Source: Lampropedia aestuarii (GTDB lineage Bacteria; Pseudomonadota; Gammaproteobacteria; Burkholderiales; Burkholderiaceae_C). From it: a stretch of DNA of 64,000 bases. Below are positions 1-64,000 of the stretch, in pieces. The position numbers and the translations under genes were made by a program. Location of the stretch: contig NZ_SSWX01000012.1 in assembly GCF_004803635.1 (NCBI RefSeq), forward strand, positions 1-64,000, read 5' to 3'. Position 1 is the first letter of the stretch; each line of letters opens with the position of its first letter. Under the pieces are notes generated by a model. That model was not told the DNA's origin and ran no database searches. It saw only the letters and a program-made list of their open reading frames with translations.

Positions 1-529
1 GGCTTCTTGCCATACCGCTAGTCAAGGTCTGCATCAGCAGATGGCAGCGCAATAGAAGAGGCGAGCTATGGAGCCATCGGTAACTGGTGTGGTGCATGGC
101 GTGCGTTCATCGAAAAATTAAAATGTGTTAATTTGATAACACCAGACAGCCACTGTCTATCCCTGAGATCAGGGATTTTTACTTTGCAGCGAAGTTGTTT
201 ATTTGTGGATGACGACTTGGTGCTTGATGCAGAGCGACAATATGCACGCCCCATGGAAGTTGGCGTGAAAAAACGATGGGTTTGGTAATGCATTGTCCAG
301 CCAGTTTGCCGTCTATGACCTGGAAAAAGACCATGTGTGCTAGCAGCCCGATGCAGAAACTGGCGCATTCACATGGGCTATGCCTGGTGGCGAGCGCGTA
401 CGCGCTGTGGAGGCGCGCTTGACAGGGTAGTGTGGTTGCGCATTGGTAGGGTCGCAGTGGCGTTGGCCCATGCAACGCCATTGTCAAACGCAATGAGGCG
501 ACTGCTGCGATCGAAGGCAAACAACGGAG
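1..529. other. No recognisable gene at left edge
   Basis: No open frame in this stretch on either strand resembles a known family. A short plus-strand frame ending near 288 reads like the tail of a protein (it ends in VGVKKRWVW), so a decayed gene is possible but unproven. The stretch lies downstream of the leftward phosphotransferase operon and next to a copy of the dispersed inverted-repeat element. Confidence 0.3.
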
Positions 530-681
530 TGCAGTGCCTTGCCCTTCGGGTTGGTGCCCAAAAGGCACGCTGCTTTGTTAAAAATCCTTGCCGGGCAGAT
601 AGCCCGACTGCGGTTTTTGCCGCGCATCGTATCCTTTTGGGCTCCAACGCGGTCTGCGTGGAGTCTTTGATCAGGCCCTCA
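530..681 (-). repeat. Copy of dispersed MITE-like element (minus orientation)
   Basis: Read on the minus strand, this begins GAGGGCCTGATCAAAGACTCC and continues through CAGACCGCGTTGGAGCCCAA. It closely matches the element after the PII gene (13624-13750), and its core (AAAACCGCAGTCGGGCTATC, then GCGTGCCTTTTGGGC) matches the long copy at 41103-41367. Its right end overlaps the stop codon of the phosphotransferase gene (679-681). The inner end is diffuse, so the left boundary is approximate. Confidence 0.65.
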
Positions 682-1749
682 GTGAGAGGCAGCGCGTTGA
701 TTGGCGCGCTCGACCTGTGCCCAGGCCAGATCGGCCACGCGCTGAAAGCGGTCACCCATTTCTTTGGCATTGGCGCTGGAGGCCGTGCCCCTGACTGAGC
801 GTGCCTTGATGCCATGCAAGATCGCTGCAAAGCGAAACATATTGAAGATGATGTAGAAGTCCAGGTCTTTGATGCCTTCAATGCCGACACGTTCGCAGTA
901 CGCCTGCACATAGGCCGCCTCGTCTGGCAGACCTGCAGCTTGCAGGTCCACACCGGCAATGCCGCCGAGGATATCGCTGGGCATGCGGAACATCATCGCA
1001 TGGTAGGCAAAGTCGGCCAGCGGATCGCCCAGGGTCGACAACTCCCAATCCAGCACTGCCAGCACACGCGGCTCGCTAGGGTGGAAGATCATGTTGTCGG
1101 CGCGAAAATCCCCATGGGTGATGGCCACCTGGTCAGCGGCGGGAATATGCTTTGGCAGCCACTCTACCAAGGCGTCCATGGCTGGGTGCCGGCCTGCGTC
1201 CTGGTCGTTCTGGTATTGGCCGCTCCAGCGCTGGATTTGCCGCGCCACATAGCCGCCTGTCTTGCCGTAGTCGGCCAGGCCGATGGCAGCATAGTCGACT
1301 TGGTGCAGGCGTGCCAGTACCTCGTTCATCGCATCCATGTAGGCGGCGCGCTCATCGGCTGGCACATCGGAAAAACTGGCATCCCAGAAAACCCTGCCTT
1401 CAACCATGTCCATTACATAAAACCAGCTGCCAATGACCTGCTCGTCAGTGCACAGTCCGTAGACATGCGGCACAGGCACTTGGGTGTTGGCCAGTGCCAT
1501 CAGCACACGGGCTTCGCGCTCAATGGCGTGTGCGCCCTTGAGCAAGACTCCTGGTGGTTTGCGGCGCAATACGTACGACTTCCTGGGAGTGCGCAAACGG
1601 TACGTGGGGTTGGACTGGCCACCGGCGAAGCGGCTGATTTCCAGCGGTCCCTGAAAGCCTGGAATGTGCTGCTGCAGCCAGGCTTGCAGCGCGGGTACAT
1701 CCAGTGCTTGTTCAGGCAGTCCTTGTTCGGGGGCGGCAGCGTTGCTCAT
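679..1749 (-). CDS. Phosphotransferase family protein (APH/ACAD10-11 kinase-like)
   Basis: 356 residues with the aminoglycoside-phosphotransferase fold: a nucleotide-binding N-half (FAGGQSNPTYRL near residue 42), the catalytic loop HGDFRADN near residue 214 and the metal-binding LDWELSTLGDPLADF near residue 233. Bacterial members of this class accompany acyl-CoA dehydrogenases and resemble the kinase domain of ACAD10/11, which phosphorylates 4-hydroxyacyl-CoA in that pathway. The start overlaps the upstream dehydrogenase stop by 4 bases (ATGA), so the two are translationally coupled. The stop codon sits at the edge of an inserted repeat element. The substrate is inferred from context only. 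Confidence 0.88.
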   Translation of the reverse strand: MSNAAAPEQGLPEQALDVPALQAWLQQHIPGFQGPLEISRFAGGQSNPTYRLRTPRKSYVLRRKPPGVLLKGAHAIEREARVLMALANTQVPVPHVYGLCTDEQVIGSWFYVMDMVEGRVFWDASFSDVPADERAAYMDAMNEVLARLHQVDYAAIGLADYGKTGGYVARQIQRWSGQYQNDQDAGRHPAMDALVEWLPKHIPAADQVAITHGDFRADNMIFHPSEPRVLAVLDWELSTLGDPLADFAYHAMMFRMPSDILGGIAGVDLQAAGLPDEAAYVQAYCERVGIEGIKDLDFYIIFNMFRFAAILHGIKARSVRGTASSANAKEMGDRFQRVADLAWAQVERANQRAASH

Positions 1750-2942
1750 GCTTGTTCCTTGAGCAAAGTTTCACGTTTGATTTTCTTGGCCAATGACCAT
1801 TTATGCACTTCGGTCGGGCCATCGTAGATACGGAATGCGCGGATTTCGCGGAATACCTGCTCGACAATGGTGTCGCCCGACACGCCCAGGCCGCCCATCA
1901 CTTGCACGCAGCGGTCGGCGACGCGAAACAGGGCCTCGGACACTGCGACCTTGGTCATTGAGCTCTCGGCGGTAGCCAGCGAGCCTTCGTCAATGATTTT
2001 GGCGCACCAGTCGATCATTAAAGCGGCTTGTTGCAAGTCGATCAGGTTGTCGGCCAGCATAAAGCCTACGCCTTCATGGTCGATCAAAGGCTTGCCAAAG
2101 GCTTTGCGGTGCGTTGCATAGCGGCTGGCGATTTCATGCGCGCGTGCGGTCGAGCCAAACCAGCGCATGCAGTGCGACAGGCGCGCCGGTGAGAGGCGTA
2201 CCTGGGCGTAATGAAAACCTTCATGCACCTGCCCCAGCACATGGGCGTTGGGCACATACAAATTGTCCAACATCACGACTGCGTGCCCGCCAGGCATTGA
2301 GCTGTCGATGGTGTCAATCACGCGTTCGGTGCGCACGGCAGGGTTGGGCAGCTTGACCAAAAACATCGTGGCGCGGGTTTTGGGGTCGTTGGCCTCTGAG
2401 GTGCGGGCCATCACGATACCGACTTCAGCACCATCCGCACCAGTGATGAACATCTTGCGGCCGTTGATGACCCAGCCATCGCCTTGCGGTGTTGCGCTGG
2501 TCATCAGCATGCCCGGATCCGAGCCTGCGCCGCCTTCCAGGGCGGGCTCGGTCATGAAAAAGGCCGAGCGGGCCTGGCCGCTGACCAAGGGGTCCAGGAA
2601 CAAGGTTTTTTGTTCAGCGCTGGCGACCTTGCCCAGCAAGTACATATTGCCCTCGTCAGGCGCCATGGTGTTGAGTGCGACCGGGCCCAAGGGCGAAATG
2701 CCGGAGCGTTTGAGTACGGCGGCTGTCTCTAGCTGACTCAAATGGTCGCCATCAGCGAGGATATGCGGCGTCAGCACGCCCTGGGCGCGCGCCAGTGCGC
2801 GCATTTCGTGCATCAGTTCATCGCTGGGGCCGTGGCTGCCGCAACGTGGGTCTTGCTCATACTGTGTGACAACATCGCGCACAAAGGCTTCAACACGCTC
2901 ACCGATGGCTCGGCTGCGCTCCGTGGGGTAGGGGGTGTACAT
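1746..2942 (-). CDS. Acyl-CoA dehydrogenase family protein
   Basis: 398 residues, standard length for the family. It shows the FAD/substrate signatures FFMTEPALEGGAGSDP near residue 130 and the C-terminal RIYDGPTEVHKWSLAKKI. It should oxidise an acyl-CoA to the enoyl-CoA using FAD, passing electrons to ETF. The start at 2942 has AAAGGAG about 7 bases upstream, which rules out an in-frame ATG 69 bases further upstream. It lies between an SDR gene and a phosphotransferase gene on the same strand, a layout seen in degradation of unusual acyl-CoAs such as hydroxylated ones. The exact substrate cannot be read from sequence. Confidence 0.92.
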   Translation of the reverse strand: MYTPYPTERSRAIGERVEAFVRDVVTQYEQDPRCGSHGPSDELMHEMRALARAQGVLTPHILADGDHLSQLETAAVLKRSGISPLGPVALNTMAPDEGNMYLLGKVASAEQKTLFLDPLVSGQARSAFFMTEPALEGGAGSDPGMLMTSATPQGDGWVINGRKMFITGADGAEVGIVMARTSEANDPKTRATMFLVKLPNPAVRTERVIDTIDSSMPGGHAVVMLDNLYVPNAHVLGQVHEGFHYAQVRLSPARLSHCMRWFGSTARAHEIASRYATHRKAFGKPLIDHEGVGFMLADNLIDLQQAALMIDWCAKIIDEGSLATAESSMTKVAVSEALFRVADRCVQVMGGLGVSGDTIVEQVFREIRAFRIYDGPTEVHKWSLAKKIKRETLLKEQA

Positions 2943-2982
2943 GCACAAACTCCTTTGCGTAAATGTCTGTGGTTCTGAGAAA

Positions 2983-3726
2983 TTACAGTGTGTTGACGAG
3001 ATGGCCGCCATCGACCGGAATCACCGCTCCAGTCATATAGGCCGAGGCCTGGCTGCACAACAATAAGAGCGGCCCATCCAGGTCCGACAGCTGGCCCAAA
3101 CGGCGCTGTGGGATTCTGCGAATCAGCGCCTGACCGGCATCGGTTTGCCAAAACTCGGCGTTCAGTTCGGTCTCGATATAGCCAGGCGCCAAGGCATTGA
3201 CGCGCACGCCCAGGCGCGCCCACTCCAGCGCCAAGGTTTTGGTTAATTGCACAACACCCGCCTTGGATACCGCATACGACACGACACCACCGGCCTGGCG
3301 CAGTCCCAGAATGGAGGCGATATTGACGACGCTGCCTTGGCTTTTTTGCAGCGCAGGCAGCAATGCCTGGGCCAGAAAGAACATGCCTTTGAGATTGGTG
3401 TCCAACACCGCATCCCAGTCGGGTTCGCTGTGTTTGGCGGCTGCGCTTTCACGCACCACGCCGGCGTTGTTGATCAATACATCCAGTGAATCCACGGCTT
3501 CGGCCAGTGCCTGGCGGCTGGCGGCGTCGGTCACATCCAGCCTCAGGCACAGCGGTGGGGTAGAGCAGGGCAGGGTTTGGGCAAATGCCTCAATCATCTC
3601 TGTGCGCCTGGCAGCCAAAATCAATTGCGCACCTTGTGCCGCCAGAGTGGCCGCAAAATGTTTTCCGAGGCCACTGGAGGCACCGGTGATCAAGACTTTT
3701 TTTCCTAACATCGACAGGGTGGGCAT
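2983..3726 (-). CDS. Short-chain dehydrogenase/reductase (SDR)
   Basis: 247 residues of a classical SDR: the cofactor motif TGASSGLG near residue 14, NNAG near residue 86, the active-site SYAVSKAG near residue 154 (Tyr-x-x-x-Lys) and the structural PG after it. It probably oxidises a hydroxyacyl intermediate or a related alcohol with NAD(P). GGAGAGAC about 8 bases upstream supports the start. It is the first gene of the SDR, dehydrogenase, phosphotransferase operon, with 40 bases to the next gene. A divergent GntR regulator lies about 130 bases away. Confidence 0.9.
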   Translation of the reverse strand: MPTLSMLGKKVLITGASSGLGKHFAATLAAQGAQLILAARRTEMIEAFAQTLPCSTPPLCLRLDVTDAASRQALAEAVDSLDVLINNAGVVRESAAAKHSEPDWDAVLDTNLKGMFFLAQALLPALQKSQGSVVNIASILGLRQAGGVVSYAVSKAGVVQLTKTLALEWARLGVRVNALAPGYIETELNAEFWQTDAGQALIRRIPQRRLGQLSDLDGPLLLLCSQASAYMTGAVIPVDGGHLVNTL

Positions 3727-3854
3727 CGCTTGTCTCTCCGCAGCTGGGATTCGTTTTATGATGGAGTTTCAAACCAATTTGTTGATTAAATTGTCTGAAA
3801 AAATTGTAGGACGATTTATGCAGTTTATACGACTGTTTGCAAGAAAGAAATGCG

Positions 3855-4538
3855 GTGAACCACACGTCAGTCACACAGGAGACAGCAGCACCAGCATCCA
3901 GCAAATCGGCCTGGGAGCTGGTGTTCCATGGCATTCTCAAAGAGTTGGACAATTGGAGCCTGGTGCCGGGCCAACGCCTGGTTGAAACCGATCTGGTTGA
4001 GCGCTTTCAGGTGGGGCGCAACTCGGTGCGTGAGGCGCTGCAGCGGCTCGCTGCCGAAGGGATTGTCGTGCTGTCCCCCAATAAGGGGGCCAGTATCAAG
4101 CAGCTCAATGTGCAAGACATGCTGGATGTCTTGAGCGTGGCCGAATCCTTGTTTGGCCTGCTGGCCAAAACGGCGGTGCGCGGTGTAGGCAACATAGCAG
4201 CGCTGGCTGCGTTAGATGACGCGATGGCAGCACTGGCGCAGGCCGAGAAAGCGCGTGACAGCGCGGCGTTCTCGCGCGCCCGGCGCATGTTCTACCGCGC
4301 CTTGCTGGAGATGGGTGGCAACAAAGAGCTGCAGCGTTTGCTGCCCGCAATTGTGATGCCGATTGTGCATGCCCACCACCGCTTGCCCGATTTTCTGACC
4401 ATGCGTCTGGCCGACTACCGGCGCATTGCTAAAGCCGTGGTGAGTGGCCATGCCAAGCAGGCGGAAGCGGCCGCTTGCAAACACGTAGAGAATGTCCGGC
4501 AGGCGGTGGTTGCCGCTTTTGCCCAGCCACCCATGTAA
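3855..4538 (+). CDS. GntR family transcriptional regulator (FadR/FCD type)
   Basis: About 227 residues: an N-terminal winged helix (LVETDLVERFQVGRNSVREA, typical of the GntR recognition helix) followed by an all-helical FCD-like ligand domain. It is transcribed divergently from the acyl-CoA degradation operon and is therefore the likely local regulator, sensing a pathway acid or CoA ester. The start is uncertain: GTG at 3855 has a weak AAGAAAG upstream, TTG at 3837 is in frame, and no ATG precedes the DNA-binding domain. Confidence 0.85.
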   Translation: MNHTSVTQETAAPASSKSAWELVFHGILKELDNWSLVPGQRLVETDLVERFQVGRNSVREALQRLAAEGIVVLSPNKGASIKQLNVQDMLDVLSVAESLFGLLAKTAVRGVGNIAALAALDDAMAALAQAEKARDSAAFSRARRMFYRALLEMGGNKELQRLLPAIVMPIVHAHHRLPDFLTMRLADYRRIAKAVVSGHAKQAEAAACKHVENVRQAVVAAFAQPPM

Positions 4539-4682
4539 TGCCAATGGCGTGCTGCAACCAAACGGTATTGCCCAGAATGGACCATGGCGAATCCAGAGCT
4601 TGAACTTCAAGTTTGAGCCCCATAACACCTGCTGCTGGGCAATGACCACAGTTGCTAGCAGCGTTGCCCTGGCCTGCAGGCA

Positions 4683-5126
4683 TCAACGTTGAAACTGGAT
4701 GGTTTGCCAGGCAGCCGCCGGCTCTTTCAATAAGTCCTTGAACTGGTACTGGTCCAAGTGCGAGAAAAAGGCTTGCAGTGCATGGTCCAGAATGTTTTGC
4801 AAGCGGCAGTCGCCCGTCAGCAGACACGGATGCTCAGGCGCGGGGTCCTTGAAGCAATCAACGAGGGCGAAATCGTCCTCCATCGCACGCACGATATCGC
4901 CAACCCTTGCCTCATTGGTTGCGGGGTTGAAGCGAATGCCACCGCCTTTGCCGCGGATGGTGTCAATGAAACCTTTGCGGCCCAGCTCATGCACGACTTT
5001 GACCAAATGGTTCTCAGAGATCGCGTAATGCGTGGCGATTTCGCCAATCGAGGCTAGCCGCTCTGGCTGCTTGGCCAGATACAGCAGAGTGCGCAATGCG
5101 TAGTCGGTTTTCAGGGTCAGTCTCAT
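4683..5126 (-). CDS. nsrR: Rrf2 family regulator, NsrR type
   Basis: 147 residues. It starts MRLTLKTDYALRTLLYLA as in NsrR and has the Rrf2 helix-turn-helix with ISENHLVKVVHELGRKGF. The three Fe-S cysteines fall at 91, 101 and 107 (spacing C-x9-C-x5-C); E. coli NsrR has C91, C96 and C102. NsrR is a [4Fe-4S] repressor whose DNA binding is lost when nitric oxide attacks the cluster. A strong NsrR-type operator lies 130 bases upstream, between this gene and the divergent PAS gene. IscR is the main alternative, but the operator and the downstream haemoglobin argue for NsrR. Confidence 0.88.
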   Translation of the reverse strand: MRLTLKTDYALRTLLYLAKQPERLASIGEIATHYAISENHLVKVVHELGRKGFIDTIRGKGGGIRFNPATNEARVGDIVRAMEDDFALVDCFKDPAPEHPCLLTGDCRLQNILDHALQAFFSHLDQYQFKDLLKEPAAAWQTIQFQR

Positions 5127-5230
5127 CGTGGCTTGCTTTGTGTCGTGGGCTTGGCGGTCATCGGGTGACACGATGAGGGGGATTTTCCCACAGAGGCTCA
5201 CAGGCATTGCGTTGAATATTTTCTACATAT

Positions 5231-5246
5231 TTCAGAATTTTCTGAA
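5231..5246. promoter_or_regulatory. 16-bp palindrome between nsrR and the PAS gene
   Basis: TTCAGAATTTTCTGAA is a perfect inverted repeat located 9 bases before the NsrR-type box, in the AT-rich divergent promoter region. It overlaps where the -35 of the rightward promoter would lie. It could be a second operator or chance in AT-rich DNA. Confidence 0.35.
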
Positions 5247-5255
5247 ATTTTCATT

Positions 5256-5278
5256 AAGATGTATATAAAATACACCTT
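5256..5278. promoter_or_regulatory. NsrR operator
   Basis: An 11-1-11 inverted repeat: the left half AAGATGTATAT and the reverse complement of the right half AAGGTGTATTT agree at 9 of 11 positions. This fits the known NsrR consensus (AAGATGYATTT, inverted, one base apart). A -10-like TATAAA lies inside the box, so a bound repressor would block the rightward promoter. It sits 81 bases before the PAS gene start and 130 bases from the divergent nsrR start, so autoregulation is possible. Confidence 0.85.
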
Positions 5279-5359
5279 ATGGAGTGCGAGTACTGGCAGT
5301 TGAGCAAGCACTGCGCTTGGCCACTCCATCTTCAGTAAACCATATTGAAAGGGATCATG

Positions 5360-5785
5360 ATGAGCAATTCAATCAGCCATGCACAACTGTTGGGCGCACT
5401 GGACAATGTCGCGGTGATCTCCACTACCGACTTGCAAGGCAACATCACCTACGCCAATGACCTGTTTTGCAAACTCACCGGTTACGCCCGCGAAGAGTTG
5501 ATTGGCCAACCTCACAGCATCGTGCGCCATCCAGCCGTGCCCAAAGCGGTCTACAAAGACATGTGGGACACGATCAAAGCTGGCAATATCTGGACCGGTA
5601 TCGTGCCAAACCTGGGCAAGGGCGGTGGTGTGTATGTGGTCGATACCACGGTGCAGCCGCTGCGCGATGAGGCAGGGCAGATCAATGCCTATATCAGCAT
5701 CCGCCGCGTGATCAATGACTTGATGGACAACTTTGAAGCAGTCGAATTTTGCAAAGAGCAATTCGACGACTACTACGCCAACTGA
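5360..5785 (+). CDS. Single-domain PAS protein, Aer-like
   Basis: 141 residues consisting of little more than one PAS domain. The stretches ISTTDLQGNITYAND, GYAREELIGQPHSIVRHP and MWDTIKAG, then WTGIVPNLGKGG, follow the FAD-binding PAS domain of the E. coli aerotaxis receptor Aer. There is no membrane segment, HAMP or signalling domain. It probably binds a flavin or haem and senses redox state or gas. ATG at 5360 is preferred because AAGGGA lies 5 bases upstream; an overlapping ATG at 5357 is the alternative. It is the first gene behind the NsrR operator, 16 bases before the diflavin reductase gene. Confidence 0.85.
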   Translation: MSNSISHAQLLGALDNVAVISTTDLQGNITYANDLFCKLTGYAREELIGQPHSIVRHPAVPKAVYKDMWDTIKAGNIWTGIVPNLGKGGGVYVVDTTVQPLRDEAGQINAYISIRRVINDLMDNFEAVEFCKEQFDDYYAN

Positions 5786-5801
5786 ATCGGGAGGCCACAC
5801 C

Positions 5802-7400
5802 ATGTCTGCAAACGCCCAACGCTTGCACATCGCTTATGGCTCTGAATCGGGCAATGCGCAGACATTGGCGCAACGCTTGGCCCAGCAGCCCTTGTGGCAG
5901 GGCCAGGTCGATCCGGCCATCGAATTGAATGCGCTGTCTCTGGCTGCTTGGCAGCCAGGCGGTTTGCTGGTGATCATCTCCAGCTCTTTCGGCGATGGCG
6001 AGCCCCCAGCCAACGCTGCGTTTTTTTTGGCCCAAGTGCAGCAATCGGACGATTTGACCGGTTTGCGTTACGCACTATTTGGCTTGGGTGACACCGGCTA
6101 CCCGCAGTTTTGCGGTTTTACCAAGCAATTGGATGCGGCGCTGCAAGCGCGAGGCGCGCAGGCTGTGATTCCACGTGTGGATGCCGATACCGATTACGAA
6201 GATTTTTTTACTCAGTGGACGGCTGGCCTGGAGCAGTTGTGGCTGGGCCACGGCGATGTGGCCGCGCACATGCTGCTGCGTGTCGAGGCGTATGGTGAGG
6301 ACAAGGCTTTTGCAGCGCCAATCATCGCCCGCCAGTGCTTGAGCACATTGGCCCCTGGTGGCGATGCTACAGACTGCGCCGCCCACCACATTCGTTTGGA
6401 TGTGCGTGGCAGCGGTATGGCTTGGCGCGCTGGAGATACCTTGCATGTGCTGGCCAAGAATGGGCGTCCTTTGTTGGATGCCATCGCCCAATGGCTGGGC
6501 CAGCCGCAAGCAGTGGCTGCGCTGGAGGCCAAAGAGTTGCGGCTGATCAGCAAGGCGGTGCTGCGTGGTGTGGCAAGCGCCACTGGCCATGCGGGGCTCA
6601 AAGACCTGCTCAAATTCAGCCAGCGCAAGCAGTTGGAGCAGTACTTGTATGGTGCCGACATCCTCGATGTGCTGCAGGATTTTGCTTCGCCAGAGCAGGT
6701 TCGCTTAGATGATTTGCTCCAATGGCTCTCGCCAAGGTTGCCACGGGCGTATTCGATTGCATCGCCAGCTTCCAGCGACTATCTGGATTTGTGCATTCGC
6801 GCCGTACACCACCAACGCAATGGCCGCCAGCGCCATGGTATGGCCACGCATTGGCTATTGCATACGCAAGAGCCGGTGCAGGTGTATTGCCGCAGCAATC
6901 CGGGTTTTCATTTGCCCAAAGACCCGCAGGCGCCCTTGGTGCTGATTGGCACTGGCACTGGCATCGCACCCTTGCTTGGACTGCTGCGTGAAATGCAGAT
7001 GAAGGAGCAGCGGCGAAAAGTGTGTTTGATTTTTGGTGAAAAAACCAGCAGCCACGATTTTTTGTACCGTGATGAATTGCTGGCGCTGCAAGCATCGGGT
7101 GCGATTGAGCACTTATGGACCGCGTTCTCGCGCGATGGTGGTGCCAAATACTATGTGCAGCATGCGATGGCAGACCATGGGCAAGAGCTGCGCGACTACC
7201 TGGAGCGCAATGCCCATGTTTACATCTGTGGCAACAAGGCCCATCTGGAAAAAGCTGTCGCGCACGCTTTTAACGACCTCTATGTGCTTGCCACCAGCGA
7301 TGGCGAGTCAGGCTGCAGCGCAGCAGACGAATCCTGCGAGATGGGCGATTGCTGGACTTCCTTGCAAGCGCAAGCCCGCATCCATTTGGAGTTGTATTGA
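5802..7400 (+). CDS. Diflavin (FMN/FAD) NADPH reductase, CysJ/CPR-like
   Basis: 532 residues. An N-terminal flavodoxin domain (YGSESGNAQTLAQRL near residue 10; FGDGEPP) is followed by a ferredoxin-NADP reductase module with RAYSIASP (FAD) near residue 320, GTGTGIAP (NADPH) and the C-terminal HVYICGNKAHLE. It moves electrons from NADPH through FAD and FMN to a haem or Fe-S partner. GGGAGG lies 7 bases before the start. No cysI or other sulfate-assimilation gene is nearby. The next gene encodes a truncated haemoglobin, making that the likely electron acceptor. An odd Cys-rich patch (four Cys within 16 residues) sits near the C-terminus. Confidence 0.88.
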   Translation: MSANAQRLHIAYGSESGNAQTLAQRLAQQPLWQGQVDPAIELNALSLAAWQPGGLLVIISSSFGDGEPPANAAFFLAQVQQSDDLTGLRYALFGLGDTGYPQFCGFTKQLDAALQARGAQAVIPRVDADTDYEDFFTQWTAGLEQLWLGHGDVAAHMLLRVEAYGEDKAFAAPIIARQCLSTLAPGGDATDCAAHHIRLDVRGSGMAWRAGDTLHVLAKNGRPLLDAIAQWLGQPQAVAALEAKELRLISKAVLRGVASATGHAGLKDLLKFSQRKQLEQYLYGADILDVLQDFASPEQVRLDDLLQWLSPRLPRAYSIASPASSDYLDLCIRAVHHQRNGRQRHGMATHWLLHTQEPVQVYCRSNPGFHLPKDPQAPLVLIGTGTGIAPLLGLLREMQMKEQRRKVCLIFGEKTSSHDFLYRDELLALQASGAIEHLWTAFSRDGGAKYYVQHAMADHGQELRDYLERNAHVYICGNKAHLEKAVAHAFNDLYVLATSDGESGCSAADESCEMGDCWTSLQAQARIHLELY

Positions 7401-7429
7401 AATAGACGCAGACATTTCAGGAGGCAAAC

Positions 7430-7885
7430 ATGGGCAATTCACAAACCTTGTGCACAGAGGCAGAGATCGAAACGCTGGTGCAGCAGTTTTATGGCCGAGT
7501 GCGCGCCGATGCGACTTTAGGGCCGATTTTTAACGCAAAAATCGATGACTGGGTGGCCCATGAGCAATTGCTCAGCCAGTTCTGGTCCAGTGTGCTGCTG
7601 CGCACCGGCCGCTTTAGCGGCTCACCGATGCGCACCCATGCGCAGCTGCAAGACTTGAGCCCCGCCTTGTTTGAGCGTTGGCTAGCCATTTTTTCGCAAG
7701 TCTGCGACCAACAGCCCAACCAGGCGATGGCTGCGCATGCCCAGTCCATGGCCCAACGCATGGCCCAAAGCCTGTGGATGGGCTGGCAAATGCAGCACAG
7801 CGAGGGCGGCAAAGCGGTGCCTAGCGTTTTGACGCGTGTGCCTTTGGGGGAGTCTGAGCAGTTGTCGGCGCCAGATGTCAGCTGA
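7430..7885 (+). CDS. Group III truncated haemoglobin
   Basis: 151 residues. FYGRVRADATLGPIF is the group III pattern, with B10 Tyr at residue 21. FWSSVLLRTGRFSGSPMRTH places the proximal F8 His at about residue 70, followed by LFERWLAIF. Group III truncated globins bind O2, CO and NO, and some protect against nitrosative stress. A strong AGGAGG precedes the start and the gap from the reductase gene is 29 bases, so it belongs to the NsrR-box operon. A dioxygenase or denitrosylase role is inferred from the operator and the neighbouring reductase. Confidence 0.9.
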   Translation: MGNSQTLCTEAEIETLVQQFYGRVRADATLGPIFNAKIDDWVAHEQLLSQFWSSVLLRTGRFSGSPMRTHAQLQDLSPALFERWLAIFSQVCDQQPNQAMAAHAQSMAQRMAQSLWMGWQMQHSEGGKAVPSVLTRVPLGESEQLSAPDVS

Positions 7886-7974
7886 TTGGCTTCGGTCACA
7901 TTGAGAGCCTGAAAAATGCCGAGTCTGCGTTATGCTGAGCCAATACGCACTGGCACGACACACAGGAGACTAGC

Positions 7975-8331
7975 ATGGACATTGCAATCAAACGCGCCTA
8001 TGAAGCAGCCAGCCCAGCCGATGGCGCTCGCGTCCTTGTAGACCGGCTGTGGCCACGTGGTATTAAAAAAGAGGTGTTGCAGCTGGATCTGTGGTGCAAA
8101 GACATTGCCCCCAGCCCAGAGCTGCGCAAATGGTTTTGCCACCAGGCGGACAAGTTTGCCGAGTTCACGCAGCATTACCGCCAGGAGTTGGAGCACAACA
8201 CGGCAGGGCTTGCGCAACTGCAGCCTTTTTTGCTCAAGGGCCGACTCAGTTTGATTTACGCCGCACGTGATCCGCAGATCAACCATGCGGTGGTGTTGCA
8301 GGATTGGCTTCAAAAGAAACTGTCGCAATAA
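7975..8331 (+). CDS. DUF488 family protein (YeaO-like)
   Basis: 118 residues of the DUF488 family: it opens IKRAYEAASPADGARVLVDRLWPRG and carries LRKWFCHQADKFAEF and LSLIYAARDPQINHAVVL, all characteristic. The biochemical role of the family is unsettled. A CAGGAG stands before the start. The gap of 89 bases after the haemoglobin gene leaves open whether it is the last gene of the NO operon or has its own promoter. Confidence 0.85.
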   Translation: MDIAIKRAYEAASPADGARVLVDRLWPRGIKKEVLQLDLWCKDIAPSPELRKWFCHQADKFAEFTQHYRQELEHNTAGLAQLQPFLLKGRLSLIYAARDPQINHAVVLQDWLQKKLSQ

Positions 8332-8426
8332 GAAAGCGCCATGCATGCATGCGTGTGCTTGCCAGCACTTGCAGCGTCCGCGAAGCAGGACGAGCGGCCA
8401 GTTCTTGCCAATGCATTGGGACCACA

Positions 8427-8620
8427 TCACCTCACTGCGAAATAGTTGGATACAAATTCGGTGAACACACGCACCCGGCTCTATTAACGCTGCTGTTCCA
8501 GCTAGGCCAACACCATCTTGCTGTGGGCCTGGTGCAGTCAGCCAGGGCCTGCGCCAGCTTGCCGCTGTTCAAATAGCGTTTCACATGCCACTGCGCACGC
8601 GTCACATTACCAGGCGCATC
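8427..8620 (-). pseudogene. LysR-family regulator C-terminal remnant
   Basis: On the minus strand one frame reads WHVKRYLNSGKLAQAL, which matches the effector-domain region of LysR proteins (W-x-V-x-x-Y-L-x-S-G-x-L). After a frame change it reads VRVFTEFVSNYFAVR and stops at 8427-8429, the usual LysR C-terminus. The frames do not join and the N-terminal domain is missing, so this is the eroded end of a lysR gene. The family call rests on pattern reading alone. Confidence 0.5.
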
Positions 8621-8867
8621 AAGGGCCAAGCACGCGCTACTACAAGAGTTCCCTGCAACAACCGTGGCGGATGCATGCTTGTGCATGCACGGCCAGAATC
8701 GGTCTACTGAACAATCCATTCATCAGCAGCCCTTATCGATAAGGACAGGGTTTTTTTGTTGATTGAACCATTATTTTTTTGTTAATTATTGTTAGATAGG
8801 TATATAATTTTTCAAAAATTTGGTGGAGTGTCTCGATTATCGGGATAATTTTTTGAAGGATTTGACT
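8621..8867. promoter_or_regulatory. Roadblock gene upstream region with 14-bp palindrome
   Basis: The stretch contains no gene. CCTTATCGATAAGG at 8731-8744 is a perfect palindrome followed closely by a run of seven Ts, so it could be an operator or a weak terminator. The DNA then turns AT-rich (8758-8820), which suits a promoter for the gene starting at 8868. Confidence 0.35.
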
Positions 8868-9227
8868 GTGTCAACGATCAAGCAAACTTTGGATGAGTTA
8901 ATTTTAGTAGATGGTGCCATGAGCGCTGCGGTCGTTGATTCGACCAGTGGCATGATGCTCGGATCAATCGGCTCTGGTGTTGATCTTGAAATTGCTGCTG
9001 CAGGCAATACCGAGGTGGTACGCGCCAAAATGAAGACCATGCGTGCCTTGGGACTGAACGATGTGATCGAAGATATTTTGATTACGATGGGCAAGCACTA
9101 CCACATCTTGCGCCCAGCCTCGCGCAGAGAAGGGGTGTTTATTTACCTGGTTCTCGACAAGCAGCGCTCTAACCTGGCGATGGCGCGTCGCAAGGTGCAG
9201 GATGCCGATAAAGAAATGGTGTTTTAA
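8868..9227 (+). CDS. Roadblock/LC7-like domain protein
   Basis: 119 residues of alpha/beta roadblock type. The family stretches are LDELILVDGAMSAAVVDSTS, GSGVDLEIAAAGNTEVVRAK and YHILRP, then FIYLVLDKQRSNLAMARR. GTG at 8868 is chosen because AAGGA lies 7 bases upstream. Such proteins usually bind or regulate a small GTPase, but no GTPase gene adjoins it. A terminator follows. Specific function unknown. Confidence 0.75.
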   Translation: MSTIKQTLDELILVDGAMSAAVVDSTSGMMLGSIGSGVDLEIAAAGNTEVVRAKMKTMRALGLNDVIEDILITMGKHYHILRPASRREGVFIYLVLDKQRSNLAMARRKVQDADKEMVF

Positions 9228-9289
9228 ACCAGAGCACGTTCGCTTAATGGTCCATGGCAGAAACAAGCGGTGCGACCATCTCCAAAGTC

Positions 9290-9323
9290 AAAGCCCTCAC
9301 TGCTAACGGTCGGGGCTTTTTTA
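9290..9323 (+). terminator. Rho-independent terminator after roadblock gene
   Basis: AAAGCCC (9290-9296) pairs with GGGCTTT (9313-9319) around a 16-base loop and runs into a short T tract. It lies about 60 bases past the stop codon. Confidence 0.65.
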
Positions 9324-9595
9324 CATTCTTGTTAAAGTAGGTGGTGCCTCTGGCAGCCACAGCCAATCAATTGGCATGCTGGCGCTGCGCGCCATACATG
9401 CCGCTCATCAGATGCCGCCATTCAATGCCGCTTGAGCTTCAAAGAGCAGGCCAGCACGGTGTGCGCTTTGCCATGGACTGCGTCGAGTTTTTGCACGCTG
9501 TGCTGTAAGCAAAAAATTTTGCACAAGGATGTGCAATTGCATCCCCAACTCAGCAAAGCTTATCTTTGTAAGAGCCTGCCCAAAAGGCAAGCCCA

Positions 9596-9629
9596 TAGAA
9601 AAAGCCCCTGAGCGCGCGCGCCTGGGGCT
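9596..9629 (-). terminator. Terminator on the minus strand, for tRNA-Arg
   Basis: Read on the minus strand, AGCCCC, a GC-rich loop and GGGGCT are followed by TTTTTC. It lies about 100 bases downstream of the leftward tRNA gene and fits as its terminator. Confidence 0.65.
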
Positions 9630-9730
9630 GGATGGAAAGCACACAAACCACAAGCGACGTGAAATACGTGTGGGATTGGTGCAATAGTGGCTTTTCTTCC
9701 CTTGATTTCCCCAGGAAGATGGCGATTCAT

Positions 9731-9807
9731 TGGCCTGCCAGGAGGGACTCGAACCCCCGACCTGCTGCTTAGAAGGCAGCTGCTCTATCCAGTTGAGCTA
9801 CTGGCAG
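9731..9807 (-). tRNA. tRNA-Arg (anticodon TCT)
   Basis: The minus strand folds as a full cloverleaf: acceptor stem CTGCCAG with CTGGCAG, D arm GCTC/GAGC, anticodon stem GCTGC/GCAGC with loop CTTCTAA (anticodon TCT), T arm GGGGG-TTCGAGT-CCCTC, discriminator G and an encoded CCA at 9731-9733. It reads AGA codons, rare in this genome's high-GC genes. Confidence 0.97.
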
Positions 9808-9849
9808 GTGTATGCCGCAAGCGGCAAGAGGCTGGCATCATACCAGCAG

Positions 9850-11121
9850 TCAATCGGGATTTGAAGCAAGCTGTGTGTTAGCGTCGCCGCTTTGTGGTGA
9901 ATTGGCCTGCGCTGCAGGGCTGCGGTAGGGGCTGTGGTCTTGCAATTGCAGCTGGTATTGCTGCACGCCTTTGCTTTCATGCGCCAGGTGGTTGGCAATG
10001 GCCGCTTCAAATTGCGGGTGGGCGATCCAATGGGCAGAGTAGGTGGATTCAGGCAGCAGCGCACGTGCCAGTTTGTGTTCGCCCTGGGCGCCGCCTTCAA
10101 ATCGGTCAAAACCGTGCGCAATACACCAGGCCAGCGGCTGGTAATAGCACAGGTCGAAATGCAGGCAGTCGATGCGCTCAATCGCACCCCAGTAGCGGCC
10201 ATACGCTATGTTCTCTTGGCCTTGGTGCAGCTGTTTGTCGTGCAGTGCCAGCAAGCTGGTGGCAATGGGGCGCTGCTCGCGCTCGGCGATCAGCATCAAC
10301 CAGTTCTCAGGCATGGTGCTTTGCATGGCTTGCCAAAAAGCCGGTGTGAGGTAGGGCGCGTTACCGTGCTCTCGGTACGTGGTGGCGTAGCATTGGTAGA
10401 AGAATGCCCAGTCCTCGGTGCTGATGGCGCTGCCGCGTGCAATGCGGTAGTGCACGCCAGCATCAGCCACTTTGCGCATTTCTTGTTTGATTTTTTTGCG
10501 TTTCTCTCTCTGCAGGGATTCCAGAAAATGCGTGAACGTCTCGAATCGGTCTGCATTACCGGGCGTTTGATTGCGCCAGTGGAATTGCACTCCCTTGCGC
10601 AGCAACCAGCCTTGCTCTGTGCAAGCTTGCTGATCTTGCTCTGAAAGGAACAACACATGGGCGGTCTCGAGCTGTTGCTCGCCGCACAATTGCATCAATG
10701 CCTGCACAAGCAATGCGCGGTGCGCATGGTCAATGGCCAGCAGGCGGCTGCCCGGTGTGGGTGTGAAGGGCGGCGCCACCAGCGCTTTGGGGTAGTAAGG
10801 CAGGCCATGGCGCTCATAGGCATTGGCCCAGGCAAAGTCAAACACATACTCGCCCCAGGAATGGCTTTTGAGGTAGAGCGGACAGGCTGCCAGCAGTCTG
10901 CCTTCGTGCCAAAGACACAGATGCTGGGGCTGCCAACCTGTTTCAGCGGTGGCAGATTGGCTTTGCTCCATGGCCAGCAGGTATTCGTGGCGCATGAAGG
11001 GCGTGGGCTGGTTTTGCTGCGCAAGCAGCGCATTCCACAATTGGGCAGGAATCTCATCCATGCTGGCGTGCAGTCGCGCCATAATGCCGGCAAGAGCCTG
11101 AGAAGAGGGAGAATCGGTCAT
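9850..11121 (-). CDS. FemAB-like/DUF482 GNAT family acyltransferase
   Basis: 423 residues. The order of motifs is that of the PF04339 group (two GNAT-like folds): FMRHEYLLAMEQSQ, then YVFDFAWANAYERHGLPYYP, REKRKKIKQEMRKV, YGRYWGA and FEGGAQGEHKLARALLP. It is related to FemAB-type aminoacyl or acyl transferases, but the substrate is unknown. ATG at 11121 fits the family N-terminus; a longer frame from 11169 exists and neither start has a clear ribosome site. Monocistronic, downstream of nothing on its strand. Confidence 0.8.
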   Translation of the reverse strand: MTDSPSSQALAGIMARLHASMDEIPAQLWNALLAQQNQPTPFMRHEYLLAMEQSQSATAETGWQPQHLCLWHEGRLLAACPLYLKSHSWGEYVFDFAWANAYERHGLPYYPKALVAPPFTPTPGSRLLAIDHAHRALLVQALMQLCGEQQLETAHVLFLSEQDQQACTEQGWLLRKGVQFHWRNQTPGNADRFETFTHFLESLQREKRKKIKQEMRKVADAGVHYRIARGSAISTEDWAFFYQCYATTYREHGNAPYLTPAFWQAMQSTMPENWLMLIAEREQRPIATSLLALHDKQLHQGQENIAYGRYWGAIERIDCLHFDLCYYQPLAWCIAHGFDRFEGGAQGEHKLARALLPESTYSAHWIAHPQFEAAIANHLAHESKGVQQYQLQLQDHSPYRSPAAQANSPQSGDANTQLASNPD

Positions 11122-11318
11122 TAAAAAGCGCTTTGAGTCAAAGTGGCTTGTGCATGGTGCGCAGCGCACTGCGGCTTGAACGCATAAATTGTGCCTTTTT
11201 TCTTAAATGCTTGAATGGTGCAGCGGTTTGCGCGCTCGGCCATGCTTGGGCAATGCGGATTTTTTTAGTGCTATCTGCCAGTTAGCAACGGGTAGATGGG
11301 GCTCAACACCTTTGAATC

Positions 11319-13058
11319 ATGACTCTGTCTCTTTGTATTGCACAGCTCAATCCGGTGGTTGGGGATATTCGGGGCAATCTTGCCAAGGCCATTGAAGCAG
11401 CGCACACAGCGCATGCGCAAGGCCATCAGTTATTGGTTTTTTCTGAGTTGTTCCTGTGCGGTTATGCGGCAGAGGATTTGTTTTACCGCCCCTTGTTTCT
11501 AGAGGACTGCGCCGCTGCTTTGCAGGAGTTGGTAGAGGCCAGCTGCGCTTGGCCCCAGTTGCAGATTCTGATGGGCCACCCAGAGCGGGTGGATGCCAGC
11601 GTCCACTGGTCGCGCGACAGTGATTATGTGCCGCCTGCATGGAATGCCGTGAGCCTGATCGGCAATGGCCGATTGCAGGCCAGCTACCGCAAACAAGCGC
11701 TGCCCAACTATGGCGTGTTCGATGAGAAGCGGTATTTCGCCAGCAGCACGGCGATGGCTGCAGACCAGACTGCTGATGGTGCCGCCGATGTGGCACAGAT
11801 TATCGAGGTGGGCGGCATGCGCCTGGGTTTGTTGATTTGCGAAGACGCCTGGGTCGCACAGCCGGCGCTGCAAGCCAAGGCCGCAGGCGCGCAGGCTTTG
11901 GTGGTGGTCAATGCATCGCCGTTTGTGCTGGGCAAACCGCAGCAGCGCGCCCAGGTCCTCGCTGCGCGGGCACAAGAAACCGGTTTGCCGATTGTGTATG
12001 CGCATATGGTGGGCGGCCAGGATGAATTGGTCTTCGATGGCCACTCGATGGCCGTGCAGGCCACCGGTGAATTAGTCGCATTGGCGCCTGGCTTCGAGTC
12101 CTTGCTGTGGCCTGTGCAATTGCAAGCGGTTGCGGGGACAGATGCGTTGCAATGGCAGTGCCAGGTGCCAGCGCCTGACTGGACGGCTCCAGAGCACCAA
12201 GCCTGGCCACAAATTTGGCGGGCGCTGGTATTGGCCACGCGCGACTACGTACAGAAAAATGGCTTCAAGCATGTACTGCTGGGCTTGTCGGGCGGCCTGG
12301 ATTCGGCGCTGGTCTTGGCGATCGCTGTCGATGCTTTGGGTGCAGACAAGGTACGCGCGGTGATGATGCCATCGCCTTATACGGCCTCGATCAGCCTGGA
12401 CGATTCGCGTGAAATGGTGCGCCGCCTTGGGGTGCAATACGACGAAATCAGTATCCGTGAGGCGTTCGAGACTTTTAAAAATAGCCTGTCGACGCAGTTC
12501 GATGGCCGCGCAGAAGACACGACTGAAGAGAATTTGCAGGCCCGCATTCGCGGCGTGATGCTGATGGCTTTGTCCAATAAATTTGGCGGCTTGCTGCTCA
12601 CTACCGGCAATAAGAGTGAAGTCGCGATGGGCTACAGCACCTTGTATGGCGATATGTGCGGCGGCTTTGGTCCGCTCAAAGATGTGTTCAAGTCCGATGC
12701 GTTTGAGCTGGCGCACTGGCGCAATGCCCAGGACAGCAGCTGGGGCGTGGTCAATCCGATCCCACTGCGCATCATCACACGCCCGCCAAGTGCAGAGTTG
12801 CGTGAAGACCAGACAGACCAAGACAGCTTACCGCCTTACGAGATGCTGGATGCCATTTTGCGCTTGCGCATGGAGCTCAACCAGTCTGCAGCGCAAATCG
12901 TCGATGCCGGCTTTCCGGCTGACCGTGTCGACCAGGTCGTGCGCTTGCTGCGCATCAACGAATACAAACGCCGCCAAGCCGCACCAGGGCCCAAAATCAC
13001 TGCCCGAGTGTTTGGCAAGGATTGGCGTTATCCGATTACCAATGGTTATCGTGGCTGA
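11319..13058 (+). CDS. nadE: Glutamine-dependent NAD+ synthetase
   Basis: 579 residues, two domains. An N-terminal nitrilase-type glutaminase (SELFLCGY with the catalytic Glu; LLICEDAW with the nucleophile Cys near residue 172) feeds ammonia to a C-terminal ATP-pyrophosphatase synthetase domain (LGLSGGLDSAL near residue 323; TTGNKSEVAMGYSTLYGDM). It makes NAD+ from deamido-NAD+, ATP and glutamine. The PII gene follows 220 bases later, a linkage common in betaproteobacteria that couples nitrogen status to a glutamine-consuming enzyme. Confidence 0.97.
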   Translation: MTLSLCIAQLNPVVGDIRGNLAKAIEAAHTAHAQGHQLLVFSELFLCGYAAEDLFYRPLFLEDCAAALQELVEASCAWPQLQILMGHPERVDASVHWSRDSDYVPPAWNAVSLIGNGRLQASYRKQALPNYGVFDEKRYFASSTAMAADQTADGAADVAQIIEVGGMRLGLLICEDAWVAQPALQAKAAGAQALVVVNASPFVLGKPQQRAQVLAARAQETGLPIVYAHMVGGQDELVFDGHSMAVQATGELVALAPGFESLLWPVQLQAVAGTDALQWQCQVPAPDWTAPEHQAWPQIWRALVLATRDYVQKNGFKHVLLGLSGGLDSALVLAIAVDALGADKVRAVMMPSPYTASISLDDSREMVRRLGVQYDEISIREAFETFKNSLSTQFDGRAEDTTEENLQARIRGVMLMALSNKFGGLLLTTGNKSEVAMGYSTLYGDMCGGFGPLKDVFKSDAFELAHWRNAQDSSWGVVNPIPLRIITRPPSAELREDQTDQDSLPPYEMLDAILRLRMELNQSAAQIVDAGFPADRVDQVVRLLRINEYKRRQAAPGPKITARVFGKDWRYPITNGYRG

Positions 13059-13194
13059 GCGGCTACCGTGGAGTAGGGAGGCTGTATTGGTTCGAGGTAT
13101 AGATTTGTCAAATGCCCAGTCCTGAATGTCCCTCTGAGGGGCTGTCCACGTGTGGGAACCAGCAGGCGCACGAGCAATTTCGCGTTACTATTAG

Positions 13195-13623
<429 letters not shown>

Positions 13624-13750
13624 GAGCCTGTTCAAAGTCTCCACGCAGACCGCGTTGGAGTCCAAAAGGATACGGTGCGCTGCAACAGGCGCCTTGCACT
13701 GCCTCTTTTTTGTGCCTTGCGCGACTGCGAAAAGATCGTAAACAGGTTCT
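13624..13750. repeat. MITE-like element, 127-bp copy after PII gene
   Basis: It begins AGAGCCTGTTCAAAGTCTCC and ends AGATCGTAAACAGGTTCT, imperfect inverted ends. The interior (CAACAGGCGCCTTGCACTGC, then TGTGCCTTGCGCGACTGC) is shared with the copies at 41103 and 58423. It starts on the base after the PII stop codon TAA. Confidence 0.75.
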
Positions 13751-14138
13751 CAGAGCATGCTCATCGCCTCCGCGCAGCTGCGTTGACGCCTCAGAGCCTA
13801 TTCATAATCTCGGCGCGCGACTGCGTGGAGATTATGAGCAGGCTCTCAAAGGTCCGCTACGCAAAAGCGCATCGCTGCGCTGACTCTTTTCTTGCGCTGT
13901 GCGGGACTGTGTCAGGATCGTGGACAGGCGCTCAGAGCCCGCACGATGCAGCGCTACTGGCCAGGCTGTGTTATTGGCACAGGCCATGCTGTTGACTGGC
14001 AGACTTGGTACTACCACTTGGCCATAAAATCGGTGAACAAGGCCATTGAATGGCCTTGTTGCGCAGGAGCATCACGCATTGGCAGCGCGTGCACTGGCCT
14101 GTACGCCACAACCGATAAAAACAGTTAGGAGCACAAGC
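13751..14138. repeat. Cluster of shorter copies and fragments of the element
   Basis: No gene is present. At 13793-13846 there is a 54-bp copy with ends AGAGCCTATTCATAATCTC and GAGATTATGAGCAGGCTCT, in effect one long hairpin. Before it, AGAGCATGCTCATC (13752 onward) looks like a decayed left end, and AGGATCGTGGACAGGCGCT (about 13914-13932) like a decayed right end. The rest is the upstream region of the HMG-CoA lyase-like gene, with TTAGGAG at 14125-14131 as its ribosome site. Confidence 0.6.
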
Positions 14139-15080
14139 ATGGGATTGCCCAGTAAAGTCAAAATCATCGATGTCGGCCCACGCGATGGCCTGCAAAACGA
14201 AAAGCAGGTTGTGCCCGCCGAGGTCAAGACCCACTTGGTGCATTTGTTGCAAGAGGCTGGTCTGCGCGAGATTGAGGTGACCAGCTTCGTCTCACCCAAG
14301 TGGGTGCCGCAAATGGCTGACAACGCCCAAGTGATGCAAGCGATTGCGCGCCGCGCTGACATCGAGTATTCGGTGCTGGTGCCCAATATGAAGGGATTTG
14401 AGGCAGCGGTGGCCAGTCGCCCCGATGAAATCGTGGTGTTTGCATCCGCCAGCGAATCATTCAGCCAGAAGAATATCAATTGCTCGATTGCCGAGAGCAT
14501 CGAGCGTTTTGCGCCCGTGGTGCAAGCGGCCCACGCGCAAGGCATCCGCGTGCGCGGCGCCATGTCGTGTACCGTAGGCTGCCCGTATGAGGGTGATATC
14601 GCGCCAGCCCAAGTCGAGTCGCTGGCGCGCCTGCTGCGTGGAGTCGGTGTCGACCGCGTCGATGTGGCTGATACGATTGGCGTGGGCACACCGTTGAAAA
14701 TTCAGCGTGCTTTGGAGGCGACCTTCAAGCACTTCGGCGTGGACCAGGTGTCTGGCCATTTTCATGACACCTATGGCCAAGCGATTGGCAATACCTTGGC
14801 GGCTTTGGAGCTGGGGGTGTGGAATTTCCAGTCTTCGGTGGCCGGTCTTGGTGGCTGCCCTTACGCCAAAGGTGCAACCGGCAATGTAGCAACCGAAGAC
14901 GTGGTCTTCATGTTGCATGGCATGGGCATTGATACCGGCATTGATCTGGACCGCCTGGTCGATGCGGGTCTGTACATCAGCGCGCAATTGGGCCGCCCGT
15001 CCAGCTCACGTGCAGGCACGGCCATTGCAAAAAAACGCCCTGAGCCTGAAGGTGGCGCACCAGGCAGCGTTTGCGTTTAA
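14139..15080 (+). CDS. Hydroxymethylglutaryl-CoA lyase
   Basis: 313 residues, TIM-barrel HMGL-like family. Signatures: VGPRDGLQNEKQVV near residue 12 (substrate and metal), SGHFHDTYGQA with the metal-binding HxH near residue 207, and GLGGCPYAKGATGN with the catalytic Cys near residue 244. It cleaves HMG-CoA to acetyl-CoA and acetoacetate at the end of leucine breakdown. TTAGGAG lies 7 bases before ATG 14139. The YbaK gene follows after 18 bases. No other leucine-catabolism gene is adjacent, so a related acyl-CoA lyase activity cannot be excluded. Confidence 0.92.
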   Translation: MGLPSKVKIIDVGPRDGLQNEKQVVPAEVKTHLVHLLQEAGLREIEVTSFVSPKWVPQMADNAQVMQAIARRADIEYSVLVPNMKGFEAAVASRPDEIVVFASASESFSQKNINCSIAESIERFAPVVQAAHAQGIRVRGAMSCTVGCPYEGDIAPAQVESLARLLRGVGVDRVDVADTIGVGTPLKIQRALEATFKHFGVDQVSGHFHDTYGQAIGNTLAALELGVWNFQSSVAGLGGCPYAKGATGNVATEDVVFMLHGMGIDTGIDLDRLVDAGLYISAQLGRPSSSRAGTAIAKKRPEPEGGAPGSVCV

Positions 15081-15098
15081 TTTTCAGATGGTGATCGA

Positions 15099-15623
15099 AT
15101 GACACAAGCCAGCGACAGAGCACTGACCAGTACAGCGCAAAATACCGAGCTATTCCCTCCTGCTGTGCAGCGTGTGGCCCAGGCTTTGCAAATACTGGAG
15201 CCCGCACCGGTTCCTTTCATGTTGGAGATTCAGGCGCGTACTGCGCAGGAAGCTGCCGATGCGCTGGGCGTGCAGTTGGGGCAAATTGCCAAGAGCGTGG
15301 TGTTTCAGCGCGTCGCTGACGCCGCGCCTGTGCTGGTGATCACCGCAGGTGACAGGCGGGTGGATGAGGCCAAGGTCACGGCGTTGTTGGGGACGATCGG
15401 TAAAGCCAATGCGCAGTTTGTCAAGAGTCGTACCGGTTTCGTGATTGGTGGGGTGGCGCCGGTTGGGCACCTGGAGCCACCGATGGCATTGTTGGATGCC
15501 AGCTTGCAGCGCTTTGCCAGCATTTGGGCTGCAGGCGGTGATGCCCGTGCATTGGTCGAGCTGACGCCCGAAAGTTTGGAGGCTGCCACTGGTGCGCCTT
15601 GGGCTGATGTGATTTGTGACTGA
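15099..15623 (+). CDS. YbaK/EbsC family aminoacyl-tRNA deacylase
   Basis: 174 residues of the YbaK/ProX editing domain. The core includes ADALGVQLGQIAKSVVFQ (with the conserved Lys), the VLVITAGDRRVDEAK strand and TGFVIGGVAPVGH. Relatives hydrolyse mischarged tRNAs such as Cys- or Ala-tRNA(Pro). It starts 18 bases after the lyase gene and probably shares its transcript. The precise tRNA specificity is not visible. Confidence 0.88.
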   Translation: MTQASDRALTSTAQNTELFPPAVQRVAQALQILEPAPVPFMLEIQARTAQEAADALGVQLGQIAKSVVFQRVADAAPVLVITAGDRRVDEAKVTALLGTIGKANAQFVKSRTGFVIGGVAPVGHLEPPMALLDASLQRFASIWAAGGDARALVELTPESLEAATGAPWADVICD

Positions 15624-15667
15624 GCGCAGCTGTCAAGCGCGCAATAGTCCAAGTAAAGCAAGTGCCC

Positions 15668-16027
15668 ATGCCGATACCCCACGACACAGCACCCGATCGG
15701 CTTGTGAGCGAGCCGGGCGCGCAAGCGCCTATGCCGACTTCTGTGGTGCCAGCACGTGCCTTGCTGCGTTTGGCCGATGCGGTGCAGCGTAAGGGCTTGC
15801 TGCAACCCATTGCTGCAGAGTCCGCTGCAGCAGGCAGCCGTTTGCCTTCGCCATGCATCAATGTTTGCACAATGGGCCAAGTGATGGCTGAGCCAATCGA
15901 GCCTCTGTGCCAAGGCTGCCTGCGCACTTTGCCAGAAATCATGGAGTGGGGCGGCGCAGTCAGCAGCCGCCAGCAAGCCATTTGGCGCGATGTGCTGCAG
16001 CGCCTGCAGATGTTGCAGCAGCACTAA
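15668..16027 (+). CDS. DUF1289 domain protein
   Basis: 119 residues. The C-terminal half has SPCINVCTMGQ, then LCQGCLRTLPEIMEWG, the DUF1289 four-cysteine motif (C-x3-C, C-x2-C) that probably binds metal. The N-terminal 55 residues are low-complexity and unrecognised. ATG 15668 is chosen; an in-frame GTG lies two codons upstream and neither has a good ribosome site. It stands between the YbaK and isomerase genes on the same strand. Function unknown. Confidence 0.8.
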   Translation: MPIPHDTAPDRLVSEPGAQAPMPTSVVPARALLRLADAVQRKGLLQPIAAESAAAGSRLPSPCINVCTMGQVMAEPIEPLCQGCLRTLPEIMEWGGAVSSRQQAIWRDVLQRLQMLQQH

Positions 16028-16051
16028 GTAAAAATACAAAGGACTTAAGAC

Positions 16052-16657
16052 ATGCAGACCATCGACTTTTATCTGGACTTTGTTTCTCCCTATGCCTATT
16101 TGGCATTCCAAGCCTTGCCCCAGGTTCTGCAAGACAGCTCTTACCACGTGGCTTACAAGCCGGTGGTGTTGGGTGCCATTTTCAAGGAGCAAGGCATCAG
16201 TTCCCCTGCAGGCAATCCCAGCAAGCATGACTGGATTCGCAGGCATACCAGCTGGCTGGCCAAACAACAGGGTGACAGCGCGTTTGCATGGCCGCAGCCC
16301 CATCCTTTTAACAGCATTGGTTTGAGCCGACTGGCGCTGGCTTGCAGCCACGATGGCAGCATCAACCGCTTTACTGCAGAGACCATTTTCAAGCATGTCT
16401 GGCAGTCGGGTGGCGACCCGCTTGATGCAGCGCGTTTGCAAGAGTTGCAGCAACAATTGCAGCTGCAGATAGACCGTGCAGGAGGTGTGTTTGCGCTGGA
16501 CAGCGAGGCCAATAAGCAGCAACTGCGCCTATTGACCGAAGAAGCGGTGGCGCGCACTGTGTTTGGCGTGCCCGCTTTTGTGGTTGAGGGCCAGATGCTC
16601 TGGGGCCTGGATGCCTTGCCTATGCTGCGCGAAATCGTGCGCAATGCGGCCGATTGA
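16052..16657 (+). CDS. 2-Hydroxychromene-2-carboxylate isomerase family (DsbA-like)
   Basis: 201 residues of the kappa-class GST/DsbA fold. It opens IDFYLDFVSPYAYLAFQALP, with the active-site Ser in SPY as in NahD-type isomerases, and later has VFGVPAFVVEGQMLWG. In naphthalene degraders such enzymes isomerise 2-hydroxychromene-2-carboxylate with glutathione. No aromatic-degradation gene is nearby, so a different glutathione-linked role is likely. The gap of 24 bases from the DUF1289 gene suggests co-transcription. Confidence 0.88.
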   Translation: MQTIDFYLDFVSPYAYLAFQALPQVLQDSSYHVAYKPVVLGAIFKEQGISSPAGNPSKHDWIRRHTSWLAKQQGDSAFAWPQPHPFNSIGLSRLALACSHDGSINRFTAETIFKHVWQSGGDPLDAARLQELQQQLQLQIDRAGGVFALDSEANKQQLRLLTEEAVARTVFGVPAFVVEGQMLWGLDALPMLREIVRNAAD

Positions 16658-16928
16658 AGCTGCGGCCAGGCACCCGGCGTCGCTTTGAGATCGCCAAGGA
16701 CGCTGGCTGCCCACTGGCAAAACGATGGCTGCAGCGATTCATAGCAGGAGAAGCCTTGGGATGGGGATTGCGCGCTAGGCGAAGGTCGTGGTAATGCGCG
16801 ATAATGCCCTATTGCCCTTCGATGAACTCAAGAGGTTGTTGTTCGGGCCAGAGAGGGAAAACATCCCCTAACCCTCCCATTTTCGTGCATTTATTGCGAT
16901 TTTTTTTGCCTTTGTTTGAGCAACCACG

Positions 16929-18788
16929 ATGCCAGTTTACCGTTCCAAAACCTCTACCGGCGGCCGCAATATGGCGGGCGCGCGTGCCCTGTGGCGCGCC
17001 ACAGGCATGAAGGATGATGATTTTTCCAAGCCGATTGTCGCGGTCGTCAACTCATTCACCCAATTCGTGCCCGGCCACGTACACCTGAAAGATCTGGGCC
17101 AGCTGGTGGCCCGTGAAATTGAAGCGGCCGGCGGTGTGGCCAAGGAGTTCAACACAATTGCGGTTGATGATGGCATTGCGATGGGCCATGACGGCATGCT
17201 GTATTCGCTGCCTAGCCGCGACATCATTGCCGACTCGGTCGAGTACATGGTCAACGCCCATTGCGCCGACGCGATGGTGTGTATCTCCAACTGCGACAAA
17301 ATCACCCCCGGCATGTTGATGGCGGCGATGCGCCTGAATATCCCGGTGATCTTTGTGTCTGGCGGCCCGATGGAAGCTGGCAAAACCAAGCTGGCCAATC
17401 CAGGCACCAAAGTCATTGAGTTCAAAAAGCTCGACCTGGTCGATGCGATGGTGATTGCGGCGGACAGCAACTACACCGACGAGCAAGTGGCCGAAGTCGA
17501 ACGCTCGGCCTGCCCAACTTGCGGCTCTTGCTCGGGCATGTTCACGGCCAACTCGATGAACTGCCTGACCGAAGCGCTGGGCTTGTCCTTGCCAGGCAAC
17601 GGCACCGTGGTGGCGACACACGCTGACCGTGAGCAATTGTTCAAACGTGCTGGCCACCGCATTGTTGAGCTGGCACGCGAATACTACGAGCAAGACAACG
17701 AGAATGTGCTGCCCCGCTCGGTGGGCTTCAAAGCGTTTGAGAACGCGATGACGCTGGATATTGCAATGGGTGGCTCTACGAACACCATCTTGCACTTGCT
17801 GGCGATTGCGCGTGAAGCCGAGATCGACTTCACGATGGCTGATATCGACCGCCTGTCGCGCATCGTGCCCCAGCTGTGCAAAGTGGCACCTAACACGCCC
17901 AAGTACCATATTGAAGACGTGCACCGCGCAGGCGGCATCATGGCGATCCTGGGCGAGTTGGAGCGCGCTGGCAAATTGCATACCGATGTGCCGACCATCC
18001 ATGCGAAAACCCTGGGCGATGCGCTGCAGCAATGGGATGTGCTGCGCACCAGCGATGAAGCCGTCAAGCATTTCTATCTGGCTGGCCCAGCTGGCATTCC
18101 AACCCAGACCGCATTCAGCCAAAACACCCGCTGGCCTAGCCTGGATCTGGACCGTGCCGAAGGCTGTATCCGCTCGTACGAACATGCTTTCTCCAAAGAG
18201 GGCGGTTTGGCCGTGCTGACCGGCAATATCGCATTGGACGGCTGCGTGGTCAAAAGCGCCGGTGTGGATGAAAGCATCTGGATTTTTGAAGGCCCAGCCC
18301 GTGTGTACGAAAGCCAGGACGCTGCAGTCAGCGGCATTTTGGCCGACGAAGTTCAAGCTGGTGAAGTGGTGGTGATCCGCTACGAAGGCCCCAAAGGCGG
18401 CCCAGGCATGCAAGAGATGCTGTATCCGACCAGCTACTTGAAATCCAAAGGCCTGGGCAAACAATGCGCGTTGCTGACCGATGGCCGTTTCTCTGGCGGT
18501 ACCTCGGGTCTGTCGATTGGCCATGCATCGCCAGAAGCCGCTGGCGGCGGGGCGATTGGTTTGGTGCAGGACGGGGATTTGATCCGCATCGATATCCCTG
18601 CGCGTAGCATCAATGTGCTGGTCTCGGATGAGGAATTGGCTCAGCGCCGTGAAGCACAAAATGCCAAAGGCTGGAAGCCAGCTGCACCGCGTCCGCGCAA
18701 AGTGACAACGGCATTGAAGGCTTACGCGATGCTGGTGACTTCGGCGGACAAGGGCGCTGTGCGCGATGTGACGCTGCTGGGCGATTAA
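16929..18788 (+). CDS. ilvD: Dihydroxy-acid dehydratase
   Basis: 619 residues, full length. Fe-S ligands are visible in [12 protein letters not shown] near residue 122 and [18 protein letters not shown] near residue 195, with [20 protein letters not shown] near the C-terminus. It converts dihydroxy-isovalerate and dihydroxy-methylvalerate to the keto acids of valine and isoleucine. It stands alone, with 270 bases of untranslated DNA upstream and a strong terminator downstream. No leader-peptide attenuator with runs of branched-chain codons was seen in that region. Confidence 0.97.
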
Positions 18789-18808
18789 GACCGGCAATCA
18801 GCTTCTGT

Positions 18809-18837
18809 AAAAAAACCGCTTTTAAAGCGGTTTTTTT
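18809..18837. terminator. Bidirectional terminator after ilvD
   Basis: AAAACCGCTTT (ending 18823) and AAAGCGGTTTT form a nearly loopless hairpin flanked by A and T tracts on both sides, so it can stop transcription in either direction. Confidence 0.85.
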
Positions 18838-19021
18838 ACAGCACTGCTCCTGTGGCGTTCAAGCGCAGGATTTGCAGCACAAAATACCGGCATCGGGTAA
18901 ATGCGTATTGAATTGTTGGCTGGCATGGAGGTTATTTTCATGCATCAAATGCCTGTTCTGCTGAAAGTGCGCGGATGGCAGGCGCATAATCGGCGCTGCG
19001 TTACATGATACAAAAAGAACC

Positions 19022-19933
19022 ATGATTGTCAGGCCTAAGCTCCACTGGCTGCGGATGCTGTTTGTTTGGCGCGGCTCGGTGCTGCCCATCATCATGCCGC
19101 AGCTGATTGCCACCACGGCATTTGCGGTTGTCATCACCATGCTGCATGGCGCCATTCTGTCGTGGAAGGTGTCGCTGAACTTTGTGCCGTTTTCTTTGAT
19201 CGGTATTACGCTGGCGATTTTCTTGGGCTTTCGCAATAGCACGGCGTATGCCCGCTACTGGGAAGCGCGGACTTTGTTGGGCACGATTTTGGTCGGCTCT
19301 CGCAATCTGACAGCGCAGGCCATCAGTTTGGGCAATGACCCGCAGGCGGCGAAAACACTGGCTTACCGCTTGTGCGCTTTTGCGCATGCCGTCAAGCACC
19401 AGTTACGCGGCTCGGACCCGCAAGCGGATTTGCAGCATTTCCTCAGCGCTGAAGAAGTCCAACAAGTGCGCACAGCTCGGTATCCAGCCAGCAAAGCCTT
19501 GGTATTGACCAATCAATGGATTGGCGAGAATTTGCGCAGTGGCAATTTGCAGGCCCCCACCGTGCCGGCTTTAGAGCAATCGTTGGCCCATTTGGGCATG
19601 TCTTTAGGTGGCTGCGAGCGCATTGCCAGCACGCCCATCCCGTTCACCTATTCGGTCATTATTCACCGCAGCATTTATCTGTATTGCTTTTGGCTGCCAT
19701 TTGGCTTGCAGGATGCGATCGGCTATATGACGCCGGTGATTGTCTGCATCATTGCCTATACGTTTTTTGCACTGGAGGCGCTGGGCGCGCAATTGGAGGA
19801 CCCGTTCGGGACCGAGGCGAATGATTTGGCGCTGTCGGCAATTGCCTTCACCGTCGAGGCCTCGGTACTGGAGCTGCTCGATGAAGCACCGCGCACGGTG
19901 CAGCCCGAATTAAAAGACTTTGTGTTGCCTTAG
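19022..19933 (+). CDS. Bestrophin family membrane protein
   Basis: 303 residues. Family marks are GITLAIFLGFRNSTAYARYWEAR near residue 60 (written here across segments), PIPFTYSVIIHRSIYLYC near residue 200 and DPFGTEANDLAL near the C-terminus. Four hydrophobic segments fit a homopentameric anion or cation channel in the inner membrane. It is monocistronic. The stop codon (TAG, 19931-19933) lies inside the 46-bp palindrome described next, so that element supplies the end of the frame. Confidence 0.9.
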   Translation: MIVRPKLHWLRMLFVWRGSVLPIIMPQLIATTAFAVVITMLHGAILSWKVSLNFVPFSLIGITLAIFLGFRNSTAYARYWEARTLLGTILVGSRNLTAQAISLGNDPQAAKTLAYRLCAFAHAVKHQLRGSDPQADLQHFLSAEEVQQVRTARYPASKALVLTNQWIGENLRSGNLQAPTVPALEQSLAHLGMSLGGCERIASTPIPFTYSVIIHRSIYLYCFWLPFGLQDAIGYMTPVIVCIIAYTFFALEALGAQLEDPFGTEANDLALSAIAFTVEASVLELLDEAPRTVQPELKDFVLP

Positions 19934-19975
19934 AGCCTGTACATCATCTGCGCGCAGATGATGTACAGGCTCTAA
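19930..19975. repeat. 46-bp perfect palindrome (minimal inverted-repeat element)
   Basis: It starts TTAGAGCCTGTACATCATCT and reads the same on both strands, centred between 19952 and 19953. The ends match those of the dispersed element family (AGAGCCTGTTCATCATCT) but the interior is absent. It lacks a T tract of its own. In RNA it would form a 23-bp stem that could end transcription or protect 3' ends. Confidence 0.85.
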
Positions 19976-20149
19976 GCGTGCTAAACGCCCAGACCAAGAT
20001 CAACATGTGCTGACTGGTTATTTCAGCACTTATGCAAAAGATTGTTATAGGTTTCGTAAAATCTCGCCCGTGCGCCATGCCTTCATGCTGGGTATGGTGC
20101 TGCCAGCGCAATGACTGCGCCAGCTTATTTTCTACAACAACTCTCGCTC

Positions 20150-20791
20150 ATGACGATTACTCGCGATACTTTGCACATCGTGGACCACCCATTGGTTCAA
20201 CACAAACTCACTTTGATGCGCACCAAAACGGCCAGCACCAATAGTTTCAGGCGCTTGCTCAACGAAGTCAGCACCTTGATGGCATATGAAGTCACGCGCG
20301 ATATGCCTGTGCACATGGTCGAGATTGAAACGCCAATGGAAACCATGCAGGCGCCAATGATTGATGGCAAAAAACTGGTGTTGGTGTCTATTTTGCGTGC
20401 CGGCGGCGGTATTTTGGATGGTGTGCTCAATGTAGTGCCTGGCGCGCGTGTCGGCCATATTGGCCTCTACCGCGATCCAGCCACATTGCAAGCGGTCGAG
20501 TACTACTTCAAAATGCCCTCGGAAGTGGCCGAGCGTGATGTCATCATGGTCGATCCGATGCTGGCAACCGGCAACTCCATTGTTGCGGCGGTCAACCGCA
20601 TCAAGGCTCTGGGACCACGTTCGATCAAATTCATGTGTCTGCTGGCTGCGCCTGAGGGTGTGAAACTGCTGCAAAAAGAGCACCCTGATGTACACATCTA
20701 TACGGCTGCTGTAGACCGCCAGCTCGATGACCAGGGCTATATCCTGCCTGGGCTGGGTGATGCGGGCGACCGCATTTTTGGCACCAAATAA
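20150..20791 (+). CDS. upp: Uracil phosphoribosyltransferase
   Basis: 213 residues. [12 protein letters not shown] at the start, [11 protein letters not shown] in the middle, [11 protein letters not shown] (PRPP-binding loop) near residue 133 and the C-terminal [16 protein letters not shown] are diagnostic. It salvages uracil with PRPP to UMP. ATG 20150 gives the usual N-terminus; an ATG at 20111 would add 13 residues, and neither start has a clear ribosome site. The gap to the HIT gene is 46 bases. Confidence 0.95.
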
Positions 20792-20837
20792 AACGTGGAG
20801 TGGCCCTGCCGCGCGCTTGTATTTCTGAAAGAAGACG

Positions 20838-21308
20838 ATGTCAGCTGACTGTGTTTTATGCCAGGAGCCGGGTGGGCGGCTGGTTTTTTCCTGCCCTCAG
20901 TTTCGCCTCATTCACGCCACAGAGCCAGGGCTGGAGGCGTTCTACCGCATCATTTGGAATGCCCATGTGCCCGAATGGTCTGATTTGCCCGAAGCACAGC
21001 GCTGGCTGTGCATGCAGGCAGTGGCGGTTGTCGAGCAGGCGATGCGCGATGTGCTTGCGCCGCGCAAAATCAATATTGCCAGTTTGGGCAACCATGTGCC
21101 GCACCTGCATTGGCATGTGATTGCACGCTTTGACTGGGATGGTTATTTCCCTGCGCCCGTGTGGGCCCAGCCCCATACCGCCCCAGAACAATTGCCGCAA
21201 GATAAAGTAGCGCATGTGCGCAGCCTGCGCACTGCGCTGGAAGAGCAGATGCTGGCACAGCTGACGCCACTGGCTGAAGCTGCTGCCGCCTCGCAACCGC
21301 AACACTGA
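20838..21308 (+). CDS. HIT family protein
   Basis: 156 residues. The histidine triad is HLHWHV near residue 94, preceded by LGNHVPH. Such proteins hydrolyse nucleotide phosphoramidates or dinucleotides. The N-terminal CVLC pair may bind metal. It lies between upp and the DUF971 gene on the same strand. The substrate is not visible. Confidence 0.9.
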   Translation: MSADCVLCQEPGGRLVFSCPQFRLIHATEPGLEAFYRIIWNAHVPEWSDLPEAQRWLCMQAVAVVEQAMRDVLAPRKINIASLGNHVPHLHWHVIARFDWDGYFPAPVWAQPHTAPEQLPQDKVAHVRSLRTALEEQMLAQLTPLAEAAAASQPQH

Positions 21309-21360
21309 TGCATATTCTTGCGTCGCAGTGCTTGCCCCTTGTTTAGAAGAGAGTATTCCT

Positions 21361-21795
21361 ATGGCTGGCCTGAATTCATCCACCCCCACACCGACGAACA
21401 TCGTTGTACACGGCACCTCCAAAGCCTTGGAAATTGGTTTCTCAAGCGGTGAAGTGTTTCACCTCCCGTTTGAACTGCTGCGCGTCTATTCACCCTCAGC
21501 TGAGGTGCAAGGCCATGGCCCAGGGCAGGAAGTGCTGCAAGTGGGCAAGCGAGGCGTCGACATTGTTGGCGTAGAGCAGGTTGGTAATTACGCGATTCAG
21601 CCAGAGTTCAGCGATGGACACCGCAGCGGCATTTTTACCTGGGCGTATTTGTATGAGCTTGGCAAAGACCAAAGCAAATACTGGAATGAATATGAGATTC
21701 GCATGGCCGTTGCCGGTGCGTCACGCGATGCCTCTGCTGCGCCAGCGCCTGCCAAGTCCGGTGGCTGTGGCAGCGGCAGCTGTGGTTGCCGCTGA
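21361..21795 (+). CDS. DUF971 (GBBH-like) protein
   Basis: 144 residues. LEIGFSSGEVFHLPFELLRV, QVGNYAIQPEFSDGHRSGIF and WAYLYELG are the DUF971 signature, a fold also found at the N-terminus of gamma-butyrobetaine hydroxylase. Betaproteobacterial versions usually stand next to ubiE; here a VOC protein follows instead. A Cys/Gly-rich tail (GGCGSGSCGC) suggests metal binding or Fe-S related work. Function unproven. Confidence 0.88.
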   Translation: MAGLNSSTPTPTNIVVHGTSKALEIGFSSGEVFHLPFELLRVYSPSAEVQGHGPGQEVLQVGKRGVDIVGVEQVGNYAIQPEFSDGHRSGIFTWAYLYELGKDQSKYWNEYEIRMAVAGASRDASAAPAPAKSGGCGSGSCGCR

Positions 21796-21852
21796 GTGAG
21801 AACCGGTCGCCCTAGACCCACGGTCGTTACCTAGGACAAACAAAGGTTTCCA

Positions 21853-22311
21853 ATGCAAGCACGGATCACCATCGTGACCTTAGGCGTGGCCAATATTGCC
21901 GCTGCGACTGGGTTTTATCAGCGCATGGGGTTTGCCGCTGCCAGCGGCAGCAACGGCAATGTCACGTTCATGCAAGCCGGTGGCGTGGTGTTGTCGCTCT
22001 ACGGGCGCCAGGCATTGGCAGAAGACGCACAGTACCCACAAGCTGCAGCCAGCGATGCTGCAGAGACATTCACAGGCATCAGCCTGGCCCACAATGTGGG
22101 CAGCGAAGCAGAGGTCGACAGCGTGCTAGCGCAAGCCGTTGCGGCCGGTGCACAGCTGCGCAAGCCCGGTCAAAAAGTGTTCTGGGGCGGCTATTCTGGC
22201 TACTTCAGCGATCTCGATGGGCATCTGTGGGAAGTGGCTTACAACCCCTATCTTGAGCTCGATCAGGCAGGCCTGCCGATATTAGCGCCATTGCCGACTA
22301 CTGCACCGTAA
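21853..22311 (+). CDS. VOC (glyoxalase/bleomycin-resistance fold) protein
   Basis: 152 residues of the vicinal-oxygen-chelate fold. VANIAAATGFYQRMGF opens the first module and GYSGYFSDLDGHLWEVAYNP closes the second, with Glu and His in the metal positions. The catalytic reaction cannot be assigned; many such small proteins are uncharacterised. The last base of its stop codon is the first of the next gene's ATG (TAATG), showing translational coupling to the YdcF gene. Confidence 0.88.
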   Translation: MQARITIVTLGVANIAAATGFYQRMGFAAASGSNGNVTFMQAGGVVLSLYGRQALAEDAQYPQAAASDAAETFTGISLAHNVGSEAEVDSVLAQAVAAGAQLRKPGQKVFWGGYSGYFSDLDGHLWEVAYNPYLELDQAGLPILAPLPTTAP

Positions 22312-23123
22312 TGCTGGTGCATGTCGCCCAGGCGGTCGGCCGCTGGCCATTTGGTGCCAAGCTGCTGGCCTTGTTGGCGACCATTTTGGTGCTGCAGCCT
22401 TTGTCTTTGTTGCTAGGCCGTGGCCACACCAGTTTTGGAGTCAGTTTTCCACTGGCTGTGGGGCTGTTATTGTGGCTAGGTCTGTGTTTGCGCAAGCCTT
22501 TGCTAGGCTGGGTGTATGCACAGCGCTGGCGTCGGCTGCTTTGGTGTGGGGTATGGCTCGCTGTGCTGGCCTGGCTGATTGGCTTGTTCGCCTTCGTTGC
22601 TACGTTGCTCACAGCGAGCGAGTTGCCCGAGTCGGTGCAGGGGCCGGTCGCTGCGATCATTGTATTGGGCTCATCGACGCCCAATGCCCAGCCATCTCCC
22701 ACCACACGGGCCCGTCTGGATACGGCTTATTTGGTCGCACAACGTTTTCCGCAAGCCGTAGTGGCTGTTAGTGGCGGCGTCGACTTTGGTGAGGTGCTCA
22801 GCGAAGGCCATGTGATGGGTGCGTACTTGCGCCAGCGCGGTTTGCCAGCCGATCAGATCATCCAAGAAGAAGCCAGCACCAGCACGGACTTGAACTTCAA
22901 GCTGACAGAGCCCTTGTTGGCATCCCGTGGTATCTCATTGGAGGACCCGATCGTGTTGGTGACCAGTGATTTTCACGTCTGGCGCGCCACTCGCATTGCA
23001 CTGCGCCAAGGCTGGCAGAACGTTCAAGCCGTTGGTGCGGCTACGCCTTTATATATCCGCTACAACGCCTGGTTGCGGGAATATTTCGCCGTGTTTTCCA
23101 GTTGGCTGCTGGGCGAGATTTAA
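22311..23123 (+). CDS. YdcF/SanA-like DUF218 membrane protein
   Basis: 270 residues. Three hydrophobic segments in the first 100 residues precede a periplasmic DUF218 domain: AIIVLGSSTPNAQPSPTTRA, VAVSGGVDFGEVLSE, EEASTSTDLNF and VLVTSDFHVWRAT. E. coli relatives (YdcF, SanA, ElyC) act in envelope biogenesis or vancomycin tolerance. It overlaps the VOC gene by one base. It is the last gene before a gene-poor stretch of 900 bases. Confidence 0.87.
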   Translation: MLVHVAQAVGRWPFGAKLLALLATILVLQPLSLLLGRGHTSFGVSFPLAVGLLLWLGLCLRKPLLGWVYAQRWRRLLWCGVWLAVLAWLIGLFAFVATLLTASELPESVQGPVAAIIVLGSSTPNAQPSPTTRARLDTAYLVAQRFPQAVVAVSGGVDFGEVLSEGHVMGAYLRQRGLPADQIIQEEASTSTDLNFKLTEPLLASRGISLEDPIVLVTSDFHVWRATRIALRQGWQNVQAVGAATPLYIRYNAWLREYFAVFSSWLLGEI

Positions 23124-24031
23124 GCAAAGGCCACAAAAACCCTCACCCTTTGTGATGTGTGCGGTATCGGGCTCTTAGGCGTCTTTTGAAGGCCGTAACC
23201 ATCGCTATGGACGGGCAAGTCTTGCGAAGTGGACCATATAGGCCCCCACGCAGACCGCATGAAAGCGTTTTACAAAGCTTGGTCGAACGATCTTTGCTTG
23301 ATCTTTCTCTGCACAGGCGCTGCATGGGCAGTCCATGTCAGCCCACTACAAGATGTAGACGACGCAGCATTTGGGCCTTTCGCTGATTCGTTAAACCTTG
23401 TCCGAGTGATTACCAGATCGCAGCGTTCATTTATTTGGCATACGTTTGTCACGTTGCTGCAACTTGGATCAGGCGCAATAGCGGCGGCGAAGCCCCTGCG
23501 GGGATGGTCTGCCCAACACTTGTATGTAGACCACATCAATGGGCGAAGAACGCCGTGCGCGCGAAAAAGCACAGTTAGCCTAGACAGTACAAGCGCTAAG
23601 AGAAGGCTATACAACGAGCCACCAACACATGTGCTGACTGCGCATCGCGATGTGTGGCAATTGTGTTGCTTCACAGCCGGTATGAATGCCATGGCACGGT
23701 GCACCCCTCAGGCAGTGCCCTTGCTTGCCAAAGGGCATCCTTCTCTATTTACATGGAGGGGTGGATAACTTTGCTGCGCAATCACGTGGGGCTTTTTAGG
23801 CGTTTTTTAGCAACAAACATCTCTATGTGCTCATAACTAAAAACGGCCAAGTTTTGACGAGCGATTGTATCCAGTTTAGCGTTTTTTTACATGCTTGCAT
23901 GTTTGGCATGCTTATTTAATTGAATAGCTGTTCTTCGCATTTTATTTAACTAAAAGAGAGGTGATTTTTCTAATATTAATTATTGATGATTGTATTTGAT
24001 TTTTAATTTATTTAATGGGTGTGAGGTATTT
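23124..24031. other. 900-bp stretch without a recognisable gene
   Basis: Open frames of up to 179 residues occur on both strands, but none has coherent composition or resembles a known family. The stretch becomes AT-rich from about 23780 and leads into the promoter of the lipoprotein gene. It marks the left side of an accessory-looking patch that ends with an insertion-sequence remnant near 26066. Confidence 0.4.
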
Positions 24032-25633
24032 ATGTCGTATCGGTTTTTGGTGGTCGTGGCAATATTTTTATCTATTGCAGGATGCGGGTCTTCGGACGAG
24101 GTGGCATCCTCTTGGCAAGTGCCGGATTTGTCTATTGGAGTGCCTGACTTAAAGCAAGATGTTGTTAAAAGAGATGTGGTTGAAGGGGTTGAGTTCTACG
24201 ATATTCTAAGAGGTGAGTTCGGGGGGGATTCTTATATTTTATCCAGTGGCGTTCTTGATTCTGCAGCTGTCGGTCAATACATGGCCTTGCTAAAAAGATT
24301 GGCGATAGATTATTCTTTGGAGTCTGCTGCTGAGAGGGCCCCTCAAGGCAATCAGATTGGAGATATTTTAAGAATAAGAAGTGTGCGAAATAGGCAAGAT
24401 GCTGAAGATCTTTCCAGGAAATTGCAAGAAAATGGTTTGATTTTTAATGTGGTTTACAGTGCCCAGGAGGGGCTTGAAACAACTGGTCCATTTAAAATAA
24501 GCCTGCTTAAAATTGATTTGAATCAATTCGATGGAAGAATTGTTAATTCATTGGCCCAAAAAACCATGCAAGGAGCAGAGACAGTCAGTGCCATGTCAGT
24601 TCGGGAAAAATCCGTTGCGGGCATCAACGGCGGCTATTTTGTTTTTAATGATGAGGTTGGTGATTATGGGGCGCCAGCAGGAATTTATGTTGAAAATGGC
24701 GTACTGCTCAGAGAGGCGAGCAATGATCGTCCTGTGCTAATTGTGGATAATAGTGGTGATAAAACAAATATTATATTTGGTCGCTCTGTGAGAACCGAAT
24801 TGTTTTTAAAGCAAGGCAATCAATACATTCAATTGAATGGGCTCAATAGAAAGCCGGGGCTTCTTTTGAATTGTGGCGGTTATGAAGGGCGTCCGCTGAT
24901 GGAGCCTGCGCATGATTTTTTATGCACTAATAGCAATGAAGTGATTGCTTTTGATCGTAATTACGGAGCTTTCACGCCAGTGGGAGATGTGAGTGAGCTG
25001 ATTTTATCCCCGGAAGGTAGTTTGGTCGATTTTTCTAAATCATCTGGTACAGAAATTAAAGAAGGCCATACCTATATTCAATTCTCAGGTAATAAATTTT
25101 TTGATTTTAATCAACAGGAAACAATGGAGCTGGTGCAGCGTGTTTATGTCGATGGCAAAGAATTTCAATTGAAGCCTGGTATTAGCATGGTGAGTGGTGG
25201 GCCCACTCTCATATTGGATGGGAAGTTGGCGGATGGATTAAGAGCCAGGCAGGGTTGGAATCCTTTTCCACGAAAAACAGAGTCTGACGATCAAAATACA
25301 GATGAAAATGCTACATTGCCTGTCGGCATTGAAAACAGGGAAGCATTTTATGGGAATTGGGTTTTACGGCGGCACCCACGCACTGCCATAGGATTGACGG
25401 CAGAAAATATTTTGTATATGGCTGTTGTTTATGGCCGAAATCCAGGTGTATCTGAAGGTGCTACGATTACGGAGATGAGCAACTTGATGAAAGCACTGGG
25501 TGTCGATCACGCCATGAATTTAGATGGGGGCGGCTCCTCCATCATGGTGTTGAATGATCAGCCTACTGGCCCATTTTCTGATCCACAAGAAAGGATGGTT
25601 TCAGATGCAATATTTCTGGTTGCGAATGAGTGA
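24032..25633 (+). CDS. Secreted lipoprotein, phosphodiester glycosidase (NAGPA-like)
   Basis: 533 residues. The signal peptide MSYRFLVVVAIFLSIAGC ends in a lipobox (IAGC), so it should be a lipoprotein. Residues near 120-145 (RIRSVRNRQDAEDLSRKLQE) look like a SPOR-type repeat. The C-terminal half is the NAGPA/DUF2233 fold: GINGGYFVF, MVSGGPTLILDG, HPRTAIGLT and the terminal MNLDGGGSSIMV. Such enzymes cleave sugar phosphodiester bonds on glycans. ATG 24032 has GTGAGG upstream. Base composition is strikingly AT-rich beside its neighbours, pointing to transfer. No partner genes. Confidence 0.85.
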   Translation: MSYRFLVVVAIFLSIAGCGSSDEVASSWQVPDLSIGVPDLKQDVVKRDVVEGVEFYDILRGEFGGDSYILSSGVLDSAAVGQYMALLKRLAIDYSLESAAERAPQGNQIGDILRIRSVRNRQDAEDLSRKLQENGLIFNVVYSAQEGLETTGPFKISLLKIDLNQFDGRIVNSLAQKTMQGAETVSAMSVREKSVAGINGGYFVFNDEVGDYGAPAGIYVENGVLLREASNDRPVLIVDNSGDKTNIIFGRSVRTELFLKQGNQYIQLNGLNRKPGLLLNCGGYEGRPLMEPAHDFLCTNSNEVIAFDRNYGAFTPVGDVSELILSPEGSLVDFSKSSGTEIKEGHTYIQFSGNKFFDFNQQETMELVQRVYVDGKEFQLKPGISMVSGGPTLILDGKLADGLRARQGWNPFPRKTESDDQNTDENATLPVGIENREAFYGNWVLRRHPRTAIGLTAENILYMAVVYGRNPGVSEGATITEMSNLMKALGVDHAMNLDGGGSSIMVLNDQPTGPFSDPQERMVSDAIFLVANE

Positions 25634-25665
25634 GTGAATCGATAAAAACTGCTGAAAGGCAGCCT

Positions 25666-26066
25666 CACCAGTCTGCTGAAGAACCGCCCGGAGCCAACTG
25701 CATTTTCCTGGCCCTCGGTTGATGTTTTCGCCTTCCGGGGGTCTCTTGCATTTGATACCTGCGCTCCTTATTTCCTGCGCTTAACCGTGCTGCGGGCGCG
25801 CCCGTGCCTGCAGGCCTCGCATGGGCGTGAAGTTGTACGCGGCCATGCACAGCATGAACAATTGATCCAAGCGCTGCAGGCCCCTGCCAACACTTGCCGG
25901 ATGTAGCCACGCCTCGTACACGCGGACAAGCAAAGCTGCCTGTTAACCAAGGAACGATCGACCATCTCGCGCATGGCTGGCACAGGGGTGCAAAGAGGGT
26001 AACAGGCGCTGTTGTCTCAGTCATTGAGGTACGGCTGGAGGAGGTGTTTCAGCAGCCTGCTAGGTG
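25666..26066 (-). mobile_element. Internally deleted insertion-sequence remnant
   Basis: Inverted ends are visible: CCAGTCTGCTGAAGAACC at the left and, reversed, CTAGCAGGCTGCTGAAAC at the right. On the minus strand a frame reads RLDQLFMLCMAAYNFTPMRG and then stops, like the C-terminal A-A-Y-N-L region of IS5/IS1182-type transposases. The first 120 bases inside the right end could encode a transposase start. About 0.4 kb remains, too short for activity. Family assignment is tentative. Confidence 0.45.
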
Positions 26067-26531
26067 CAGTTGCCATAGCAGGCGACACGGCCGAAAAAGA
26101 GTTGCGCAGTAGATCGGCAGATGCCGCGCCCAAGCTTCAACAGGCTCTTAGGCACTTTCAGCTTTAACGCAACCATAGTTTGACCACGCCAATGGTGCAG
26201 TAGCGATTGACTCCAAGATGTCGTGTGGCTGCAAACAAGATGCACAAGCCGCACCTCTTGGATCGCCACTATGTGCCCCTGTGCATGCATGCAGATGGCA
26301 TCTGAACCGCGCACAACGGCAATACTGCCAACGATGTGTGGACAAAGAGCAATTTTATTTATTATGTCTCGATTGGTTGATAACTGCTGCTAATGCACAG
26401 ATAAGGTTCGGGCAAAAATGCAGACTTTGATGTTCTATCAATCTCTATGCAAGCGTTGCTATGGCGTTAACAATGGCTCTTTGAATGAGTTTATCTAGCC
26501 ATAGATAGACAGTCCTGTTTATAGGAGCGCT
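26067..26531. other. Upstream region of bioB, no gene
   Basis: No convincing gene on either strand. It contains one isolated end of the dispersed repeat (CAACAGGCTCTTAG, 26137-26150) and the ribosome site AGGAG before bioB. No BirA operator-like dyad was recognised by eye. Confidence 0.35.
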
Positions 26532-27617
26532 ATGTCGACCAATCAACAAACACATGACCACGATGCAAGCCGCTACCCATCCGTACCCTCAGTGACGGGA
26601 TTAACGGCCGAGCAGCCCATTTTTTTGCACCGTCCTGTGGCATCGAGTCAATCCACCGAATCTTTGCCATGGACGGTCGACAAAGTCCAGGCATTGCTGG
26701 ATTTGCCTTTCATGGATCTGCTGTTCCAAGCCCAAACCGTGCACCGTGCACATTGGCCCAACGGCGATATCGAATTGGCGACATTGCTGTCGGTCAAAAC
26801 GGGCGGTTGTCCAGAAAACTGTGGTTATTGCCCGCAGTCCGCTGAGTACGACACGGGGGTGAAAGCGCAAAAGTTGCTGGATGTGGAGGAGGTCACTGCT
26901 GCAGCCCAAGCGGCGAAAGACGCAGGGGCCACACGCTTTTGCATGGGGGCAGCCTGGCGTGCGCCCAAGGACAGGGATATTGAGAAAATCGCCAAACTGG
27001 TAGTTGCCGTCAAAGACCTGGGTATGCAAACCTGTGCGACGCTGGGAATGCTCAGCCCGCACCAGGCGACTGCCTTGCGCGATGCGGGCCTGGACTATTA
27101 CAACCACAACCTCGATAGCGCGCCTGAATACTATGACCAAGTGGTCGATACCCGCAGCTACCAAGACCGTCTGGACACATTGGAGGCTGTGCGCGCTGCT
27201 GGCATCAGCGTGTGCTGCGGCGGCATTGTGGGCATGGGCGAGGCGCCGGTGCACCGTGCTGGACTAATTGCGCAGTTGGCCAATTTGCAACCGTACCCAG
27301 AATCTGTGCCTATCAATAGTCTCGTGCCAGTGCCAGGCACGCCGTTGGCAGATTCCGACCCGGTTGATCCGCTGGATTTCGTGCGCATCATTGCGGTGGC
27401 CCGAATCACAATGCCCAAGGCGCGTGTGCGGCTCTCGGCTGGCCGCCAGCAATTGGGTGAAGCAGTGCAGGCGCTGTGCTTTTTGGCCGGCGCCAATTCG
27501 ATCTTTTATGGTGACAAGCTGCTGGTCACGGGCAATCCAGAGGCCGACTCCGATGCACGCTTGCTGGCCAAATTGGGGGTGAATGGCCACCGCGTGGAAG
27601 TGGCGCAAGAGCATTGA
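26532..27617 (+). CDS. bioB: Biotin synthase
   Basis: 361 residues. The radical-SAM cluster motif is [13 protein letters not shown] near residue 98, followed by [22 protein letters not shown] and the C-terminal [15 protein letters not shown]. It inserts sulfur into dethiobiotin using two Fe-S clusters and SAM. AGGAG lies 6 bases before the start. The N-terminal 50 residues are a variable extension. No other bio gene adjoins it. Confidence 0.97.
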
Positions 27618-27673
27618 GGGTGCGGTGAATGGAGGGCGCAGACCGTTTGTTGCGCCCATCGTTTATTGATGGA

Positions 27674-28663
27674 TTAGCTGGCTCGCGGCTTGGTTGGGCG
27701 CAGCGTCAAGATCGCTCCACCCACGCCGCTGCAGACAATCATCGCAATGCCAAAGAATGATATTTCGTCGGGGATATTGTCAAACAGCAACCAGCCCAGC
27801 AAGGTTGCGATAGCAACTTGCACATAGAGGTAGGGCATCAGCACCGTACTTTTGGCAAAGCGGTACGCATGGATCAGCAGCAAGTGCCCAACGGTTCCGC
27901 AAATGCCGCCAGCGATCATCGTCGCCCAAATGGCCCAGTGGAAATCAGGTGTTTGCCAAAAGAACGGCAGCACACAGGAGGCCAGCACCAACCCCAGCAC
28001 GCCTGTATACAAATGTGTGGTTAAGGGTTCGTCGTATTGGGCGACGTGGGCGGTCACCAACAAATAAATGACGTTCGAGACCACTTGCATCAGAGGAAAC
28101 AAGATATACCAGCCTAAGCCCACATTGCCTGGGCGCACGATCACCAGTGCACCGGACAGTGCCAACGCCAATAAAAGCCAGCGTGCAATCGAGAGTTTCT
28201 CGTGCAGCACCAGCATGGCCAAGACCGACACAACCACCGGTGCAATCAGGGCAATGGCTGTGAACTCAGCGATCATGATGTAGCGCAGGCTGAGAAAGGC
28301 AAAGGCGTTGCTCATCACAAAACAACACGCACGCACAATTTGCCAGGGCCAGTTATTGCTGCGTGGCAGCCATTGGCCGGTTTTCTTGTACAGCATCCCC
28401 ATGGTCAAAGTGGTGTGCACCAGATAGCGTATCCACAAGGCCATCAACACGGGCACTACGGCCGCTACGTAGCGTACGCTGCTGTCTAACAATCCGAAAA
28501 ATACCACGGCCAGGCAAGTCAATAGGATGCCCGTGATGGCGGAGGGATGGGATTTGGTGGTCACTGCGCGTGGATGAACGAAAGCGGTCAAAAGATGTGC
28601 GCGGGATACGCGCATATGCCTGCTTGGCTCATGGGCCTTGGTATCGTGTGAGAAAGCACGCAT
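27674..28663 (-). CDS. EamA/DMT family transporter
   Basis: Up to 329 residues with ten hydrophobic segments in two EamA repeats (first helix from ITGILLTCLAVVFFGLLDSS; second repeat from VGLGWYILFPLMQVVSNVIY). It is an inner-membrane exporter of the drug/metabolite superfamily with unknown substrate. The start is uncertain: 28663 gives a 40-residue polar N-tail, and an in-frame ATG at 28615 is possible. It converges with bioB. Confidence 0.85.
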   Translation of the reverse strand: MRAFSHDTKAHEPSRHMRVSRAHLLTAFVHPRAVTTKSHPSAITGILLTCLAVVFFGLLDSSVRYVAAVVPVLMALWIRYLVHTTLTMGMLYKKTGQWLPRSNNWPWQIVRACCFVMSNAFAFLSLRYIMIAEFTAIALIAPVVVSVLAMLVLHEKLSIARWLLLALALSGALVIVRPGNVGLGWYILFPLMQVVSNVIYLLVTAHVAQYDEPLTTHLYTGVLGLVLASCVLPFFWQTPDFHWAIWATMIAGGICGTVGHLLLIHAYRFAKSTVLMPYLYVQVAIATLLGWLLFDNIPDEISFFGIAMIVCSGVGGAILTLRPTKPRAS

Positions 28664-29046
28664 CGCTCAGCAAAGTGGATTGATGCAGCACATTCCTGGA
28701 CAACGTTCGGGTGCTGAACAGGCTGTCTGTCAGGACTGGAGCGCGGTATAGAAAGGCGATGAACAGCAGTTCAGCTGACATTATCGTGCAGTAATACTGT
28801 GTATGTTTGCAAACTCTGCAGGCCTTCGTCTGCGCTTGAGGGTCTTTATTGATTGGCACTTGGGCGCAATCGTTTTCGTCGCCGCGGTAGTACAGCCTAT
28901 GGAAGTTCGATTGGTGGCTGAGCGGGCACGTTTTGATTCATGTTATTTCACATTATGAATTCACTTTCATTCAATGGAATGTGATGATGTTGCGGTGCAA
29001 TATTGATCTCACTTTGAGGAAATTAATGCCTTATTGTGAAATTTAA
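28664..29046. other. Upstream region shared by the permease and aceA genes
   Basis: No gene is seen. The half nearer aceA (from about 28930) is AT-rich and should hold the aceA promoter. Confidence 0.4.
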
Positions 29047-29097
29047 TATATAAGACATTGAAATTAAATGAATTAATTTAAGTCATATATAAGACAT
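29047..29097 (+). promoter_or_regulatory. Paired TATATAAGACAT repeats upstream of aceA
   Basis: The 12-mer TATATAAGACAT occurs at 29047-29058 and again at 29086-29097, 39 bases apart in the same orientation, within AT-rich DNA 72-122 bases before the isocitrate lyase start. Two exact copies in direct order suggest binding sites of an activator or repressor of the glyoxylate shunt. One copy may also contribute a -10 element. Confidence 0.5.
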
Positions 29098-29168
29098 AAG
29101 AAGTAATTTTGCTTGCTTGAGACGTTAAAGTTACTCCATCGCAAACGTTTTTTAAACAGGAGTACCCG

Positions 29169-30488
29169 ATGACCAAGCAACTCAACCGTGAACAGCAAAT
29201 CGCAGCTCTCGAAAAAGACTGGGCAGAAAATCCACGCTGGAAAGGCGTGAAACGCGCTTACTCGGCAGCCGATGTTGTTCGTCTGCGCGGCAGCCAGCAC
29301 ATTGAGCACACCTTGGCACGTCAAGGCGCTGAGAAATTGTGGGCAAAGATCAATGGTGGCGCTAAAAAAGGCTATGTGAACGCCTTTGGTGCGATCAGCG
29401 CAGGTCAGGCGATGCAACAAGCCAAAGCAGGTCTTGAGGCGGTTTATCTGTCTGGCTGGCAAGTGGCTGCTGATGGCAACACCAGCGAGACCATGTACCC
29501 AGACCAGTCGCTGTACGCTTACGACTCGGTGCCAACCATGGTGCGCCGCATCAACAACACTTTCAAACGTGCCGATGAGATCCAATGGGGCCGTGGCATC
29601 AACCCAGGCGATGAACAATTCATCGACTACTTCCTGCCTATCGTGGCCGATGCAGAAGCCGGCTTTGGTGGCGTGCTCAATGCTTTTGAGCTGATGAAGA
29701 ACATGATCTCAGCCGGTGCTGCTGGCGTGCACTTCGAAGACCAATTGGCAGCAGTGAAAAAATGCGGCCACATGGGCGGCAAAGTGCTGGTGCCAACGCA
29801 AGAGGCAATTGAAAAACTGGTGGCTGCACGTTTTGCTGCTGACGTAATGGGCGTGCCTACCATTGTGCTGGCCCGCACCGATGCAGAGGCCGCCAACCTG
29901 ATCACCAGCGACCACGACGCCAATGACAAGCCATTCTTGACTGGCGAGCGCACGCAGGAAGGTTTTTACCGCGTCAAAAACGGTTTGGAACAAGCGATCA
30001 GCCGTGGTGTTGCTTACGCTCCCTACGCCGATCTGGTGTGGTGCGAAACTGGTACGCCAGATCTGGGCTTTGCGCGTGAATTTGCCCAAGCCGTGCACGC
30101 CAAATGCCCAGGCAAGCTGCTGTCTTACAACTGCTCGCCATCATTCAACTGGAAGAAAAACCTGGACGACAAAACCATTGCAGCTTTCCAGGAAGAATTG
30201 TCGGCACTGGGCTACAAGTACCAGTTCATCACCTTGGCCGGTATCCATATCAACTGGTACAACACATTCCAGTTCGCCCATGCATACGCCAACGGCGAAG
30301 GCATGAAGCATTACGTGGAAATGGTGCAAGAGCCAGAGTTCGCCGCACGTGAGAAGGGCTACACCTTTGTGTCTCACCAGCAAGAGGTGGGTGCAGGCTA
30401 CTTTGATGATGTCACTACTGTGATTCAAGGCGGCAGCTCCAGCGTGAAAGCCTTGACAGGTTCGACCGAAGAAGAGCAGTTCCACTAA
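29169..30488 (+). CDS. aceA: Isocitrate lyase
   Basis: 439 residues. The catalytic loop [16 protein letters not shown] lies near residue 197, with [25 protein letters not shown] and the C-terminal [18 protein letters not shown]. It splits isocitrate into glyoxylate and succinate in the glyoxylate shunt. AGGAG precedes the start. It is monocistronic with its own terminator, and no malate synthase gene adjoins it. The paired 12-mers upstream are candidate control sites. Confidence 0.97.
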
Positions 30489-30543
30489 AAGCCAGGTCGT
30501 GCCATCCAGCAGCATCGGGGGGTGTTGGTGGATGGCAAAGCAC

Positions 30544-30568
30544 AAAGCCCGCACAAGCGGGCTTTTTT
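30544..30568 (+). terminator. Terminator after aceA
   Basis: AAGCCCGC and GCGGGCTT form a stem around ACAA, followed by six Ts. It starts about 55 bases past the aceA stop. Confidence 0.88.
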
Positions 30569-30845
30569 ATGGGAAAATGCCAAGCTATTGAGAGCTTTAG
30601 CTGCGTAGCACCTGCACGCCCTGCACAATAGCAGGCAACGGCAGCGCACAGAGCTAGGGCTGAGACGGCATCATAGATGAAAGTCTTTATTGCAAACCAT
30701 GAGTGAACAGCGCCGAACGCCATTGTGATGAGTCCAACCCTGCCTGCCAGGGAGGTTGTTTGCGCCTGTTTGTTCTGTATGCTGACCATTCAAGCGCGGC
30801 CTTTGCCGCGTTTTTCTTTTTAATTCTGGCCTTGCTGGTATTTTC
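30569..30845 (+). promoter_or_regulatory. thrS leader region with terminator-like hairpin
   Basis: The stretch holds no gene. GCGGC (30796-30800), CTTT and GCCGC, then TTTTTCTTTTT, form an intrinsic-terminator shape ending only about 24 bases before the thrS ATG. Placed there it may act as an attenuator of thrS-infC; alternatively it ends a short upstream transcript. No ribosome site is visible before thrS. Confidence 0.45.
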
Positions 30846-32765
30846 ATGATTCACATTACCCTTCCAGATGGCTCGCTGCGCGAGTTTGATCAACCCGTTT
30901 CTGTGGCCGATGTGGCCCTCTCGATTGGCCCAGGCTTGGCCAAAAATACGGTAGCGGGCAAGGTCGATGGTCGTTTAGTGGATGCCAGCGACGTGATCGA
31001 CCATGACGCCAAACTGCAAATCATCACCCCTAAAGACGAAGAGGGCGTGGAGATCATTCGCCACTCGTGCGCCCACTTGGTTGGCCATGCGGTCAAGCAG
31101 TTGTTTCCAACTGCCAAGATGGTGATTGGCCCTGTCATTGACGAAGGCTTCTATTACGACATCTCATTTGAGCGCCCATTTACGAATGAGGACTTGGCGG
31201 CCATTGAAGCCCGCATGAAAGAGCTGATCGCCAAGGATTACGACGTGATCAAGCGCATGACACCCCGCGACGAAGTCATTCGCATCTTCAAGGACCGTGG
31301 TGAAGACTACAAGCTGCGCCTGGTCGAAGACATGCCTGACGAAACCGCAATGGGCCTGTATTTTCACGAAGAATATGTGGATATGTGCCGTGGTCCACAC
31401 GTGCCCAACACCCGCTTTCTCAAAGCATTCAAGCTGACCAAACTGGCCGGTGCCTACTGGCGTGGGGATTCTCGCAACGAGCAATTGCAGCGCATCTATG
31501 GCACTGCATGGGCCGATAAAAAGCAGCTCGATGCCTATATTCAACGCATCGAAGAAGCAGAAAAGCGAGACCACCGCAAACTGGGCAAAGAGCTGGATTG
31601 GTTCCACCAGGACGAGCACTCACCAGGCACCGTGTTCTGGCACCCCAAAGGCTGGATTGTTTGGCAGCAGGTCGAGCAGTACATGCGCCGTGTTTACCAG
31701 GACAATGGCTACCAAGAGGTCAAAGGCCCGCAAATTCTGGACAAGACTTTATGGGAGCGAACCGGCCACTGGGACAAATACCGTGAAAACATGTTCACGA
31801 CTGACAGCGAAAAGCGCGAGTACGCGCTCAAGCCGATGAACTGCCCAGGCCACTTGTTGATCTTCAACCAGGGCATGAAGAGCTACCGCGATCTGCCACT
31901 GCGCTACGGCGAGTTTGGCCAGTGCCACCGCAATGAGCCTTCGGGCGGCTTGCATGGCATCATGCGCGTGCGTGCGTTTACGCAAGACGACGGCCATATT
32001 TTCTGTACAGAAGAGCAGTTGCAACAAGAAGTGCAGCACTTCACCCAGTTGCTGCAAAGCGTCTACCGTGACTTTGGCTTTAGTGACATCATCTACAAAG
32101 TGGCCACACGCCCAGAAAAGCGCATTGGCACTGAGGAGAGTTGGGACAAGGCCGAAGGTGCTTTGATCGAGAGCTTGAAAGCCGCAGGCGTTGAATACCG
32201 CATTGCCGAAGGCGATGGTGCATTCTACGGCCCGAAACTGGAGTACACCTTGCGTGATGCGCTGGGCCGAGAGTGGCAGTGCGGCACGATCCAAGTCGAT
32301 CCATCCATGCCTGAGCGCTTGGGTGCAGAGTACGTCGGTGAAGATGGCGCACGCCACCGCCCATTGATGCTGCACCGTGCCATTGTGGGCAGCTTGGAGC
32401 GTTTTATTGGTATTTTGATCGAGCATTACGCAGGAGCGATGCCAGTGTGGCTGGCGCCTGAACAGGTCAGTGTGCTCAATATCACCGACTCACAAGCCGA
32501 TTACTGTCGCGAAATTGTCGCAAAACTTCAAAAAGCCTTGCCACACAACCCTATTCGTGCGAGTGTGGATCTGCGCAATGAGAAGATCAACTATAAAATA
32601 CGCGAACACGCCATGCAGAAGGTGCCATTTATTTTGGTTGCCGGTGACAAGGAAAAAGCCGCAGGCACTGTGGCTGTCCGGGGTCGAGGCAATCAGGACC
32701 TTGGCGTGATGCCACTGGAGCAATTCATTGCAATGTTGACTGAGAAAATCCTCAACAAAGAATGA
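30846..32765 (+). CDS. thrS: Threonyl-tRNA synthetase
   Basis: 639 residues: TGS domain (residues 1-60), editing domain with [16 protein letters not shown] near residue 75, then the class II catalytic core with the zinc-binding [11 protein letters not shown] near residue 333, [14 protein letters not shown] and [13 protein letters not shown], and a C-terminal anticodon-binding domain. It charges tRNA(Thr). infC follows 118 bases downstream, the conserved bacterial order. A terminator-like hairpin just ahead of the start suggests attenuation. Confidence 0.98.
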
Positions 32766-32883
32766 AGCACATGCTGCAGTGATTGCTTTGTATGAAGCAT
32801 TGCTGCTGCAATTGTCTGCGCCGCTCAAGCTGATCCTAGCCAATGAGCGGCTTGATTGAAACCAACCCTTGAAGGTGAGAGCC

Positions 32884-33492
32884 ATAGCTACTGAATACCG
32901 TGACCGTCGCCACCGTGAAGAGCGCAAGCACCGTTTGAACCGTGAAATCAATGCCCCTGAGCTGCGTTTAACCGGACCTGATAATGAGCCTATCGGCGTT
33001 GTAAGCCTGCAGGAAGCTTTGCGCATGGCAGGTGACTTGGATGTGGATCTGGTTGAGATTGCCGCCAACGCAACTCCGCCTGTGGCACGTTTGATTGACT
33101 ACGGCAAATTCAAATACCAAGAGCAAAAGCGTGCTGCTGATGCCAAGGCAAAGCAAACCGTCATTGACATCAAAGAAGTGAAGTTCCGCCCAGGAACGGA
33201 CGATGGCGACTACAACATCAAAGTGCGCAATATTCGCCGCTTTTTGGATGACGGCGATAAAGTCAAGATCACTTTGCGCTTTCGTGGCCGTGAAATTACC
33301 CACCAAAATCTGGGTCTGGACTTGCTCAACCGTCTGCGCGATGAACTGGCCGATATCATTGTGGTCGAGCAGTTTCCTAAACTGGAAGGTCGCCAAATGA
33401 TCATGATGATTGCGCCACAACGCAAGAAGGCAGCTACATCTGCCAAGCCAAAGGGAGCAGAGGCCGCTGCGCCTGAGGCTAAAGAAGAGTAA
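32884..33492 (+). CDS. infC: Translation initiation factor IF-3, non-ATG start
   Basis: 202 residues. [53 protein letters not shown] and [13 protein letters not shown] are IF-3 hallmarks. The start is placed at ATA 32884, with AAGGTG 6 bases upstream, because the encoded ATEYRDRR corresponds to the MATEFRDRR-type N-terminus known in related species. An in-frame TTG at 32869 would put the ribosome site inside the gene. infC classically uses AUU/AUA/AUC so that IF-3 can repress its own translation. A Lys/Ala-rich tail extends the C-terminus. rpmI and rplT do not follow. Confidence 0.95.
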
Positions 33493-33523
33493 GCACCAGG
33501 CCTAGAGCTTGTTGCTGTGAAAG

Positions 33524-33556
33524 GCCGCCACCTGCTTGCAGTTGGCGGCTTTTTTG
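33524..33556 (+). terminator. Terminator after infC
   Basis: GCCGCCA (33524-33530) pairs with TGGCGGC (33543-33549) and is followed by six Ts. It closes the thrS-infC transcript where rpmI-rplT would be expected. Confidence 0.88.
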
Positions 33557-33658
33557 TGTTTTAGCGCGCGAAAAGTCGGCTATGTACTTTGCGACTTGTC
33601 TGCAAGCATGTTGTGATGGCAAGGAGCTTGGGTTGTCACACACAGATACCGCACACAT

Positions 33659-33686
33659 GAAAAAGGCTCCTAGCAGCTAGGAGCCT
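33659..33686 (-). terminator. Terminator for the bacterioferritin gene
   Basis: Read on the minus strand, AGGCTCCTAGC pairs with GCTAGGAGCCT around a single base, followed by TTTTTC. It lies about 100 bases past the bacterioferritin stop. Confidence 0.85.
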
Positions 33687-33783
33687 GTTCGCCTTCACTG
33701 CTGATGCACGCTTTGCGTTGCATCGCCGGGCGCAGTAGCAGGTGTGGTTGTTGCTTCAAGCAGCTTAGCCGCCTTGGCAAAGA

Positions 33784-34263
33784 TCAATGCGATTGTTCCT
33801 GCATTTGCGATTGCAGGTAGTTTGGCAGCCCAGTTTTTTCAATCAGTGACAGCTGGGTTTCCAGGAAATCAATGCGCTCTTCAATGTCTTCAAGCATCTC
33901 TTGCAGCAGATCGCGCGACACGAAATCCATTGCCGTTTCAGCCTGCGCAATGCCTGCTTTCAGGGCTTTTTGTGATTCAAGCTCCAGTTGCAAATCGCAT
34001 TCCAGCAACTCTTGCACATCCTCACCAATGCGCAATTTACCCAAATCTTGCAAATTGGGCAGTCCATCGAGCAGGAAGATACGTGCCATCAGCTCGTCCG
34101 ACTGCTTCATGGCCTTGATCGAGGCCTTGTACTCAGACTGGCCCAAAATACCAAAACCCCAGTGCTGCAACATGCGGTAGTGCACAAAGGTCTGGTTGAT
34201 ATTGGTCAGCAGGATTTTGAGTTCAGCCTGCAAGTGGCTCATGACTTGTGGGTCACCGATCAT
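33784..34263 (-). CDS. Bacterioferritin, haem-ligand subunit lacking ferroxidase site
   Basis: 159 residues that align along the whole length of E. coli Bfr (same numbering from MIGDP). Met52, the haem ligand, and Glu94 are kept. The other di-iron ferroxidase ligands are changed: Glu18 to Leu, Glu51 to Ala, His54 to Gln, Glu127 to Ile and His130 to Arg. It should still fold into the four-helix bundle and bind haem at the subunit interface but cannot oxidise iron by itself, so it probably co-assembles with a catalytic subunit encoded elsewhere. ATG 34263 has GGAGAG upstream. No bfd gene adjoins it. Confidence 0.9.
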   Translation of the reverse strand: MIGDPQVMSHLQAELKILLTNINQTFVHYRMLQHWGFGILGQSEYKASIKAMKQSDELMARIFLLDGLPNLQDLGKLRIGEDVQELLECDLQLELESQKALKAGIAQAETAMDFVSRDLLQEMLEDIEERIDFLETQLSLIEKTGLPNYLQSQMQEQSH

Positions 34264-34673
34264 GGGGCTCTCCATTTCATTATTAATCGCGATTCAGTAA
34301 ATGCTATTGTTTCAAGCTTAGCGCCATCTGGCAATCCATTCCCATGCGTGCGCAGTCGGGTTGCGCTTGATATTAAGAACGGTTCTCTCTACGCGCCGCA
34401 ACAGACGGTCGAGCAGTCCATAACGCGCTCTATGCAGCTGCACGCAGGCTGCGCAGCCGCACAAGCCGCACAAGCCGCGAAGGACGTGCAGGACACAGGC
34501 GCAGTTAAGGCACTGGTTCTGAAGCAGCCTATGCTTGCGCAAAAAGGGGCAAGGCCACAGCTCGCCGGTATTGTCCAGCTTTTCTCAGTGCGATTGACGG
34601 CGCTGTGCTGGTTGAGAGGCTTGCACGGCGCTAACTGGTGCAGTCACGTGCTTGAGCGGCTGCCCCACTTGTC
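34264..34673. other. 410-bp gap between PPK2 and bacterioferritin genes
   Basis: No convincing gene. A bacterioferritin-associated ferredoxin gene was looked for here and not found. A short Ala/Gln-coding repeat (GCACAAGCCGCACAAGCCGC near 34458) gives chance open frames. Confidence 0.4.
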
Positions 34674-35555
34674 TCATCGGCTTTTCTTGCCATTGGCTTT
34701 TTTGCCGGTGGCTTCAGGCTTGCCGGGATGGGTTTCGGCACTATGGTATTGCGCGCGGATGGCTTGAATGTCGACCGTAGGTGCTGGCAATTGCATATGC
34801 AGGTCCTGCAGCGTTGCGGCAATGATTTGCGATGCCGCGAGATTGCGGAACCACTTGTTGTTGGAGGGCAAAACATACCAAGGCGCGTAGGCGGTTGAGC
34901 ATTTATTCAGCATGGCCTCGTAGGCGCCGATATAGTCGTCCCATAAAGCGCGCTCAGTGTAGTCGCTGTCGGAAATTTTCCATTGGCGCATGGGGTCGTC
35001 CAGGCGCTCGCCAAAGCGCTTGAGTTGCTCCTCGGGGGAGATCATCAAAAAGAATTTGATGATGGTGACACCGCTTTCGTGCAGCAGCTGCTCGAATTCA
35101 TTGATGCGATCGTAGCGTGTGGTCCAGACCGATTTTGGCACCAGATTGTGCACACGTGCAACCAACACATCCTCGTAATGCGAGCGGTTGAAAACCGCCA
35201 CCTGGCCCAGGCCAGGCGTGTGCGGGTGCACGCGCCACAGGAAGTCATGCGCACGCTCTTGCGGGGTTGGCTGCTTGAAGCCAGTCACACTCACGCCCTG
35301 CGGGTTCATGCCTTTGATTACATGCCAGCAGACCCCGTCCTTGCCGGCCGCATCAATGCCTTGAAGCACGATCAGCAGCGCATGCTGCTTCTCGCCGTAG
35401 AGCAGGCGCTGGTGCTCGGCAATCGTACTGAGGTGCTTGGCAATCTCTTCAGCTGCTTCTTTTTCGCTGTCGTGCGAGCCGTGCCAGGCTGGATCGAGCT
35501 TGCTGAGCCGAACTTTAGAGCCGGGTTTGACGATCAGTTTTTTGCGGTAGTCCAT
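34674..35555 (-). CDS. Polyphosphate kinase 2 family protein
   Basis: 293 residues. Walker A GIDAAGKDG near residue 68, the Walker B region VAVFNRSHYEDVL near residue 122, and ISPEEQLKRFGERLDDP then WDDYIGAYEAML in the lid and C-terminal part fit PPK2. It transfers phosphate from polyphosphate to nucleoside mono- or diphosphates. A basic GKKANGKKSR tail ends the protein. It lies downstream of the proton ATPase gene on the same strand, with 81 bases between, and may be co-transcribed. Confidence 0.92.
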   Translation of the reverse strand: MDYRKKLIVKPGSKVRLSKLDPAWHGSHDSEKEAAEEIAKHLSTIAEHQRLLYGEKQHALLIVLQGIDAAGKDGVCWHVIKGMNPQGVSVTGFKQPTPQERAHDFLWRVHPHTPGLGQVAVFNRSHYEDVLVARVHNLVPKSVWTTRYDRINEFEQLLHESGVTIIKFFLMISPEEQLKRFGERLDDPMRQWKISDSDYTERALWDDYIGAYEAMLNKCSTAYAPWYVLPSNNKWFRNLAASQIIAATLQDLHMQLPAPTVDIQAIRAQYHSAETHPGKPEATGKKANGKKSR

Positions 35556-35636
35556 CCGTTTCTCTCCCTCATGAATTGAATCTGTTGGCGGTGCGTGCTT
35601 GGCTCACTGGCCCGGCGGGTCAGCCGGGCGGGTAGA

Positions 35637-38294
35637 TCACGCGCTGGCGGCAATTGGAGCATGGAGGCCTGGCGCTTCAGTGCGCGCAGGCGGACCATAA
35701 CGGTAATAGGCCAGCTTGACTGCGTCGGTCAGCACCGTCCAGACCAGTACATAGGCCCATACCAGGCCAATCAGCGTCCAAGGCAGTGGCGTGACCAATA
35801 CGCCCGCAGCGCACAGCAACACAGCCACGATTTGCGTGGCTACCACCGCCAGGAACAATTGCCAAGACGGGTACAGCGGGCGGAAAATCGAGCGGCGCGT
35901 GCGCACGACAAACAGCAGCATATGCCCGCCAGCGGCCAACTGCAAAAACAGCGCCGTTTGCAGGTGGCTGGCGTCCAGTGGAATCCAGGCTTGCAAGGTT
36001 GGATTGCTGATCCACTCCATGCCAATCAGCACCAAACCAAAGCTTTGTGCTGTGGCCATCACGCCCATCAGAATCGAGAACACCAGAATATGGTGCATTT
36101 CCCAGCGCACTGGTTTTTTGGCAGGACTGACGCGGTCATAGGCAATCGTCATGATTGGAATATCATCGAGCAAGGCCAGCACCACAATCATGATGGCAGT
36201 CAATGGCTGGATGTTGAAAATCACACTCGACAGTACCACCACCACCATGATTGCAATGGTCATCGCAATGCGGTAGTACACATAGGAGTTGATGCGCTCG
36301 AAGATCTGCCGACTTTCTGTGATCGCATTGACGATGGTAGACAAGCCTGGCGCGGTCAGGATCAAGGCTGCTGCATTACGCGCAGCATCGGTGGCGCCTG
36401 ATACAGCAATGCCGCAATCGGCCTGTTTAAGGGCAGGGCTGTCATTCACGCCATCGCCAGTCATCGCGACAATGTGGCCGCCTTGCTGCAGGGCTTTGAC
36501 GATTTCGTATTTGTGCTCAGGAAACACCCGGCCAAAGCCATCGGCTTTTTCTACCGCCGTGATCGACGTCTGGGGAATGTGGGCAGCATCCGTGCCTTTG
36601 GGGAAAACGTCGCTGGCCACCAGCAGATTCGCGCCCATGCCCAGCTGGGTAGCAATTTCAGCGCCAATGGCTACATCATCGCCAGTGACCATTTTGACTT
36701 GCAGGCCCAGCTCTTTGGTATTGGCAATAGTCTCCTTGGCATCGGTGCGCGGAGGATCGAGCAAAGGCAAAATACCCAGCAGCTTCCAGCTGTTACCGCC
36801 ATCGTCCGAGCTGGCCGCGCCCAGTGCGCGGTAACCGTGACTGGCCAGCTCGTGCACCTTGCTGTCGTAAGCCGTCTCGGTATTGGCATCAAGCTTGCAC
36901 AAAGCGGCGATGGCTTGCGGCGCCCCTTTGGCGAACTGCCAGGCTTTGCCTGTGCTGTCTGTGACCGTGGCGATCGTGCGTTTGTTGACGGGATCAAACG
37001 GTGTGAAATGGGTTTGCTTGTATTGGCTGAGGTGGCTGGCATCGGTCACGCCTTTGAGTACGGCCTGGTCGATCGCGTCTTCACTGCTGCTTTGGGTGGC
37101 CAGGGCCGCGGCCAGGATGACCTCTTGCGCCTGGGCATTGTTGAAGACGATCGGAGCTGCCAGCGTGAGTTTGTTTTGCGTCAATGTGCCGGTTTTGTCT
37201 GAGCACAGCACATCGACACCAGCGAGCTCGTCAATGGCCGAGAGGCGCGAGACAATCGCCTTTTGCTTGGACAAGGCCAGTGCGCCCAAGGCCAGGGTCA
37301 CCGACATCACTGCTGGCAATGCCACCGGCACAGAGGCGACCAGCAACACCAGCACAAACTGCAAGATCGAGCCCGCTGTTGCCCAGTTCCATTGATCAGG
37401 CACAATGATTTCGCGATAGACCTGCACACCAACCAAGACTGCAGCGAGAATGGCCGCCAGCAAAATCAAAAAGTCGCCAATTTGCACGACGGCTTTTTGC
37501 GAATGCGACTGTGAACCGGCCGAGGCCACCAGTTTGGCCGTGCGGCCAAAAAAGGTGTTGTTGCCGGTGGCAGTCACTACGCCTTGCATGTCACCTTGCT
37601 TGGCAATCGAGCCGGAGTAGGCGCTATCGCCGACCTTTTTGCTGACCGGCAAAGACTCGCCCGTCAAGGCTGCCTGGTCGACGCTGAGGTAGTCGCCTGA
37701 AATCAGCAGCAAATCAGCAGGCACAATTGCACCACCAGGTACATCGATGATGTCGCCCGGCACTACCGTGGCGGCATCCACGCTGACCCAGGCGCCATCA
37801 CGCAAGGCACGTGCTTTGAGGGCCAAATCCTTTTTCAGAGCCGCCAAGGCCGAAGCCGCTTTGGCATCCTGCCAGAACCCAACGGCGGCGTTGTAGAGCA
37901 GCAAGCCCATGACCACGGCAAAATCTGCCCAGTCTGCGCGCAGCAAAGAGATCAGCGCGGCGGCCTCAATCATCCAGGGAATCGGGCCCCAAAAATAGCC
38001 AAACAACTTATGCCATAGCGGCTCTTCCTTGGCTTCAATGGCATTGGGGCCGTATTGGCTCAGCCGCTGTGCCGCGTCGCTGCTGCTCAGGCCTTTGGCC
38101 GACGACTTCAGTGTGCTCAATTGCGCGGCAATGGCCTCAGGGCCCAGGGTGCTGGTTTGGCCCTTGCTGCTGGTGCTGGGCGGTGTCGCCGCTGAGGTGG
38201 GGGAAGGGGGTGCTGCCGCAGCATTGGACTTGGCGCTGGGAGCTGGGTCGACTGGCTGCGCTTGCGCTGCGTTATTAGGCCTTTGATCACTCAT
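35637..38294 (-). CDS. P-type ATPase, plasma-membrane proton-efflux type
   Basis: 885 residues. The phosphorylation site DKTGTLTQNKL is near residue 370, the TGES actuator motif (LTGESLPV) near residue 215 and GDGVNDSPALKQAD near residue 610. The order of segments and the PIMTIAYDRV end region match P3A proton pumps (fungal and plant type, also found in bacteria). The N-terminal 60 residues are Ala/Pro/Ser-rich and probably disordered. It would export protons at the cost of ATP. A GTG or alternative start within that tail cannot be excluded. Confidence 0.92.
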   Translation of the reverse strand: MSDQRPNNAAQAQPVDPAPSAKSNAAAAPPSPTSAATPPSTSSKGQTSTLGPEAIAAQLSTLKSSAKGLSSSDAAQRLSQYGPNAIEAKEEPLWHKLFGYFWGPIPWMIEAAALISLLRADWADFAVVMGLLLYNAAVGFWQDAKAASALAALKKDLALKARALRDGAWVSVDAATVVPGDIIDVPGGAIVPADLLLISGDYLSVDQAALTGESLPVSKKVGDSAYSGSIAKQGDMQGVVTATGNNTFFGRTAKLVASAGSQSHSQKAVVQIGDFLILLAAILAAVLVGVQVYREIIVPDQWNWATAGSILQFVLVLLVASVPVALPAVMSVTLALGALALSKQKAIVSRLSAIDELAGVDVLCSDKTGTLTQNKLTLAAPIVFNNAQAQEVILAAALATQSSSEDAIDQAVLKGVTDASHLSQYKQTHFTPFDPVNKRTIATVTDSTGKAWQFAKGAPQAIAALCKLDANTETAYDSKVHELASHGYRALGAASSDDGGNSWKLLGILPLLDPPRTDAKETIANTKELGLQVKMVTGDDVAIGAEIATQLGMGANLLVASDVFPKGTDAAHIPQTSITAVEKADGFGRVFPEHKYEIVKALQQGGHIVAMTGDGVNDSPALKQADCGIAVSGATDAARNAAALILTAPGLSTIVNAITESRQIFERINSYVYYRIAMTIAIMVVVVLSSVIFNIQPLTAIMIVVLALLDDIPIMTIAYDRVSPAKKPVRWEMHHILVFSILMGVMATAQSFGLVLIGMEWISNPTLQAWIPLDASHLQTALFLQLAAGGHMLLFVVRTRRSIFRPLYPSWQLFLAVVATQIVAVLLCAAGVLVTPLPWTLIGLVWAYVLVWTVLTDAVKLAYYRYGPPARTEAPGLHAPIAASA

Positions 38295-38504
38295 ACAGAC
38301 TCTGCCCCTCTGAGTTGGTAGCCATTCGCATGCAAGCTATTAGCCGCAGCAGTGCGAAGGCTGGTAATTAATCGGCTTTATGTAGCATTTGCTTAATTAT
38401 TTTGTCACTTCTTAAGTAATGTAGCAAGTTGTGTTTTGCGGCGCTAAGTTATCGCGCTCAATGGCCGTCAATTAGTTGGGTAGTTCGTAGCGCGCGATAG
38501 ATGC

Positions 38505-38544
38505 GGTAAAAAAACAAAAGCCCCACAATGGCTTGTGGGGCTTT
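38505..38544 (-). terminator. Terminator after the decarboxylase gene
   Basis: On the minus strand AAAGCCCCACAA pairs with TTGTGGGGCTTT, followed by TGTTTTTTT. It lies about 60 bases beyond the decarboxylase stop and separates it from the proton ATPase gene. Confidence 0.88.
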
Positions 38545-38605
38545 GTAAGCTGCAGCGGGGGCTGAGTTTTTCAGCCCATGGCAGACAGGCTGAAGGTATG
38601 TGCAC

Positions 38606-40903
38606 TTAGAGTGCTACGCAATCGGCAAAGAATTGCTTGTTGCCGTCGGCGTCCCTTTCCATCACCAGGCCGTGGATATCGGTCTCAAAGCCTGGCAACT
38701 GTTTGGCAAATTCGCGTGCAAACTTCAGGTAGTCAACAATTTTCTTGTTGAAGACTTCACCAGGAATCAGCAGTGGAATGCCCGGCGGGTAGGGCGTGAC
38801 CAAGCCGACGGTGATGCGGCCTTCCAGGTCGTCGATCTTGACGCGCTCGGTCTTGCGGCGCGCAATGTGGGCGTAGGCATCGGCGGGGCGCATTGCGGGT
38901 GTCAGATCAGACAGGTAAATCTCGGTCGTCAGACGGGCGATGTCGTGCTTCGCATAGAGCTGGTGTACGTGCTGGCACAAGTCGCGCAGACCCATCTTCT
39001 CGTAGCGGCGGTGCTGGGCCGAGAATTCCGGCATGACGCGCCACAGCGGCTGGTTTTTGTCGTAGTCGTCCTTGAACTGCTGCAAAGCCGTCAGCAAGGT
39101 GTTCCAGCGGCCTTTGGTGATACCGATGGTAAACATCACAAAGAAGCTGTACAGGCCCGTTTTCTCGACCACCACGCCGTGCTCGGCCAAAAACTTGGTC
39201 ACGATCGAGGCAGGAATGCCGTTGGTGTCAAACTTGCCATCCAGATTCAGACCCGGCGTGACGATGGTCGCCTTGATCGGGTCGAGCATGTTGAAGCCGT
39301 CGGCCAGATTGCCAAAGCCGTGCCAGCTGCTGCTGGCTTTGCGGGACTTGCTGCCGTTGCTGCCAATGATCCAGTCGGCCGAGCGACCCACGCCTTCTTC
39401 GGCCAGCTTGTCTGGGCCCCAGACTTTGAACCACCAGTCGTTTTTGCCAAATTCCTCTTCGACTTTGCGCATTGCACGGCGGAAGTCCAGGGCTTCGAGC
39501 AAGCTTTCTTCGACCAAGGCCTCACCGCCAGGCAGCTCCATCATCGCAGCGGCCACATCGCAGCTGGCGATGATGCTGTACTGCGGGCTGGTGGAGGTGT
39601 GCATCAGGTAGGCTTCATTGAACAGCGCAAAGTCCAGCTTGCGCTCTTGCGAGTCCTGCACCAGCACGTGGCTGGCCTGACTGATGCCAGCGAGCAGCTT
39701 GTGGATCGACTGGGTGGCATAGACCACGCTGGTTTTGGGGCGCGCACGTTTTCTGCCCATCGCATGGTAGGTGCCATAGAAGGGGTTGAAAGCGGCGTGT
39801 GGCAACCAGGCTTCGTCAAAATGCAGGTTCTCGACATAACCGTCGAGCATGCTCTTGATGGTTTCGGTGTTGTAGAGCACGCCGTCATAGGTCGATTGCG
39901 TGAGCGTCAGCACGCGTGGTTTGACGTCTTTGACGTTGACGTCCTTGAGCAGCTCTTTCATCAAGGGGTTGGCCTTGATTTTCTTCTGGATGTTGGCTGG
40001 CTCGAATTCATCTTTGTGAATCGGGCCAATGATGCCAAAGTGGTTGCGTGAAGGCTTCAAGAACACCGGGATGGCACCTGTCATGATGATCGAGTGCAGC
40101 ACCGATTTGTGGCAGTTGCGATCGACCACGACGACATCGCCAGGGGCGACGTTGTGGTGCCAGACGATTTTGTTCGATGTGCTGGTGCCGTTGGTGACAA
40201 AGAAGCAATGGTCGGCATTGAAAATGCGCGCCGCATTGCGCTCGCTCTCGCCAATCGCACCGTTGTGGTCCAGCAGTTGGCCCAGCTCTTCCACGGCATT
40301 GCACACGTCGGCGCGCAGCATGTTCTCACCATAGAACTGGTGGTACATCTGGCCAATCGGGCTTTTCAGGAAGGCCACGCCACCTGAGTGGCCAGGGCAG
40401 TGCCAGGAGTAGGAACCGTCATCGGCATAGTCCAGCAGCGCCTTGAAAAAGGGCGGCTGAATGGTTTCGAGGTAGTTCTTGGCCTCGCGGATGATGTGCT
40501 TGGCGACAAATTCGGGTGTGTCCTCGAACATGTGGATAAAGCCATGCAGCTCACGCAAAATGTCGTTGGGCAGATGGCGTGCCGTTTTGGTTTCGCCATG
40601 GATGTAGATCGGCACCTCGTCGTTGCGGCGGCGCACTTCGCCAATGAAGTCACGCAGGCTCTGGATCACCAAAGGCTCGCCTTCGTCGCTGCTGGTCAAT
40701 TCCTCGTCATCAATCGACAAGATGAAAGCGCTGGCCCGGCTTTGCTGCTGCGCAAACAGGCTCAGATCCCCGTAGCTGGTCACACCAACCACTTCGAACC
40801 CTTCGGCTTCGATGGCCTGGGCCAAGGCGCGAATGCCAAGACCAGAGGTGTTTTCTGAGCGGTAGTCCTCATCGATGATGATGATGGGAAAGCGAAATTT
40901 CAT
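38606..40903 (-). CDS. Orn/Lys/Arg decarboxylase, inducible PLP type
   Basis: 765 residues: N-terminal response-regulator-like wing domain (KFRFPIIIIDEDYRSENTSG), then the fold-type I PLP core with GHSGGVAFLKSPIG, FDEAWLPHAAFNPFY, the PLP lysine in TQSIHKLLAGISQ and STSPQYSIIAS, and a C-terminal domain with TPYPPGIPLLIPGE. It decarboxylates arginine, lysine or ornithine; which one is not clear from these motifs. Such enzymes consume protons during acid stress. It lies upstream of the proton pump gene on the same strand. Confidence 0.93.
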   Translation of the reverse strand: MKFRFPIIIIDEDYRSENTSGLGIRALAQAIEAEGFEVVGVTSYGDLSLFAQQQSRASAFILSIDDEELTSSDEGEPLVIQSLRDFIGEVRRRNDEVPIYIHGETKTARHLPNDILRELHGFIHMFEDTPEFVAKHIIREAKNYLETIQPPFFKALLDYADDGSYSWHCPGHSGGVAFLKSPIGQMYHQFYGENMLRADVCNAVEELGQLLDHNGAIGESERNAARIFNADHCFFVTNGTSTSNKIVWHHNVAPGDVVVVDRNCHKSVLHSIIMTGAIPVFLKPSRNHFGIIGPIHKDEFEPANIQKKIKANPLMKELLKDVNVKDVKPRVLTLTQSTYDGVLYNTETIKSMLDGYVENLHFDEAWLPHAAFNPFYGTYHAMGRKRARPKTSVVYATQSIHKLLAGISQASHVLVQDSQERKLDFALFNEAYLMHTSTSPQYSIIASCDVAAAMMELPGGEALVEESLLEALDFRRAMRKVEEEFGKNDWWFKVWGPDKLAEEGVGRSADWIIGSNGSKSRKASSSWHGFGNLADGFNMLDPIKATIVTPGLNLDGKFDTNGIPASIVTKFLAEHGVVVEKTGLYSFFVMFTIGITKGRWNTLLTALQQFKDDYDKNQPLWRVMPEFSAQHRRYEKMGLRDLCQHVHQLYAKHDIARLTTEIYLSDLTPAMRPADAYAHIARRKTERVKIDDLEGRITVGLVTPYPPGIPLLIPGEVFNKKIVDYLKFAREFAKQLPGFETDIHGLVMERDADGNKQFFADCVAL

Positions 40904-41102
40904 GGGGTGACACTCCCGGAAAAGGCAGGCAGTTCAGGCCAAAATGGAAGGCCGCCCGCAGATGCGTAAACATGTGCGGGCGGAAATGGGCGAAGTGTAA
41001 ACAAAAGGCATGGCAGCTGCATGAAAAAAACAATAAAACAGTGAAAGAAACACTGTTTCTCTGCCCGTTGCGGCTTGAAAGCGACGCTGCGGCCAGCTGC
41101 TC
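40904..41102. other. Decarboxylase upstream region
   Basis: About 200 bases that should contain the decarboxylase promoter. No gene and no known operator recognised. Confidence 0.3.
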
Positions 41103-41367
41103 AGAGCCTGTTCATCATCTCCGCGCAGCCGCGTTGAAACCCAAAAGGATGCAATGCACTGCAAAAACCGCAGTCGGGCTATCTGTCCGGCGAGGATTTT
41201 TAATAAAGCAGCGTGCCTTTTGGGCGCCAACCCGAAGGGTTAGGCACAAAAAAGCGCATGACTGCGTTGCCCGTTTTGCTTATACAGACATAAGAGCAGC
41301 AACAGGCGCCTTGCACAGCCTCTTTTTTGTGCCTTGCGCGACTGCTTGGAGATGATGAACAGGCTCT
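41103..41367. repeat. MITE-like element, longest copy (265 bp, 20-bp perfect ends)
   Basis: The ends are exact inverted repeats: AGAGCCTGTTCATCATCTCC (41103-41122) and its complement (41348-41367). The interior shares blocks with the copies at 530, 13624 and 58423, including AAAACCGCAGTCGGGCTATC and CAACAGGCGCCTTGCA. It encodes no protein; frames through it give the same meaningless peptides at each copy. It sits 26 bases beyond the rdgC stop. Confidence 0.85.
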
Positions 41368-41393
41368 TTGGTTTTTGCTGCAATGCGCAGCTT

Positions 41394-42287
41394 CTACAGC
41401 GTCTGTTCTTCACCACCCAGCGCCTCGATCAGCTGTGGGATCAGCTGGCTCAGCTCACCAGTGGTGATGGCTACATCGGCATCAAAATGGTCGTCGCTTT
41501 TGTCCTTGTCTTCGTGGACTGCATCGCTGAAGCTGAGCTTTTTGACCTGCAGCGTATCGGTCAGCACAAACTGGCAGCGTTCGCCCCATCCCAGGGACAG
41601 GCGTGTTGGGCGTTTGCCGGCTTGCAAGTGGCCGCGAATTTCGTCGATTTCCAGTGAGTGGCGGGCGTAGCGCACGCTGGCCTTGGTGTCATCAGCAGCT
41701 TTGAGCTCGCATTCATCACCGATGCTGAACGCTCCTGGTGCGCTTTGGTCTTCCAGCCATGCGGCCATCGCAGTGGCTGGGCTTTCCTGCGTTTGCACAA
41801 TCTTGGGGATAAAGCCGGGCAACTGTTCGACCAAGGCCGTGAGAATTTCATCGGCTTTCTGTGGGCTGCTGGCATCAATCACCAGCAAGCCCTGTTTGGC
41901 ATCAATCCAGACCCAGGTGCCCTGGCGCTTGGTGAAAGCCATTGGCAGCAAGCTCAAACGCGCCTCGTCTTTCAAATCACGCAATTCCTTGCGGCCAGGT
42001 TTGCGGCCTGTTTGCGCTTCCATTTGCTCACTCTTTTCTGCCACGTGTGAGTCGACTACCGAGCTGGGCAGAATTTTGGTTTCGGTGACATGGCGCAGTA
42101 TCCATTGGCCATTGATGGATTCCACCATCGCGCCGTTGGCCTGGCCACGCGGCGGCACCCAGCCCAGCGCGCGCTCTTGCGTTGGTGTGCATGGCGTGAA
42201 TGGGTGGGCTTCCAAGGCGTCGCTGGCCTGTGCCAGATCAGCTGACCAGCTGGAGGCAATGCGGAAAATCAATAAATTCTTGAACAA
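41394..42287 (-). CDS. rdgC: Recombination-associated protein RdgC
   Basis: 297 residues. MFKNLLIFRI, LGWVPPRG, ILPSSVV, RKELRDLKDEARLSLLPMAF and WIDAKQGLLVIDASSPQKAD follow RdgC along its length. It forms a ring-shaped dimer on DNA and modulates RecA. Monocistronic, with a repeat element just past its stop. Confidence 0.95.
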   Translation of the reverse strand: MFKNLLIFRIASSWSADLAQASDALEAHPFTPCTPTQERALGWVPPRGQANGAMVESINGQWILRHVTETKILPSSVVDSHVAEKSEQMEAQTGRKPGRKELRDLKDEARLSLLPMAFTKRQGTWVWIDAKQGLLVIDASSPQKADEILTALVEQLPGFIPKIVQTQESPATAMAAWLEDQSAPGAFSIGDECELKAADDTKASVRYARHSLEIDEIRGHLQAGKRPTRLSLGWGERCQFVLTDTLQVKKLSFSDAVHEDKDKSDDHFDADVAITTGELSQLIPQLIEALGGEEQTL

Positions 42288-42445
42288 AACAAACTATCCT
42301 TGAATGAAGTGCGCAGCGCTCAGGTACGAAGGCAGGGTGCTGCGCACAATGGTGTGGTGGCCCATTATCGCCGCAGTGCTGGGGGCATAAACCTGATGCA
42401 CTCAAGAGCTTGTGTGCCCGTGCTTTGGCGTGCGCCTGGTGGGCT

Positions 42446-43234
42446 TCATGGTGGGCTGCCCGTGTCTGTGTTGGCACCAGGGCCTAAGCGGTCAATTGCA
42501 TCGGTGATGATGCCATCTGTGTGCATCGCAATCAGTGCATGGGCCTGATCAGGCGCGTTGACCGTGTAGCTGAGTGCGCGCATGCCCAGTGCGTGGCAGC
42601 GCGCCACACGCTCTGGCGCCCACAATGGATAGTGGCAGACCAGCGCCGCACACTGCAGCGCCTGTGTTTGCTCCCAAATGCGGTCTGACCAGTGCTCGAC
42701 CAGCAAAGCCAGCGCAGCGTGTGTGCCAGTGCTGCCAAAAGCCTCTAATGCAGGCACAGAAAAAGACGACACCAAAGGCTGTGGTAGATCAGCAGGCCAT
42801 TGCGCGCTGTAGCGCTCAAGCAGTGTGGCAACTGCCAAGCCTGTAGCGGCATCCTGACCAGGCAATGGTTTGATTTCGATATTCAAACACAGGCCTTGCG
42901 CCAGGCACCAGTGCAGCAGGGCATCCAGGCGCAGCAATGGCTCAGTGTGGAACAGCTGAGAATGCCAACTGCCAGCATCCAATTGCGCCAATGCAGACCA
43001 TGGGAGTGCGGCGGGACTGCCGTGGGCATTGGTGGTGCGGTCCAGACTGTCATCATGCAACAAATACAGCACACCATCGGCGCTGAGTTTGGCATCGCAC
43101 TCAAACATCCGAAAGCCGTGCTGGGCGCCCAGCATAAAGGCGGCCATGGTGTTTTCAGGGGCCCGCTTGCCGGCACCGCGGTGGGCTATCCAAAACGGGT
43201 AGGGCCAATCAATCCGGGCACAGGCAGAGGTCAT
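42446..43234 (-). CDS. ugpQ: Glycerophosphodiester phosphodiesterase
   Basis: 262 residues. WIAHRGAGKRAPENTMAAF near residue 15, FECDAKLSADGVLYLLHDD (metal and catalytic His) near residue 45, and LNIEIKP near residue 115 define the cytosolic UgpQ-type GDPD. It splits glycerophosphodiesters into glycerol-3-phosphate and an alcohol. The start is 17 bases from the end of mrpG, so it may be read through from the Mrp operon. No secretion signal. Confidence 0.92.
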   Translation of the reverse strand: MTSACARIDWPYPFWIAHRGAGKRAPENTMAAFMLGAQHGFRMFECDAKLSADGVLYLLHDDSLDRTTNAHGSPAALPWSALAQLDAGSWHSQLFHTEPLLRLDALLHWCLAQGLCLNIEIKPLPGQDAATGLAVATLLERYSAQWPADLPQPLVSSFSVPALEAFGSTGTHAALALLVEHWSDRIWEQTQALQCAALVCHYPLWAPERVARCHALGMRALSYTVNAPDQAHALIAMHTDGIITDAIDRLGPGANTDTGSPP

Positions 43235-43251
43235 GGCTTGCAGCGTTTGAA

Positions 43252-43800
43252 TTAGGCAGCTTTGCCAGACCCGTCCTTGGCCTCAGGGTCTTGTACTGCA
43301 CCAATGTCTTCCACCAATTGGTCAAGCTTTTCTTCTTCTGCGTCAGTGGCATTGCTGGCTTGAGTCGGTTTGGCCTGGGGCTTTTCCTGCTCTTCGTCTT
43401 GCTCGTCATCGTCTTTCTCGGGCGCCATGCGTGGCACGGCCAATTGCAGCATGTTGACGCTGCGCGGTACATTCTCGCCTTTTTGGCGTGAGCGAAAAAG
43501 CGCTGCCCGCATCAGAAAAATCGTCGTCACCGGTGAGGTAATGGCAATAAACAGCCCAAGCAACAAGATATTGATGGCTGGTTTGCCTGTCTGGAACGAG
43601 AAGTAAATAATGGTGGCCAGCATCAAGCACCAGACGCCACCAGTAGTGATCAGTGCAGGGGCATGGATTCTGGCGAAAAACGTTTGCAGGCGAAGCACCC
43701 CTGAGGCGCCAAGCAGGCTGATCAAGCCACCACAAATGGCAAAAAAAGCCACCAGAATCTCGGCCCACAGCGGCAATAGAAAGGTTGGCGCAGCACTCAT
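43252..43800 (-). CDS. mrpG: Mrp/Pha antiporter subunit G
   Basis: 182 residues. Three membrane helices carry the MrpG pattern (FFAICGGLISLLGASGVLRL, FFARIHAPALITTGG, SPVTTIFLMRAAL). The last 75 residues form an acidic, Glu/Asp/Gln-rich tail not typical of the short family form. Last gene of the Mrp operon; its ATG overlaps the mrpF stop by 4 bases. Confidence 0.93.
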   Translation of the reverse strand: MSAAPTFLLPLWAEILVAFFAICGGLISLLGASGVLRLQTFFARIHAPALITTGGVWCLMLATIIYFSFQTGKPAINILLLGLFIAITSPVTTIFLMRAALFRSRQKGENVPRSVNMLQLAVPRMAPEKDDDEQDEEQEKPQAKPTQASNATDAEEEKLDQLVEDIGAVQDPEAKDGSGKAA

Positions 43801-44078
43801 TCAATCACCTCCCCACGCAGCAGGAATTTGGCCATTGCGGTACTGCTGACGAAGCCGAGCAGGGCAATGAGCAACGCTGCTTCAAAATAGGCCGTGCTTT
43901 CGTAGTACATCGACAGGCTGAGCATCACATACATGCCCAAAACAAATACGCAGTCCAACGCCAGGATGCGGTCTTGCGCCGATGGGCCAATCAGCAAACG
44001 AATAATCACCATCAGCATCGAGACGGCCAGCATCGCCAGGGTGATGGGCAGTGCCCAAGCGAGAATTTGTCCATTCAT
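43797..44078 (-). CDS. mrpF: Mrp/Pha antiporter subunit F
   Basis: 93 residues, three helices. RLLIGPSAQDRILALDCVF (the GPSxxDR motif of MrpF) and GFVSSTAMAKFLLRGEVIE are diagnostic. It overlaps both neighbours by 4 bases, so the subunits are made in coupled fashion. Confidence 0.95.
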   Translation of the reverse strand: MNGQILAWALPITLAMLAVSMLMVIIRLLIGPSAQDRILALDCVFVLGMYVMLSLSMYYESTAYFEAALLIALLGFVSSTAMAKFLLRGEVIE

Positions 44079-44581
44079 TCGAAAATCTCCATCAAAGGCC
44101 GCTCATAGCGCTCTTTCACTGTTTTGATGACTTCATCCTTGTCCACATTGCCATCAAATACGTGCAAGAGCAAGGTGCTGCGATCCATTGACAGCTCTGC
44201 CCATGCATTGCCTGGCGTGATCGTGGTGATCACAGCCAGTACGGCCAGGCCATTGGGCTCGCGCATATCCAGCGGGATACGGATAAAAATGGAGATGTCT
44301 TCCTTGGTCGCATTGGGTGTGAGCAAAACGCGAATGACCATCCAGTTGGACTTCCAGGCGTCGAGCATGACGGTCCAGGCCAGCTTCACAATGGTGAGAG
44401 GATGGCGCACGCGCACATCGCGTGGGCGCAGTGCATCGCTGAAAATTGGAATTGTAAAACCCAGCACTAGCGCCAATAAAAAATTGGCCAGGCTGTAGCT
44501 TTGCGTCATGACCATCCATAAGATGATCAGCAGGGCTGACAACAAAGGAGCTGGGAAAATCGTCTTTAGGAGCTTTCTCAT
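44075..44581 (-). CDS. mrpE: Mrp/Pha antiporter subunit E
   Basis: 168 residues. Two N-terminal helices precede the MrpE domain: NFLLALVLGFTIPIFSDAL, FIRIPLDMREPNGLAVLAVI and TITPGNAWAELSMDRSTLLL. It overlaps mrpF and mrpD by 4 bases each. Required for assembly of the antiporter complex. Confidence 0.95.
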   Translation of the reverse strand: MRKLLKTIFPAPLLSALLIILWMVMTQSYSLANFLLALVLGFTIPIFSDALRPRDVRVRHPLTIVKLAWTVMLDAWKSNWMVIRVLLTPNATKEDISIFIRIPLDMREPNGLAVLAVITTITPGNAWAELSMDRSTLLLHVFDGNVDKDEVIKTVKERYERPLMEIFE

Positions 44582-46314
44582 GGCTGGACTCCTTCTGCAC
44601 CAGTCTCAACCGCATCTTGCGCCGCTGCAGGGATCTTTTGCGTTGGGTAGGGCTTGGGCTGGGTTTGCAAGACCGACTGGATGTAGTCGTCGGGTGCATA
44701 CAAGCCGTTCGCTGTAGTTTGCATATAGCGCATGATGCTATCGGCTTGCACGGTGATGGCCACGCAGGCGCCCAACAAAATCACCAATGGAATGCCTTCT
44801 ACGACCTTCACCACCGGTGGGGTACGGTCGTGCGAGGCCCAAAAATGCCGAATACCAGCGCGCGAGAATGCGATCAAAGCCAATAAACCTGATGCGATCA
44901 GCAGTGCCAGCAAAATCCAGCCATCGGTGCCAGGTGACTGGCCAGATGAGGCGCCCATTCCCAGCGGATTGAGCATGGCCGATAGCATCGCGAATTTGCC
45001 AATAAAGCCAGACAGCGGCGGCAGACCAGCAATCAACAAGGTGCATGCCATAAAGGACAAACCTAGCAAGGCCACTGCCGCTGGCATCGCGCGGCCAACC
45101 AATGCTTGCTCTTTGTCATCCAGGTTGAATGCGTCGAGCTTGCCTTCGAGGTCGGGCGTGAGAAACGGCGCTTCATCCTCTTCTTCGTAGGGCGCATAGT
45201 CCTTGCCTTCATTGCGCCAGCGGTCCATCAGATCCGCCAGCAAGAAGCAGGCACTGACTGCCAGGGTAGAGCTGACCAGATAAAACAGCAGGCCCGCTGT
45301 CAGCAGGTTTTGTCCAAAACCCAGTGCTGCCAAAAGGGTGCCCGAAGACACAATCGCGCTATATCCAGCCAAATTGCCCAGCTTTTGCGAGCTGAGTACA
45401 CCAATCGAGCCCACAGCAATGGTTGCCATGCCTGCATAAGTCAGCCACTGGCCGCCATACAGGGCCGATGCGCCTGCATCGTAGCCAAACAGCAAGGTCC
45501 ACAAGCGCAAGATCATGTAGACGCCGACCTTGGTCATGATTGCGAACAAGGCTCCTGCCGGGGCCGTAGCCGCGCTATAGGCTTTGGTGAGCCAAAAGTT
45601 CATTGGCCACACCGCGGCCTTGATCAAAATGGCGATGGCCAAGATGCCTGCAGCCACGTGCAGCAGGGAGCGGTCTTCAGCAGCGATATTGGGGATGGTG
45701 CTGGCCAGGCTCGCCATGTTCAGCGTGCCGGTAATGCCATAGAACATCGAAATGCTGATTAGCAGCAGCGAGGAGGCAAACAGGTTGATCGCAATATAGT
45801 GCAGGCCTGCTTGTACCCGTGCGCGGCCCGAGCCATGCAGCAGCAAACCATAGGAGGCTGCCAGCAAAATCTCAATGAACACAAACAGATTGAACAAATC
45901 ACCTGTCAGGAAGACGCCATTGAGTCCCATGATCTGCAACAAGAACAGCGCATGGAAGTTCACTCCAGCGCGATGCCAATGGGCTACGGAGTAAATCGAA
46001 CACGCCAAGGCCAGCACAGATGTCAGCAACATCATCAGCGCCGATAAACGGTCCAGCACCAGGACAATGCCAAATTCAGATGGCCAGTTGCCGGTCAGAT
46101 ACACGCCCATGGTGGTGGAGCCATCCTGTTTGTGGCTCCACTGCAGTAAAAAGATCGAGATGCCGAGCAAGACCACGCAAGCAAGCACATTGAGCGTGAG
46201 CTTTAGACGCTGTCTTTCTTCGCCAAGAAACAAAATAATCGCAGCAACACCCATGGGCACCAGAATCGGCGCCAGAATCAAATGGGGCATCAGTGAGCTT
46301 AACCAGGCGTTCAT
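44578..46314 (-). CDS. mrpD: Mrp/Pha antiporter subunit D (NuoN/NuoM-like)
   Basis: 578 residues with about fourteen helices of the complex-I antiporter fold. LDRLSALMMLLTSVLALACS, LNGVFLTGDLFNLFVFIEIL and IKAAVWPMNFWLTKAYSAA carry the conserved Glu and Lys of the proton path. An insert of charged residues near 385 (YAPYEEEDEAP) faces the cytosol. It overlaps mrpC and mrpE by 4 bases. Confidence 0.95.
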   Translation of the reverse strand: MNAWLSSLMPHLILAPILVPMGVAAIILFLGEERQRLKLTLNVLACVVLLGISIFLLQWSHKQDGSTTMGVYLTGNWPSEFGIVLVLDRLSALMMLLTSVLALACSIYSVAHWHRAGVNFHALFLLQIMGLNGVFLTGDLFNLFVFIEILLAASYGLLLHGSGRARVQAGLHYIAINLFASSLLLISISMFYGITGTLNMASLASTIPNIAAEDRSLLHVAAGILAIAILIKAAVWPMNFWLTKAYSAATAPAGALFAIMTKVGVYMILRLWTLLFGYDAGASALYGGQWLTYAGMATIAVGSIGVLSSQKLGNLAGYSAIVSSGTLLAALGFGQNLLTAGLLFYLVSSTLAVSACFLLADLMDRWRNEGKDYAPYEEEDEAPFLTPDLEGKLDAFNLDDKEQALVGRAMPAAVALLGLSFMACTLLIAGLPPLSGFIGKFAMLSAMLNPLGMGASSGQSPGTDGWILLALLIASGLLALIAFSRAGIRHFWASHDRTPPVVKVVEGIPLVILLGACVAITVQADSIMRYMQTTANGLYAPDDYIQSVLQTQPKPYPTQKIPAAAQDAVETGAEGVQP

Positions 46315-46676
46315 GAAGCCTCGCCTTTCTCTGCTGCCATGCTGCCGTCAACGTGGTCGGTGCCTGACATGCCGCGCAGTGCCAATAGAACAACCAGGAA
46401 CAACGCAGTCGTGGCAAAGCCAATCACAATCGCAGTCAGCACAAGGGCTTGTGGCAGTGGGTCAGCGTAATGAATCAAATTGGTCGGAATGTCAGGACGC
46501 AGCACAGGCTCTTTGTCAATCGCCAGACCCAGGCGGCCCATCGAAAAGATAAACAAATTCACCGCGTAACTGAGCAGCGCCAAGCCAATAATGACTTGGA
46601 ATGTACGTGGACGCAGCAGCAGCCATATACCTGCACTGGTTAACACTCCAATGGCAATAGCCAAAACAATCTCCAT
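46311..46676 (-). CDS. mrpC: Mrp/Pha antiporter subunit C (NuoK-like)
   Basis: 121 residues, three helices: EIVLAIAIGVLTSAGIWLLL, VIIGLALLSYAVNLFIFSMG and PLPQALVLTAIVIGFATTAL, the NuoK/MrpC pattern with its conserved Glu-free PLPQALVLTAIVI block. ATG 46676 lies 11 bases beyond the mrpA stop codon, with AAGGT upstream. Confidence 0.95.
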   Translation of the reverse strand: MEIVLAIAIGVLTSAGIWLLLRPRTFQVIIGLALLSYAVNLFIFSMGRLGLAIDKEPVLRPDIPTNLIHYADPLPQALVLTAIVIGFATTALFLVVLLALRGMSGTDHVDGSMAAEKGEAS

Positions 46677-46687
46677 GCTTTTGACCT

Positions 46688-49600
46688 TCAAGGTTTAGGG
46701 TGGTGGGTGTTGAAACGTGCCACCATTTCATAAGCAGCTTGAATACGCGCCAGACTTGCGGCCTGGAATTTTTTGGCCTCTTTGGCCTCGGTTTCCTCTT
46801 CGAGCTTGCGCGCGTGGTAGCGGTGGGCACGGGTTGATTGGTGAGCCAAAGCGGTCAAAATCAGCAAGGTCGAACCAACCACCACGGTGAACACGCCCAA
46901 ATCAAAGAACATGGCGCTGGCCACATGAATATCACCCAGGTAGGGCAGGGTGAAATGCGCCGTGTGTGTGGTCATGAATGGATAACCCCAGTAGAACGAT
47001 CCAGCCCCAGCGGCAATCGAGCACACCAGACCAAACGCAATCCAGCGGCGTGGGAACAGCGTGAGGTTGGCCTCAACCCATTGCGTGCCCGAGACGATGT
47101 ACTGCAGCAGCAAACCGACTGAGAAAATCAGACCTGCGACAAATCCGCCGCCCGGTTCGTTGTGGCCGCGGAAGAAGAAGTACAGCGACACCAGCGTGGT
47201 GATTGGCAACAGCAAACGCACCAGTACCGCAGGCACTGTCAAATAACCAATGGCCGTGTCCTTGGCTTGGCGTGGGTTGAACAAGTCGGTAATCAAGTCA
47301 CCAGGCAGCACCCGCTGCTGCATGGGCAAATCCATGGTTTCACGCGCGGGACGGAAGCGGCGCAGCAAGGCGTAAATCGTCAGGCCCACAATCGCCAGCA
47401 CCACAATCTCGCCAAAGGTGTCAAAGGCACGGAAGTCCACCAGCATGACGTTGACGACGTTGGTGCCACCGCCCTCGCTTTGCGCCCGCTCTAGGTAGAA
47501 GGTCGAGGCGCTTTGGTCAAACGGTCGGCTCAGCATGGCGTATGTGATCAAGGCGATACCAATGCCACCAATCAAGGCAATGACCAAATCGCGTGCGCGG
47601 CGTGCCTGAGCAACGTTTTGGTCAATGGCCCATGAGGTCGGGCGAATCGACTTGTCGCGTTGTGGCAACCAGCGCAGGCCCAGCAGCAGCAAAATGGTCG
47701 TGACTACTTCCACGGACAGCTGGGTCAGGCCCAAATCAGGTGCAGAGAACCACAAGAAGGTCAGCACCACGCACAGGCCGGTGGCACCCAGCATGATCAT
47801 CGCAGCCAGCCGGTGGAACTTGGCTTGCCAGGCAGCAGCAATGGCACAAATGGCACCAATGAACCAGATCACGGCAAAGGCGGGCGACAGGGGCTGCACT
47901 GGACGGTCACCAATCGTCAAGCCGCCATACCACAGTGGCAGACCGGCAGCGAGGAACGTCATCATGATGACCCAGAACATTTGCCACTGCAGACGGCGTG
48001 TTGTCAGGCGCAGGCGGAGTGAACGGCTGCGTCTGGTCAACGAGGCCAGGGTGTAGACAAAAATGCTTTGGCCAGTCAGGGTCCAGCTGAACGCATAGTC
48101 CTTGAAGTAATCTCGGCCACGGATGTATTTGGCGACAAAGAAGAACAGGAACGTACCAGTGCCCAGCGCAATGATGCTCATGATCAGCGGCTTGTTGATG
48201 CCATGCCAGACCGCCAGGCTGTAGTAAGGCAGATCACCGCCCACCACAGGGGTGGCAGCTGCCGCCAGGAATGGCCCGACAATCACATTGGGCAATACAC
48301 CCACCAAAATACAGATGACGACCAAGAAGCCAACGGGGACATTCATCCAGATAGGCGGGTCATGCGGTTTTTTCGGCAAGTCTTCGGCTGGTGGTCCAAA
48401 GAATACATCGTAGGCAAAGTGCAGCGAATAAATCACGCTGAAAATACCAAAAATCACGGCAATCACTGGCAAGCTCGCCTGGATATAGGCAGGTGCGTGG
48501 ACCAGTCCGGTCTCAGCAAAGAACATTTCTTTGGACAGGAAGCCATTAAAGAAAGGCACGCCCGCCATGGCAGCGGTCGCCACAATCGCCAGCCAGAATG
48601 TCACCGGCATCAGTTTGCGCAAGCCCGATAAACGCCTGATATCACGGGTGCCCGTTTCATGGTCGACAATGCCGACGACCATGAACAGCGAAGCCTTGAA
48701 CGTCGCATGGTTCATGATGTGAAATACTGCCGCGACTGCTGCGAGTTCGCGGTTCAGGCCAAACATCAGGGTAATCAACCCCAGATGCGAGATCGTTGAA
48801 TATGCCAGCAGGCCTTTGAGGTCATTTTGGAACATCGCCACAAAAGAGCCAAACAGCAAAGTGACGGCGCCAACACCACCCACAATCCAGAACCATTCAT
48901 CCGTGCCACTGAGCACTGGCCAGAAGCGGCCGAGAATGAACACACCTGCCTTGACCATCGTGGCAGAGTGCAAATAGGCAGACACCGGCGTAGGTGCAGC
49001 CATCGCATTGGGGAGCCAGAAATGGAAAGGGAACTGCGCACTTTTGGTAAACACGCCCAGCAAAATCAACACCAGCACAACTGGGTAGGAGCTGTGGTTG
49101 CGAATCTGTGAACCAGCGGCCAGTACATTGTCCAGGTTGTAGCTGCCCACAATATGGCCCAGCATCAGCATGCCGGCGAGCAAACACAGGCCACCCGCCC
49201 CGGTGATGGTCAGCGCCATGCGTGCACCGCGACGGGCATCTTTGCGGTGGTGCCAATAACCAATCAGCAAGAAAGAGAAGATGCTGGTCAGTTCCCAGAA
49301 GAAGGCCAGCTGAATGATGTTGCCAGACAGCACAACACCGGCCATTGAGCCCATGAATGCTTGCAGAAACGAGAAAAAACGCGGCACAGGATCGTTAGGC
49401 GACATGTAATAGCGCGCATACAGCACCACCAGCGCGCCAATGCCATAGACCATCATGGCAAACATCCATGCATAGCCATCTAAGCGAATCGATAAATTCA
49501 GTCCAAAAGAGGCGAGCCACGTGAACTCTTCTCGATAGATCTCACCTTGTGCAATCCCGGGGAAGTACAAGGCCAATTGAACCGCGCCAAACAGGGCAAT

Positions 49601-49711
49601 TGCACCTGCCAGCGTGGATTCAAGGTTTCGCGCATTTGACGGAAGTGCGCTGGCAATCAAGCTGCCAATAAATGGCAGTAAAACAATGGTGCTAAGTGCG
49701 ACTGGATCCAT
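46688..49711 (-). CDS. mrpA: Mrp/Pha antiporter subunit A with fused subunit B
   Basis: 1007 residues. The N-terminal two thirds are the NuoL-like MrpA core (FLQAFMGSMAGVVLSGNIIQ, FPFHFWLPNAMAAPTPVSAY with the proton-path Lys region, HIMNHATFKASLFMVVGIVD). The C-terminal part contains the MrpB domain (FFFRGHNEPGGGFVAGLIFS). Fusion of A and B is typical of the proteobacterial group-2 (Pha) form. It is the first gene of the operon, which exchanges Na+ or K+ for protons in pH and salt homeostasis. About 820 bases of non-coding DNA lie upstream. Confidence 0.95.
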   Translation of the reverse strand: MDPVALSTIVLLPFIGSLIASALPSNARNLESTLAGAIALFGAVQLALYFPGIAQGEIYREEFTWLASFGLNLSIRLDGYAWMFAMMVYGIGALVVLYARYYMSPNDPVPRFFSFLQAFMGSMAGVVLSGNIIQLAFFWELTSIFSFLLIGYWHHRKDARRGARMALTITGAGGLCLLAGMLMLGHIVGSYNLDNVLAAGSQIRNHSSYPVVLVLILLGVFTKSAQFPFHFWLPNAMAAPTPVSAYLHSATMVKAGVFILGRFWPVLSGTDEWFWIVGGVGAVTLLFGSFVAMFQNDLKGLLAYSTISHLGLITLMFGLNRELAAVAAVFHIMNHATFKASLFMVVGIVDHETGTRDIRRLSGLRKLMPVTFWLAIVATAAMAGVPFFNGFLSKEMFFAETGLVHAPAYIQASLPVIAVIFGIFSVIYSLHFAYDVFFGPPAEDLPKKPHDPPIWMNVPVGFLVVICILVGVLPNVIVGPFLAAAATPVVGGDLPYYSLAVWHGINKPLIMSIIALGTGTFLFFFVAKYIRGRDYFKDYAFSWTLTGQSIFVYTLASLTRRSRSLRLRLTTRRLQWQMFWVIMMTFLAAGLPLWYGGLTIGDRPVQPLSPAFAVIWFIGAICAIAAAWQAKFHRLAAMIMLGATGLCVVLTFLWFSAPDLGLTQLSVEVVTTILLLLGLRWLPQRDKSIRPTSWAIDQNVAQARRARDLVIALIGGIGIALITYAMLSRPFDQSASTFYLERAQSEGGGTNVVNVMLVDFRAFDTFGEIVVLAIVGLTIYALLRRFRPARETMDLPMQQRVLPGDLITDLFNPRQAKDTAIGYLTVPAVLVRLLLPITTLVSLYFFFRGHNEPGGGFVAGLIFSVGLLLQYIVSGTQWVEANLTLFPRRWIAFGLVCSIAAGAGSFYWGYPFMTTHTAHFTLPYLGDIHVASAMFFDLGVFTVVVGSTLLILTALAHQSTRAHRYHARKLEEETEAKEAKKFQAASLARIQAAYEMVARFNTHHPKP

Positions 49712-50401
49712 GCGATAAATTTTATGGTGAATGTGTTTTTGAATCGAGTGAAAACCCCAGCAAACTCACTTTAATTTCAAAGACTTGAGGCGACCATTGC
49801 TTGGTATTTTTAATGTCAACTTTGGTTAAAATTTATAAAAAACAATAAGTTGCATCAATATCCTCTGAGAATTCATCGAATCATTCTTGCGGTGATTCTA
49901 TATTTTATTTTTCGCTATAAATCCGTTAAATGTCGATAAAAAGTATTCTTTTTTTTCTAAATTGAACCATCATCGGCTAAATTGATATTTTAAAAAATTC
50001 GATGTGTGTTGCTAAAAATTTTTTTCTTGAATTTTCGCAAATTTTGTGTGTTGCTGTCGATTGATGGCTAATTGGTGTCTTTTGCCGGTTGATAGATGAA
50101 GATGTGGTTTTGCAAGCATGCACAATTGGGCTGTTACAAACCCGTTGAAGGTTGAATGTCTGCAATCCGTGCATGGGCTTTGGGCCGTTATCGTCGGGTA
50201 GCTATCGTCCAATGCACGGGCGACTGCCAGGTACCAATAATTGCTTGGGCCTGCTGTTGGGGACGGCTCGTCGCGGCATCGCTCGTGCCTTATGCGGCGG
50301 CTGTGGGTGGCCGCGCTTGTCCTGGTTGGCCAGCAACGTAGTCGCATGTCCATGTGCAGCGTGCGACGGCTGGGCTAGGTTATGTGTGCAGGGGTGCAAC
50401 G
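49712..50401. other. Mrp operon upstream region, AT-rich, no gene
   Basis: The first 350 bases are very AT-rich and should hold the Mrp promoter and possibly upstream control sites. The remainder (50060-50400) has scattered short frames without resemblance to known proteins. No riboswitch was recognised by eye. Confidence 0.4.
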
Positions 50402-50440
50402 CAAAAAAACGCTGCAAAAGCCAGGTTGCAGCGTTTTTGG
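50402..50440 (-). terminator. Terminator after purU
   Basis: AACGCTGCAA and TTGCAGCGTT pair around an 8-base loop, with A and T tracts on both sides. On the minus strand it lies about 100 bases past the purU stop. Confidence 0.8.
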
Positions 50441-50537
50441 TGTTTAAGCTGCGCCAGCAGAAGTGGCGCAGCGTGCAGGCTCAGCGGCCGATCCGCTCAA
50501 GCTTCTTTACCTGGCGCGTGTATTGCGCGCCTGGGGG

Positions 50538-51395
50538 TTAACGGAATACGACCGTTTTGTGGCCGTTGATCAAAATGCGGTGCTCGCTGTGCCATTTGAC
50601 GGCGCGGGCCAGAACCTGGCTTTCGGTATCGCGGCCGCGGGCGGTCAAATCGTCCACCGTGTCGGTGTGGAAGGCGCGCGCCACATCCTGTTCAATGATT
50701 GGGCCTTCATCCAAATCGGCTGTGACATAGTGCGCAGTAGCGCCAATCAGCTTCACGCCACGGTCATGTGCCTGGTAGTAAGGCTTGGCGCCTTTGAAAC
50801 TAGGCAGGAAGCTGTGGTGGATATTGATGGCCTTGCCGCTGAGTTTCTGGCTCAGATCATCCGAGAGAATTTGCATGTAGCGTGCAAGAACCACGAGTTC
50901 GGCTTGCTCGGCCTGGATAATTTCGTATTGCCGCGCCTCTGCCTGTGCCTTGGTCGCTGCCGTCATCGGAATATGGTGAAACGGCACGTTGTAGCTGGCC
51001 GCTAATTGGTAGAAATCGCGGTGGTTGCTGATAATGGCGCGGATATCAATGGGCAGCAAGCCGCTTTTCCAGCGAAACAGCAAATCGTTGAGGCAATGGC
51101 CTTCGCGGCTGACAAACACCACGGTGGGGACTTTTTTGGCTGCATCGTGCAAACTCCACTGCATGTTCAGCGGCGGTGCAAACTCAGCCAAGGCGGCTTG
51201 TAAAGCAGACAGACTCTGATCGGCAGCAGAGAATTGCACGCGCATGAAAAACAAGCCCGTGGTCTGGTCATTGAATTGCGCTGCCTCTTCGATGTTGCCG
51301 CCATTGTCAAGCAAAAAGCCGGAAACAGCATGCACCAGCCCTTTGCGATCAGGGCAGGACAGGGTCAGAATAAAAGTGGTAGGTGCTGGATTCAT
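50538..51395 (-). CDS. purU: Formyltetrahydrofolate deformylase
   Basis: 285 residues: an N-terminal ACT domain (TFILTLSCPDRKGLVHAVSG) and a formyltransferase-fold catalytic domain with IISNHRDF, VLARYMQILSDDL and NIHHSFLPSFKGAKPYYQA, including the catalytic Asn, His and Asp region. It releases formate from 10-formyl-THF and balances one-carbon pools with purine synthesis. Monocistronic. Confidence 0.96.
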   Translation of the reverse strand: MNPAPTTFILTLSCPDRKGLVHAVSGFLLDNGGNIEEAAQFNDQTTGLFFMRVQFSAADQSLSALQAALAEFAPPLNMQWSLHDAAKKVPTVVFVSREGHCLNDLLFRWKSGLLPIDIRAIISNHRDFYQLAASYNVPFHHIPMTAATKAQAEARQYEIIQAEQAELVVLARYMQILSDDLSQKLSGKAINIHHSFLPSFKGAKPYYQAHDRGVKLIGATAHYVTADLDEGPIIEQDVARAFHTDTVDDLTARGRDTESQVLARAVKWHSEHRILINGHKTVVFR

Positions 51396-51502
51396 AAGGG
51401 GCCGTATTGTCGCACTGATTCAGTCCTGGTGCTGGTGCGCAATGCGTGCAAGCCACCTGACAGATTCAGAGAGAGGAGCGAAATAGAGGGTTAGGCGCCA
51501 AA

Positions 51503-51534
51503 CAAAGCCGGCTCAGCGTAGCGACCCGGCTTTG
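51503..51534 (-). terminator. Terminator after the DAHP synthase gene
   Basis: CAAAGCCGG (51503-51511) pairs with CCGGCTTTG (51526-51534). On the minus strand it lies 25 bases past the stop codon and is followed by TTTGG. Confidence 0.7.
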
Positions 51535-51558
51535 CTTTGGGGCAGTTGCAGTGGCCTG

Positions 51559-52659
51559 TTATTGGCCACGACGTGTGCGCACCGCCTGCGCCAAGGTTTG
51601 TAAGATAGGCTCAGTCTGCGCATAGCTGATGCAGGCATCCGTCACGGAGATGCCGTAGGCCAAAGGCTGGCCTTGCACATGGTCTTGCCTGCCTTCATGG
51701 AGATGGCTCTCGATCATGATGCCAGTAATGCGTTTGTCGCCAGCTGCAATTTGTTGGGCGACATTGTGCGAGACTTCAATTTGCTTGAGGTGTTGTTTGC
51801 TGCTGTTGGCGTGTGAAACATCAATCATCACTTGCGGGCGCAACTGCGACTTCTCCAGCAACTGGCAAGCGGCCTCAACATCTGCTGCACTGTAATTGGG
51901 CGCTTTGCCACCGCGCAAAATCACATGGCAATTGCGGTTGCCAGCGGTTTCAAAAATGGCAGCTTGGCCCATTTTGGTCATGCCCATGAAGGCGTGCGGT
52001 GAACTTGCGGCCAAAATTGCATCGCTGGCGACTTTCAAACCTCCATCAGTGCCGTTTTTAAAGCCGACTGGGCAAGACAGACCGCTGGCGAGTTGGCGGT
52101 GGCTTTGGCTCTCAGTCGTGCGAGCGCCAATGGCGCCCCAACTCACCAGATCGCTGATGAATTGTGGCGACAACAAATCCAAAAACTCAGTGCCAATTGG
52201 CAGGCCCAATTCCAGGATCTCAAGGAGCAGCTCACGCGCTTTTTCAAGTCCCTCATTCATGGCAAAGCTGCCATCCATGCGGGGGTCGTTGATATAGCCT
52301 TTCCAGCCAATGGTTGTGCGCGGCTTTTCAAAATACACACGCATCACCACCAATAAGTCGTCTTTCAATGCCACTGCCGACTCACGCAACAGGCGGGCAT
52401 AAGCCATCGCTTGCTGGTGGTCGTGGATAGAGCACGGGCCAACGACCACGATCAGGCGGTCGTCGCGTCCGTGCAATACATCGGCAATTTGCGCACGGCT
52501 GGTCTCCACCAGATTCAGGGCCGCAGCCGGTGCTGGCAGCCATTCTTGCAGCAGCGCAGGGGTTATTAAAGGGCGAATCGCTTTGATTGAGCGGTCATCG
52601 ACCCGTTTGGCTTCTTCCTGGTTGATTGGGGTGGCTTGGCGCGGTTTTGAGGTGGTCAT
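51559..52659 (-). CDS. aroG: 3-Deoxy-7-phosphoheptulonate (DAHP) synthase, class I
   Basis: 366 residues of the AroFGH type. VVVGPCSIHD near residue 70, MRVYFEKPRTTIGWKGYIND near residue 106, GARTTESQSHR near residue 177 and GFKNGTDGG near residue 201 are the active-site blocks. It condenses PEP and erythrose-4-phosphate at the entry to aromatic biosynthesis. ATG 52659 is chosen over an upstream in-frame ATG because it matches the usual N-terminus. Which feedback class (Phe, Tyr or Trp) cannot be read with confidence. Confidence 0.95.
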   Translation of the reverse strand: MTTSKPRQATPINQEEAKRVDDRSIKAIRPLITPALLQEWLPAPAAALNLVETSRAQIADVLHGRDDRLIVVVGPCSIHDHQQAMAYARLLRESAVALKDDLLVVMRVYFEKPRTTIGWKGYINDPRMDGSFAMNEGLEKARELLLEILELGLPIGTEFLDLLSPQFISDLVSWGAIGARTTESQSHRQLASGLSCPVGFKNGTDGGLKVASDAILAASSPHAFMGMTKMGQAAIFETAGNRNCHVILRGGKAPNYSAADVEAACQLLEKSQLRPQVMIDVSHANSSKQHLKQIEVSHNVAQQIAAGDKRITGIMIESHLHEGRQDHVQGQPLAYGISVTDACISYAQTEPILQTLAQAVRTRRGQ

Positions 52660-52812
52660 GATTGAAAAAGGACGAAAGCGCACCATCAGCGTGCGTCTAC
52701 AACAGCAGAATCAAACAGTATAGAAGCTTGGCAGGCACTGCGACGCCTTCAGCGCCCAATTGTGTGCTTTTGGCGTCGCATTCAAGGGCTATCTCAGCAC
52801 CTGAAGCAGCTT

Positions 52813-52862
52813 AGAGCCTGTTCATCATCGCCAGGCGGTTGCCACGAGGTGATGAATAGGTT
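52813..52862. repeat. Short inverted-repeat element, 50-bp copy
   Basis: It begins AGAGCCTGTTCATCATCGCC and ends GAGGTGATGAATAGGTTC, so nearly the whole copy is one hairpin. It lies directly next to the stop codon of the cytochrome b561 gene (TAA at 52865-52867 on the minus strand). Confidence 0.7.
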
Positions 52863-52864
52863 CT

Positions 52865-53458
52865 TTAACGCGGTGTACCCAGCATTTTGTTGAGTGTGGC
52901 ATCGCGCCAGATCCATTGATGCACAATGACCATCGTGATATGGCCGACAATCAACAGCAACAGCATCCAGCCAAGCAGGCCATGGACGCTCATGCCGGTG
53001 CTCTCGCGGGTGATGTTGATGAAATGCAAGATCTCTGGCCGTGCTTGACCGGGGCTGACAATAGGAATGGCATGCAGAAACGCAAAGCCACGCCCATTGG
53101 CCCAGGCTCTTACAAGAGCAGTCAGTGGCACGAGCAGCATCAAGACATACAGGCCAAAATGCCCGAAAATCGCGCAACGTGCGATAAAGCCCGTGCCATG
53201 CGATGGTCGTCTGCGCATATTACAAAAAGCCCATAAGGCCCGCACAACCATCAATACCATCAGGATAAAACCAACCTCGGGGTGCGTGTGAATGATCCAT
53301 GAGTCACGGGGATTCAAGCCGAATGCGATCTTCACAATCATGCCCATGAATTGCCAAAAGAACAGCAGAGCCATTGCCCAATGCAGCACTCTGCTGATGC
53401 GACCGTAAGATCGAGGGCCGTCTAGCCAAGGATTGGAGGTGGCATTATTGGCAGGCAT
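52865..53458 (-). CDS. Cytochrome b561
   Basis: 197 residues, four membrane helices. The haem-ligand histidines appear in YGRISRVLHWAMALLFFWQF near residue 18, THPEVGF near residue 58, and MSVHGLLGWMLLLLIVGHIT near residue 155. It is a di-haem b-type electron carrier of the CybB family in the inner membrane. Physiological donor and acceptor unknown; no partner gene adjoins it. Confidence 0.92.
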   Translation of the reverse strand: MPANNATSNPWLDGPRSYGRISRVLHWAMALLFFWQFMGMIVKIAFGLNPRDSWIIHTHPEVGFILMVLMVVRALWAFCNMRRRPSHGTGFIARCAIFGHFGLYVLMLLVPLTALVRAWANGRGFAFLHAIPIVSPGQARPEILHFINITRESTGMSVHGLLGWMLLLLIVGHITMVIVHQWIWRDATLNKMLGTPR

Positions 53459-53587
53459 CGCTTGAATTCAATGTGGGGGGTGAGCCAGCAGTGTTGTTTG
53501 CTGGTTTTGTCCATTGCGCTGCGAGGGCGACAAAGTGGGCTGCGCGCATGTTTACCTCGTAAACAGGTTCTCAGCAATGGCGCTGGC
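53459..53587. other. Gap with an isolated repeat end
   Basis: CTCGTAAACAGGTTCTCAG near 53558-53576 resembles the right end of the dispersed element but no matching left end is close. It lies just past the ubiA stop. Confidence 0.35.
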
Positions 53588-54478
53588 TTAGCGCTGAAGC
53601 AGCAGTGACACCACAATGCCCAGAAACAGTGTGAAGCCCAGCCAGTGATTTTGGGTAAAGGCGCGAAAACAGGTGTCGCGCTCGCGGTGACGAATCAGGC
53701 GCCAGTGCCAGACAACCTGCAGCGCGCCGACTGCAAGTGCTGCATACCATGGCCAGCCCAGTTCTTCACCAGACAAGGCCCATGCCCAGCAGAGCAAGAA
53801 CAAGGCATAAAAACTGGTCACTCCTGCCACATCCCAGCGCCCCAGCGTAATGGCCGAGGTTTTCATGCCGATTTTCAGATCGTCATCACGGTCAACCATC
53901 GCATATTCAGTGTCATAGGCCAGCACCCAGAATAAATTGCCCAGCAGCAGCCACCAGGCTTGTGGCGGGATCTGCTCGCGCACCGCGGTATAGGCCATCA
54001 CGATGCCTACGCTAAAGGCTACCCCCAGTACAGCCTGTGGCATCGACACATGGCGCTTGGCAAAGGGGTAGATCAGCGTGATCAAAACAGCAAACACAGA
54101 GACATAGACCGTCATCGCGTTGGTGCTTAGAACCAGTCCGAATGAGACCAGCGTCAGCACCAGCCCAACCAGCAAGGCCTCTTTAACGCCCACACGCCCA
54201 GTGGTGACGGGGCGATTGACGGTGCGTTTGACATGGCGGTCAAAGTCGCGGTCGGCCACATCGTTGATGCAGCAGCCTGCGCTGCGCATCAAGACTGTGC
54301 CCAACACAAATACCACCAGCAAATGCCAGCCTGGAAAGCCGTCAGCGGCAATCCACAGCGCTGAAAGCGTTGGCCAAAGCAGCAGCAACCACCCAGCCGG
54401 TCGACTCCAGCGAATCAAATCCAGGTAGTTGTGCAGGCGCTGGCTAACAGTTGGGGGAGTGGGGGAGAGCATTTCCAT
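53588..54478 (-). CDS. ubiA: 4-Hydroxybenzoate polyprenyltransferase
   Basis: 296 residues, about nine helices. The two Asp-rich prenyl-diphosphate motifs are [19 protein letters not shown] near residue 73 and [19 protein letters not shown] near residue 189. It prenylates 4-hydroxybenzoate in ubiquinone synthesis. The ubiH-type hydroxylase gene at 59633 works later in the same pathway but is not co-transcribed. Monocistronic. Confidence 0.96.
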
Positions 54479-54550
54479 GGGGGCTAAGCAAGCAATAAAC
54501 CAGGTCGGCGCAAAACGCAGCTGCGCAGCAGAGAAATAGCGGTGGACAAC

Positions 54551-55906
54551 TCACGTTCCATTGCTAGACGGGGCTGCGCCTGGTGTGGGCAAGGCGCGGT
54601 CTAGGGCGCGCAGCAAATCAGTCTGGGTGATGATACCTTGCAAACACTGCTTTTCATCGACTACGGGAATCAGATAGCGCCCACCCTGGCTAAGAATCGG
54701 AATAATTTCCATCAACGCCTGCTGTGGACGGGCGATCACCAGCGAGGGCACCATTACATCACGCACCAAGCGCGGCTGCGCTGGCTGCTGCGGGTTTGCA
54801 GCCGATGCCTCAGCGTGTTCGGCAGGCGCTGACTCTGCTGCGTCTGTCGCAACAGGCACTGGCATGGTTTGTGTGTCGGCCGAGGCATTGGGTTTCTTAA
54901 AGCGAGCCAGTCCCACCAGGCGCCATAGGCGCTGCCCCCAAGCAGGCTCGACTTTGTCTGGCGCAGCGTCGGGCAGTGGTGCTGCGTCTGCTTGAGCAGC
55001 AGCTGCATTTTTTGCTGCGATGGCATTGAGTACATCAAACCACTGGTTCAGGCCCACTGCACCAAGCAGGCGGTTGTCCTCATCGACTACAGGCAGTTCA
55101 CGGTGCTTATTGCTGCCCAGCAAAACACGCAAATCGTCCAGCGGCGCGTTGGCAGGCGCAGACTGCACCTGGGTAGTCATCACATCGGCACAGCGCAAAT
55201 CACCCAAATGGCGCTGGTAAGCCGCGCCGCTGGCGACCTTGAGCAGGGAGGTTAAATCATCTCGGCTAATGGCCAGCACTTCGTTGTAGCGGGCCAAGGC
55301 CTTGTCCACATCAGATGGTGATACCTCGCCCCGGTCCTCTTCTGCGCCGCTTGAAGCACTGGAGATTTGGCGGTAAGGGTAGCGCCGCCCAGTCAGGCGG
55401 TTGTACACAGTCCCCACCAGCACCAGTACCAGCAAATTAAAACCCAGCGGGAACAGCAGTACCTCGGGCGCTTGTACATGCTTGAGCACCATGTACAAAG
55501 CCACCGCAGTGGCGGGTGGATGGACGGCGCGCAGCTGCATCATTGCCAGCACCGACAAGGGCACGGCAATACTCACGGCCAGCACCGTATTGCCTATCAG
55601 GTAGGCGCAGGCCATGCCAATTGCCCCAGCACTGAGGTTGCCGACCAGAATGGCCCAAGGTTGCGCCAAGGGACTGGAGGGCAGCGCAAACAGCAAAAAA
55701 GCAGTGGCGCTGATCGATGCACCTTGCCAAAAAAGCTCCAACTGTTCGTGCGCGACCCATTGGCTGATCAAAGCCGTCAGCCCAATTGACAAGCCTATGC
55801 CCAGCATAATGCGCCCGCACTCTAGCAGCGTAATGCCCGGTGAGGCGGGACTGAGGTCTATCAGCAATTGTTTCCAGGTGCTGGTGCGGGGCTGGCGGTC
55901 TGGCAT
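54551..55906 (-). CDS. HPP family membrane protein with two CBS domains
   Basis: 451 residues. The N-terminal 180 residues are the HPP domain with four helices (LALPSSPLAQPWAILVGNLS, LRAVHPPATAVALYMVL with the name-giving HPP motif). Two CBS domains follow: residues about 240-290 (VMTTQVQSAPANAPLDDLRV) and 385-445 (VMVPSLVIARPQQALMEII), separated by an Ala/Pro-rich linker of about 80 residues. CBS pairs usually bind adenosine nucleotides. HPP relatives have been linked to nitrite transport, but the substrate here is unknown. Confidence 0.88.
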   Translation of the reverse strand: MPDRQPRTSTWKQLLIDLSPASPGITLLECGRIMLGIGLSIGLTALISQWVAHEQLELFWQGASISATAFLLFALPSSPLAQPWAILVGNLSAGAIGMACAYLIGNTVLAVSIAVPLSVLAMMQLRAVHPPATAVALYMVLKHVQAPEVLLFPLGFNLLVLVLVGTVYNRLTGRRYPYRQISSASSGAEEDRGEVSPSDVDKALARYNEVLAISRDDLTSLLKVASGAAYQRHLGDLRCADVMTTQVQSAPANAPLDDLRVLLGSNKHRELPVVDEDNRLLGAVGLNQWFDVLNAIAAKNAAAAQADAAPLPDAAPDKVEPAWGQRLWRLVGLARFKKPNASADTQTMPVPVATDAAESAPAEHAEASAANPQQPAQPRLVRDVMVPSLVIARPQQALMEIIPILSQGGRYLIPVVDEKQCLQGIITQTDLLRALDRALPTPGAAPSSNGT

Positions 55907-55996
55907 GGTGGACTGCGCGCCTGTTCAGCTCAAATGGATTGAGGCAGCGGGCGCTGGGTTGAGTAAGTGGATGGGTGGGTGAATGGGTCTAGGTTA

Positions 55997-58171
55997 TTAT
56001 TTCAGTTGCGCCATATGGCTGGTCAAGCGGCGCAATTTGGCGCCTGCTTGGCTATCAGTCTCGTAGCTTTGCGTGACCTCGTCAATTTCCAGTTTCAGCT
56101 GGCGAATCATGATGTGTTTGAGCACATTGCGAAATTCGTCCTGGTAATCGGCTTGGGGGTGCGAGGCAATCGCCTCAATGTGGGGCAACAAGCGCTTGAT
56201 TGGGCCGGGTAGTGCGGCCAGCAGCACCGTTTTGAGATCTGGCCAGGCCTGCGCGCCGTGCTGCTGGTAATGGTCATCCACCCAGCCAAACAGCACTCCG
56301 TCAGGAGCGGGCAGGCGGCACAGCAGGGTGATGTCTTGCTCGCCCAGCGTCTCCAACAGCGGCATATGGGCCAGCAAAATGCAGGCGGCGTGCTCTTCAC
56401 GGCGCAGCGGGCGTTGGCGCAACGGACCACGTGCGGTGGTCAAGAAACCATCGCCTTGCTTGCCATGGCGTGAGAATTTGCCACCATCCCTGGCCGATTT
56501 CCAGTCTCCGCCTTTGTTCCAGCTCCGCTTTGGCTCTGCCGGGGCTTTGAACATCGATTCAGGCAGCATCTCAAAACCTGCCTCGTGGCTGGTGTGGCCG
56601 CCGTAGGCTTGGCCATGCTCTGGCAGTTCGGGGGCTGCGCCAGCTCCTATCCAAGGCTCCATCAGCACCGAATCGTCCATATTGGCTGGTGGCATATAGG
56701 CGTCTTGCGCCCAATAAGACGGGTCATTGGGCAGTGCCTGCGGCCCGGCGACGGCCTCATAGCCATCGGCATGCTCAGGCATGGGCGCACTGTTGAAAGG
56801 GGGGGGAGAAGCGGTGCTGATAGCGCGACTTTCAACCGCACTGTGTTGCGCGCGGCTGGGGCGTGCCTGGGCGCCAAGTGCTTCCCACAGTGCTTGCATG
56901 TCCTGACGCGCCATTTGTGCCACACGGGCAATCTCATCGAGCATTTGCAACTTCAGCGCGCCCGTTGGCAATTGAGCCCACAATGGCCGCGCCTGGTGGG
57001 CCATGCGTGCCCGGCCTTCAGGCGTGGCCAGATTGCAGTCCTGGCTGGCTACTTGCAGCAGGTACTGGCTCAGCGGCAAGGCCAACTCGACCTGCTCGGC
57101 AAAAGCCTGCTCGCCACGCTCACGGATAAAACTGTCTGGATCATGCTCTTTGGGCAAGAACAGGAACTGGATGCGCCGCGTATCGGTGGCAAACGCCAGA
57201 GCGATTTCCAGCGCTTTGGCAGCTGCTTTGCGGCCGGCGTTGTCGCCATCGAAAGAGAAAATAATGTGTTCGGTATGGCGCAGCAGCAATTGCAGGTGGT
57301 GCTCGGTACAAGCGGTGCCCAGGCTGGCCACTGCGTTGGCAAAGCCCCATTGCGCCAAGGCCACCACGTCCATATAGCCCTCGCAGACCAAGGCATACCC
57401 CTTGCTGCGAATCGCCTGGCGGGCCTCGAACAGGCCATACAACTCGCGGCCTTTATGAAAAATCGGCGTTTCAGGCGAGTTGAGGTATTTGGGCTGGCCA
57501 TTGCCCATGATGCGGCCACCAAAACCAATGCACTCACCGCGCGCATTGCGAATTGGAAACATCAGCCTGTCACGGAAACGGTCGTAACGGCGGCCGGTTT
57601 CTTCTTTATAAATGACCAGCCCGGCATCTTCCAGCGCTGGATCGGCGTAGTCTGCAAACACGGCTGCCAGTGCATGCTCGCTCGCCGGTGCGTAGCCAAG
57701 CTGAAAGCGCGCGGCGATCTCGCCACTGACACCACGGCCCTTCAAATACAAAATCGCCTCTGATGCGCGCTTCAAGTGTTCTTTATAGGCCTTGGCCGCT
57801 TGGGCGTTGAAATCGGCCAGGGTTTTTTTCTCTTCTTTGCGCTGCTGACGCTCGGCCGCCTGGGCTGGCGAGACCTTGTCTTGCGGCACCTGCATGCCTG
57901 CCATTTGGGCCAGATCCTTGACCGCATCGATGAAGCCCACGCCTGTGAACTCCATCAGAAAGCCAATCGCATTACCGTGTTTTCCGCACCCAAAGCAGTG
58001 GAAGAACTGCTTGCTTGGGCTGACTGTGAATGAAGGCGACTTTTCCTCATGAAAAGGGCATAGCCCCATCAAGTTCACCCCGCCTTTTTTGAGGGTGACA
58101 TAACGACCAACCACATCCGCGATGTCTACGCGTTCGGTCAGTTCATCCAGGAAACTTTGAGGAATGGCCAC
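55997..58171 (-). CDS. dnaG: DNA primase
   Basis: 724 residues, long for the family. The zinc finger is CPFHEEKSPSFTVSPSKQFF then HCFGCG, near residue 40. The catalytic core has VCEGYMDVVALAQWG and SFDGDNAGRKAAAKALE (Toprim). A Gln/Pro/Gly-rich linker of about 150 residues (430-600) precedes the DnaB-interacting helical domain. It makes RNA primers at the fork. Neither rpsU nor rpoD, its usual operon partners, is next to it. Confidence 0.97.
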   Translation of the reverse strand: MAIPQSFLDELTERVDIADVVGRYVTLKKGGVNLMGLCPFHEEKSPSFTVSPSKQFFHCFGCGKHGNAIGFLMEFTGVGFIDAVKDLAQMAGMQVPQDKVSPAQAAERQQRKEEKKTLADFNAQAAKAYKEHLKRASEAILYLKGRGVSGEIAARFQLGYAPASEHALAAVFADYADPALEDAGLVIYKEETGRRYDRFRDRLMFPIRNARGECIGFGGRIMGNGQPKYLNSPETPIFHKGRELYGLFEARQAIRSKGYALVCEGYMDVVALAQWGFANAVASLGTACTEHHLQLLLRHTEHIIFSFDGDNAGRKAAAKALEIALAFATDTRRIQFLFLPKEHDPDSFIRERGEQAFAEQVELALPLSQYLLQVASQDCNLATPEGRARMAHQARPLWAQLPTGALKLQMLDEIARVAQMARQDMQALWEALGAQARPSRAQHSAVESRAISTASPPPFNSAPMPEHADGYEAVAGPQALPNDPSYWAQDAYMPPANMDDSVLMEPWIGAGAAPELPEHGQAYGGHTSHEAGFEMLPESMFKAPAEPKRSWNKGGDWKSARDGGKFSRHGKQGDGFLTTARGPLRQRPLRREEHAACILLAHMPLLETLGEQDITLLCRLPAPDGVLFGWVDDHYQQHGAQAWPDLKTVLLAALPGPIKRLLPHIEAIASHPQADYQDEFRNVLKHIMIRQLKLEIDEVTQSYETDSQAGAKLRRLTSHMAQLK

Positions 58172-58422
58172 AGTTCAGGCTTGCTACTAGTGTGTGAGGG
58201 AATGCAGGTGACTGGTCAGACAACGCAGCAAGCAGTGCCGGTGTTGACGTCAGGCGTTGGCATGGACAGCAGCGCACAGGGGAGCGCAGCGCCTGATGCC
58301 ATTATCCAACTTTCAACGACTTGCTGCGCTATTGGGCATGCAGAGCACGCACCGGCCAATGTGCGAGGCTGCACAGCAGCCAGCGCAAGCCATGCGCAGC
58401 CGCTATTGGTGGGCTTGGTGTA
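58172..58422. other. dnaG upstream region, no gene
   Basis: The DNA ahead of dnaG contains no rpsU-like frame and no other recognisable gene on either strand. Confidence 0.4.
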
Positions 58423-58548
58423 AGAGCCTTATTCGATCTTTTAGCAGATCGCGTTGAAGCCCAAAAGGGTGCAATGCGCGGCAACAGGCGCTTTGCACGG
58501 CCTCTTTTTATGCCTTGTGCGACTGCGAAAAGATCGTAAACAGGCTCT
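58423..58548. repeat. MITE-like element, 126-bp copy near dnaG
   Basis: The ends are AGAGCCTTATTCGATCTTTT and AAAAGATCGTAAACAGGCTCT, flanked on both sides by TAA, a possible 3-bp target duplication. The interior (AAGCCCAAAAGGGTGCAATG, CAACAGGCGCTTTGCACGGC) matches the 13624 copy. About 120 bases further on, another isolated AAGAGCC overlaps the dsbC stop codon. Confidence 0.8.
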
Positions 58549-58673
58549 AAGAGTACAAAGTTCTTCAGAGCGCGGTTATCGCGCCAGAGCTTGTGCCATC
58601 TGCATGCTGAGTTTTGATCAAGGGTGCAGAGCAAAAAGCATGGCCATGCGCAGCTTCAACGCAGCAGGGCGAA
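58549..58673. other. Gap between the element and dsbC
   Basis: Contains no gene. TTAAGAGCC at its right edge is both the dsbC stop codon (minus strand) and a repeat-like end. Confidence 0.35.
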
Positions 58674-59474
58674 TTAAGAGCCTTTGGAGCTTGCTGCAAT
58701 CGCTTGCAGTTTCTGCTCAACTTGCGGTGCCTCAATCGCGCCAGGAACGCGGGTATTGTCTTCAAACACAATCGTTGGTGTGCCAGTGATTTTGTAATTG
58801 CGGCCGAACGCCACATTGCGCTGTATGGCATCTACGTTATCACAAGCGTCCAGTTTGGCCGGTGTTTTGCCATCGAGCATCCAGGCATCCCAAGTCTCTT
58901 GAGGCTTGGCTGAGCACCAGATGTTGCGCGATTTTTCAACCGAGTCCTGGCCCAGGATGGGGTAGAGAAACACGTGGATGGTAACGTTGTCGACCGCCAG
59001 CATGTTCTTTTCAAAGCGCTTGCAGTAACCGCAGTTCGGGTCTTCAAAAATAGCCATTTTGCGGCTGCCATCGCCGCGCACAATGGTGAAGGCGTCATCG
59101 ATTGGTAACTCGCTGAAGTTGATCGCGGTCAACTCATTGATGCGCTTCTCAGTCAGGTTCTGCGCGTTCTTGGTGTCAAACAACTCGCCGCTGATCAAAA
59201 AATCGCCAGTGGCGGTGGTGTAGAACACATTCGTGCCATGGCGCACTTCAAACAAACCGTCCATGGGCGTGGCTCTGATTTCTTCAATGCCAGCCAATTG
59301 CGGCACGCGCTGCTCCAGCGTGCTGCGAATGGTTTTGGCTTGCGCATCAGACACTGGTTTGGCGTCCTGGGCAACAACCACCGCAGTGGCAGCGGCCATG
59401 CCGGCTACCAAGGCCAGCTTGGCCGTACATTGGGTCAGGGTTGTCAGAGAGAAAGGTGCGTCAAAGCGGATCAT
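58674..59474 (-). CDS. dsbC: Thiol:disulfide interchange protein DsbC
   Basis: 266 residues. A signal peptide of about 35 residues ends near AVVVAQDA. An N-terminal dimerisation domain (LAGIEEIRATPMDGLFEV) is followed by a thioredoxin fold with the active site CGYC in FEDPNCGYCKRFEKN near residue 147 and the cis-Pro loop GTPTIVF. A second Cys pair (WCSAKP, DACDN) matches the structural disulfide. It isomerises wrong disulfides in the periplasm. It stands next to a UbiH-type gene, as in related genera. Confidence 0.94.
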   Translation of the reverse strand: MIRFDAPFSLTTLTQCTAKLALVAGMAAATAVVVAQDAKPVSDAQAKTIRSTLEQRVPQLAGIEEIRATPMDGLFEVRHGTNVFYTTATGDFLISGELFDTKNAQNLTEKRINELTAINFSELPIDDAFTIVRGDGSRKMAIFEDPNCGYCKRFEKNMLAVDNVTIHVFLYPILGQDSVEKSRNIWCSAKPQETWDAWMLDGKTPAKLDACDNVDAIQRNVAFGRNYKITGTPTIVFEDNTRVPGAIEAPQVEQKLQAIAASSKGS

Positions 59475-59632
59475 AAAAACCTGAATAAATAGTGAACGAG
59501 AAACGTGGCCGTGCCAGAAGCGCTGCCTTAAGCATCATTGCCCATTGCAGCGCTTGCCTTGCGCCAACGTCAAAATGTGGCAAGCAGCCTGCGAAGCTGC
59601 CTGAAGTTAAAACAGTTTGACATTCCTGTATC

Positions 59633-60916
59633 TTAAAGGTTCATTGCCTGGCGAACCAACCAATCCTTGAGAGGGCCACTTGACGAAACACCGCGCATGC
59701 CCCAATTGCGCAAGGACTGCAGCAGCGGCAAGTCCTGCCAGAACAGCCACTGCAGGCTGTCGGTGGCAAACGCAAACGGCAGCATCGCAGCCTTGCGCTC
59801 GCGTTCGTATTGGCGCAGCACGCGCAAATCGTGAACTGGCCGCCAGTTGGGTTGCTCCAGCAACAAGTGACTCAGCGTTGCCACATCGCCCAAGCCCAAG
59901 TTCAGACCAGAGCCGGACAATGGGTGAATGGTATGTGCGGCATCGCCTAGCAAAACCCAGCTGCCAGGCCCTTGCGCTGCATGGGCAGCATCATGCGTGG
60001 CGCGGTTTTTGGCGGGGGCTGGAGATGCCGAAGCTTTTGCAACTGTCTCAGCCTGAGCCATCGTGCCGCACCAATGCGTGGCCTGGCTTAGTCGCAGTGG
60101 CCAGCGGGCCCGGCTGCCAATGAGCGACAGAGACACAACGCCCGGCTGTGCATATTGGTTTGCTGAGTCGTTGCTAGAACCATTGACGATGGCTTCTAAC
60201 TCATGCGCAAAGGCGCTATCGCTGAGCGCACTCAAACGGCCCGCTTGCTCACAACTGGTAGACCACACGACCGCGTACTCGTCACCGGCTGCACCGCCCA
60301 GTGGCAGCAAGGCCACAATGTGCGGCCCGCTAAACCATTGCCAGGCGCAGCCTCCATGGGGCTGGCTGGCTTTGACGCGCGTGGCAATGGCCTGCTGCGG
60401 GTAATCGTGGCCATGCGATGCAATGCCCAAGGCATCGCGGCTGGCACTGAATTTGCCCTCGCAAATGGCCGTCAAACGTGCAGGCACAGGCGCTGTGACA
60501 ATCTCCACTGTGCTTTGAAACCGCAGTGCAGTTTGTAAAACATCTTCCAGTGCGGGCACATCAACAATCCAGGCCAAGGCCTGGACATCAGTGGTTGCGA
60601 GCGCATCCAAGCCTGCGCCAGGTTGACTGGCTTGAGCGGCATCAAAATCAACGCGGCCAGTGGTATCGCCATGCACCTCCATGCGCTGCACCGCCGTAAT
60701 GGCTGAATCATCTGGCCAACAGCGCAGGCTCTCCAGCAATTGACGGGAGGCGTGGTTCAACGCATACGCGCGAATATCGCGCGGCGACTGCTCGCTGCCA
60801 CCCGCGCCCGAATCCACGAGCGCGACCCGCAGCTTGGCTTGCCCAAGCTTTAAAGCCAAAGCACGGCCGACAATTCCTGCGCCACGAATGCAAACATCAA
60901 AATTGGTTTTCGACAT
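59633..60916 (-). CDS. UbiH/UbiF/VisC-family FAD monooxygenase
   Basis: 427 residues. The Rossmann motif IRGAGIVGRALALKLGQAKL is at residue 9, and the second FAD motif VLLGDAAHTIHPLSGSGLNL near residue 325. The family hydroxylates the ubiquinone ring (UbiH, UbiF or UbiI positions). Which position cannot be told from the motifs. ATG 60916 gives the standard N-terminus; an ATG 102 bases upstream would add unrelated residues. dsbC follows 158 bases later. Confidence 0.9.
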   Translation of the reverse strand: MSKTNFDVCIRGAGIVGRALALKLGQAKLRVALVDSGAGGSEQSPRDIRAYALNHASRQLLESLRCWPDDSAITAVQRMEVHGDTTGRVDFDAAQASQPGAGLDALATTDVQALAWIVDVPALEDVLQTALRFQSTVEIVTAPVPARLTAICEGKFSASRDALGIASHGHDYPQQAIATRVKASQPHGGCAWQWFSGPHIVALLPLGGAAGDEYAVVWSTSCEQAGRLSALSDSAFAHELEAIVNGSSNDSANQYAQPGVVSLSLIGSRARWPLRLSQATHWCGTMAQAETVAKASASPAPAKNRATHDAAHAAQGPGSWVLLGDAAHTIHPLSGSGLNLGLGDVATLSHLLLEQPNWRPVHDLRVLRQYERERKAAMLPFAFATDSLQWLFWQDLPLLQSLRNWGMRGVSSSGPLKDWLVRQAMNL

Positions 60917-61432
60917 GGGATGGATTGTAGAGTAGGGCCGGACCTGTTGATGGGGCAAAAACAGCGATATGGCATTCTTTGGAACTCTTTGGGACAGTAA
61001 CGCAAGGAAAATTACCAAGACCTGAACGTGCCTTGGCTGCAGTTAGCTCCATTTGTAAAAGCGGTGTGCGAGAACAGGCGCTAAGCGTCAGCAGCATCGG
61101 CCACGGTGAGGCTATGTCCAAGGAGTTGCTTGAGACCGTACAAGCTGAATCCTTCTGGGTTGCATTTTGCGTTCATCTGGCTTCCCAGAATAACTGAAAT
61201 AGGAGGCTGAAAACCATTTGTAAAACCTTGGCCGATTTCACAATGTTGTTGCAATGTTGTTGGTTATCTAGCATACCTGCATGCAGTCAATGCAGATGTT
61301 ACATTGGCATGACACCCACTTGGACGCGATTCAATCCATAATGGAAAAATGATTTTATGTCTATGCTTTCCATACAAGCTAGAAACCAGGCGCCGCCTGG
61401 CTTGCACTACGTAAGATCAATCGAAAGCCTAC
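60917..61432. other. Gap between ubiH-type and BLUF genes
   Basis: No recognisable gene over 516 bases. CCATTTGTAAAA occurs twice (near 61049 and 61215). It should hold the BLUF gene promoter; the ribosome site before the GTG start is weak. Confidence 0.35.
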
Positions 61433-61831
61433 GTGACCCAAACTCTGCACCGCTTTTTCTACCACAGCCAACTCGCCGATAGTTACGGTGCTGTATGTGT
61501 CAGTGACATCATCAAGACAGCGCGCCTATTCAACGCGACACATGGCATAACAGGGGTGCTTGTTTTCGATGGCACACGCTTTTGCCAGTATTTTGAAGGG
61601 CCAGAAACTGCGGTGCGCCACCTCATCGCCAGCATCCAAAAAGACCCACGCCACACCGCATTCACGCCCTTGCTGGATGCCCCACTGACAGGGCCGCGCG
61701 TATACGAAGGTTGGGTCATGGCCTACTGCTTGTTGGAGGGCATGCCCTTCATTGAGGCCCTGCTGCAGAAAACTCCGCAAGAAGCACTGGAGTTTCTGCA
61801 TGCGTCACGCAATATGCTCGATATGGCCTGA
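61433..61831 (+). CDS. BLUF-domain blue-light sensor protein
   Basis: 132 residues, essentially one BLUF domain. Tyr10, Asn34 and Gln52 correspond exactly in spacing to the photoactive Tyr21, Asn45 and Gln63 of AppA (FFYHSQL, LFNATHGITGVLVFDG, FCQYFEGP), and GWVMAY near residue 93 supplies the Trp and Met of the last strand. The FAD-based switch therefore looks intact. No output domain is present, so it should signal by protein contact. The GTG start is the only one near the domain. The CRISPR array begins 40 bases downstream. Confidence 0.9.
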   Translation: MTQTLHRFFYHSQLADSYGAVCVSDIIKTARLFNATHGITGVLVFDGTRFCQYFEGPETAVRHLIASIQKDPRHTAFTPLLDAPLTGPRVYEGWVMAYCLLEGMPFIEALLQKTPQEALEFLHASRNMLDMA

Positions 61832-61871
61832 TGAGGCTATCCAGCAAGCTGGCCAGTGCGTTGTTTTGGTG

Positions 61872-63999
61872 ATTTTGAGCTGCCTATGCGGCAGGTCACC
61901 CGTGGCTAGACGTACCAATACAAGCGGAGACTTTCTTAGCTGCCTATGCGGCAGGTCACATGCCATCCAAGATAAACCCAGAAGTGGTGATTTTCTGAGC
62001 TGCCTATGCGGCAGGTCACGATCCAGATGACCCAAATGCCGCCGAGGTGCTTTTCTGAGCTGCCTATGCGGCAGGTCACGTCGCTTCCACTCGCCCGCGC
62101 TGCTGCTTGTCTTTCTGAGCTGCCTATGCGGCAGGTCACGCGCTTTATACAGAAGAAGGCGGCATTTTGTTTTTCTGAGCTGCCTATGCGGCAGGTCACC
62201 TTGCGCTCATTGGCATCCACCAGCACCTGACTTTCTGAGCTGCCTATGCGGCAGGTCACTCGGCCACGCCCTTGGTCATCGCCTGGTAAATTTTCTGAGC
62301 TGCCTATGCGGCAGGTCACTTTCCCAGCTTGTGGGCGCGCGCCAATCTTCTTTTCTGAGCTGCCTATGCGGCAGGTCACGCCCGAGCCAGTGCGCCCCAG
62401 GGAGTGCCGGATTTCTGAGCTGCCTATGCGGCAGGTCACATTCGCCACACCGCGCAGCCATTGCGCAGGAGTTTCTGAGCTGCCTATGCGGCAGGTCACC
62501 CATGTACCAGACCTCCCTCTCAATTCAAAAATTTCTGAGCTGCCTATGCGGCAGGTCACATCGGCGACCTGATGCTATGTGTATTGGTAACTTTCTGAGC
62601 TGCCTATGCGGCAGGTCACAAGTTTCACAGTTACGCTTTGATGTTGGGTAATTTCTGAGCTGCCTATGCGGCAGGTCACCTGCCCGACTGCGCAATGAGT
62701 TCAGACATTGCTTTCTGAGCTGCCTATGCGGCAGGTCACTCATTTCCGCGCCAATGTTCTTGAATTTCTCATTTCTGAGCTGCCTATGCGGCAGGTCACA
62801 CTGACCACCTTTTGAGCCACTGAACTGCCAATTTCTGAGCTGCCTATGCGGCAGGTCACGAATTAACCCCACAAAATCCACCCTGCCCCAATTTCTGAGC
62901 TGCCTATGCGGCAGGTCACGCATAAAAGCGATTGCACTTGCGTCTGTCTCATTTCTGAGCTGCCTATGCGGCAGGTCACACATTGCAAATCACCTACGCC
63001 CCAGCGGCTGATTTCTGAGCTGCCTATGCGGCAGGTCACTTGGTAGTCCACAGTGCCCGATGCATCCCCCATTTCTGAGCTGCCTATGCGGCAGGTCACT
63101 GTTGGCTATGCGCTCATGACTCGCGAGGGATTTTCTGAGCTGCCTATGCGGCAGGTCACAATGGCTTTAACGGTGGCTCTGGTTTTGTGGATTTCTGAGC
63201 TGCCTATGCGGCAGGTCACCATAGGATTCAGACCAGGCATAAGTCACATCATTTCTGAGCTGCCTATGCGGCAGGTCACGAATAAAGCTTTTGATCAACT
63301 TACGAGTCTCTTTTCTGAGCTGCCTATGCGGCAGGTCACTTTAAACCTGAAGCCATCACGGGGGCCATGCCTTTCTGAGCTGCCTATGCGGCAGGTCACG
63401 CAAGAGGCCATTGGCGCTGGCGGGGTGACGGTTTCTGAGCTGCCTATGCGGCAGGTCACGTCGAGGCTGAAGCATTCCGCGCACTGAAGTGTTTCTGAGC
63501 TGCCTATGCGGCAGGTCACCGGGAAGCTGCGGAGCGGGAAATATTCCACCATTTCTGAGCTGCCTATGCGGCAGGTCACCTCTACGATGCGCGTACACCC
63601 TTCTGGCCAGCTTTCTGAGCTGCCTATGCGGCAGGTCACGCTACCCGGTAGCGGTGTCGTTGATGTGCTGCTTTCTGAGCTGCCTATGCGGCAGGTCACC
63701 TCTACGATGCGCGTACACCCTTCTGGCCAGCTTTCTGAGCTGCCTATGCGGCAGGTCACGCCAGGACTCTCGGCAGTACGTGGGGAATTGTTTCTGAGCT
63801 GCCTATGCGGCAGGTCACAGAGTATTGGTGTTCAGCCATATAGCCTCCTATTTCTGAGCTGCCTATGCGGCAGGTCACACAATGGCTTTGCCTGCATCCC
63901 ATATCCAGCAATTTCTGAGCTGCCTATGCGGCAGGTCACGCCTGCGATGCTCAGCGAGCTCTTTGATGTGATTTCTGAGCTGCCTATGCGGCAGGTCAC
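61872..63999 (-). CRISPR. Type I-F CRISPR array, 36 repeats visible, truncated by window edge
   Basis: 36 repeats of 28 bp at a 60-bp pitch with 35 complete spacers. In crRNA sense (minus strand) the repeat starts GTGACCTGCCGCATAGGCAG and ends CTCAGAAA, with the CTGCC/GGCAG hairpin and 3' half of I-F repeats. Spacers are 32 bp except 31 bp at 63760-63790 and 33 bp at 63879-63911. The two leftmost repeats are degenerate (ATTTTGAGC and TTTCTTAGC versus TTTCTGAGC), marking the trailer end. Leader and cas genes are therefore expected right of position 64000. The spacers at 63580-63611 and 63700-63731 are identical. Confidence 0.97.
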
Positions 64000-64000
64000 C

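Follow-up and report, generated by a model that had tools for sequence, protein, structure and literature searches.

The window, the whole 64,000-nucleotide stretch of Lampropedia aestuarii DNA analysed here, carries at 4683-7885 what we regard, with somewhat more belief than doubt, as a nitric oxide (NO) response operon built on a conserved module of a FAD-PAS protein and an NADPH diflavin reductase, with a group III truncated haemoglobin attached in some lineages. Judged by sequence comparison, the conserved unit is the PAS-reductase pair, and the globin would be a client or a later addition. The predicted regulation of the pair in many bacteria points to nitric oxide. The features of the locus are as follows.

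4683..5126, minus strand: nsrR-like regulator of the Rrf2 family, divergent from the PAS gene (Pfam Rrf2, E 3.5e-34)
5242..5271, plus strand: sigma-70-like promoter candidate, 9 of 12 consensus positions, overlapping the NsrR-type box
5256..5278, plus strand: predicted NsrR-type operator, two mismatches to the 23-base consensus
5360..5785, plus strand: stand-alone FAD-PAS protein of the Aer/MmoS/NifL type, 141 aa, without output domain
5802..7400, plus strand: NADPH-type diflavin reductase (flavodoxin and FAD/NAD(P) domains), 532 aa
7430..7885, plus strand: group III truncated haemoglobin, 151 aa

Open reading frames (ORFs) and Pfam matches confirm the gene set given by the initial annotation, with PAS, diflavin reductase and globin in a row and nsrR divergent. 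The gaps within the operon are 16 bases (PAS-reductase) and 29 bases (reductase-globin). The PAS gene has an alternative start at 5357 instead of 5360. The regulator frame can be extended to 5207; in five homologues, the earliest possible start that agrees with the alignment corresponds to the one at 5126.

Relatives were collected with two peptide patterns run over genome contigs, giving 84 confirmed loci, of which 80 were kept. In 71 of the 80, the reductase is immediately preceded by the PAS gene, which has the same orientation and lies 4 to 98 bases away, with identities of 64-93%; this pair is present in alpha-, beta- and gammaproteobacteria. Seven of the nine loci without an upstream PAS are distant diflavins (26-35% identity). 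In two loci from Lautropia, reductase and globin are present with no PAS in the 2.0 and 9.0 kb examined upstream. The 71 PAS loci include 27 from Stenotrophomonas or similar bacteria, 9 from Pseudomonas and 9 from Pasteurellaceae, and the counts of loci should accordingly not be read as independent events. In a survey of 398 Pseudomonadota genomes, based on E-value thresholds with at most three candidates scored per genome so that distant copies could be missed, four (own genome included) carry both PAS and reductase and the other 394 carry neither. A plasmid collection yielded a single record, a Rhizobium plasmid already counted as locus L084.

The globin follows the reductase directly in only 10 of the 80 loci. 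The initial annotation had proposed a genome search for the three-gene order, and 8 of the 80 loci other than the window indeed have PAS, reductase and globin in a row. A homologue of the regulator is divergent from PAS in 9 of the 80 related loci and lies downstream in 2.

The PAS protein matches its Pfam family with E 9.7e-15, and its PDB matches include 3EWK (E 1.1e-38) and 8DIK (3.2e-30). Profile and fold comparison place it in the Aer/MmoS/NifL class of redox sensors; its structure model has a pLDDT of 93 (best of five). The FAD contacts of Aer were taken from the Aer paper and mapped by PDB profile alignment, where T27 could not be placed. H53, R57, W70, N85 and R115 are identical in 45 of 45 PAS sequences, and M69 is kept in 41, with Leu in the other 4. 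The protein thus classifies by sequence as a stand-alone Aer-type FAD-PAS with predicted FAD binding. It resembles Aer, MmoS and NifL in sequence, fold and FAD-contact residues, whereas the PAS domains of these three are sensors within larger proteins and the present one stands alone beside a reductase. In NifL and Aer, the FAD-PAS domain signals to an output inside one chain.

In terms of conservation, mean column identity is 78% for PAS (44 of the 71 PAS loci plus the window) and 52% for the reductase (the window with 40 of the 73 reductase loci). Many of the omitted loci are similar ones from Stenotrophomonas. The PAS protein, to which the initial annotation gave no role, is therefore the better conserved of the two.

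The pair could also serve redox signalling, the reductase setting the redox state of the FAD-PAS protein, which would in turn control another protein, with the globin a mere neighbour in the NO regulon. The sensor class of the PAS fits this, as does its much higher conservation, which would suit binding to an additional conserved partner. We nevertheless find it rather improbable, given that the PAS lacks an output domain and that no shared extra partner emerged from the flanks of 29 representative loci (74 of 117 downstream and 66 of 112 upstream ORFs, many of them probably wrong-frame in GC-rich DNA). There, no family matched more than three flanking ORFs, judging by the 25 most frequent families out of 69 and 73, although an unlinked partner would be invisible this way; the commonest family was Rrf2.

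As for the reductase, Pfam assigns Flavodoxin_1 (1.3e-23), FAD_binding_1 (1.5e-11) and NAD_binding_1 (9.1e-17), and the top PDB matches are CysJ and P450 reductase. It has the flavodoxin and FAD/NAD(P) domains of CysJ and NADPH-P450 reductase, and an S-R...K-x-Y-V-Q stretch in common with CysJ. That the reductase is a usual sulfite reductase or a flavoprotein of biosynthesis, with its place near an NsrR-type box incidental, would agree with CysJ being the best NCBIfam model. This reading is very improbable, as the score of 288.7 bits falls far under the cut-off of 668, identity to E. coli CysJ is 26%, the N-terminal extension is lacking, the linking region is shorter and the PAS partner is constant. 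Furthermore, the examined flanks of the 73 loci of the family contain no cysI, linkage to which was part of a refuting condition in the initial annotation; the gene adjoins four of the seven distant diflavins (26-35% identity). An identification of the reductase as CysJ was rejected.

The globin scores 20.8 bits with the Pfam Bac_globin model, just under the cut-off of 21, and its best PDB match is Campylobacter jejuni 2IG3 (profile E 8.5e-29, fold E 2.5e-06). Phe-B9, Tyr-B10, Phe-CD1, His-E7, His-F8 and Trp-G8 are all kept in 14 of 14 aligned globins. On these features it qualifies as a group III truncated haemoglobin. The likeness to C. jejuni Ctb (2IG3) covers fold and haem-pocket residues, whereas identity is about 30% and Ctb is, according to PMC3820574, under NssR. 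A globin tree, run to see if the globin joined the pair once, resolves all but 11 of its 28 internal branches and has several long ones. A Rosetta-stone fusion was considered in the relative L006/L022, where a 656-residue open frame covers the globin, and was rejected because its translation shows no reductase.

The predicted operator at 5256-5278 reads AAGATGTATATAAAATACACCTT. It agrees with 20 of the 22 defined bases of the 23-base NsrR consensus and is the sole match in the window at up to three mismatches, and shuffling the window 100 times produced no match; the near-consensus box of the initial annotation is thereby borne out. With a looser pattern, written after the site was seen, it is the only zero-mismatch site in the 4.17 Mb genome. 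One further NsrR-like site with two mismatches lies at C7:92215 among transporter-like genes and was not used. The promoter candidate at 5242-5271 is weak, promoter-like sites being no commoner in the window than chance (2 seen, 1.8 expected from shuffles).

The regulator scores 124.8 bits with the NCBIfam NsrR model (cut-off 182) and 124.9 with RirA (cut-off 193); as both are under cut-off, neither name was assigned. The divergent nsrR proposed initially holds as to orientation and Rrf2 family. In the alignment it has Asp8, Cys91, Cys101 and Cys107, presumably the Fe-S ligands, which fits an Fe-S regulator of the Rrf2 family.

NsrR boxes of at least 17/22 precede PAS in 22 of the 71 loci, in alpha-, beta- and gammaproteobacteria, at a threshold fixed after the scores were seen. 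None of up to 60 same-locus control windows reached the box score in any of the 22. The 49 loci without such a box include two from Lautropia that have PAS, reductase and globin. An FNR/DNR-like box (TTGAY-N4-RTCAA, about 80 bases before PAS) is found instead in 22 of the 27 Stenotrophomonas-type loci; these boxes are individually weak, with controls as good in 0-12% at 23 of the 27 loci and in 27-47% at the other four. Neither box is clear in 27 of the 71 loci, and neither stands out in Pseudomonas and most Pasteurellaceae. Unlinked globin genes of the Stenotrophomonas type have a perfect TTGAT-N4-ATCAA in three of three examined (controls as good, 0-6%). In Sinorhizobium, the pair and one unlinked globin gene each have an NsrR box of 19/22. 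Across pair genomes, 6 of 10 unlinked globin genes have neither box.

The distribution of the globin was followed in 33 genomes with the pair, our own choice among the genomes to which the 73 loci of the family belong, including some metagenome-assembled genomes (MAGs). Several genomes coincide with named loci (for example G002/L037, G001/L102 and G044/L041) and enter each count once. Group III globin is absent from 18 of the 33, and eight of these 18, among them the MAGs G067 and G084, gave no globin match in four profile searches (group III, Hmp, PF01152, PF00042). In Allofranklinella, the globin is on a contig other than that of the pair. Conversely, 16 genomes of a 60-genome panel (own included) have a globin match, and in five of these (G004, G005, G023, G027, G050) a globin of 41-60% identity is present while the reductase is missing, G005 being only 80% complete. 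By our own criterion, reductase and globin do not show co-inheritance.

The window genome has no Hmp match over cut-off and no RIC/YtfE or Hcp match, and it encodes a second truncated globin (PF01152) elsewhere. L. puyangensis has Hmp as well as the operon, which shows that the operon is not simply an Hmp replacement. In L. puyangensis and L. cohaerens, nnrS comes after the globin in the same gene run, and at L028, in a genome without the reductase, nnrS follows a globin; these runs and the box at L028 were assessed without controls. RIC/YtfE (8 of 34 genomes, 5 over cut-off) and Hcp (5 of 34) were rejected as universal partners. With each in a minority of the 34 genomes, neither provides a common non-globin acceptor.

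These results support the split flavohaemoglobin proposed initially only in part. The absence of a fused form holds, the ORFs being separate and the own genome lacking an Hmp match over cut-off. The NsrR-type box, the three-gene order and a diflavin that is not CysJ also stand in favour; a single dedicated reductase-globin enzyme is not supported, given the 18 pair genomes without group III globin and the five globin genomes without reductase. In its strict form, the reductase would exist to recharge the globin, PAS would merely help, and a globin-free pair would be a remnant or use Hmp or another globin. The ten loci with the globin after the reductase, the missing Hmp in the window genome and the signs of co-regulated unlinked globins in Stenotrophomonas and Sinorhizobium support it. 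Even so, it seems unlikely to us in view of the eight pair genomes without a match to any globin model searched, the five reductase-free genomes and the six box-free unlinked globins.

The operon is like Hmp in placing a globin activity and a flavin reductase activity behind an NsrR-type box. It differs in having separate chains, a 2/2 group III globin (3/3 in Hmp), a diflavin reductase (a single FAD domain in Hmp) and the extra PAS; the features of Hmp follow in part PMC1274295 and PMC3820574.

Earlier work describes split globin/reductase systems for NO, one predicted in Legionella and one tested in Bradyrhizobium, and both serve as precedents for the strict split. The Legionella pneumophila glbN-lpg2536 pair is the predicted sole NsrR target and was proposed to oxidise NO like Hmp (PMC1274295, PMC3820574). 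It too has a truncated globin and a reductase as separate proteins with NsrR control; in contrast, its globin is cyanoglobin-type, its partner ferredoxin-reductase-type, and no PAS is named in its description there (PMC1274295, PMC3820574). In Bradyrhizobium japonicum, mutants of either bjgb or flp are more sensitive to nitrosative stress, according to PMC4724949. This system likewise combines a single-domain globin with a separate flavoprotein, but it is under NasST in a nitrate assimilation operon, its globin domain is Hmp-like, Flp also serves nitrate reductase and no PAS is named in its description there (PMC4724949). The PAS-diflavin pair itself was not found in the literature searched, whose scope left out most subscription journals.

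Returning to the NO-response operon, NO would damage the NsrR-like repressor at its Fe-S cluster and so free the box over the promoter, as the motif and known NsrR biology suggest. Electrons from NADPH would then pass to FAD and FMN within the reductase, going by its domains. The reductase may maintain the haemoglobin in the ferrous state, either by itself or by way of the FAD-PAS protein as a one-electron partner, and the oxy-haemoglobin would convert NO to nitrate by known globin chemistry. In globin-free genomes, the pair would have to reduce a different acceptor or act in signalling. We count in favour the constant PAS partner, the co-occurrence of the two genes across 398 genomes, the boxes, the nnrS runs, the kept FAD-contact and globin-pocket residues, and the lack of Hmp, RIC/YtfE and Hcp matches in the window genome. 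Counted against are the eight globin-free genomes, the split contigs of Allofranklinella, the PAS-less Lautropia loci, the 49 loci without an NsrR box, the weak FNR/DNR-like boxes, the sub-cut-off regulator, the box-free unlinked globins, the lack of a common acceptor and the second truncated globin.

A bolder version, which we offer tentatively and to which we give a low probability, makes the stand-alone FAD-PAS a soluble one-electron carrier. With the diflavin reductase it would form an NO-induced three-flavin relay (FAD, FMN, FAD), feeding the truncated haemoglobin or, in globin-free lineages, another enzyme of NO removal or repair. If so, what is known as a sensor domain would act in electron transfer.

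Lastly, the PAS-diflavin pair spans three proteobacterial classes. The operon bears on the recharging of single-domain haemoglobins in bacteria, as it offers a concrete candidate for the NADPH reductase that may recharge a group III globin.

The gene set and NsrR-type box that the initial annotation had proposed at 4683-7885 were confirmed. Four genes could be placed, and the box carries two mismatches against the NsrR consensus:

4683-5126, minus strand, Rrf2 regulator, nsrR-like
5256-5278, NsrR-type box of 23 bases, 2 mismatches to consensus
5360-5785, plus strand, PAS gene
5802-7400, plus strand, diflavin reductase gene
7430-7885, plus strand, globin gene

The regulator is called NsrR-like because it has Asp8 and three cysteines, yet scores under both the NsrR and RirA cut-offs. 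Shuffled windows yielded no match to the box at ≤3 mismatches. With a looser pattern, composed around site 5256-5278 itself, this site is the sole perfect match in its own genome. One further, weaker site with two mismatches lies between transporter-like genes on contig C7 (92215-92237, or 5216-5238 of locus L036). A DUF488-family gene (7975-8331, same strand) starts 89 bases past the globin, at the place held by nnrS in Lampropedia puyangensis, the closest named relative among the fetched loci (70% reductase identity). Elsewhere, the window contains a CRISPR-like array (61868-64000; a 28-base repeat recurring every 60 bases, about 36 times, up to the window edge) and a dispersed repeat (534-679, 13623-13750, 41095-41367, 52805-52842 and 58477-58548), whose copies are inverted and direct, about 30-119 bases long and 68-90% alike.

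When an 84,980-species collection was scanned using the reductase alignment, 84 relatives were confirmed, and 80 loci were retained. A PAS gene is found upstream of the reductase on the same strand in 71 of the 80 loci (4-98 bases apart by projected ends); a group III globin directly follows the reductase in only 10. Seven of the nine loci lacking an upstream PAS gene are distant diflavins (26-35% identity, four adjoining cysI). The other two, L044 and L045 from Lautropia MAGs, encode reductases of the family (52%) with a globin gene behind them, and the DNA upstream, 2.0 and 9.0 kb respectively, contains no PAS gene. Furthermore, among 398 Pseudomonadota genomes searched at E ≤1e-40 for PAS and E ≤1e-85 for the reductase, both occur in the identical four, namely the window's own and three from a single genus. 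As judged from these sequences, it is PAS and the reductase together that are conserved as a unit. Locus L049, from a record titled Bacillus subtilis SK7B5, is GC-rich and Stenotrophomonas-like (PAS 80%, reductase 52% identical to the window's); its assembly is possibly contaminated or mislabelled.

The ten loci with a globin after the reductase belong to Lampropedia (2), Vandammella (2), a Comamonadaceae MAG (1), Lautropia (4) and Aliirhizobium (1). An eleventh globin match, at L083, is 8 kb off on the opposite strand. In the four Lautropia loci (L041, L044, L045, L046) a conserved gene follows the globin, and the L041 copy (12051-12755) resembles DsbA-like oxidoreductases.

For 33 pair-bearing genomes, chosen by us from those behind the loci, a group III globin was found in 15 and Hmp over cut-off in 10. 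Of the 18 without a group III globin, seven have a PF00042 globin, all with Hmp, and three others a PF01152 globin. The remaining eight gave no match to group III globin, Hmp, PF00042 or PF01152: a Neomegalonema MAG, Erwinia sp. JUb26, two Mannheimia, Aggregatibacter kilianii, Haemophilus sputorum, a gammaproteobacterial MAG and Actinobacillus capsulatus. Within the 60-genome panel assembled for the window (own genome included), 16 have a globin match and nine match the reductase at 50% identity or more; eight have both and one (G003) the reductase without globin. Among the reductase-free genomes, five carry a globin of 41-60% identity and three weaker matches. The pair does not require the globin, and having the globin does not entail having the pair, since some pair-bearing genomes have no globin match and some panel genomes have the globin without the reductase.

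In terms of the nitric oxide link, 22 of the 71 PAS loci have an NsrR-type box (at least 17 of its 22 defined bases matched) in front of PAS. They fall into three sets: Lampropedia, Vandammella, Allofranklinella and a Comamonadaceae MAG; Serratia, Erwinia, Pantoea, Alteromonas, Vibrio and Veronia; and Rhizobium-type, Sinorhizobium, Pseudochelatococcus and Neomegalonema loci. No control window (up to 60 per locus, same locus) matched the box score in any of the 22. In 9/80 loci PAS and an nsrR-like gene are divergently oriented, in 2/80 the nsrR-like gene is downstream, and two distant diflavins have weak Rrf2-type matches 5 kb away.

Such a box was absent upstream of PAS in the other 49 loci, which are Stenotrophomonas(-like) (27), Pseudomonas (9), Pasteurellaceae (9), globin-bearing Lautropia (2), L094 and L098. 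Passages of a 2005 regulon study describe Pasteurellaceae and Pseudomonadales as without NsrR orthologues, and make no mention of Stenotrophomonas (PMC1274295). TTGAY-N4-RTCAA is present in 22 of the 27 Stenotrophomonas-type loci, nearly always 78-81 bases upstream of PAS, and with its final base altered in the remaining five. The individual boxes are weak, because equally good control windows make up 0-12% (23 loci) or 27-47% (4 loci). A palindrome of another kind, AATATGACATCAAAAGTCATATT, lies 127 bases upstream of PAS in Pseudomonas cichorii (locus L110).

The inspection also took in ten group III globin genes that are not linked to the pair in pair-bearing genomes. All three of Stenotrophomonas type have a perfect TTGAT-N4-ATCAA (equalled by 0-6% of control windows), one of two from Sinorhizobium has a 19/22 NsrR box, and the other six have neither box type. 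Immediately 3' of the globin, L. puyangensis and L. cohaerens carry nnrS; there, nnrS is accompanied by a small membrane protein with a weak, under-cut-off CopD-like match (L037 3709-5420 and L102 11985-13703). Locus L028, which comes from a reductase-free genome, has an 18/22 box, scored without control windows, followed by globin and nnrS. The window genome has no Hmp match over cut-off, and no RIC/YtfE or Hcp match.

The PAS protein is nearest to MmoS, Aer and NifL, which have FAD redox-sensor PAS domains, and the window protein has no output domain. The FAD of NifL reportedly takes electrons from flavin reductases, according to a 1998 paper. The top structure model of the window's PAS protein has pLDDT 93, with five models ranging from 93 to 53. 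Column identity averages 78% in the PAS alignment (45 rows) versus 52% in that of the reductase (41 rows). Sections of the Aer structure paper give H53, R57, M69, W70, N85, R115 and T27 as FAD contacts, and a switch between oxidised FAD and its anionic semiquinone form near -290 mV (PMC9668731). Of the contacts mapped onto our alignment, where T27 was not placeable, M69 is identical in 41/45 sequences and the other five in 45/45.

Flavodoxin, FAD and NAD(P) domains make up the reductase. It has 26% identity to E. coli CysJ, is without the CysJ N-terminal extension, and shares with CysJ an S-R...K-x-Y-V-Q stretch, which we take to mark NADPH use. The globin falls slightly under the cut-off of the general Pfam model and belongs to group III, with 2IG3 as top match by both profile and fold; its haem-pocket residues are conserved in 14/14 aligned sequences. 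A further truncated globin gene, of PF01152 type (E 1.5e-38), lies remote from the operon in the window's own genome, at C1:101653-102009.

From these features, NO would act on an Fe-S regulator and derepress the operon. Going by its domains, the reductase would channel NADPH electrons via its FAD and FMN, and in the window operon these would most likely be delivered to ferric globin, giving an oxy-globin able to convert NO to nitrate. The FAD-PAS protein may act as a partner in one-electron transfer, or else as a redox governor; by analogy, Aer-like redox behaviour (about -290 mV) would fit the first of these.

NO systems split between a globin and a reductase are already a known idea. Legionella glbN-lpg2536 is the predicted sole NsrR target with such a function (PMC1274295; repeated in PMC3820574), and Bradyrhizobium bjgb and flp mutants show raised sensitivity to nitrosative stress (PMC4724949). 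The literature searched yielded no description of the PAS-diflavin pair, whether by itself or joined by a group III globin. The split-flavohaemoglobin reading is upheld in part, in its box and gene order, and weakened by the optional globin. A better description of the finding is a PAS-diflavin module, which the boxes suggest is NO-regulated in many lineages and to which a truncated haemoglobin is an optional addition. Both the gene anatomy and the distribution are solid; they indicate a putative, uncharacterised pair for electron transfer.
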